A stretch of DNA of 33,990 nucleotides from Gammaproteobacteria bacterium (GCA_015491735.1 WFVH01000002.1:1-33990); one strand, 5' to 3'. Positions 1-33,990 are shown, numbered from the stretch's first letter. Made by a program: numbers and translations. Notes: generated by a model from the letters alone, not told the origin.

Positions 1-213
1 CCTCAAAGTGGACCCCGTTGGATTTCGCCATGTGATTGCTCCAGAATAGCTCCGTATGGCGATAGAATGATCTCCCTTTTGCGGAAAATCAATGGGTTAT
101 CAGGGAAAAATCTATCACAATCCTGATCGGAAAATGAGGGGATCCCTAAGGGTAATAACAGGGCTTTGCGGGCTAACGGTATGCGCCCACCGAAGGCGTT
201 GGCTAAATTGGAT
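1..213. other. non-coding flank left of the MITE-like element
   Basis: I see no supported gene here. The stretch carries a 14-bp motif, atgaggggatccct (134-147), found again exactly at 16022-16035 and nearly so in inverted orientation at 15905-15918. The last nine bases, aaattggat (205-213), are the left copy of the direct repeat that flanks the next element. Confidence 0.6.
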
Positions 214-364
214 GTAACTATTCAGCTTACCCCTGAAATCCGCCATTTCTGCGTTGAAAAATGGTCATTTACACGCATAAACTCACATTTTTCGCCTTGA
301 ACTGACGGATTTCAGGGGCAATCTGAAAGTTACCGGTTTGTTTCATACTATGCTGAATAGTTAC
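214..364. mobile_element. MITE-like element with 13-bp terminal inverted repeats and 9-bp target duplication
   Basis: The 151-bp element begins with gtaactattcagc (214-226) and ends with its exact reverse complement (352-364). It is flanked immediately on both sides by the direct repeat aaattggat (205-213 and 365-373), which looks like a 9-bp target-site duplication. Inside is a second perfect inverted pair, cccctgaaatccg (230-242) against 306-318, and a degenerate third copy of the terminal repeat at about 318-332. It has no coding capacity, so it would need a transposase supplied in trans. Nine-base duplications are known for IS1 and some IS4-group elements, but no family can be assigned from this alone. 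Related cores lie at 16175-16286 and 19591-19641. Confidence 0.75.
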
Positions 365-379
365 AAATTGGATATTGTT

Positions 380-426
380 GACCCGGCAATAATATATATC
401 GTATTCAGCCATCGTGTGCCGACCTG
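380..426. repeat. degenerate half-copy of palindromic repeat family 2
   Basis: This 47-bp stretch aligns without gaps to the reverse complement of 19697-19743, with 37 identities by eye. All ten differences are transitions, as expected for an old copy decaying by point mutation. Unlike the 19667-19743 copy it lacks the second arm, so it cannot fold into the long hairpin. It sits just right of the MITE-like element; the two families are also neighbours near 19.6 kb. Confidence 0.6.
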
Positions 427-515
427 TTTTCTGATATCAGGTTAGTCAGAGGTTTCAAGAACAGGGTTACCTGGCATTGCCACTTTATGCCATGGTATGA
501 ACCTGGCCATACAAA

Positions 516-557
516 CGCATTGGGGCCAACCCGATCAGGCGGGTTGGCCCCAATGCC
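516..557 (-). terminator. long hairpin downstream of the PEP-CTERM gene
   Basis: A 16-bp perfect inverted repeat (517-532 with 541-556, extendable by one G-C pair) encloses a 6-8 nt loop and lies 26 bp past the stop codon of the minus-strand gene. On the minus strand it is followed by GTTTGTATGG, a weak T-run. It probably ends transcription of that gene or stabilises its 3' end. Confidence 0.55.
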
Positions 558-582
558 AAGGGAGTGTGATGATTCCGGTCTG

Positions 583-1116
583 TCAGCTGTTTTCTGCTTC
601 TGCTCTTTTCCTGCGCCTCAAACCGGCCAGACCAACCAGCGCTGAGCCGAAAAGCAGCGCTGCGGGGGGAAGCGGGATTGGCGCCACGTTGGTGGCATTG
701 AGCGAAATGCTATAGGCTCCGCCAATGCTTAGATTGCCTATTGCATTATTGCCCGTGGCATCTCCACCGATAGTAAAATCATAGACGCCATTTGCAAGCT
801 GTCCGGAAAAGTTCCAGCTATCGTTTCCGCCGGTAAAGCCTGGGTCGCCGGTGACAGTCAGGCCGTCGATATTGATGGTATAACCAAACAGGGTTCCGTG
901 AACATCGGAAATGCTGATATCCACATCAGCTGCTCCGTCCGTCTCATCGACAATCAGCGACCAGATATCCGAGAAATTTCCAAATGCCTGAATGGCCACA
1001 CTGCTCTCGGTATCAGTTAATGAAACCAAACCCGGCCCCTCCAGCGTGGTAGCCGCGTTTGCGCCTGCGCTGGCAATTGCTATCAGCGATGCCGTCAGTA
1101 CAATTCTTGCGTTCAT
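583..1116 (-). CDS. PEP-CTERM sorting-domain protein
   Basis: This is a 177-residue exported protein. Residues 1-21 form a signal peptide ending in ANA. The middle is Gly/Asp/Asn-rich, predicted beta, and matches no family I recognise. The last ~30 residues form a tripartite sorting signal: a PLPPA motif (a variant of Pro-Glu-Pro), a hydrophobic helix (LLFGSALVGLAGL) and an RRRKR cluster. In known PEP-CTERM systems an exosortase cleaves near the motif and the protein is displayed or released with an exopolysaccharide. The chosen start has GGAGA eight bases upstream; an in-frame extension to 1233 would bury the signal peptide. A sigma-54 promoter match lies ~70 bp upstream. No exosortase gene is in the window. 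Function beyond surface export is unknown. Confidence 0.85.
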   Translation of the reverse strand: MNARIVLTASLIAIASAGANAATTLEGPGLVSLTDTESSVAIQAFGNFSDIWSLIVDETDGAADVDISISDVHGTLFGYTINIDGLTVTGDPGFTGGNDSWNFSGQLANGVYDFTIGGDATGNNAIGNLSIGGAYSISLNATNVAPIPLPPAALLFGSALVGLAGLRRRKRAEAENS

Positions 1117-1188
1117 TGCTAGTTCTCCAGTTTTCTTTTTCCAGTTGAGTGGCTGAATGCCAGGGTTTCCTGCTAAATGGATAAATGA

Positions 1189-1204
1189 AGCAACATTTAC
1201 GCCA
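1189..1204 (-). promoter_or_regulatory. sigma-54 (-24/-12) promoter of the PEP-CTERM gene
   Basis: Read on the minus strand the site is TGGCGTAAATGTTGCT. It keeps the TGGC and TTGCT boxes and the invariant GG-N10-GC spacing of RpoN promoters. The predicted start near 1178 gives a ~60-nt leader. RpoN control, with the PrsK/PrsR pair, is known for PEP-CTERM genes in other proteobacteria. The activator site has not been located; a GGGATCCC palindrome at 1256-1263 lies upstream. Confidence 0.6.
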
Positions 1205-1457
1205 CACTCTCTTTTCTCATGAATTTGTTGCAATTAGCGATGCTGTCGTTTGCTGGGGATCCCGGAGCTGTTAAATTATCCGACACTCCATATTGTGACG
1301 GGTGTAACATTTTGGTTTGTGGTTGATAGTTCCGTGCTGTCTAATTTATTGTTTTATATGATTGTTGTTTGGCTTTGGGTGGCGTGGCCAATCGACGGTT
1401 GCTTCTTGTGATGGTAAAGAAAGTTGACATTCCTGATAATATCCAAATCACAGCGAA
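1205..1457. other. intergenic region between the PEP-CTERM gene and plsY
   Basis: No gene is supported. Short reading frames here are out of frame with plsY or lack any recognisable protein. This is where upstream activator sites for the sigma-54 promoter would be expected. Apart from the GGGATCCC palindrome I cannot name one. Confidence 0.5.
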
Positions 1458-2057
1458 CTATCCGGTTCCCCGTGTACCAATTTTGCTTTCGGTGCCATTG
1501 ATCAGGTTCCGGATATTCTTCCGGTGCCGCCATATGAGCAGGAGGGATAGTGTGATCGCCAGTATCAAGAATGGGGGCGAGTCGGTAAACCAGATGGCCC
1601 AGACCGGCACCAGGAGCGCGGCACAGAGCGCTGAAAGAGAGGAGTACCGGGTCAGGGCGGCTACCAGTAACCAGGTGCCGAGGGCTGCCAGGCCAACCGG
1701 CCAGGCAATTCCCAACAGAACTCCCAGCCCGGTCGCGACCCCCTTGCCCCCCTTGAACCGGAAGAAAACGGGATAGAGGTGTCCGAAGAAAGCGGCGAAC
1801 CCCATTGCAGCAACGACGGCCTCGGCAGCCCCCAGCAGCCAACCGCTAACCACGGCGATCAGCCCTTTCAGCAAGTCTCCGGAGAGGGTGATGATGGCCG
1901 CCTTTCTGCCCCCGATTCGCAGTACATTGGTGGCGCCCGGGTTGCCTGAACCTTGTGTACGGGGGTCAGGGAGTCCCAGCAGCCTGCTGGTGATGACCGC
2001 CGTGGATAGAGAACCCAACAGATAGGCGGAAAGAATCAGAAACCCGTCGAATATCAT
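1458..2057 (-). CDS. plsY: acyl-phosphate:glycerol-3-phosphate acyltransferase PlsY
   Basis: PlsY makes lysophosphatidic acid from acyl-phosphate and glycerol-3-phosphate, the first acylation step of phospholipid synthesis at the inner membrane. The 199-residue length is normal and there are about five membrane segments. Family signatures are visible: GSGNPGATNVLR (residues 36-47), the glycine-rich loop FKGGKGVATGLG (101-112), and GHLYPVFF (92-99). The frame is open upstream to 2357, but that part overlaps folB on the other strand and looks non-coding, so I chose the methionine directly before the first membrane helix. Divergent to folB with 36 bp between starts, the same plsY/folB neighbourhood known from many gammaproteobacteria. 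Confidence 0.95.
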   Translation of the reverse strand: MIFDGFLILSAYLLGSLSTAVITSRLLGLPDPRTQGSGNPGATNVLRIGGRKAAIITLSGDLLKGLIAVVSGWLLGAAEAVVAAMGFAAFFGHLYPVFFRFKGGKGVATGLGVLLGIAWPVGLAALGTWLLVAALTRYSSLSALCAALLVPVWAIWFTDSPPFLILAITLSLLLIWRHRKNIRNLINGTESKIGTRGTG

Positions 2058-2093
2058 CTGGACAGCGTACCGGATTGATGGGATATTTGCCAT

Positions 2094-2447
2094 ATGGATA
2101 TTATCTATTTGCGTAACCTCCGTATCGAAACCGTGATCGGCATTTTTGAGTGGGAGCGTTGCATCAAGCAGACGGTCAGCCTGGATCTGGAGATGAGTGC
2201 CGATATTCGCAAGGCGGCGGCTTCGGACACCATTGAGGATACCCTGGACTATAAGGCTGTGGCGAAACGGTTGATTGAATTTGTTGGTAGCAGTGAGTTC
2301 CAGTTGGTGGAAACGTTGGCAGAGCGGGTAACCGAGGTCGTTCGGGAGGAGTTTCATGTCAGGTGGGTTCGTCTGTGCGTCAACAAAGAGGGTGCAGTCC
2401 GGGGAGCGGGGGGCGTTGGTGTGATCATCGAGCGCGGGAGTGCCTGA
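2094..2447 (+). CDS. folB: dihydroneopterin aldolase FolB
   Basis: FolB converts 7,8-dihydroneopterin to 6-hydroxymethyl-7,8-dihydropterin and glycolaldehyde in folate synthesis. The 117-residue protein has the family length and begins MDIIYLRNLRIETVIGIFEWE. Expected active-site residues are present: Glu21 in the WER segment, Tyr53 in LDYKAV, Glu73 in LVETLAERV and Lys98 in VNKEGAVRGA. folK, the next enzyme of the pathway, starts nine bases after its stop, so the two are almost certainly one transcript. Confidence 0.95.
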   Translation: MDIIYLRNLRIETVIGIFEWERCIKQTVSLDLEMSADIRKAAASDTIEDTLDYKAVAKRLIEFVGSSEFQLVETLAERVTEVVREEFHVRWVRLCVNKEGAVRGAGGVGVIIERGSA

Positions 2448-2456
2448 AAATCCGGC

Positions 2457-2945
2457 ATGGCCAGAGTCTACGTTGGAATGGGGAGCAATATGGAGCGTGT
2501 CAGCAATATCCGCAGTGGTGTTGCCGCTCTGCGGGATTCATTTGGGGAACTCTCTTTGTCCCGAGTGTATGATTGCAAGGCTGTCGGATTCGAGGGAGGG
2601 GATTTTTTCAATCTGGTAGCGGGGTTTTACAGCCGGCGGCCTGTTATGGAGCTTGTTGAGATACTGCAACATATTGAGGCAGTCCACGGCCGCCGACGGG
2701 ATGGAGAACGTCTCGCTCCCCGGCCGCTCGATCTGGATCTGCTGCTCTACGACGACTTGATCATGCAGCAGGACGGAGTCTGTCTGCCTCGGGATGAGAT
2801 CCTGGAGTATGCCTTTGTGCTTTGCCCTTTGGCCGAGATAGCTCCGCAAGGGGTTCATCCGGTCGTTGGCCGTACTTTTTCGCAACTGTGGCGGGAGTTC
2901 AATCATGCGTCACAGTCTTTGTCGCCGGTCGATATCGGGTTGTAG
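2457..2945 (+). CDS. folK: 2-amino-4-hydroxy-6-hydroxymethyldihydropteridine pyrophosphokinase FolK
   Basis: FolK transfers pyrophosphate from ATP to 6-hydroxymethyl-7,8-dihydropterin, directly after FolB in the pathway. The 162-residue protein starts with the family pattern VYVGMGSNM (4-12). It carries the HPPK signature RDGERLAPRPLDLDLLLYDD (81-100), whose two Asp in LDLD bind the magnesium ions. The length is normal. It shares an operon with folB; phoB follows 63 bp later with a small hairpin between, so read-through is possible. Confidence 0.95.
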   Translation: MARVYVGMGSNMERVSNIRSGVAALRDSFGELSLSRVYDCKAVGFEGGDFFNLVAGFYSRRPVMELVEILQHIEAVHGRRRDGERLAPRPLDLDLLLYDDLIMQQDGVCLPRDEILEYAFVLCPLAEIAPQGVHPVVGRTFSQLWREFNHASQSLSPVDIGL

Positions 2946-2991
2946 TCGAAGGGCCGGCATCGCTTTGGTCTGGTTGATCGAATACAGGCGT

Positions 2992-3006
2992 CTACCCGCA
3001 GGGTAG
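2992..3006 (+). promoter_or_regulatory. short hairpin over the phoB translation start
   Basis: ctaccc (2992-2997), gca, gggtag (3001-3006) form a perfect 6-bp stem with a 3-nt loop ending two bases before the ATG at 3009. It would cover the purine-rich stretch that serves as ribosome binding site for that ATG. It could tune translation, or hint that the real start is the GTG at 3018. No T-run follows, so it is not a terminator. Confidence 0.35.
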
Positions 3007-3008
3007 GG

Positions 3009-3701
3009 ATGGGAGTCGTGGCGAAGAGAGTGCTGATAGTTGAAGATGAAGCGGCTATTCGGGAGATGCTTCGCTTTACGCTGGCGCGGGCTGGCTTTGA
3101 GGTGGATGAGACAGCCGATGCTGCCGAGGCGCAACGCCATGTTTTTGAAAGACCGCCGGATCTGCTTCTGCTTGACTGGATGTTGCCCGATACCAGCGGT
3201 ATCGATCTGGCAAGGCGTTTCAAGCGGGAGCCGGATACGGCCGGTCTGCCCATTATCATGCTGACGGCTTGCAGCGGGGAGAATGAGAAGATTCGCGGCC
3301 TTGAGGTTGGCGCCGACGACTATATCACCAAGCCTTTTTCTCCCCGCGAGTTGGTGGCGCGGATTCGCGCCGTCATGCGCCGGGTTTCCCCTGCCGGGGA
3401 TGACGTCCTGGAGATTGATGGACTGCTTCTCGATCAAGCCAGCCATCGCATAACTTCTCTTGGTCAAGCGGTGGAACTGGGGCCTACCGAGTTTCGTCTG
3501 CTGCAGTTTTTCATGACCCACCCCGAGCGGGTCTACAGCCGCAGCCAGCTGATCGATCAGGTTTGGGGGAAGACGGTATACATTGGGGAGCGTACCGTGG
3601 ATGTTCATGTCCGCCGTCTGCGCAAGGCGCTTGAGCCGCGGCATGATCGGTTCATTCAAACGGTGAGGGGTGCGGGATACCGGTTTTCCCCGCACATTTG
3701 A
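3009..3701 (+). CDS. phoB: phosphate-regulon response regulator PhoB
   Basis: OmpR-family response regulator of 230 residues. The receiver domain (about 5-125) has the acidic pair in LIVEDE (9-14), phospho-acceptor Asp56 in LLLDWMLP, and Lys108 in ITKPF. The C-terminal winged helix (about 135-228) includes [12 protein letters not shown] and the terminal VRGAGYRF. PhoB binds Pho boxes when phosphorylated by PhoR under phosphate limitation. A GTG at 3018 would give a start matching the E. coli protein (M/V-A-K/R-R) and is an equally good candidate. phoR follows after 39 bp. No pst or phoU genes are in the window. Confidence 0.92.
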
Positions 3702-3740
3702 TGGGAGAGCGCCAGTATCGCTACAGTCGAATATATCCGC

Positions 3741-5045
3741 ATGGGTTTGGCCGGCCTGTTGATCCTCCTGCTGGGGTGGGCGGTGGGACATATGCTGCTC
3801 ATACTGCTGTTGGCGGTGTTCGGCTATCTCATCTGGCATCTCTATAATCTGTCCCGGCTACAGCGCTGGATACAGCAGGCCGATCTCAGCAGCCTGCCCG
3901 TGTCAAGTGGCGCATGGGGTGCCGTGTTTGATGGAATCTACCGTCTTCGCAAGGGAAGCCTCAGGCGCCGTAAACGCCTCAATCAGCTATTGAAGCGTTT
4001 CTACAAGTTGGCTGCTGCACTGCCTGATGCCACGGTGATGCTTGGTGAGCACGATATCATCGAGTGGTATAACAAACCGGCGCAGAAACTGCTTGGCCTG
4101 CAGCCGTCGGCGGATGTGGGGCAGTATATCGGCAACCTAATACGTCATCCCGCCTTCCGGGCCTATCTCGATAAGGGGGGAGGTGGCGAACCCATCGAAA
4201 TGCCTTCACCCGCAGATGAAAATATCATTTTGTCGGTGCACCTGGTTTCCTACGGCAAGAATCGCCGCTTGTTGACAGCCCGCAATGTCAGCCGCTTGCA
4301 TCAGTTGCAGCAGATGCGGCGGGATTTCGTTGCCGATGTTTCCCATGAACTGCGTACACCGTTGACGGTCATTGCCGGTTATCTCGAGTCCATGAAAGAT
4401 GGCGCCAGCGAGTTGCCTCCGCAGTGGCAACGCTCGGTAGTACTCATGGAACAACAAACACGGCGGATGCAGAGCATTGTAACCGATTTGCTGTTCCTCG
4501 CCCGGATGGAGAGTGGCAGTGGTGCGCGTATAGAAGAGGCGGAAGCGGTGAATGTGCCAGTACTGCTAACAACGATCGTGGAGGACGCAAGATCGCTCAG
4601 TGGAGCAAACGGGCATATTATCACCCTGGATGCCGATCGGGGGCTGTCGATAAGAGCCAATTCTGAAGAGCTGCGCACCCTGTTTTCCAACCTGATCTTC
4701 AACGCGGTGCAATATAGTCCCGCTGGCGGCGAGATTACCGTTCGTTGGTACCGCGGCGGGAAAGGCGCCCGATTTGAGGTGGTGGACAGCGGCCCCGGCA
4801 TAGCGGCTCATCATATCCCCCGCCTGACGGAGCGCTTTTATCGGATCGATGCAGGTCGTTCACGTGAGAAGGGGGGGACCGGATTGGGGCTTGCCATCGT
4901 CAAGCATGTAATGAACCGTTACCAGGGGCATCTGGAGATTGAAAGCGAAATCGGCAAGGGGAGTCTGTTCAGATGCTGTTTCCCCGCCGCGCTTGTTGCA
5001 GCTGAAGTGGTTCGGGCAAGCCCTGGTCTTGATTTGAAAAAGTGA
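3741..5045 (+). CDS. phoR: phosphate-regulon sensor kinase PhoR
   Basis: A 434-residue membrane histidine kinase. Two closely spaced membrane helices (about 3-34) leave almost no periplasmic loop, as in PhoR, which senses through the Pst/PhoU complex instead of a periplasmic domain. A PAS domain follows (about 88-185). The dimerisation domain has His202 in DVSHELRTPL. The ATPase domain has NLIFNAVQYS (N box), DSGPGIA (G1), an F box near RLTERFYR and GGTGLGLAIV (G2). It phosphorylates and dephosphorylates PhoB, encoded immediately upstream. The length is normal and nothing is missing. Confidence 0.93.
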   Translation: MGLAGLLILLLGWAVGHMLLILLLAVFGYLIWHLYNLSRLQRWIQQADLSSLPVSSGAWGAVFDGIYRLRKGSLRRRKRLNQLLKRFYKLAAALPDATVMLGEHDIIEWYNKPAQKLLGLQPSADVGQYIGNLIRHPAFRAYLDKGGGGEPIEMPSPADENIILSVHLVSYGKNRRLLTARNVSRLHQLQQMRRDFVADVSHELRTPLTVIAGYLESMKDGASELPPQWQRSVVLMEQQTRRMQSIVTDLLFLARMESGSGARIEEAEAVNVPVLLTTIVEDARSLSGANGHIITLDADRGLSIRANSEELRTLFSNLIFNAVQYSPAGGEITVRWYRGGKGARFEVVDSGPGIAAHHIPRLTERFYRIDAGRSREKGGTGLGLAIVKHVMNRYQGHLEIESEIGKGSLFRCCFPAALVAAEVVRASPGLDLKK

Positions 5046-5053
5046 AAGTGGGG

Positions 5054-5076
5054 GTTGCCGGGGTTAATAATAACCA
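5054..5076. repeat. fragment resembling the end of repeat family 2
   Basis: gttgccggggttaataataacc closely resembles the right end of the 19667-19743 palindrome and its flank (gttgccgggttagtaataac). The match is only about 20 bp, so it may be a remnant or coincidence. It lies between the convergent phoR and cupredoxin genes. Confidence 0.35.
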
Positions 5077-5100
5077 GTAGTAACGCACCGGTCAAAGCTA

Positions 5101-5131
5101 GGGGGGAGTTGTTGTTGCGTTCACTCCCCCC
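5101..5131. terminator. possible bidirectional terminator between phoR and the cupredoxin gene
   Basis: ggggggagt (5101-5109) pairs perfectly with actcccccc (5123-5131) around a 13-nt loop. It lies between two convergent genes, 55 bp past phoR and 7 bp past the stop of the minus-strand gene. The T-run on the plus side begins only at 5142 and there is none on the minus side, so efficiency is uncertain. Confidence 0.45.
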
Positions 5132-5138
5132 GCCCACG

Positions 5139-5879
5139 CTATTTTTCTTTAAACTCGAAGGTTATCGCTGTATTGCCGCCGGCGTTGATCTCTACGGTCT
5201 CTTTCTGCTCTTTCAGCGTACCATGCCAGGCCTTGATGGTATATTTTCCGGGTGGGATGTTATCAATCGTAAAACGGCCGTTATCGTCGACTACCGCAAA
5301 ATAGGGGTTGTCAGCCGTAAAGACGAAGCTGTGCATGAAATCGTGGGCGTCACACTCTACCTTGAGCGCCTTGCCGCGTTTCAGTTTGACTTTTTTCTTT
5401 ATGCTTCCCGGTTCGGCCTGGCTTATGTTGAATACCGTTTTTTTTGCCCTGCCAATGATTTCATAAGTGTGGATGTTGTGCAGAATAGGGTCGTCGTTAA
5501 TCGCGGCCAGTTCACTTCCGTTGCGCATTACCTGTAAAAAGGGCTTGAACTCGCACTCGTTTTGCTCAATGGCTGAGCTTGATAGTTCGGGCGGGAATGG
5601 TTTCCCTTCCTTGATCTTGTCAAGGTAGACAATGACGTTGGTCAATGCGCCATTGTTGACTGCGACATAATCGATCTCCCGGCTGCCGGTGCCGCAGGTA
5701 TCGTTGTCCTTGTTTATTTTATATGTTTTTGGGGCCGGGTCGGAGCCGGAGAAGGTTACCTTCCCGCTGACGCTGCCACCATTGACCACGTTGCTCTCCT
5801 TGTATTTTGCAGCGTGCGCGACGAAGGGTAGTCCGGTTATCAAAATGACGGATAAAATGGTAGCCACCGGTTTCATCAT
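5139..5879 (-). CDS. exported cupredoxin-like protein with C-terminal carboxypeptidase-regulatory-like domain
   Basis: A 246-residue protein with a signal peptide (residues 1-23, cleavage after AHA). Two parts are visible. The middle (about 35-190) looks like a cupredoxin: His134 or His137 in LHNIHTYE, then Cys176, His179 and Met182 in VECDAHDFM. This Cys-x2-His-x2-Met spacing is that of the amicyanin-type type 1 copper loop. The end (about 193-245) has the FTIDNIPPGKYTIKAWHG pattern of a carboxypeptidase-regulatory-like beta domain. Cys62 and Cys109 could form a disulfide. Such proteins are often annotated methylamine-utilisation or plastocyanin-like and are presumed periplasmic electron carriers or copper binders; that role is inference. 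Its start overlaps the HEAT gene stop by four bases (ATGA), with AAGGAG upstream. Confidence 0.75.
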   Translation of the reverse strand: MMKPVATILSVILITGLPFVAHAAKYKESNVVNGGSVSGKVTFSGSDPAPKTYKINKDNDTCGTGSREIDYVAVNNGALTNVIVYLDKIKEGKPFPPELSSSAIEQNECEFKPFLQVMRNGSELAAINDDPILHNIHTYEIIGRAKKTVFNISQAEPGSIKKKVKLKRGKALKVECDAHDFMHSFVFTADNPYFAVVDDNGRFTIDNIPPGKYTIKAWHGTLKEQKETVEINAGGNTAITFEFKEK

Positions 5880-8188
5880 GTATCTCCTTGTGTTTTGCCA
5901 TGTCCAACGCCCATTATACCCGATCTAAGTCCGGCTTTGGCCTGGTACAGCGTTTCTTCCAGTAGTTCGATGGCAATCCGCCGTTGGTGGCTGTGCTGGC
6001 TTGAGTCAATCAGTGACAGCACACTGTCTACGCTGGAGTCGATATCGATTTGTCGCAGGATGCGTCCCATCTCTCTGGCCTGTGCTCCCTCGTCGGCATA
6101 GGCGGCGGCAATGATTTTTTCGATGGCATGTTGCTTGAACCGGGTTTCTTCCTCGTTCTGAGACAGCAGCAGAGACAACCCGCGTGCTGCAGCCAGCCGG
6201 ACTCCACTTGCCGCGTCGTCCAGGCAAGCGAGTAGCTGAGCCACTGTTTTGCTGTGATGCATGAGCTTGCCGGTACCAGCGGTGAACGAAGCTGTGCAAA
6301 ACTCGACCAGGCCATTGACCGCTTCAATGCGCTCCTGAGTCTCAACGCTTTTCAGCCGGTTTAGCAAAAAGGGGAAAGCTTCCGGCCGCCCCAGCCTGGC
6401 CAGCGTGCGAACGGTGGCCAGGCGTATCTCCTGGTTGCCTGATTCCAACTGCGCCAGTAAAGGTTCCAGCGCATCCTGCAATGCAGAACCATCTGTAGAG
6501 TCCGCAGCAATCCTGCCCAGGGCGATTGTTACCTCTTTGCGCAGTGCGGGCTGCCCGGTTTCCAGGCATTTCATGAGGGTGGTGATGGCTTCTTCTTCGT
6601 GGCAGGCGGCCAATACTCTCGCCGCGAGAATGCGTGTTTCGGTGGAAATACCTCCCTTGTCGCTGGATGTTTGCCGGCCGCCTTTTTCTGCCAGATCCAG
6701 GTACTCCTGTAGAGCGGAAAGCTCCTCTTGTGTATCCAACTGCTCCCGTGACGCTGAACCGGTCGCAGCGGCAGTGCTCTTTTTTTCCGATAGCGCGCTG
6801 CCGCTGATGGCCTCCAGGCTGGTGTTTGCCCCCTTTGTTACCGGGGGGGGCGGTGCGCCCGCAGGTTCTGCATGGCGGTTTTTCACGGGTTGATGTGGGG
6901 TGGAAAGCGGCTTGATTTCCCCTTTCAGGATTTTAAGGATGGCGTCGAAGGCCCTGCTTGCCTCTGGTGCGTTTGAGGTTGCCAGTTTCATCAAGGCGGT
7001 CAGGGACTCCAGGCGTATGAGTTGCTCCTTGTCACTGATGGCGTTGTGGATGAGGGCGTTGAGAGTCTCTTCACCGGCATCTCCTGCCGTCGCTACTGCC
7101 TGGATAGCCTGCTGGCGCAGATAGATATCAGCATCGAGGTTACCAATGATCCGCAGCAACGGCTTTGTTGCCTGCGGAATTTGGTGCTGTGCCAGATAGT
7201 GGCAGGCGGCGATGGCGACGCTCCTGTCCTGATCGCTCAACCGGCGGCAGATCTGTTTTACTATTTCGGGGGTAGGGGCGGTTTCGCTGGCGAGAGCGGC
7301 AGCGGCATTGATCGCAGCAGTCCGTGCAGAAGGCTCCTTGTCTTCGAGAAGAGGGATCAATTGTTCGATGACATTGCCAATGTGCCCGGTGTCCGGTGCA
7401 AGCAGTGCGCATGTTTCGGCAGCCGCAACTCTTACTTCCGTTTCCGGATCCTTGAGCGAGGGCAGGATAACTTTCAGGTAGTTTGAGGCCTTGGCAATGC
7501 CGATGGCCATGATTCCTGCACAGCGCACTTCCGCCTCCTTGTCGAACAGTGCGTACTCGATTAGAGCGGTAGCTGCGCCGCTACCGGCCCGTCCCAACAC
7601 GGTGGCTACGCGGCGCCGTTCGGCGGTGGAGCCACCGGTGAGCCGCTGCTCCAGTACATCGAGGCCCTCTCCTCCAATTTGTGCCAGAGCGGTCAGTATC
7701 TCCGTTTCGATATCCTGGGCCTCGTCATCCGCCAATAGATACTGGAGCGCGGGTATGGCTTCGGTGGCTTTTTGATGGCCAAGCGCTTTCACTGCATGCA
7801 GCTGCATGTCCCACCAGTCATCCCATTCATCGTCCCAGGGCAGGTTTTCCGGGCGTTGCGTGGCGGCTGCAATCAGTGCCGCCGTTGCCCTTTTGTCAGT
7901 GATCATTGCCAACGCTTCTACCGCTGCTGTGCGTACTTCCCCAATCGGGTGATTTTCAAGCAGTTCGGTCAGGGCTGGTACCGTTTCCGGGCTGCCAATA
8001 CGGCCCAACGCCTCTGCGGCATCGATGCAGACGTCGGGATCTTCACTATAGAGGCAGCCAGTAATGGCGGGTATCGTTGCGGGATCACGCAGCAATCCCA
8101 GCGTGCGCAAGGCGTGACAGCGATCGGCATCGTCTCCCTGGGCAAGCAGCTCGCATAGCGCCGCGATACTCCTCTTTTTTGCAGACAT
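5876..8188 (-). CDS. large HEAT-repeat protein, function unknown
   Basis: This 770-residue protein has no signal peptide or membrane segment, so it is probably cytoplasmic. It is built almost wholly of ~31-residue HEAT/PBS-lyase-type helical repeats, with recurring patterns such as AAEALGRIG, AVEALAMI, TVLGRAG and LGRIA. A low-complexity Pro/Ala/Ser-rich linker (about 430-510) divides it into N- and C-terminal superhelices. HEAT superhelices act as protein-binding scaffolds; I see no catalytic motif. The start has GAGGGA upstream. It is translationally coupled to the downstream exported cupredoxin gene, so the two products probably serve one process, although one is cytoplasmic and the other exported. 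A run of eight G (6843-6850) encodes the tetraproline of the linker. No specific function can be assigned. Confidence 0.8.
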   Translation of the reverse strand: MSAKKRSIAALCELLAQGDDADRCHALRTLGLLRDPATIPAITGCLYSEDPDVCIDAAEALGRIGSPETVPALTELLENHPIGEVRTAAVEALAMITDKRATAALIAAATQRPENLPWDDEWDDWWDMQLHAVKALGHQKATEAIPALQYLLADDEAQDIETEILTALAQIGGEGLDVLEQRLTGGSTAERRRVATVLGRAGSGAATALIEYALFDKEAEVRCAGIMAIGIAKASNYLKVILPSLKDPETEVRVAAAETCALLAPDTGHIGNVIEQLIPLLEDKEPSARTAAINAAAALASETAPTPEIVKQICRRLSDQDRSVAIAACHYLAQHQIPQATKPLLRIIGNLDADIYLRQQAIQAVATAGDAGEETLNALIHNAISDKEQLIRLESLTALMKLATSNAPEASRAFDAILKILKGEIKPLSTPHQPVKNRHAEPAGAPPPPVTKGANTSLEAISGSALSEKKSTAAATGSASREQLDTQEELSALQEYLDLAEKGGRQTSSDKGGISTETRILAARVLAACHEEEAITTLMKCLETGQPALRKEVTIALGRIAADSTDGSALQDALEPLLAQLESGNQEIRLATVRTLARLGRPEAFPFLLNRLKSVETQERIEAVNGLVEFCTASFTAGTGKLMHHSKTVAQLLACLDDAASGVRLAAARGLSLLLSQNEEETRFKQHAIEKIIAAAYADEGAQAREMGRILRQIDIDSSVDSVLSLIDSSQHSHQRRIAIELLEETLYQAKAGLRSGIMGVGHGKTQGDT

Positions 8189-8408
8189 TGGTATCCCTCA
8201 AAGCCTTCACAGCCGCCTCTTTGCGGTACATTCACGGGTGGAAAGCGGATTCGTCAGCCACCTGCGCCACTGTTGCCGCCATTCCTGCCGCCATTGGGCC
8301 GTATATTAACCCTATTACAGAAAACAGGCTATTCGGGGCAACGGGTGACAATGCGGGTAGCTGAAAGTGGTTGTGGTAGCCCTGAGTGCCGGGTAACTTA
8401 TGTGCGGG

Positions 8409-9512
8409 TTAGTTCATTACTTGCCGATAGACATCCAACGTCTGCCCGGCAATGGTATCCCAGTCGTATTTCTCCTTCACCCAGGTTCTCAGCTTCGCTT
8501 TCCTTTCGGGGCTGTTTCTCTGCTGTGAAAATGTTGTCAGCATTTTTGACAGGGAGTGGATATCCCCTAGTGGATAGTACTGTTTTGCAGGCAGACCGAC
8601 TTCGGTGTTGGCGGGGATATTGCTCGCAAGCGTTGTCAGTCCGTAACTTAGGGCTTCCAGCATGGCGATGGGAAGGCCTTCATGTGAAGAGGGGAGCACG
8701 AACAGACCGGCATTGGAAAACAGCTCCTGTAATCTTTGCCCGGACTGAAATCCGGTAACCACGATATTGGGGTTTTTTTCGCTTTCGGAGAGCACATTAT
8801 CGACATACTCATTTCGCGGCTCGGTTCCTCCTACGAGAACCAGTTTCCAGTTCGGCAATTTTGCCTGGTTGAACGCGGCAATCAGATCCAGTTGCCTTTT
8901 TTCGGGAACAAACCGGCTGACCAGCAACACATATCGGTTTGGTGTCAACGAAAAGGTGACCAACGACTCTTTTGTCGCCGGAGGGTCAGGCAGAATCACG
9001 CCGTTGGGGATCAGGGCCGAACTGGCGCCATACTTTTTCAGGACAAGCTGCTGTATGACCTTCGAGATAACGATTGTTCGGGATGCGTAACGCACGCCCA
9101 TACGCTCTCCCATGCGTAACACCAGGCGTGCGCCCGATCCCCATTTCTCCCGCTCATAGTCAGCACCATGGTGGGTAATGACGACCTTGATTCCCAACAG
9201 GCGCGCCAGCGGCGTCATCAATGCAGGGCCTACTGCGTGAATATGCAAGATATCCGGCCGCTGAATGCCAGCATACAGGACGCCGATGAATGAGTGCAAG
9301 AAAGCTTCGAGCCCAGTGGCCTTTGGAGACCATAATCGGTGAAAAAAAACACCTTCCCACTTTTTCTGGCGGCGGGGAACATAGGGTGATCTGGCGATAA
9401 CGTGAATTTCACATCCCAGCTTGGCAAGCCGGGGATACAGATGCTCTGCGTGTGTTTCCACTCCGCCCTGGACCTGCGGGAATCCCCTGGTACCCAGAAC
9501 CATGACTTTCAT
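8409..9512 (-). CDS. GT4-family glycosyltransferase (last gene of the polysaccharide operon)
   Basis: A retaining GT-B glycosyltransferase of about 367 residues, cytoplasmic or membrane-associated, expected to add a sugar from a nucleotide donor to a lipid-linked glycan. The N-terminus VMVLGTRGFPQVQGGVETH is the acceptor-side start seen in GT4 rhamnosyltransferase-like proteins. The C-terminal domain has VSRFVPEKRQ and an intact E-x7-E motif in HEGLPIAMLEAL. I chose the start at 9512 because it gives the family N-terminus and forms an ATGA overlap with the preceding gene; a start at 9533 would add seven residues. Donor and acceptor cannot be told from sequence. No clear terminator follows. 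Confidence 0.85.
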   Translation of the reverse strand: MKVMVLGTRGFPQVQGGVETHAEHLYPRLAKLGCEIHVIARSPYVPRRQKKWEGVFFHRLWSPKATGLEAFLHSFIGVLYAGIQRPDILHIHAVGPALMTPLARLLGIKVVITHHGADYEREKWGSGARLVLRMGERMGVRYASRTIVISKVIQQLVLKKYGASSALIPNGVILPDPPATKESLVTFSLTPNRYVLLVSRFVPEKRQLDLIAAFNQAKLPNWKLVLVGGTEPRNEYVDNVLSESEKNPNIVVTGFQSGQRLQELFSNAGLFVLPSSHEGLPIAMLEALSYGLTTLASNIPANTEVGLPAKQYYPLGDIHSLSKMLTTFSQQRNSPERKAKLRTWVKEKYDWDTIAGQTLDVYRQVMN

Positions 9513-10753
9513 GGAAGATGCCTTTGCTGGCATGAAACGCCAAGCTCCCGGTAGAGTGAGCAGATGTTTCTCAGATATTTTTCCCGGCTGAATTCATCTT
9601 CAACCCATGTTCTGGCCGTCCTCCCTTGTTTGGCCGGAAAACGGTCTGGCTGGTTATGGTAGAAGTCAAGGGCAGCCGCAAGTTGATCCACATCTCCGGG
9701 GTTGAAAATGGTTCCTGTCTCCCCTTCCAGAACGAGTTCCGGAATCCCGCCAATCGAAGAAGCGATTACCGGCTTGCCAAGGGCGTAGGATTCCAGAACG
9801 GAAAGCGGCGCATTTTCATACCATTCCGATGGCAGTACGACGGCTCTGCTGGAGCGGATGGTTTCGTGCAGAAGTTTTCCCGTCATATACCCGGCAAAGG
9901 TCACTTTCGATTCAAGTGTGGATGACAGCTGTTTCAAGGCGTGTTCATCGGGGCCACTGCCAATAATCTTGAGGCGCACATTGGCTTTTGCCGCTGCCTG
10001 AATCAGGGTTGAAATCCCCTTCTCCTTGCTTAGCCGGCCAAAATAAACAAATTCCTTTCCCGGATTGAAGCCGGGTTGAAACAGGCTGGTATCGATGAAG
10101 TTGGGAATATAGGCGAACTTTTCCCTGTCCCAACCCCATTCCGAGAATTTTTCCAGGTAGAATCTGCTTGGCACGATGAATTTGTCTACTTTGTTACTGT
10201 AGCTTTTCAGTATTCGATGGAGCAGATCTTCGACGAATATCAACCCGCTCAGTGTATACGAGTCTTTTATGCATTTGTTGATAATTACGTTAACCCTGTT
10301 TCCACCCCTGCAGCGTTCACATATCCTTCCGGACGAGAGCATATGATACTCCGGGCAGGCAATTTTCAGATCGTGCAAGGTGAGAACCGTGGGTATTTTT
10401 CTGTCATGCAGCACACCAAGAACTGAAGGAGAGATATGGTGATAAATGTTGTGCATATGGCAGATGTCCACGGGAATATCATTCAACAGCTGTGAAATTT
10501 TTCTGCGGGACTCCATCGAATAGATGACTTTTGGAACACGCGCCATTTTTTGCAGCAGCGTATAGTTGCCGCCAAACTCTATCTCATCTATAAAATACCT
10601 GCTCCACTCCGAAGGGGGGTTGTTTGGATGGTTCATGGAAAAGCAGGCGACGTTCCACCCGGCTTTCTTGAAAATGGCGTTATGCTCGAGAAAGACAACT
10701 TCGGCGCCGCCCCTGGGGTAAAAATAGTTATTGACAGAGAGTAAGGTTGGCAT
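9509..10753 (-). CDS. GT4-family glycosyltransferase
   Basis: A 414-residue GT-B enzyme. The N-terminal domain begins LLSVNNYFYPRGGAEVVFLE, with the Gly-Gly-Ala-Glu loop of GT4 enzymes, and contains a CHMHNIYHH segment. The C-terminal domain has YFGRLSKEKGI and an intact E-x7-E in WYENAPLSVLESYALGKPV. A Cys-rich patch (CPEYHM, CERCRGG) near residues 133-150 recurs in a subset of GT4 proteins of O-antigen and exopolysaccharide clusters and may bind metal. It is the fifth gene of the operon, 53 bp after the previous stop and overlapping the next start. Sugar specificity is unknown. Confidence 0.87.
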   Translation of the reverse strand: MPTLLSVNNYFYPRGGAEVVFLEHNAIFKKAGWNVACFSMNHPNNPPSEWSRYFIDEIEFGGNYTLLQKMARVPKVIYSMESRRKISQLLNDIPVDICHMHNIYHHISPSVLGVLHDRKIPTVLTLHDLKIACPEYHMLSSGRICERCRGGNRVNVIINKCIKDSYTLSGLIFVEDLLHRILKSYSNKVDKFIVPSRFYLEKFSEWGWDREKFAYIPNFIDTSLFQPGFNPGKEFVYFGRLSKEKGISTLIQAAAKANVRLKIIGSGPDEHALKQLSSTLESKVTFAGYMTGKLLHETIRSSRAVVLPSEWYENAPLSVLESYALGKPVIASSIGGIPELVLEGETGTIFNPGDVDQLAAALDFYHNQPDRFPAKQGRTARTWVEDEFSREKYLRNICSLYRELGVSCQQRHLP

Positions 10754-10806
10754 TGGCTGTCGGATTTTCTGTGCAAGCTGTTATGGATCTGTTTTGTGGT
10801 GGCCGG

Positions 10807-11937
10807 TCAACTCCCGGATTCAATGCAGGGGGTTATGTGCTCCCTGATTTTTCCGGATACAACCTCCAGCGTAAAATTTTCACGATATCTTTCGTAGCTG
10901 TTTTTGCCAAATGTGGCGCATTTTTGTTCATCACCAACAAGGTTGCACAATGCGTCTGCAAGCTGGTCGACATTGCCGGCATCGACGAGATATCCATTTT
11001 CTCCCGGCTCAATATACTCGGGAATTGCACCAATCCGGGTTCCAACTACGGGAAGCCGGTATCTCATTGCCTCGGTAAATACAATGCCGGCGTGCTCCTT
11101 TAGGGTAGGAAGGCAAAACAGTGAGGCGTTTTCATAGTACTTGGCCAACTCCTTCTTGGGCACTTTGCCGGCAACGTTGATGTTGGCAACTTCTGTGTCG
11201 ACATTGCAACCGACAATGGTCAAACGTGCAGACGGCTGCCGGGAGAGTACTTTCCTGAAAGCCTCGATGAGTACGGGTCCCCCTTTTCTATCCCAGTCGA
11301 TACCAATGAACAGAATGTTTTTGCTCGAATACTTGCTGTTGTTGTGTGTTCCGGGTTCTGCGTCGTTGTACGGGGCATAGTAGATACACCTGACCTTTGA
11401 TCTGTTGCATGAGTAGTCGTTCAGGAGCGATGTCACGATTTTCTCGTAGCGGGTCAGCACCATGGCAGCATTGTGGTATATGGTTTTTTCCAGGGCCATC
11501 CACTCGTTGCACAGCAGATCTTTTGACTCGTCAAAGTCGGGATAACAGCGGTTCTCCTGCAGTGTGTGGTCTGTATATACAAAATTGGGAACCCCCTGTG
11601 TGCTGGCGTCAAACAGAGAGTTGTCCTGAAAAGTAAAAAGATAGCTGTTCGATGTTACCCGTTCGTTAACCAGCCTTTTGATCTGCCTGAACATATAGGG
11701 TGTTCCAAAAAACCGGAGATACAGAAGGTTTTTCCCCCCGGTGAAGCTGCTGAATCCATATATTTTTATGATGTGCAAGATGTTGAAAATAATAACATGT
11801 GGTTTTTTTTTCAACAGGGGTTTGATGTCTATGATCTCACCTTCATACTCGGGAAAAGCATGCCGCAGAATATTGGTGATTTGGTGCACCACTGTATGAT
11901 TGGTCCGTATTTTTATAAAAGCGTACTTTTTTTTCAT
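10807..11937 (-). CDS. GT4-family glycosyltransferase, AT-rich
   Basis: A 376-residue protein. The N-terminal half is poorly conserved and Lys/Ile/Asn/Phe-rich (LLKKKPHVIIFNILHIIKIY). The C-terminal half is clearly GT4: ILFIGIDWDRKGGPVLIEAF, LTIVGC, and an intact E-x7-E in KEHAGIVFTEAMRYRLPVVGT, with GENGYLVD after it. The coding sequence is visibly richer in A and T than the flanking housekeeping genes, as is common in horizontally acquired polysaccharide loci. A 60-bp gap separates it from the polymerase gene upstream. The acceptor is unknown. Confidence 0.83.
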   Translation of the reverse strand: MKKKYAFIKIRTNHTVVHQITNILRHAFPEYEGEIIDIKPLLKKKPHVIIFNILHIIKIYGFSSFTGGKNLLYLRFFGTPYMFRQIKRLVNERVTSNSYLFTFQDNSLFDASTQGVPNFVYTDHTLQENRCYPDFDESKDLLCNEWMALEKTIYHNAAMVLTRYEKIVTSLLNDYSCNRSKVRCIYYAPYNDAEPGTHNNSKYSSKNILFIGIDWDRKGGPVLIEAFRKVLSRQPSARLTIVGCNVDTEVANINVAGKVPKKELAKYYENASLFCLPTLKEHAGIVFTEAMRYRLPVVGTRIGAIPEYIEPGENGYLVDAGNVDQLADALCNLVGDEQKCATFGKNSYERYRENFTLEVVSGKIREHITPCIESGS

Positions 11938-11997
11938 CTCTCTAAATGGGTATGACTTGTGACATCCAGCCGGTTTTGTTTCTTCTGTCCTGTCCAG

Positions 11998-13329
11998 TCA
12001 GGATATCAGGTTGTAACGGGTTCTGAATCGCTGTGATGCGATATATCCGGAGAAAAAGGCGAACAGATAGATCAGCGCGTTGAAGTAGAGCATGTTCATA
12101 TAGGGCATGATCACAAATACCATCAAGACCACAGCTATCCATCCGGAAGCTATCGTTCCGGCGATCCCCCCTTTTTTTGCCAGGGCGATGGCGTCGCGCA
12201 AAATGAAAAGCAGAAACAGAACAAACAGCCCCAGGCCGCCAAGACCTGTCTCCCACAGCAAAAACGAGATAATGGTTCCACCACTTACCATGCCAATAAC
12301 AGGGGCGTACACTCCTGAAAAGTCGGCTGCCACCGAGGTTGAGGCGTTTCCCAGGCCCACGCCTGTCCATAAAAGGACGGGGGATTCGGACAGCGTATCG
12401 AACGCCAAGCGGATTTTTTCCATTCGCGCGCTTTTTTCCTCCCCAACCTGTTCCGCCTTGTACCCGATAACATCCACCTCTTCCTGCCGCAGCAGCCCTT
12501 CTGCAGACAGCTCGTTGCCACCTATCACATAGCTCCTTTGCTGGCTATCCGAGAAAAACTCGATGAATCCGGGCCGGCCAGCCATGGCCTGGTAGTAGTT
12601 GTAAATACCGATGTATCCGGCAACAAGAACCATACAGACGGCGGTAGTCGTGAGTATTTGCTGCTTTGAAATACGCCGTTCGGCCGAGAACAGAAGCGGG
12701 ATAATGATCGCCAGGGGAAGAAGAAACATGGTGACTTTTGTTTCGTTCATTGTTGTGGGCAGAAAAAGCAGTATGGTTACCGCCGCCATTGTGGTTGTTT
12801 TTATCCGCCCCGTGACATAAAAGGCCATCAATATGGCTATTCCGGACACAAGCATCGTGGAGAGGGCGCCGGAGGCCCCGTAACCGAGCGTGCCGGTGAT
12901 GGGATCACCTGATTCAGAGTGCCTGAACAGGATGAGCCGTTGAACAAGCACGACAGGCAGCTGTATGATAAAAAGTACGAGAAGAAACTTTAAGAACCTT
13001 TTGATTTCATCCTCTGAAAAACAGTGGATGACCGGAATGAGAAAGACAGGTATCCATTTGAGATAAGGCCGTGCACCAAGGGCGATGGTGCCTAGTGGAA
13101 CCGCATTGATAATCAGCCCAATCAGGACATGCAGGCATGCGAAGACAAGCAGCACCAGGTATTTGATGTCGATATCGAGCCGTTTCTTTTTCGCTGCCAT
13201 GGGTAGTAGCAGGGCAAATATTGCAATCGACAGCAGTTCGGACAGCAGGCCCAGTTTTCGTACTCCAATACTCCCGCCAATTCCGGAGAGCAGGACGACA
13301 AAAAACAGTATATATACGATCTTGTTCAT
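11998..13329 (-). CDS. Wzy polymerase / O-antigen ligase-like membrane protein
   Basis: A 443-residue polytopic inner-membrane protein with about ten to twelve hydrophobic segments. A large loop (about 255-320, around FIEFFSDSQQRSYVIGGNEL and EEKSARMEKIRLAFDTL) precedes the last four helices, the topology of the Wzy/WaaL superfamily. The segment SPVLLWTGVGLGN matches the region after the loop in O-antigen ligase-like proteins. It may polymerise repeat units or transfer the glycan; the superfamily does not separate these roles by sequence. It lies mid-operon, its start overlapping the preceding glycosyltransferase stop (ATGA). No flippase, chain-length regulator or initiating transferase is in the window, so the pathway is incomplete here. 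Confidence 0.8.
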   Translation of the reverse strand: MNKIVYILFFVVLLSGIGGSIGVRKLGLLSELLSIAIFALLLPMAAKKKRLDIDIKYLVLLVFACLHVLIGLIINAVPLGTIALGARPYLKWIPVFLIPVIHCFSEDEIKRFLKFLLVLFIIQLPVVLVQRLILFRHSESGDPITGTLGYGASGALSTMLVSGIAILMAFYVTGRIKTTTMAAVTILLFLPTTMNETKVTMFLLPLAIIIPLLFSAERRISKQQILTTTAVCMVLVAGYIGIYNYYQAMAGRPGFIEFFSDSQQRSYVIGGNELSAEGLLRQEEVDVIGYKAEQVGEEKSARMEKIRLAFDTLSESPVLLWTGVGLGNASTSVAADFSGVYAPVIGMVSGGTIISFLLWETGLGGLGLFVLFLLFILRDAIALAKKGGIAGTIASGWIAVVLMVFVIMPYMNMLYFNALIYLFAFFSGYIASQRFRTRYNLIS

Positions 13330-14516
13330 TTTGCTGGCGCTTCCGGCTGGCCGTCTGTTTTGACTACCGGGAAGGTTTTTTCCAGATAGGCGATGAATCT
13401 CTCTGCCAGAATGTCCCAGCTGTACCGGGAGGCAATGAACCTTGGTGCATCTGCTGCCTCGTTACGCAGTGCCTTGCGGTTTTCAAAGGCATAAATAATG
13501 GCCCTCTGGAAATCGGATGCTTGATGCCCCTCAGTCCACACTATGAACCGTTCCTTGTTCAACGCGTCGGTATGCGCTGGAATCGGGGTGATGATGGCCG
13601 GTTTGCCGCAGGCCAGATACTCCAGAAGCTTTAGCGGACTCGAGACGTTCCACTGCAGATAGTTTGGCAGTGGACAGATGCAGCAGTCAGCCCGGGATAT
13701 CTCGGCGGGTATTTTTTCATAGGGAACAAACCCTTTGTATTCGACGATGCTTGGTTGCGCCGCTGATTGGGAAATCAGCTTCAGATTTTTGAGTCCCCCA
13801 CCCGTTCCAACCACAATCAACCGGATTTTTTCACGATAAGGCTCGGCCAGCGTCTCAACGGACTCGACCATCTCTTCCAGCCCCCTGTGGGCATAAATGC
13901 TTCCATGGTAGAAGAGCAAAAAGGGTTCGTTGCTGTCAGGGGCGTTTCCAGCTGGCTTGAATCTCCCTGTGTTTACCCCGGACGACCATATCTCATAGTT
14001 TTTGAAGGTGGTGGAAAACTCCTCCTCGATTGCCGTCTTCAGGCGCCGGGTAATAAAACTGTATCCTCTTGCCTGGCCGCGCAGGTATTTCATCGGCAGG
14101 GTCCAGAACAGCCAGTTGTCGGCTCTTTTTTTCAGGCTCCTGCTTTGGGTAAGCGGCAGCGTTCGTACATCAAGGTGAACATTGTTGATTCCACGCAGGG
14201 AAAGAAAAGGAGCCACCCACAGCATATCCGGATTGATGATGATAATATCATTCCTGTTGGCCTTGAAGAGCAACCACAGCAAAGAGCTGAACATCAGCGT
14301 TACCCTGAATATGAGGGGAATATTTATCGCTGGCAGATAGATCATTTCGGGATACGCTTTTTCCGGGGTGTACTTTTCCCTGCCGAATCCGGTCACGACG
14401 CAAACCTTATACCCTTTTTCTCCAAATCTGGCGGATATTTCGATCCAGGCGCTTTTGTTTGGTTTTTCGTCAAAGCGATCGTTGTTCAGCCAAATAATGC
14501 GGCGCCGCTCACTCAT
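13326..14516 (-). CDS. GT4-like glycosyltransferase with variant catalytic motif
   Basis: A 396-residue GT-B protein. The N-terminal domain (IIWLNNDRFDEKPNKSAWIE) includes a hydrophobic stretch near 85-105 likely to associate with the membrane. The C-terminal domain has LLFYHGSIYAHRGLEEMVE, an IRLIVVGTGGG strand and SSPLKLLEYLACGKPAIIT. Only the second Glu of the usual E-x7-E is present; the first position falls in the WNVSS segment. This S-P-x-K-x-x-E form is known in a branch of GT4. It overlaps by four bases both the gene before and the gene after it, so the first three cistrons are tightly coupled. Confidence 0.82.
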   Translation of the reverse strand: MSERRRIIWLNNDRFDEKPNKSAWIEISARFGEKGYKVCVVTGFGREKYTPEKAYPEMIYLPAINIPLIFRVTLMFSSLLWLLFKANRNDIIIINPDMLWVAPFLSLRGINNVHLDVRTLPLTQSRSLKKRADNWLFWTLPMKYLRGQARGYSFITRRLKTAIEEEFSTTFKNYEIWSSGVNTGRFKPAGNAPDSNEPFLLFYHGSIYAHRGLEEMVESVETLAEPYREKIRLIVVGTGGGLKNLKLISQSAAQPSIVEYKGFVPYEKIPAEISRADCCICPLPNYLQWNVSSPLKLLEYLACGKPAIITPIPAHTDALNKERFIVWTEGHQASDFQRAIIYAFENRKALRNEAADAPRFIASRYSWDILAERFIAYLEKTFPVVKTDGQPEAPAK

Positions 14517-15631
14517 CTTTCTGTTTTCTCCGCCAGTAGCTGAACCAGCTGTTTGCCGTTGTTGTTCGAGTGGTATTCAAGCGCATAACTTCTGGCATTT
14601 CTGGCCAACGAGGTGCGAAGTTCCCGGTTTTCGATCAAAAGATTGACATTTTTTACCAGTTGCTCGAAATCACCATGACATGCCAGGCCAACACCATGCC
14701 TGTCCAGCACATTGTCAGGGTTGGCATTGAGGCTCACAACGGGAACTTCACGCATCCATGCCTGAATGAAGGTGTTTGGAAATCCTTCATATTGGCTGGT
14801 ATTGACCAGAATATGCGCTTGAGCCAATATTTCATTGACCTTGTCAAAAGGTTGCTCACCAATGTAGTCGACGCAGCCGGTCTCTGAAATCTCCTTTTGT
14901 AGTTCGCGCCCCCATCGCCAGTTGCTGTTGCGGCCGATCATGGTGAATCGGCTTTTTGTATGGTGATGAAGCCGTTCCGCCATCTTCATGAATAGTCGTG
15001 GTTGTTTCAGCGGCTTCAGGTTTGCCACCCATACCACATGGATCTGGCTGTCTTTGGGGGGGGGGAGGGGGGGGGCTGGGTGGAAGTTTGCCACAATGCC
15101 GCTGGGTGTTCGGCCATAATTTTGTTCAAGCAGCTTTTTCTGCTGCCTGGTTTGCACAACGATGTTGGTTGCATGTTTTACACCATATTCAAGCGCCTTC
15201 TTTTCCAGATGGCGAAAAGCGATATTTTTCGACAGCTTGAACTGCAGCGGTTTCAGATCCTGATCGCTTGCCACGTGCCACAGCATGCTGCATCCGTTTT
15301 TCTTGGCATAGAGTGCAGCAATTCCTGTATAGGCACACCCTACCCGCTGGTAGATGCTGTCAGGAGAAATGCTTTTCAGTGTGGAGTACAGCTTCCGCGC
15401 ATCGAAAAGGTGGCTGTGACGCGCGAACGCGTGTTTACTGCCAACGCAGTGCAGGTGATATCCGCGCGCGTCGAAGCCTGGGTCGACGGAGCGTGCAATA
15501 TAATGAATTTCAAAGGCGTTGCTTTCCATTAGCATATCCAGCAAACATTTTATCTGATATTCCGCACCGCCAAAACTGGCAGCCCAGTGAGACGGTGTAA
15601 CGATACATAGTTTTCTCTTTCCAGCGGTCAT
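14513..15631 (-). CDS. GT4-family glycosyltransferase (first gene of operon) with poly-C tract
   Basis: A 372-residue GT-B protein and the promoter-proximal cistron. The N-terminus IVTPSHWAASFGGAEYQIK has the Gly-Gly-Ala-Glu acceptor loop. The C-terminal domain has VVWVANLKPLKQPRLF and EGFPNTFIQAW, where the second Glu of E-x7-E is Gln; this form recurs in GT4 enzymes of exopolysaccharide clusters. A Pro-rich linker (PAPPLPPPKD) between the domains is encoded by runs of ten and nine G on the plus strand (15056-15065, 15067-15075). Any slippage there would shift the frame and remove the catalytic domain. In the given sequence the frame is intact. Confidence 0.85.
   Translation of the reverse strand: MTAGKRKLCIVTPSHWAASFGGAEYQIKCLLDMLMESNAFEIHYIARSVDPGFDARGYHLHCVGSKHAFARHSHLFDARKLYSTLKSISPDSIYQRVGCAYTGIAALYAKKNGCSMLWHVASDQDLKPLQFKLSKNIAFRHLEKKALEYGVKHATNIVVQTRQQKKLLEQNYGRTPSGIVANFHPAPPLPPPKDSQIHVVWVANLKPLKQPRLFMKMAERLHHHTKSRFTMIGRNSNWRWGRELQKEISETGCVDYIGEQPFDKVNEILAQAHILVNTSQYEGFPNTFIQAWMREVPVVSLNANPDNVLDRHGVGLACHGDFEQLVKNVNLLIENRELRTSLARNARSYALEYHSNNNGKQLVQLLAEKTER
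15056..15075. repeat. paired homopolymer G tracts G10-A-G9 inside a glycosyltransferase gene
   Basis: Ten G, one A, then nine G on the plus strand, read as C runs in the coding strand. Tracts of this length are prone to slipped-strand mispairing and are classic contingency loci in surface-glycan genes. They are also prone to sequencing error. Confidence 0.8.
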
Positions 15632-16174
15632 GGTTTGGAAATCTTCCGTTCGGGCGATAGTGTTGTCTTTCCCCGGGGCAGTTCCGGATCTAACGTTGCT
15701 GCCGCTCTGTCATGGTTTTGTAGTTGTCGGCCGGGAGGAGGGGTGCTTTACGGTTCCAGCACTCCACTGAAGCACAGGGGTGTATCAGGCTTCCATGCCA
15801 ACTCCCCGAACAACCTGATGTGGCGCGGATTGTGACACGAATAATCATCGCGGTAAGCCATGTTTGGCAGATGTTTTCTGTCTCCAGCAGCAGGTAACGG
15901 TCTCGGGAATCCCCTCATTTGTTTTAATTCTTACAAAACAACGCAGTATGTTGTAACAGCGCCACAACCCGGTTTTTTAATCATCAGCAAAAAGAGTTAC
16001 TTGGCGACAGTCTGACAGAGGATGAGGGGATCCCTGGGGATAACGGTTGCCGGTACGGAGAGGCGCTCCATCAGCCACCCCGGGCTGGGGGAGTCCCGGA
16101 ACCCGCTCAACAGGGGGAAAGGGCACCGCGTTGGGTCAATGGGTTCAGCAGACAGACAGGCTCTCCGTTTGGCA
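15632..16174. other. intergenic region upstream of the polysaccharide operon
   Basis: No gene is supported in these 543 bp; the short open frames show no recognisable protein. The region must contain the operon promoter, but I see no convincing sigma-70 or sigma-54 site. gggaatcccctcat (15905-15918) and atgaggggatccct (16022-16035) are near-inverted copies of one motif 103 bp apart, also present at 134-147. Confidence 0.5.
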
Positions 16175-16286
16175 GCTAGCCCCTGAAATCCGCCTTCGTC
16201 TGTGTTGAAAAACGGTTAGTTACCTTGTGTAAACTCACATTTTTCGCTTTGAACTGTCGAATTTCAGGGGCAATCCGAGCAGTTAT
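16175..16286. repeat. second copy of dispersed repeat family 1
   Basis: This aligns with the core of the MITE-like element (about 225-333). Both keep cccctgaaatccgcc at the left, taaactcacatttttcgc in the middle and atttcaggggcaatc at the right. The outer 13-bp terminal repeat is present only as a trace (cagcta) at the left, and I found no flanking duplication. It is probably an older copy. It lies 117 bp downstream of the tRNA-Arg 3' end. Confidence 0.65.
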
Positions 16287-16402
16287 TTCCATATATCACA
16301 ACTCGCTGAGCAGCTACCCTGGCAGCCGTTTCCCAAAAAATGCCATGAATGCCCACAAACACTGCCCGTCAACCCGGGCCTGCTTGTCTTGTTTGCGAAA
16401 AA

Positions 16403-16479
16403 TGGCGCGCCCGGAAGGATTCGAACCTCCGACCACCTGGTTCGTAGCCAGGTACTCTATCCAGCTGAGCTACGGGCGC
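16403..16479 (-). tRNA. tRNA-Arg (anticodon ACG)
   Basis: On the minus strand a complete 77-nt cloverleaf is visible. The acceptor stem GCGCCCG pairs with CGGGCGC, followed by G and an encoded CCA. The D arm includes AGCTCAGCTGGATAGAG. The anticodon stem CCTGG/CCAGG holds the loop CTACGAA, giving ACG (inosine-modified, reads CGU, CGC and CGA). The T arm has GGTTCGAAT. A T5 run directly follows CCA. Confidence 0.97.
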
Positions 16480-16492
16480 ATGGGAGCACCGA

Positions 16493-16521
16493 ATTATCCT
16501 GATATGAATCGGCGGTGTCAA
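16493..16521 (-). promoter_or_regulatory. sigma-70 promoter of tRNA-Arg
   Basis: Read on the minus strand: TTGACA (16521-16516), a 17-bp spacer, then GATAAT (16498-16493). This is a consensus -35, near-consensus -10 and ideal spacing. The predicted start is about 16486, just before the mature 5' end at 16479. Confidence 0.85.
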
Positions 16522-16804
16522 GGTGTCAGAAACCAGGGTTTGCCCGCCAGGAGGAAGCCACCAGGATGGTCTATAGTTTTGATGAGGGGGTGATGTTGTC
16601 AGCAGGGGGTGTTCGGGGCCGGTTCTGAAATCGTGTCCTCCTGTTTGTTGTGTTCTCAACAGGAAAACAGGGGCCACAAGAACAGCCTGGCCCGGCGTTG
16701 GGGTTTTTGGCAAGGGAGTTAACTTCCCCATACGTGTTGTCCGGAGATCCCATGTTGTTTTATCGCCGGGTTGATCATGATTTCTCTGAAGAGGAGAAGC
16801 AGCA

Positions 16805-18196
16805 GTGAAACTATCGTTTCATGGAGCTGCCCGCGGGGTAACCGGCTCATGCCATTTGCTTGAATGTTCCGGTAAAAGGGTATTGGTCGATTGCGGACTC
16901 TACCAGGGCAGCCGGGATCTGGATGAAGAAAATGCCGAACCGTTTGGGTTTGAAGCAGAAACCATTGATTATCTGCTATTGACGCACGCGCATCTCGACC
17001 ATTGTGGCCGTATTCCGCTGCTGGTAAGCCGCGGCTTTCGTGGTGAAATCATCACCACCGCCGCATCAAGAGAGCTGGCGCGGATCGTGATGCTCGATGC
17101 CGCAGGTCTTGAGGAGGAAGAGGCCTCCCGGGCCACACGGCGGGCCAAGCGGCGGGGCAAGGGAGTGATGGAGGTTGAGCCGCTCTACACTACGCTGGAC
17201 GCGCTCGATGCGCTGGACTGTTTCGGGCGGGCGGCTTCCTACCGCGAGCCGATCCAGCTTTGCAAGGGGATTCGGGCCACCTTCTTTGATGCAGGCCATA
17301 TCCTGGGGTCGGCCAGTATCCTGTTGGAACTGCAGGAAGAGCGTGAGCACCGGCGGGTGCTGTTTTCCGGCGATCTCGGCTACAGTGGCCGGGTCATATT
17401 GCGGGATCCGGATCCCCCTTCCGGCGTGGATATACTGGTGATGGAGACCACCTATGGCGATCGTTCCCACAAATCGCTGAAGCCTTCGGTTGAGGAGCTT
17501 TACCAGGCTGTCACCGACACCTTTCATCGTGGTGGTAATGTAGTCATTCCCAGCTTTGCCCTGGAGCGTGCCCAGGAGATTCTCTACTATCTGCGCGAGG
17601 GGGAAGAGGCCGGGCAGTTGCCCGCCTCGCTACAGGTGTTCCTGGATTCGCCAATGGCAATCCGGGCCACTGAAATCTTCCGGCGCCATCCCGAGTGTTT
17701 TGACCAGGAGGCAGCAGAGCTGTTTCGCAACGGTGCTGATCCCTTCAATCTGCCAGGCTTGAATTTTACCCGTGAGACCGCCGAGTCCATCGCGATCAAT
17801 CGGCTCAAGGGCGGCGCGCTTATCATTGCTGGCTCGGGGATGTGTACCGGAGGGCGGGTGCGCCATCATCTCAAACATAACTTGTGGCGCCGTGACAGTA
17901 CGGTCATTTTCGTGGGTTACGCGGCGAAGGGCACGTTGGCGCGGCATATTATCGATGGAGCGAAACGGGTACGGGTGTTTGGTGAAGAGATTCCGGTGAA
18001 GGCGCGTATCTACACCATCGGCGGCTTTTCCGCCCATGCCGGCCAGGATGAACTGCTAGGCTGGTACCAGCGGGTCGGGCCGCCGAAGCAGACGTTTCTG
18101 GTGCATGGCGAGGCGGAGGTGATGTCATGCTTCGGTCCACGGCTGAAAGATACCCGGGTGATTGTGCCGGAGCTGCACCAGCGCTTTCGTTTGTAA
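16805..18196 (+). CDS. MBL-fold beta-CASP ribonuclease-like protein
   Basis: A 463-residue metallo-beta-lactamase-fold hydrolase of the beta-CASP group, related to TTHA0252-type RNases and the CPSF-73 subunit. Zinc ligands are visible: HAHLDHCG (61-68), His165 in FDAGHILGSA, Asp190 in SGDLG, and late histidines in GFSAHAGQ and VHGE. The insert with SFALERAQEIL and LDSPMA is the beta-CASP domain, and SGMCTGGR belongs to the RNA-specificity part. It probably cleaves or trims RNA; the substrate is unknown. It starts with GTG behind AGGAG and stands alone between the tRNA and nadA. No key residue is missing. Confidence 0.9.
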   Translation: MKLSFHGAARGVTGSCHLLECSGKRVLVDCGLYQGSRDLDEENAEPFGFEAETIDYLLLTHAHLDHCGRIPLLVSRGFRGEIITTAASRELARIVMLDAAGLEEEEASRATRRAKRRGKGVMEVEPLYTTLDALDALDCFGRAASYREPIQLCKGIRATFFDAGHILGSASILLELQEEREHRRVLFSGDLGYSGRVILRDPDPPSGVDILVMETTYGDRSHKSLKPSVEELYQAVTDTFHRGGNVVIPSFALERAQEILYYLREGEEAGQLPASLQVFLDSPMAIRATEIFRRHPECFDQEAAELFRNGADPFNLPGLNFTRETAESIAINRLKGGALIIAGSGMCTGGRVRHHLKHNLWRRDSTVIFVGYAAKGTLARHIIDGAKRVRVFGEEIPVKARIYTIGGFSAHAGQDELLGWYQRVGPPKQTFLVHGEAEVMSCFGPRLKDTRVIVPELHQRFRL

Positions 18197-18202
18197 CTTA
18201 TT

Positions 18203-18238
18203 AACCCGGCTTCAATATGACGATACTGTTGCGGGGTT
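18203..18238. repeat. short degenerate member of repeat family 2
   Basis: aacccggcttcaatat followed by gatactgttgcggggtt approximates the two arms of the 19667-19743 palindrome with most of the loop lost. It begins seven bases after the stop of the MBL gene and could act as its terminator, although no T-run follows. Confidence 0.4.
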
Positions 18239-18294
18239 GAAATAAAGAGACTGAACCACGGGAACCGGTTGGTCAATCTTGAGGTCAATACGAC

Positions 18295-18323
18295 TTGGCC
18301 TGATTCAAATCAGATGTGATATT
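18295..18323 (+). promoter_or_regulatory. candidate nadA promoter with internal palindrome
   Basis: TTGGCC (18295-18300), 17 bp, GATATT (18318-18323) is a plausible sigma-70 promoter. The spacer holds CTGATT-CA-AATCAG (18300-18313), a perfect 6-bp dyad matching eight of ten positions of the FNR/ANR half-sites (TTGAT-N4-ATCAA). Placed between -35 and -10 it would act as a repressor operator. Confidence 0.4.
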
Positions 18324-18366
18324 GTAGTAGACTGACGCTTCTTGGTAACTGTTACGGGAATCCCCC

Positions 18367-19467
18367 ATGGGCACAACCGCTGCGGCATTGCAGGGCTATA
18401 CTCAACTGGAACAGGATGAACTGGATGCGCGCATCCGCGCGGCCAAGCAGACGCTGGGTGAGCGGCTGGTTATCCTGGGACATCACTATCAGCGCGAAGA
18501 GGTGTTCCGGCATGCGGACTATACCGGTGACTCCCTCAAACTCTCCCGGCAGGCGGCGCAGACCCCGGCCGAGTATATTGTTTTCTGCGGTGTGCATTTC
18601 ATGGCCGAGGTGGCGGATATTATGTCATCCGCACAGCAGATTGCTATTCTGCCTGACCTGAATGCCGGCTGCTCCATGGCCGATATGGCGGATCTGGACA
18701 AGGTGGAGGATGCCTGGCAGGAGCTGTCAGCAATCCTGGATCCGGATGAGTTGGTCACTCCGGTCACCTACATCAACTCGGCTGCCGATCTGAAGGCGTT
18801 TTGTGGCCGCCACGGCGGAATCGTCTGTACATCCACCAATGCGCCGCGGGTGCTGGAGTGGGCGTTCGGTCAGCGGGAGAAGGTGTTGTTTTTCCCCGAT
18901 CAGCATCTGGGGCGTAATACCGGCTACGATATGGGCATCCCGCTGGATGAGATGGTGGTGTGGGACTTCAACCAGCCGATGGGCGGTCTGAGCAGACAGC
19001 AGATAAAACAGGCCCGCATGATTCTGTGGAACGGCTTCTGCTCGGTACACCAGATGTTCCGGCCGGAGCATATCGACCAGTACAAGAAACGCTACCCCGA
19101 AACCCGGGTGATCGCTCACCCGGAGTGCCGTTTCGAGGTGTGCCAGAAGTCCGATTACGTGGGTTCCACCGAGTACATCCTTAATACGGTCAGCAGCGGA
19201 GATCCAGGCAGCCGCTGGCTGGTGGGTACCGAGCTGAACATGGTCAGCCGCCTGCAACAGCAGTTGAAATCGCGGGATATTGCCGTGCAGTTCATGTCGC
19301 CGATGGTTTGTATGTGCTCTACCATGTTTCGCATTGATCCGCAGCATTTGCTGTGGACTCTGGAGAGCCTGGTCGCCGGAGAGGTGGTGAACCGTATTGA
19401 AGTTGCCGCCGGTGAGTCCGAACAGGCGCGGGTAGCGCTGAACCGCATGTTTGATGTCTCTGCCTGA
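18367..19467 (+). CDS. nadA: quinolinate synthase NadA
   Basis: NadA condenses iminoaspartate with dihydroxyacetone phosphate to quinolinate in de novo NAD synthesis, using a [4Fe-4S] cluster. The 366-residue protein shows the family landmarks: LGHHYQREEV near residue 37, ADYTGDSL, NAGCSMADM, AHPECRFEVC and MCMCSTMF. The last three supply the expected cluster cysteines. The triplicated NadA fold and length are complete. It stands alone here; nadB and nadC are not in the window. The cluster makes the enzyme oxygen-sensitive, which would suit redox-linked control. Confidence 0.95.
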   Translation: MGTTAAALQGYTQLEQDELDARIRAAKQTLGERLVILGHHYQREEVFRHADYTGDSLKLSRQAAQTPAEYIVFCGVHFMAEVADIMSSAQQIAILPDLNAGCSMADMADLDKVEDAWQELSAILDPDELVTPVTYINSAADLKAFCGRHGGIVCTSTNAPRVLEWAFGQREKVLFFPDQHLGRNTGYDMGIPLDEMVVWDFNQPMGGLSRQQIKQARMILWNGFCSVHQMFRPEHIDQYKKRYPETRVIAHPECRFEVCQKSDYVGSTEYILNTVSSGDPGSRWLVGTELNMVSRLQQQLKSRDIAVQFMSPMVCMCSTMFRIDPQHLLWTLESLVAGEVVNRIEVAAGESEQARVALNRMFDVSA

Positions 19468-19590
19468 CGGGGAAGATTTTTTGTTTGGCAACGATATCTG
19501 GTGAACTGTAGAATTTGGCAGTTGCCGCTCCGCTGGCTCCTTCGCACACCCCACCGCTACACAGCTATGGGAACCCCCTGTTTGGCATGG

Positions 19591-19641
19591 ATGGCCATTT
19601 TTAACCAGAAATGGCGGATTTCGGGGGCTAGCCGGGTAGTT
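19591..19641. repeat. third, partial copy of repeat family 1 (inverted)
   Basis: Read as reverse complement this begins aactacccggctagccccc and continues gaaatccgccatttctg, matching the left 50 bp of the MITE-like element (217 onward), with most differences transitions. Only the left half is present. It lies 26 bp from the family 2 palindrome, as at the 214-426 locus. Confidence 0.6.
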
Positions 19642-19666
19642 TTTTTATGATTGCCAAGTTGATAAT

Positions 19667-19743
19667 AACCCGGCAACAATATATGCCGCCTTGCGGCAGA
19701 CCGGCACATGACGGCTAAATGCGGCATATATTGTTGCCGGGTT
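19667..19743. repeat. palindromic repeat family 2, full-length
   Basis: Arms 19667-19689 and 19721-19743 are perfect 23-bp reverse complements (aacccggcaacaatatatgccgc), with a 31-nt loop. The structure ends 26 bp before the yebC start, so if transcribed it would sit in the yebC leader. Related sequences occur at 380-426 and 18203-18238. It resembles REP/BIME-type or small non-autonomous elements. Confidence 0.8.
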
Positions 19744-19769
19744 AGTAATAACAGATTTGTGGAGGTGTG

Positions 19770-20519
19770 ATGGCAGGACACAGCAAATGGGCCAATATAC
19801 AGCACCGCAAGGGTGCGCAGGACGCCAAACGGGGCAAGCTGTTTACCAAGCTGATTCGTGAGATTACCGTCGCTGCCCGGCTGGGGGGGGGGGATGTGGC
19901 GGCCAATCCCCGTCTGCGCGCCGCGGTGGACAAGGCGCTGGGCAGCAACATGGCCAAAGACACTATCGAGCGTGCCATCAAACGTGGTTCCGGCGCACAG
20001 GATGGCGACAGCTTTGAAGAGGTTCGTTATGAGGGTTACGGTCCCAGCGGGGTGGCGGTAATGGTCGATTGCCTCACCGATAACCGCAATCGCACCGTGG
20101 CCGAAGTGCGCCATGCCTTCAACAAGGCCGGTGGAAACCTGGGTACTGACGGTTCGGTCGCCTATCTGTTCACCAAGGCGGGGGTAATCGGCTATGCTGC
20201 AGGCTGCGACGAAGAACATCTGATGGAAGCTGCGCTGGAGGCCGGTGCCGAAGATGTCATTACCGGGGATGATGGCAGCGTTGAGGTGCTGACCACGGCC
20301 GAGGATTTCAGTGAAGTAAAACAGGCGCTGGAAGCGGTGTCGCTGGTGCCGGAGTATGCCGAAGTGACCATGCGCCCTTCCACGGTGGTTGCGCTGGAGC
20401 TGGAGGATGCCCAGAAAGTGCTGCGGCTGGTGGATGCGCTGGAGGATCTGGATGACGTACAGAACGTATACACCAATGCTGACATCTCCGCTGGCGTGCT
20501 GGAAAAGCTGGCCGGCTGA
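19770..20519 (+). CDS. yebC: YebC/PmpR-family protein (TACO1 type)
   Basis: A 249-residue protein with the family start [20 protein letters not shown] and the conserved AGGNLG motif in [18 protein letters not shown]. Members were described as transcription regulators, and recent work on the YebC/TACO1 family points to a role in relieving ribosome stalling at proline stretches. The ATG at 19770 restores the family N-terminus; a GTG three bases upstream is too close to GGAGG. An 11-G run (19883-19893) encodes the Gly of [11 protein letters not shown]. It lies just before ruvC, the classical gammaproteobacterial order. Confidence 0.93.
19883..19893. repeat. G11 homopolymer within yebC
   Basis: Eleven consecutive G in the coding strand, covering three Gly codons and parts of the neighbours. 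A change of one base would truncate YebC early. Synonymous Gly codons could break the run, so its retention is notable. Confidence 0.85.
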
Positions 20520-20528
20520 GATTGCGGG

Positions 20529-21026
20529 ATGACTGTCCGTATCCTCGGTATCGATCCCGGTTCCCGGGTGACCGGCTTTGGTATCGTCGATCTGGATGCC
20601 CGGCTTTCAACTTATGTAACCAGCGGCTGTATTCGCGTGGGGGGCAAAACGCTGCCTGAGCGCCTGAAATGTATTTTTGAGGAGCTTGGTGAAGTCATCG
20701 GGCTGCACCGTCCCGATGAGGTTGCCGTTGAAACTGTCTTCATGCACCGCAACGCCGGTTCTGCCCTGAAGCTGGGGCAGGCGCGGGGCGCTGCCATCTG
20801 TGCAGCCGTGGTGAAACGGTTGCCGGTGAGTGAATATGCGCCGGCGGCGATCAAGCAGGCCGTCGTGGGGCGGGGCCGGGCCGAGAAGGAGCAGGTGCAA
20901 CATATGGTGTCCGTTCTGTTGAATCTTCCCTCACCACCGCAGGCGGATGCCGCTGACGCCCTGGCGGCCGCATTGTGCCACTGCCATACCCGGCAGGTTC
21001 TGTCCAGGGTTGGGGCGGCGCGATGA
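20529..21026 (+). CDS. ruvC: Holliday junction resolvase RuvC
   Basis: RuvC is the dimeric endonuclease that cuts Holliday junctions bound by RuvAB. The 165-residue protein has the RNase H-like fold signatures: Asp9 in [15 protein letters not shown], the Glu in [22 protein letters not shown], and the C-terminal acidic residues in [13 protein letters not shown]. It starts nine bases after the yebC stop and its TGA overlaps the ruvA ATG (ATGA), so translation is coupled. Confidence 0.96.
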
Positions 21027-21634
21027 TTGGCCGTCTGGCCGGCAGGCTTGCCGAAAAACAGCCGCCAACACTTTTGCTGGAGGTCAATGGGGTCGGTTAC
21101 GAGCTGGAAGCGCCCATGAGCACCTTCTATGCCCTGCCCGAGCCGGGCCAGGAGGTGGTGCTGCATACCCATCTGGTGGTGCGCGACGACGCCCATCTGT
21201 TGTACGGATTCTTCACCCGTGAAGAGCGCCACCTGTTTCGCACGCTGATTAAAGTCAGTGGCGTCGGGCCGAAGCTGGCGCTGACGATTCTGTCGGGTAT
21301 TTCGGTCACCGAATTTGCCCGTTCCGTGCAGGATGATGATGCCGTCCGGTTGGTGCGGATGCCGGGGGTTGGCAAAAAGACCGCCCAGCGCCTGATTGTC
21401 GAGATGCGCGATCGTCTTCCGGAAAATCTGTACGGGAGCGGTTTGACAACGCCGTCTGCGCAGGCAGGCTGCACCGCTCCTCTCCCCGGCAACGCCCGGC
21501 AGGAGGCCTGCCGTGCTCTGGAAGCACTCGGCTACAAGCCGCCGGAAGCCAGCCGTCTGGTCAACAATATTGACTGCGATGGCCTCTCCAGCGAAGCGAT
21601 TATCCGCAGCGCCCTTAAACAGGCGATGAAGTAG
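21023..21634 (+). CDS. ruvA: Holliday junction branch-migration protein RuvA
   Basis: RuvA binds four-way junctions as a tetramer and loads the RuvB motor. The 203-residue protein begins [13 protein letters not shown], the family start. It contains the helix-hairpin-helix segments [13 protein letters not shown] and [16 protein letters not shown] and a C-terminal RuvB-contact domain ([14 protein letters not shown]). I chose the start that overlaps the ruvC stop, since an upstream start would lie wholly inside ruvC. ruvB follows after 16 bp. Confidence 0.96.
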
Positions 21635-21650
21635 ATGGAGTCCTGTCCGC

Positions 21651-22664
21651 ATGATTGAAACGGATCGACTGGTTAATCCTGCAACCGTGGAGCCGGATGA
21701 AGAGTCCCCGCAGGAGCGGGCATTACGCCCCGCCCGGCTGGGCGACTACATCGGCCAGCAGAGTGTGCGCGAGCAGATGGAGATCTTTATCAGTGCGGCG
21801 AAAGGGCGCCGGGAAGCGCTGGATCACGTCTTGATTTTTGGGCCACCGGGTCTTGGTAAAACCACGCTGTCTCACATCATCTCCAATGAGCTTGGGGTCA
21901 GCATGCGCCACACCTCCGGCCCGGTGCTGGAGCGGGCGGGCGATCTGGCTGCGCTGCTTACCAATCTGGAACCCAATGATGTCTTGTTTGTGGATGAGAT
22001 TCATCGTCTCAGCCCGGTAGTAGAGGAGGTGCTCTATCCCGCCATGGAGGACTACCAACTGGACATCATGATTGGTGAGGGACCGGCGGCGCGCTCCATC
22101 AAGCTGGATTTGCCACCGTTCACGCTGGTTGGCGCGACCACCCGAGCCGGCCTGCTCACCTCGCCATTGCGGGACCGGTTCGGTATTGTGCAGCGGCTGG
22201 AGTTTTACTCGGTACAGGATCTATGTACCATCGTGACCCGTTCCGCAGGTATTCTCGAGGTAAAACTCGACTCGGATGGCGCCCGGGAGATAGCCCGCCG
22301 GGCCCGGGGTACACCCCGCATCGCCAACCGCCTGCTGCGCCGGGTACGGGACTATGCCGAGGTCAAGTCGGATGGCCGTGTGACCGGCAGGGTGGCTGGT
22401 CAGGCGCTTGATATGCTGGATATCGATTCGCACGGTTTCGATATGATGGACCGCAAACTGCTGCTGAGCATGATCGAGAAGTTCGATGGCGGACCGGTCG
22501 GGGTGGATAGCCTGGCGGCGGCAATTGGCGAAGAACGTGATACCATAGAGGATGTGCTGGAGCCTTTTTTAATCCAGCAGGGTTTTATGATGCGCACTCC
22601 GCGGGGCCGGGTGGCGACGCGCAATGCCTATTTGCACTTCGGGTTGAAGGCAGAAAAGTCTTGA
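21651..22664 (+). CDS. ruvB: Holliday junction helicase RuvB
   Basis: A hexameric AAA+ motor that drives branch migration with RuvA. The 337-residue protein shows [14 protein letters not shown], Walker [13 protein letters not shown], Walker [10 protein letters not shown], sensor 1 [19 protein letters not shown] and the arginine-bearing [14 protein letters not shown]. The C-terminal winged helix ends with [16 protein letters not shown]. All expected motifs are present and the length is normal. It closes the yebC-ruvCAB run. In E. coli-like genomes a ybgC/tol cluster often follows; here a two-component locus does. Confidence 0.97.
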
Positions 22665-22832
22665 TCCGGCAACGATACAGACCCTGAGTGCTTCCTTGCC
22701 CCGGAATTCCACTTGACAGGCAGTTCTGGTTGGATCTTGCTGCATCCCGTAGTTCAATGGCGCAGCCGGTGGAGGAGCCTGAGAGAATGGACTGTCGAAG
22801 ATATTAACCCGGCCAGCAGATTTCAGTCAGTG

Positions 22833-24299
22833 ATGATCTCTTTTCGATGGTTTCATCCCAGATCGACCCGGCGGGTAATTCTCTACGGTTTTGCTCTGGT
22901 GGCGCTCCCTCTTATTGCCGCGCTGATCTATGCGGCGTTACGAGTGGATCACCTGGCGGAACAGAGTCAATCTGCCGTGCATCAAGCAGCGCAAGCCATT
23001 CATAACAGTCAGTTGCTGGGCGAACAGATCAAGGCGATGGAACGGGCTGCAAGGCAATATATCGTCTTGAAAGACGAGAATTTGCTAAAAGCGTATCAGC
23101 AGAGTCATGCCGAGTTTGGCAAGACCATGAAGAATTTTTCCCTGATGTCCCTGGGAGGAACCTACCAGAAGCGGATTAGTCATCTGGCCGCCGTTGAAAA
23201 AGATCTGTTCGAGCAACTGGGGAAAGAGGGTTATAATAGCAGCGAAGCACTTGCGCAAAGGTTCAGGGAACTGGCCAATATGGCAACGGGAATTCAGGTT
23301 GACAGTAATCGCCTGATAGAGCAAGAGATTGCTTCCATGCGGGAAACGGCGACGAATGCCCAGCAGTTTTTGTTTTGGGTTACGATGGCGCTGGTTCCGC
23401 TGACGCTGATTACCGCGGCGGTGTATACCCTGTTTATTTCCCGTTCTATTCGTCAGATTGAGCAAGCCATTGAGAATCTCGGTAGTCCGCAAACAGGAAA
23501 GGCGGTAGAGGTTTCGGGCCCACGCGATTTGCAGAATATTGGTTCCCGTCTGGAGTGGTTGCGCAGGCGACTGATGGAAGTGGATCAGGAAAAGACCCGT
23601 TTTTTGCGTCACGTTTCACACGAGCTGAAGACGCCGCTGACGGCCATGAGAGAAAGCGCAGAGCTGCTGCGTGATCGGGTGGTTGGGCCGTTGAACAGCG
23701 AGCAGACGGAGATCATCGATATTCTGCGTTCAAACACGTTCAAGCTGCAAAAGCTCATCGAAAATTTACTTAATTTCAGCACCATGACACAAGCACGTTC
23801 TCCCAGATTGATGACCAAAGATGTGGATATGCAGCAATTGATTGAGGAGGTTATTCGGGATCACCGGCCTACCATCAAGGCAAAGGCGGTGCGATTGGTA
23901 ACCCAACTGCAGCCGCTCGAAGGCAGGATGGACGAGGACAAAATTCGCACGGTGATAGATAATCTGTTGTCAAATGCGGTCAAGTTCACCCCCGTTGGCG
24001 GATGTATCTGGATTGAGATGAAAAAGGAGCAGGGGCGGCTGGTGCTGGATGTGCGGGACAACGGTCCGGGAATAGATGCTCGTGACAGACGGAATATTTT
24101 TGAAGCTTTTTATCAAGGCAGAAGGCAGACCGACAGCCCCATCAAGGGTTCCGGACTTGGTTTGTCCATATCCAGAGAATACGTGATTGCCCACTATGGT
24201 GCCATAGCGGTTATGGATAGCGGGCGGGGCGGTGGTGCGCATCTGCGGGTCATGTTGCCGTTGAATATTGAGAAACTGACCAGCCGGGGCGGCGCCTGA
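22833..24299 (+). CDS. glrK: sensor histidine kinase of GlrK/QseE type
   Basis: A 488-residue inner-membrane kinase. Membrane helices lie at about 17-37 and 179-202, enclosing a ~140-residue helical periplasmic sensor. A HAMP-like linker follows. His263 lies in RHVSHELKTPL. The ATPase domain has NLLSNAVKFTP, DNGPGIDARD and GSGLGLSISREYV. The gene order kinase, small lipoprotein, sigma-54 response regulator matches the enterobacterial glrK-qseG-glrR (qseE-qseG-qseF) locus, which responds to envelope conditions and activates the GlmY small RNA. The start at 22833 puts the first membrane helix near the N-terminus; a longer start at 22713 is possible but atypical. Confidence 0.85.
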   Translation: MISFRWFHPRSTRRVILYGFALVALPLIAALIYAALRVDHLAEQSQSAVHQAAQAIHNSQLLGEQIKAMERAARQYIVLKDENLLKAYQQSHAEFGKTMKNFSLMSLGGTYQKRISHLAAVEKDLFEQLGKEGYNSSEALAQRFRELANMATGIQVDSNRLIEQEIASMRETATNAQQFLFWVTMALVPLTLITAAVYTLFISRSIRQIEQAIENLGSPQTGKAVEVSGPRDLQNIGSRLEWLRRRLMEVDQEKTRFLRHVSHELKTPLTAMRESAELLRDRVVGPLNSEQTEIIDILRSNTFKLQKLIENLLNFSTMTQARSPRLMTKDVDMQQLIEEVIRDHRPTIKAKAVRLVTQLQPLEGRMDEDKIRTVIDNLLSNAVKFTPVGGCIWIEMKKEQGRLVLDVRDNGPGIDARDRRNIFEAFYQGRRQTDSPIKGSGLGLSISREYVIAHYGAIAVMDSGRGGGAHLRVMLPLNIEKLTSRGGA

Positions 24300-24599
24300 T
24301 ACCTGGCTGGGTATTTTGATTGGGTAATGTATACTGCTTATTGATGCATGACGCGTTTCTGAGAACATGCACTCTCATTGCTGCTGTGGCATCAAAGCCG
24401 TGTCCCGGCTATTGAGTGTTTATGTAGGGCGGCTTGGTGTGCTGCATGGCTACCCGAGATGGCAGAAACGTTGTGCAGGCGGAAGGGCAGGGGGCTGTTG
24501 CTTGCTCCATTCCAGCGGGAAAAACGGCATGTTGGGGGGAACTTTAAAATTGGGCATGCGAACCGGGTTTGTAGCCAATGCGAGGGTGAACGGGGGGCG
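24300..24599. other. 300-bp gap between glrK and qseG
   Basis: The qseG frame stays open upstream from 24378, but that part would place 74 unrelated residues before a clear lipoprotein signal, so I treat it as untranslated. I found no convincing promoter, RNA gene or terminator. A TATACT at 24330-24335 could be a -10 box but has no good -35. Confidence 0.4.
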
Positions 24600-25157
24600 A
24601 TGACAGTGCGATCAGACTGGAAGAGAAGTTCGTTCGCCACTGTCGCGGCCATGCTCCTGGTTCTGAGTGGTTGCGGGAGTCCACCGCAAAGAGTCCCGTT
24701 TCCGGAAAAAACCCAGATGGAGCAGCCGGTGGTGCAGGAAGAAGACCGGCTGGAGCAACTGATAGCTTACTATGACATAGCTGTTCACATGTCTGCCAGA
24801 GAGGCAAAACAGGAGTATCTCATGCAGCGAAATCTGATGAGTTCCGGCACGTGTAGTGATCAACACCTGTTGACCGCCATGTTGTTGATGAATCCTGCGC
24901 TGAATGTTTCCGGCAAAGAGCTTGCCCCGGCCTTTTTGCAGCCATGTATCGAATATTCCGGGGAACAGGATTTGAAGGTGACTCACTTGGCCCGCATCCT
25001 GTGGGTTCAGCTTGCAGAGAAACGAAAGCAGCGGGCAGTCAAACGCAAACTGGTGGCGGCGAGATATAAAATAAACCTGTTGAATGAAAGAGTGAGTATA
25101 TTGAACCAGAAACTCGATGAGCTGAAGAATATCGAACGCAGCATTCGGGAACGGTAA
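24600..25157 (+). CDS. qseG: QseG-like outer-membrane lipoprotein
   Basis: A 185-residue protein. A signal sequence (about 1-24) ends in the lipobox LSGC, so Cys25 should be lipidated. The rest is helical with two cysteines (SGTCSD, LQPCIEY) that may pair. The C-terminal ~55 residues are strongly basic then heptad-like (INLLNERVSILNQKLDELKNIE), suggesting a short coiled coil. In enterics QseG is an outer-membrane lipoprotein that contacts the periplasmic part of the kinase and raises its activity. The assignment rests mainly on position between kinase and regulator, plus size and lipobox. The regulator starts five bases after its stop. Confidence 0.75.
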   Translation: MTVRSDWKRSSFATVAAMLLVLSGCGSPPQRVPFPEKTQMEQPVVQEEDRLEQLIAYYDIAVHMSAREAKQEYLMQRNLMSSGTCSDQHLLTAMLLMNPALNVSGKELAPAFLQPCIEYSGEQDLKVTHLARILWVQLAEKRKQRAVKRKLVAARYKINLLNERVSILNQKLDELKNIERSIRER

Positions 25158-25162
25158 TCAGC

Positions 25163-26521
25163 ATGCAGCCTGATAAACGCATTCTGATTGTGGATGATGA
25201 TCCGAGCTTGCTGCGGTTGTTATCGTTACGCCTGGAGTCTGCGGGCTATCAGGTCAAAACGGTAGAGAGTGCAGAGAAGGCGCTGGCATCCATGGCGATC
25301 TTCCAGCCTTATCTCATTATTACCGATCTGCGCATGGGGGGCATGGACGGTATGGCGCTGTTTGAAACGGTGCATGGCCGCTATCCTGCCCTGCCCGTCA
25401 TTATCCTGACTGCTCACGGCTCCATTCCGGATGCCGTCGCAGCCACGAAGCGGGGAGTTTTCGGTTTTCTGACGAAACCTTTCGATACCCAGCGATTGAT
25501 GGAACAGGTGGAAAAAGCTTTCCGCTTGTCCGGGGGGGTTCCCGATTCCGGGCAGCAGGAGGATGAGAGCTGGCGCGAAGGAATCATTACTCGCAGTCCG
25601 CTAATGGAGGATATGCTGAGGCAGGCGCGCATGATTGCCGGCAGTGATGCCAGTCTGTTCATCAAGGGAAACAGCGGCACGGGCAAAGAGCTGTTGGCGC
25701 GTTCGGTTCACAAAGCCAGTCCACGGGCTGAAAGGCCTTTTGTTGGAATAGATTGCGGTGCAATTCCCGAGCAGCTGCTGGAATCGGAGCTGTTCGGGCA
25801 TCGAAAGGGTTCTTTTACCGGCGCATCGCATGATCATCCCGGATTGTTCCGGGCAGCAGATGGCGGAACGCTGTTTCTGGACGAAATCGGGGATATGCCC
25901 CTTTCCGTTCAAGTCAAACTGTTGAGAGCGTTACAGGAGCGCGAGGTAAGGCCGGTTGGTTCGGTAGAGGCAATTCCGGTCGATGTCCGGCTTATTTCGG
26001 CTACTCATCGCAATCTGGATGAGGAGATGGCCAAGGGGCGTTTCCGGGAAGACCTTTTCTACCGGATAAACGTCGTTTCCCTGGAGTTGCCCACGCTTGC
26101 AGAACGCCGGGAAGACATTCCGCTGCTTGCCAGCCATTTTCTGAAACTGGTAACGGAGAAATATGGCAAGGATATCAGTGGGTTTTCTCCCGATGCGCTG
26201 GAACAGTTGGTGAGTGCGCCCTGGCCGGGCAATATCCGCCAGTTATACAATATGGTGGAGCAAGTGGTGACGCTGTCGGCTACCCCTGTCATTTCTGCCC
26301 AACTGGTGCAACAGGCCTTGCGTAACAAGGCCGGTGACATGCCCTCTTTCAGTGATGCGCGTAGTCGTTTCGAGCGTGATTACCTTGCCCAGCTTCTGCA
26401 TATTACCGGCGGGAATGTCACACAGGCGGCCAGGCTTGCCAAGCGTAATCGCACTGAATTTTATCGCTTGCTCCATCGGCATGATGTGGATCCGGCGCAA
26501 TTCAAATCGAGCAAAAATTGA
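25163..26521 (+). CDS. glrR: sigma-54-dependent response regulator of GlrR/QseF type
   Basis: A 452-residue NtrC-type activator. The receiver (about 5-122) has DDD (11-13), Asp55 and Lys105 in LTKPF. The AAA+ domain (about 140-375) has Walker A GNSGTGKE (169-176), GSFTGA (216-221, a Ser variant of the sigma-54-contacting GAFTGA loop), Walker B GGTLFLDEIGDM and the arginine-finger region. A Fis-type helix-turn-helix closes the protein (GGNVTQAARLAKRNRTEFYRLL). It is phosphorylated by the kinase encoded two genes upstream. Its target genes are not evident in the window. Confidence 0.9.
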   Translation: MQPDKRILIVDDDPSLLRLLSLRLESAGYQVKTVESAEKALASMAIFQPYLIITDLRMGGMDGMALFETVHGRYPALPVIILTAHGSIPDAVAATKRGVFGFLTKPFDTQRLMEQVEKAFRLSGGVPDSGQQEDESWREGIITRSPLMEDMLRQARMIAGSDASLFIKGNSGTGKELLARSVHKASPRAERPFVGIDCGAIPEQLLESELFGHRKGSFTGASHDHPGLFRAADGGTLFLDEIGDMPLSVQVKLLRALQEREVRPVGSVEAIPVDVRLISATHRNLDEEMAKGRFREDLFYRINVVSLELPTLAERREDIPLLASHFLKLVTEKYGKDISGFSPDALEQLVSAPWPGNIRQLYNMVEQVVTLSATPVISAQLVQQALRNKAGDMPSFSDARSRFERDYLAQLLHITGGNVTQAARLAKRNRTEFYRLLHRHDVDPAQFKSSKN

Positions 26522-26640
26522 CGTTGTTCCCCTGGCTGGTTGCTGGTTGTCCGGCAGGCGCCAGGCGATTTCACCTGCCTGGTTTCACCAGCAAATGAAG
26601 TGTCTGCTAACATACTGTTGTTCGTATTGAAAGACAAACC

Positions 26641-27723
26641 ATGAAAGAGGTCATTGGCGGCTGGTTGCGGAAGCGTTTTTCCGATCCCCAAGCCGTAATC
26701 CTGGCGGTGCTGTTGGTGGCCGGGTTTACGGTCGTGGTGATGGCGGGAGAGATGCTGGCGCCGTTGCTGGCCAGTATTGTCATTGCTTATCTGCTTGAGG
26801 GTCCAATCCGCAAACTGGAGCGTTTGGGGGCGCCCCGTTTGCTGGTGGTTGTACTGGTTCTGGTGCTTTTCATGGTTTTTCTGGTGGTTCTTTTTTTCGC
26901 TTTGCTGCCTACCATGTGGCAACAAATGACAGATCTGCTCCAGGAGCTGCCCGCCTACATTACTCGCGGGCAGGTGGCGCTGATGGAGCTTCCTGCTCAC
27001 TATCCGTTCGTTTCACAGGCACAAGTGCATGAACTCATGATTATGATTCGTACCGAGTTGGGGGGGTTGGGCCAGCATATTCTGTCGCTGTCGCTCTCTT
27101 CTCTTGCCGGGGGAATCACATTGCTGGTCTATCTGGTTCTGGTGCCGGTACTGGTGTTCTTTCTGCTCAAGGACAAGGAGCGGATTATCGAGTGGATAAA
27201 AGGGTATCTTCCCCATCAACGTACGCTGCTGATCGAGGTATGGGAGGAGCTGGATCAGCAACTGGGAAACTATGTCCGGGGCAAGTTCTGGGAGATTCTC
27301 ATCGTCGCCGTTGCCGCCTATGCTCTGTTCGCTGTCATGGCGCTCAAATACGCCATGTTGTTAGCAGTGCTGGTTGGGTTCTCCGTTCTTGTGCCCTATA
27401 TTGGTGCGGCGGTTGTCACGGTTCCTATCGCTGTGGTGGCCTACTTCCAATGGGGATTGAGTTCCCAGTTTGCCTGGCTGATGGCGGCCTATGCCGTATT
27501 GCAGGCGCTGGATGGCAATGTCCTGGTGCCGTTGCTGTTTTCTGAAGTGGTTAACCTGCATCCGGTGGCCATCATTGTTGCGGTGCTGTTTTTTGGCGGG
27601 ATATGGGGCTTTTGGGGTGTTTTCTTTGCTATTCCGCTGGCGACGCTGGTGAGCGCCGTATTGCGGGCGTGGCCCCGGCACGGAGAGGATGGTGTGGAGG
27701 CGGAAAAACGGGTTCTCGAGTAG
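26641..27723 (+). CDS. AI-2E family transporter (PerM-like permease)
   Basis: A 360-residue polytopic membrane protein with about seven to eight helices: a paired start (ILAVLLVAGFTVVVMAGEML, LASIVIAYLLEGPIRKLE), a long amphipathic middle region, and a C-terminal block with LVGFSVLVPYIGAAVVTVPI and EVVNLHPVAIIVAVLFFGGIWGFWGVFFAIPLA. These are hallmarks of the AI-2E/UPF0118 family. Members include the autoinducer-2 exporter TqsA and Na+(Li+)/H+ antiporters, so the substrate here is unknown. It ends 7 bp from the convergent activator gene. Confidence 0.88.
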   Translation: MKEVIGGWLRKRFSDPQAVILAVLLVAGFTVVVMAGEMLAPLLASIVIAYLLEGPIRKLERLGAPRLLVVVLVLVLFMVFLVVLFFALLPTMWQQMTDLLQELPAYITRGQVALMELPAHYPFVSQAQVHELMIMIRTELGGLGQHILSLSLSSLAGGITLLVYLVLVPVLVFFLLKDKERIIEWIKGYLPHQRTLLIEVWEELDQQLGNYVRGKFWEILIVAVAAYALFAVMALKYAMLLAVLVGFSVLVPYIGAAVVTVPIAVVAYFQWGLSSQFAWLMAAYAVLQALDGNVLVPLLFSEVVNLHPVAIIVAVLFFGGIWGFWGVFFAIPLATLVSAVLRAWPRHGEDGVEAEKRVLE

Positions 27724-27730
27724 TTGAGTG

Positions 27731-28684
27731 TTATTCGACGCCGTGCTTGCGCATTCGGTAGAGAAACGTATCACGAGTCAGGCCCAGCAGGCGGGCGGCA
27801 CGGCTGCGGTTTCCTCCGGCGCGGCTCAACGCCTGGATAATCAGTTCCCGTTCCAGCGCTTCCAGCTTGATACCCCCCTCGGGGAGAATGAAACGGTCAC
27901 AGCTTGAATCACCACGCTGTTCCGGACAAAGGATTTCTGGAGGAATGTTCTCCCTGGACAGTTCGTGATCACTGAACAAAACGACCATTCGTTCACAAAA
28001 GTTGCGTAATTCGCGTACGTTCCCGGGCCAGTGATATTGTTGTAGCACCTTGATGATGGTTTTGCTGTACCGTGGCGGGGCAGTTCCGTACTGTTCGGAA
28101 AGGCAGGAAGTGAAATGGCGCAGCAGCAGCGACAGATCGCCACCGCGCCGGCGCAGCGGTGGCAGAAACAGCGGGACCACATTCAGCCGGTAGTACAGGT
28201 CGGCGCGAAAATCACCATTTTGAACCATTTCGTGCAGATTACGGTTCGTAGCAGCAATAATCCGGACATCAACGATTGTCGGCACCGTCTCCCCCAGTCC
28301 CTGGCACTCGCCCGCCTCCAGAAAGCGCAACAGCTTTGCCTGCATGGGCAGCGGCAATTCGCTGATCTCATCCAGAAACAGGGTGCCGCCAGAGGCCGCC
28401 CTGAACTTGCCAGGGTAATCCTGGTCAGCACCGGTAAAGGAACCCTTCCGGTGCCCAAACAGTTCCGACTCAACCAGGTGCTCCGGCAGGGCCGCGCAGT
28501 TGACGCTGACCAGAACCTGTTTGGCGCGAGGGCTTTGCGCATGGATATGCCGGGTCAGTACATCTTTCCCGGTGCCGCTCTCCCCCTGGATAAACAGCGT
28601 AACATCGGAGGCCGCCACCAGGCGGGCTGTGCGTATGACGGACAGAAACGAGGGTGACTCCCCTATCAAACGAATCTTTTCCAT
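27731..28684 (-). CDS. stand-alone sigma-54 activator (PspF-like architecture)
   Basis: A 317-residue protein that starts almost directly with the AAA+ domain: Walker A GESGTGKD (34-41), GSFTGA (81-86), Walker B GGTLFLDEISEL, and WPGNVRELRNFCERMV. A C-terminal Fis-type helix-turn-helix follows (GGNRSRAARLLGLTRDTFLYRM). There is no receiver, GAF or PAS domain, so activity must be controlled by a partner protein or by expression, as with PspF and PspA. No psp genes are nearby. It lies three bases after the stop of the TauE-like gene on the same strand, so it is probably co-transcribed and may regulate that gene or a distant RpoN promoter. Confidence 0.87.
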   Translation of the reverse strand: MEKIRLIGESPSFLSVIRTARLVAASDVTLFIQGESGTGKDVLTRHIHAQSPRAKQVLVSVNCAALPEHLVESELFGHRKGSFTGADQDYPGKFRAASGGTLFLDEISELPLPMQAKLLRFLEAGECQGLGETVPTIVDVRIIAATNRNLHEMVQNGDFRADLYYRLNVVPLFLPPLRRRGGDLSLLLRHFTSCLSEQYGTAPPRYSKTIIKVLQQYHWPGNVRELRNFCERMVVLFSDHELSRENIPPEILCPEQRGDSSCDRFILPEGGIKLEALERELIIQALSRAGGNRSRAARLLGLTRDTFLYRMRKHGVE

Positions 28685-28687
28685 GAG

Positions 28688-29494
28688 TTAATGGCCAGCA
28701 CCATGACTGTCGAAGAGGTGTTTTCCCCGGCTCTGAGAGGGAGTCACCCGGGGTTGTTCATGACGGGACTCTCCATCCACTCCTCCCATCAGATGTTGCT
28801 CATGATCGGCCTGACCTCCCACAATGCTCATCGCGGGTCCAATCAAACCCAGCGCGATGACGGAGATACCGGCCAATCGTCTGGCTGCCGGCATCTGTGC
28901 GAAGTGAGTGACCCGGCCGGCCAAAAGCCCCGCAGTGGCCATGGCCGGCAGTGTGCCAAGCCCAAACAGACCCATGAACAGTGCTCCTTCAGCCACGCTT
29001 CCGGCAGACAAACTGTATATGAGTGCGCCGTAGACCAGCCCGCAAGGAAGCCAGCCCCAAACGAGGCCAAACAGGAGCGCTTGCATGGGGCTGCGCACCG
29101 GCAGCAGACGTTGTCCGACAGGTTCCAGCCGTCGCCACAAGGGGCGGCCGATGGACTCGATCAGCGCCAAGCGGGGAAACCAGCCGGCAAGATAGAGGCC
29201 GATAGCCACCATAACCAGCGCAGCAACCCACTGCAGTATCAGGTGACCATACTGAGGGCTGACGCTTTGCAACAATCCGCTGCCTATGCCCGCAAGTAGC
29301 GCGCCGGCCAACATATATCCGGCGATACGCCCCAGATTGTAGAGCAGAATATAGCTCAGTAACCGCCAGCGGCTATCCCTCGTTTCCGGCGGCAGTCCAA
29401 AACTCAGTGCGCCAATAATGCCGCCGCACATGCCGATACAGTGCGCCGAACTGAACAGTCCGATACCAAAAGCAGCCAAGAGGGAATACTCCAC
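28688..29494 (-). CDS. sulfite exporter TauE/SafE family (UreH/DsbD_2-like) membrane protein
   Basis: A 268-residue inner-membrane protein with about six helices. The first holds SSAHCIGMCGGIIGALSFG with Cys19 and Cys23 in a C-x3-C motif; later LVWGWLPCGLVYGALIYSL repeats the half-structure. This pattern belongs to the DsbD_2/UreH-like group, often found beside cytochrome cbb3 maturation genes (ccoGHIS) and implicated in copper or nickel handling or thiol transfer. The C-terminal ~40 residues are His-rich (HEQHLMGG, HEQPR, HGAGH) and could bind metal. No oxidase genes are in the window. It is the first gene of a pair with the sigma-54 activator. Confidence 0.78.
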   Translation of the reverse strand: MEYSLLAAFGIGLFSSAHCIGMCGGIIGALSFGLPPETRDSRWRLLSYILLYNLGRIAGYMLAGALLAGIGSGLLQSVSPQYGHLILQWVAALVMVAIGLYLAGWFPRLALIESIGRPLWRRLEPVGQRLLPVRSPMQALLFGLVWGWLPCGLVYGALIYSLSAGSVAEGALFMGLFGLGTLPAMATAGLLAGRVTHFAQMPAARRLAGISVIALGLIGPAMSIVGGQADHEQHLMGGVDGESRHEQPRVTPSQSRGKHLFDSHGAGH

Positions 29495-29663
29495 GTTTTA
29501 ACTCCCGCCAAGATAGAGGGTTAATGTTACTACATCATTTGCCAGTTTCTAACAGGTTATTTGCCGTGTGTTTTTGTGCCATCTCCCGCAGTAAATCGAT
29601 AGCGCCCGGAAGAGCAGCACAGCAGCAGCGAGGAGGAAATTGGTGCTTGCTGCCCAACTGCTC

Positions 29664-29692
29664 TTGACAGGCAGCGGGAGATCGCGCAAAAT
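29664..29692 (+). promoter_or_regulatory. sigma-70 promoter of the str operon
   Basis: TTGACA (29664-29669), 17 bp, CAAAAT (29687-29692). The -35 is consensus and the -10 matches four of six. The predicted start is near 29699, only a few bases before the hairpin at 29705, giving a ~55-nt leader to rpsL. Confidence 0.6.
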
Positions 29693-29704
29693 TCGCCTTC
29701 TTTG

Positions 29705-29736
29705 CAGGCCGGACCTCCGGCCTGTTGTTTATTTTT
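29705..29736 (+). terminator. terminator-like hairpin in the rpsL leader (attenuator candidate)
   Basis: caggccgg (29705-29712), loop acct, ccggcctg (29717-29724) form a perfect 8-bp GC-rich stem, followed by TTGTTTATTTTT. This is a textbook intrinsic terminator, placed after the predicted promoter and 18 bp before the rpsL ATG. The gene upstream is on the other strand, so it cannot serve as that gene's terminator. Confidence 0.7.
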
Positions 29737-29754
29737 GGTCTGGAGTTAGGCTTC

Positions 29755-30129
29755 ATGGCGACAACGAATCAACTGGTGCGCAAGCCGCGTGCTCGCAAAC
29801 CGGAAAAAAGTACAGTACCAGCACTGGAAGCATGTCCGCAGAAACGCGGGGTTTGCACCCGCGTTTATACGACGACACCGAAAAAACCGAACTCGGCTCT
29901 GCGCAAGGTTGCTCGTGTGCGTCTTACCAATGGCTTCGAAGTCACCACCTACATCGGTGGTGAGGGGCACAATCTGCAAGAACATTCGGTTGTTCTGATT
30001 CGTGGTGGTCGTGTCAAGGACCTGCCGGGTGTGCGCTACCACACAGTACGTGGTTCGCTGGATACAGCAGGCGTGAGCGAGCGCCGGCAGGGGCGTTCCA
30101 AGTATGGCGCCAAGCGTCCAAAATCCTAG
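29755..30129 (+). CDS. rpsL: 30S ribosomal protein S12
   Basis: S12 sits at the decoding centre of the small subunit. The 124-residue protein has the standard N-terminus [34 protein letters not shown] and the universally conserved [11 protein letters not shown]. The Lys at the usual streptomycin-resistance site is wild type. GGAG lies nine bases before the chosen ATG; an upstream start at 29725 would begin inside the leader hairpin's T-run and is unlikely. First gene of the str operon. Confidence 0.98.
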
Positions 30130-30162
30130 GTTTGCCCATCTACAAGATTAACGGATACAGAT

Positions 30163-30633
30163 ATGGCTAGAAGAAGAGTTGCTGCCAAGCGTGAAATTTT
30201 GCCAGATCCCAAATTTGGCGATCTGGCACTGGCGCGGTTTATCAACATGCTGATGCTGGATGGAAAAAAATCCATTGCCGAAAAGATCGTCTATGGCGCC
30301 CTGGATCGGGTTTCCGAGCGGGGTAAGGGCGAAGGGCTGGAGCTGTTTGGCAAGGCGCTGGACAACATTCGGCCGATGGTGGAGGTCAAGTCCCGCCGGG
30401 TTGGTGGTGCCAACTACCAAGTGCCTATACAGGTGCGCCCGCAACGAAGCTCTACACTGGCCATGCGCTGGTTGATCGAAGCCGCTCGCAAGCGCAGCGA
30501 GAAAAGCATGGGTCTGCGTCTTGCCGGTGAGATTCTCGATGCTTGTGAAAGCCGGGGGGCAGCGGTGAAGAAAAGAGAGGACACGCACCGCATGGCCGAG
30601 GCAAACAAGGCATTTGCCCATTACCGTTGGTAA
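30163..30633 (+). CDS. rpsG: 30S ribosomal protein S7
   Basis: S7 nucleates assembly of the 30S head and contacts tRNA in the E site. The 156-residue protein has the expected N-terminus [20 protein letters not shown] and the conserved [15 protein letters not shown] and [11 protein letters not shown]. In E. coli S7 is the translational repressor of this operon and binds between rpsL and rpsG; the gap here is only 33 bp, so that regulatory structure, if present, is much smaller. Confidence 0.98.
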
Positions 30634-30666
30634 TGATTTTGGAGAATTTGGAACGAGGTTATATCT

Positions 30667-32766
30667 GTGGCACGTAAAACCCCCATCGAGCGCTATCGGA
30701 ATATCGGAATCATGGCTCATATTGATGCCGGAAAAACGACAACTACCGAGCGCATCCTGTATTACACCGGTATCTCACACAAGATCGGCGAGGTGCATGA
30801 TGGTGCCGCTACCATGGACTGGATGGAACAGGAGCAGGAGCGCGGTATTACCATCACTTCCGCAGCTACCACCTGCTTCTGGAGTGGCATGGACAAACAG
30901 TTTCCGGAGCATCGGATTAATATCATCGATACGCCTGGTCATGTCGATTTTACCATTGAGGTTGAGCGCTCGCTGCGCGTACTGGATGGTGCGTGTGCTG
31001 TTTTCTGCGCCGTGGGTGGTGTGCAGCCCCAGTCTGAAACGGTGTGGCGGCAGGCCAATAAATACGCTGTTCCCCGGCTGGTTTTCGTCAATAAAATGGA
31101 TCGGCAGGGGGCGGATTTTTTACGGGTTGTCGAGCAGATCAGGGACCGGCTGGGAGCCAACCCGGTGCCGGTGGTTCTGGCTATCGGGGCCGAAGAGGAT
31201 TTCAAAGGGGTGGTCGACCTTATCCGCATGCAAGCCATCTACTGGAAAGACGATGACATGGGTGCCACCTATGAGGCGCAGGAGATTCCTGCCGATATGC
31301 GCGCCCAGGCTGACGAGTACAGGGAACAGATGGTTGAGGCCGCGGCAGAAGCAAATGAAGAGCTGATGGAGAAATACCTCGAAGAAGGGGAACTCTCCAG
31401 CGAAGAGATCAAGCAGGGCTTGCGTATCCGTACGCTGAACAATGAAGTCGTTCCGGCGCTCTGCGGTACTGCATTTAAGAACAAGGGCGTGCAGGCCATG
31501 CTGGACGCGATTATCGAATTTATGCCGTCACCCGTCGATGTGCCTCCCATCCGGGGCGTGCTCGATGATGCTGCAGAGACGGAGGCAGAGCGCAAGAGTT
31601 CAGATGATGAGCCGTTTGCTGCGCTGGCTTTCAAGATAGCCACCGACCCTTTTGTTGGCACTTTGACCTTTTTCCGGGTCTACTCTGGTGTATTGAGTTC
31701 CGGTGATACCGTCTACAATCCCGTCAAGGGGAAGAAAGAACGTATTGGACGTATTGTACAGATGCATGCCAACAGCCGCGAAGAGATCAAAGAGGTGCGC
31801 GCCGGCGACATAGCAGCTGCGGTAGGCCTTAAAGATGTGACCACGGGTGATACGCTTTGCGACGTTAACAACGTTATTACGCTGGAACGAATGGAGTTTC
31901 CCGAGCCGGTTATCTCTGTGGCGATCGAACCCAAAACCAAGGCAGACCAGGAGAAGATGGGTATCGCGCTTGGCAAGCTGGCGCAGGAAGACCCCTCCTT
32001 CCGGGTGCATACGGATGAAGAGTCCGGGCAGACCATTATTTCCGGTATGGGCGAACTTCATCTGGAGATTCTCGTCGACCGTATGAGCCGGGAGTTCAAC
32101 GTAGAGGCCAATGTTGGCGCGCCCCAAGTGGCTTATCGTGAAACGATGCGCAAGCCGGTTGAGGCTGAGGGCAAGTTCGTGCGCCAGTCAGGTGGGCGCG
32201 GCCAGTATGGCCATGTCTGGCTCAAGCTGGAGCCGCAGGATCCCGGCAGCGAATTCGTGTTTGAAAACGCCATTGTTGGTGGGGTGGTGCCGAAAGACTA
32301 TATCCCGGCTGTGAACAAGGGAGTTGAGGAGGCGATGGGTAACGGCGTGTTGGCAGGTTATCCGGTAGTGGATGTCAAGGTTACGCTGTTTGACGGCTCT
32401 TATCACGATGTTGACTCTAACGAAAACGCTTTCAAGATAGCGGCATCGATGGCGTTTAAGGATGGGTTCCTGAAAGCTGATCCGGTTCTTCTCGAGCCTA
32501 TCATGAAGGTGGAAGTAACTACGCCAGAAGAGTATATGGGTGATGTTATCGGTGATCTCAATCGCCGCCGCGGGCTTGTTCAGGGCATGGAGGATTCGCC
32601 TGCAGGAAAGCTGGTCAGCGCCGAAGTGCCACTGGCGGAGATGTTTGGTTATGCCACTTCGCTGCGTTCAATGTCCCAGGGGCGTGCAACCTATTCAATG
32701 GAGTTTGAGAAATATGCCGAGGCTCCATCCAGTGTGGCTGATGAAGTAATCAAAAAGGCGTCTTGA
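30667..32766 (+). CDS. fusA: elongation factor G
   Basis: The translocation GTPase, 699 residues. The GTP-binding motifs are present: [15 protein letters not shown] (G1), [11 protein letters not shown] (G2), DTPGHVDF (G3), [10 protein letters not shown] (G4). The later domains include the [15 protein letters not shown] and [14 protein letters not shown] regions. It starts with GTG behind a GAGG site, 33 bp after rpsG. Codon use is mixed, with ATA rare for Ile, unlike the adjoining tuf. Confidence 0.98.
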
Positions 32767-32803
32767 ACAAGCAGGTTTGACAGATTAATAGAGGTAGAGA
32801 GCA

Positions 32804-33990
32804 GTGTCTAAGGAAAAATTTGAACGTACGAAGCCGCACGTAAACGTTGGCACGATTGGTCATGTTGATCACGGCAAGACGACGCTGACGGCGGCGCTGA
32901 CGAAGGTGATGGCGGAGAAGCACGGTGGTGAAAGCAAGGGTTACGATCAGATTGACAGTGCGCCGGAGGAGCGTGCGCGGGGCATCACGATAGCGACGGC
33001 GCATGTGGAGTATGAGTCTGACAATCGTCACTATGCGCACGTTGACTGTCCGGGTCACGCGGACTATGTGAAGAACATGATTACGGGCGCGGCGCAGATG
33101 GACGGTGCGATTTTGGTGGTATCGGCGGCGGATGGTCCGATGCCGCAGACGCGCGAGCACATATTGCTTTCGCGTCAGGTAGGGGTTCCTTACATTGTTG
33201 TTTACCTGAACAAGGCGGACATGGTTGACGACGCGGAGCTGTTGGAGCTGGTGGAGATGGAGGTGCGCGAGCTTTTGGACAGTTATGATTTTCCGGGTGA
33301 TGACACGCCGGTTATCACGGGTTCGGCGTTGAAGGCGCTGGAGGGTGATGGTTCGGAGATAGGCATTCCCTCTATTTTGAAGCTGGTGGAGGCGATGGAC
33401 AATTACATTCCTGAGCCGGAGCGTGCGGTTGACGGTGATTTTTTGATGCCGGTTGAGGATGTTTTTTCGATATCTGGCCGGGGCACGGTGGTGACGGGGC
33501 GGATAGAGCGGGGTATTGTCAAGGTTGGAGACGAGATTGAGATAGTGGGTATCAAGCCGACGGAGAAGACCACGTGCACGGGTGTGGAGATGTTTCGCAA
33601 GCTGCTGGACGAGGGTCGGGCGGGTGACAACGTTGGGGTATTGTTGCGCGGTACCAAGCGGGAAGAGGTGGAGCGTGGTCAGGTATTGGCGAAGCCGGGT
33701 TCGATAACGCCGCACACGAAGTTTGAGGCGGAGGTATACGTTTTGTCGAAGGAGGAGGGCGGTCGTCACACGCCTTTTTTCAATGGATACCGTCCGCAGT
33801 TTTATTTTCGGACGACGGACGTGACGGGCGCATGTGATCTTCCGGAGGGGACGGAGATGGTGATGCCGGGGGACAACGTTAACATGGTGGTATCGCTGAT
33901 AGCGCCGATAGCGATGGAAGAGGGTTTGCGCTTTGCCATCCGGGAGGGTGGTCGCACTGTGGGTGCAGGCGTTGTATCGAAGATTATCGA
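32804..33990 (+). CDS. tuf: elongation factor Tu, 3' end cut by window edge
   Basis: EF-Tu delivers aminoacyl-tRNA to the ribosome. It starts with GTG (GTG TCT AAG GAA) and reads [20 protein letters not shown]. The motifs [33 protein letters not shown] and NKADMVDD are intact. 395 codons are visible and the frame runs off the end at VVSKIIE, the usual C-terminus, so only the last base or two of a codon and the stop should be missing. Codon use is peculiar: nine of 25 Ile codons are ATA, and Thr is almost always ACG and Ala almost always GCG. It is the last gene of the str operon, 37 bp after fusA. Confidence 0.98.

Follow-up and report, generated by a model that had tools for sequence, protein, structure and literature searches.

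The idrABP1P2 clusters of Pseudomonas sp. SCT and Denitromonas sp. IR-12 encode a Rieske-type 3Fe-4S molybdoenzyme with a Tat-exported Rieske small subunit and, in the same operon, two di-haem peroxidase-like proteins (PMC8692401), features that recur in the molybdoenzyme clusters considered here. In published models IdrAB is fed from the quinone pool via cytochrome c; the idr cluster contains no quinone oxidoreductase, and electrons are assumed to take a non-dedicated route via bc1 and cytochrome c (PMC8692401). The closest characterised relative is arsenite oxidase (AioAB), whose A and B subunits are homologous to those found here and whose Rieske subunit is partnered by a blue copper protein or a cytochrome c, exchanging electrons with azurin or cytochrome c (PMC5574378). 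Genes for a cupredoxin, a HEAT protein, a bd-like subunit and multihaem cytochromes are all missing from the described idr cluster, whose surroundings are reportedly poorly conserved, whereas the additional genes reported here form a conserved setting. A search of the literature for combinations of HEAT, cupredoxin, PCP_red or bd returned nothing relevant, and we found no paper joining idrA with a cupredoxin.

We analysed a 33,990-nt window of a gammaproteobacterial genome (GCA_015491735.1, WFVH01000002.1:1-33990) that carries two adjacent genes on its minus strand. Their reading frames are as given by the first-pass annotation: a 770-aa HEAT-repeat protein (HEAT; 5876–8188) and a 246-aa exported cupredoxin-like protein with a C-terminal carboxypeptidase-regulatory-like domain (CUP; 5139–5879). 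HEAT is an α-solenoid that HEAT repeat models match along its length (HEAT_2, E 1.3e-63); by-eye inspection revealed neither a signal peptide nor a transmembrane segment, in agreement with its earlier description as signal-less. Its two solenoid halves are separated by a disordered linker (residues 431–510; 6659–6898, minus strand), in which a short motif at about residues 456–461 is conserved in most relatives. A PDB fold search with HEAT yielded generic α-solenoids (CAND1, importins, PP2A scaffold) and no functional clue. Phycobilin lyase identity was rejected, as HEAT lies far under the NCBIfam equivalog cut-offs (72 vs. 220 bits for CpcF and 62 vs. 330 bits for CpcE). Our guess is that HEAT serves in assembly, Tat proofreading or regulation in the cytoplasm. 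Upstream of HEAT, a run of GT4-type glycosyltransferases (8409–15631), which includes one gene lacking any Pfam match (11998–13329), is probably an exopolysaccharide cluster. Elsewhere in the window, a 299-aa frame (1458–2357) matches PlsY over residues 106–294 only, and its true start probably lies further in.

CUP opens with a Sec-type signal peptide as read by eye from the sequence (residues 1–23, ending in VAHA and followed by A; 5811–5879, minus strand), and the corresponding N-terminus is disordered and of low confidence in the AlphaFold2 model. The model, computed from an input of 64 homologues, has a mean pLDDT of 90.5 and places the strands as in cupredoxins, with H134 at a strand start, C176 at a strand end, and H179 and M182 in the loop leading to the next strand. 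Foldseek searches with this model returned amicyanin, pseudoazurin, plastocyanin and AcoP; at the sequence level, the cupredoxin part has no match in Pfam or the PDB. The predicted first copper ligand region (H134-N-I-H137; 5469–5480, minus strand) is followed by the loop C176-D-A-H179-D-F-M182-H183 (5331–5354, minus strand), which has the spacing of a type-1 copper site in amicyanin, the C-x2-H-x2-M spacing being of the amicyanin type. CUP thus contains the His/Cys/His/Met ligand set with its C-terminal loop (H134, C176, H179 and M182). In an alignment of 81 CUP sequences (the window and 80 public loci), H134, N135, H137, C176, H179, M182 and H183 are invariant, as are C62, C109 and H219. A CarboxypepD_reg/fn3_3 β-sandwich occupies residues 188–242 (5154–5318, minus strand; domain match). 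The fold and the loop spacing are shared with the known blue copper proteins, but CUP differs from amicyanin, pseudoazurin and plastocyanin by an N-terminal extension with two invariant Cys, by three extra invariant His and by the fused carboxypeptidase-regulatory-like domain. The leader, the loop and the C-terminal domain agree with the first-pass description of an exported protein with these parts, and the structure prediction that it had called for favours a cupredoxin fold. From sequence and model, CUP would be a type-1 (blue) copper protein that binds copper.

The earlier reading rested on a four-base overlap of the two genes, from which translational coupling and a joint task were proposed. 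This ATGA overlap is peculiar to the window, and HEAT and CUP are separated by gaps of 20–610 bp in 62 relatives, so translational coupling is not a conserved feature and was rejected. Even in the window, the real overlap is probably a single base, because relatives conserve the second Met of the CUP frame (codon 5876–5874), which has its own RBS-like AAGGAG 7 nt ahead of it (5884–5889, minus strand). Promoter and terminator scans gave site counts no higher than in shuffled sequences.

The joint task itself fares better. The genome-contig scan yielded 71 loci with at least 2.5 kb of DNA upstream of CUP, and in 64 of them the next gene upstream is HEAT, in the same orientation, an adjacency far beyond chance that answers the survey proposed at the outset. 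Both genes are under purifying selection, with dN/dS of ~0.1 for CUP and ~0.25 for HEAT between the window and same-genus relatives, where dS is near saturation. Across 274 gammaproteobacterial genomes, HEAT was never seen without CUP (9 of 9 HEAT genomes; Fisher 2e-13, uncorrected for phylogeny, as are all co-occurrence statistics given here). HEAT and CUP belong together, since their adjacency is conserved, their dN/dS is low and they are retained jointly once neighbours are lost. The carriers are mostly sulfur-oxidising Gammaproteobacteria, including Sedimenticola, Candidatus Thiodiazotropha, tubeworm symbionts and hydrothermal MAGs.

In relatives, the pair sits within a larger gene neighbourhood. 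Of the 52 loci in which at least 6 kb precede HEAT-CUP, 45 have a divergent gene for a bd-like subunit (bdI) there, with genes for a diheme and then a triheme c-type cytochrome behind it. Downstream, a USP/PCP_red protein and a radical-SAM/PCP_red protein are each encoded in 42 of the 46 loci with long downstream flanks and an FAD amine-oxidase-type protein in 41 of them; this set also includes a small protein and a Cache-type sensor kinase. The bdI of relatives matches Cyt_bd_oxida_I and adjoins c-type cytochromes, like the bd-type OR-N/CydAA' family, but is a partner module in relatives only and absent from the window genome. Searches of that genome for the bd and PCP_red modules found no bdI, USP-PCP or rSAM-PCP.

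Some features of these neighbours deserve separate mention. In loci L142, L145, L151 and L159 a bdI homologue is encoded on the same strand as the diheme/triheme cytochromes and the genes for the two peroxidases, Rieske protein and molybdoenzyme. At the position of E. coli CydA Glu99, this homologue apparently has a residue other than Glu (by eye), so O2 reduction by it is uncertain. PCP_red is a small helical domain of dark protochlorophyllide reductase; here the USP and radical-SAM (SPASM) proteins are fused to several PCP_red domains (L056:9174-13834 and more than 40 other loci; L100:11074-12396) in non-photosynthetic sulfur oxidisers, next to the FAD amine-oxidase-type protein. These fusions possibly serve the cytochromes encoded nearby through tetrapyrrole or cofactor chemistry. 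The only PCP_red frame found in the window genome is short and stands alone (G000:C24:14623-14754, L118).

In sulfur-oxidising marine bacteria the pair is also linked to a molybdoenzyme cluster, abbreviated P2-P1-B-A for two peroxidases, Rieske protein and molybdoenzyme (MoA). In G004 (L038/L143), which lacks bdI, HEAT-CUP is divergent from SCO1-P2-P1-B-A, that is, from genes for SCO1, two MauG/CCP-type di-haem proteins, a Tat-type Rieske protein and a Rieske_3 molybdoenzyme. HEAT is arranged likewise at a contig edge in L171. In G001 the start of HEAT, at a contig edge, is divergent from SCO1-P2-P1-B-A. Other loci have the orders A-HEAT-CUP (L115), CUP-P2-P1-A (L156) and CUP-P2-P1-B-A-HEAT-bdI (L157), or place HEAT-CUP divergent from bdI-diheme-cyc3-P2-P1-B-A (L159; the order is the same in L145, where HEAT alone falls inside the stretch read). 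The same gene content in several orders argues for a functional link rather than one inherited block. The window genome carries P2-P1-Rieske-MoA on a separate contig (G000:C88). Its HEAT-CUP pair looks like it was parted from this cluster by rearrangement, because G001 shares with the window a PhoR gene as neighbour of CUP and yet has HEAT divergent from SCO1-P2-P1-B-A.

Co-occurrence in the 274 genomes follows the same pattern. All 10 genomes with MoA encode a full-length CUP (E < 1e-30; Fisher 5e-15), CUP occurs without the molybdoenzyme in five further genomes, and HEAT and MoA are found together in eight of nine cases. The window genome and seven others (G001, G004, G007, G283, G284, G285 and G290) lack bdI yet combine HEAT and/or CUP with MoA; every one of the eight HEAT/CUP genomes without bdI that were examined thus has MoA. 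Neither CUP nor MoA was detected in the same-genus G005 or the same-family G008–G011, and one MAG of 90% completeness (G103) has HEAT, CUP and bdI with no MoA found. On the Vibrio THAF190c and Azonexus plasmids, neither CUP nor HEAT is encoded in the vicinity of the molybdoenzyme, and the two are therefore not required for this enzyme class generally. On Azonexus and Thiothrix plasmids (L154:1279-4933, L155:4975-8620), the molybdoenzyme adjoins an ATP-binding protein with a sensor domain 30–33% identical to the Cache kinase encoded in the Sedimenticola cluster, and a sigma-54 regulator lies alongside; these clusters likely share a regulator. These linkages replace the earlier notion of an isolated two-gene system, as the pair is one arm of a larger set comprising the molybdoenzyme, two di-haem peroxidases, c-type cytochromes and often the bd-like subunit. 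The pairing of a cytoplasmic with an exported product, puzzling in a two-gene system, loses its difficulty once the pair is placed in a large cluster whose products include cytoplasmic and periplasmic proteins alike.

The A subunit of the window genome is 30–31% identical to AioA and narrowly passes the NCBI arsenite-oxidase model TIGR02693 (378 vs. 359 bits). We take the arsenite-pocket residues of AioA to be H, R, E, R and H at positions 199, 201, 207, 447 and 451 (NT-26 numbering); the positions of R201 and E207 are occupied by T and S in the window genome. Aio loci examined as a comparison show the order B-A and no peroxidase genes, in contrast to the two found here. An arsenite oxidase is therefore not favoured, given the 30–31% identity, the altered pocket residues and the two peroxidases. 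Identity to other enzymes encoded with two peroxidases and a Rieske protein is higher (66% for Vibrio, 49% for Azonexus), and the window enzyme falls into a clade with other P-P-B-A enzymes, apart from four AioA (support 0.92), in a tree that holds no verified IdrA. A published synteny rule for Idr calls for a molybdoenzyme large subunit, a Rieske small subunit and two di-haem CCP genes, and the same paper names Sedimenticola thiotaurini as an idr carrier (PMC8692401). This gene combination is present on the separate contig of the window genome and in relatives. By the synteny rule, applied to gene content, the cluster would be of iodate-reductase type, and iodate is the presumed substrate.

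Taken together, we favour, with a probability of roughly 0.6, the reading that HEAT and CUP are accessory genes of an IdrAB plus IdrP1/P2-type periplasmic molybdoenzyme system of sulfur-oxidising Proteobacteria, in which CUP acts as carrier. In the periplasm, CUP would act as a one-electron shuttle that links c-type cytochromes with the molybdoenzyme's Rieske subunit, or alternatively with the di-haem peroxidases, in a role analogous to that of azurin or cytochrome c with arsenite oxidase. A one-electron partner of the Rieske protein or peroxidases would be the simplest role for CUP because it is encoded in the same gene set and because of the Aio precedent. In other contexts, too, CUP relatives (L160, L162 and L163) have cyc3-family triheme cytochromes as neighbours, as would suit a protein carrying electrons between cytochromes and an enzyme. 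HEAT would stay in the cytoplasm as a scaffold in enzyme assembly or regulation before Tat export. In many relatives, the bd-like membrane subunit and the diheme/triheme cytochromes could link the cluster either to oxygen or to the quinone pool; the bd module is absent from the window genome, in which rearrangement would have separated the pair from the cluster on the other contig. Electron transfer by CUP and its direction are what we infer from this arrangement, and the sequence is compatible both with flow to iodate and with flow from a donor to oxygen. The presence of the bd-like subunit would also suit an oxidative chain to O2 instead of iodate reduction.

This last point underlies a different explanation, which we consider unlikely: that CUP and HEAT chiefly serve a bd-like complex (bdI, diheme c and triheme c), the molybdoenzyme oxidising some donor and feeding CUP, which would pass electrons to a cytochrome-c-type bd oxidase and so to O2. 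Oxidases had been named in the first-pass annotation as possible companions, and CUP and bdI do share nine genomes (p 1e-11); besides the prevalent divergent placement of bdI (45 of 52 long-flank loci), one genome (G025) has bdI and a 37%-identical CUP homologue but no MoA. OR-N bd-type enzymes are moreover thought to use cytochrome c (PMC10839748). However, the window genome and the seven others named above keep HEAT and/or CUP with MoA in the absence of bdI. We give still less credence to the idea that HEAT and CUP are merely positional neighbours, with HEAT and the USP/PCP_red, radical-SAM/PCP_red and FAD proteins together synthesising or repairing a cofactor without CUP. The constancy of these downstream genes (42, 42 and 41 of 46 loci) and the cytoplasmic nature of HEAT by sequence would suit it, but HEAT-CUP persists in the window genome, where searches found neither USP-PCP nor rSAM-PCP, and no genome of the 274 has HEAT without CUP.

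The earlier annotation had guessed at either copper handling or electron transfer, and it is the latter that is favoured here. Copper sensing or handling is unsupported, despite the SCO1 gene beside the pair in some relatives. It seems quite improbable that, instead of being a carrier, CUP works with SCO1 in the periplasm as a chaperone or store of copper for cuproenzymes: SCO1 does lie between idr and HEAT-CUP in L143 and L171, and H137, H183 and H219 are invariant beyond the classic four ligands, but SCO1 is missing from most clusters read, the C-x2-H-x2-M loop is typical of electron-transfer cupredoxins, and the neighbours are cytochromes and the molybdoenzyme rather than copper enzymes or exporters.

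If CUP is the carrier we propose, it could be the missing electron supplier of an iodate-reductase-type enzyme. The electron donor of iodate reductase is unsettled, and the cupredoxin, together with the bd-like module in many genomes, offers candidates for that donor which can be tested directly. Redox chemistry of iodine (or another oxyanion) would then extend to hydrothermal and symbiotic sulfur oxidisers, which are widespread, and a HEAT-repeat protein associated with a periplasmic molybdoenzyme would become accessible to study for the first time. A further-reaching proposal, which we hold only tentatively and regard as rather doubtful, is that chemolithoautotrophic sulfur oxidisers, including tubeworm and lucinid symbionts, possess a lineage-specific iodate-reductase system with its own electron route (a bd-like quinol module, multihaem cytochromes and CUP as dedicated blue-copper donor) and with HEAT as a new kind of cytoplasmic maturation factor for the Tat-exported molybdoenzyme.

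A second CUP paralogue, without HEAT, occurs beside a triheme cytochrome in L069 (5596-10973) and also in L066, L071, L078 and L160. In L069 this cytochrome is fused to an ethylbenzene-dehydrogenase-type haem domain; a Fer4_22 protein is encoded near the second paralogue in several of these loci, accompanied in L069 by an FAD oxidoreductase.
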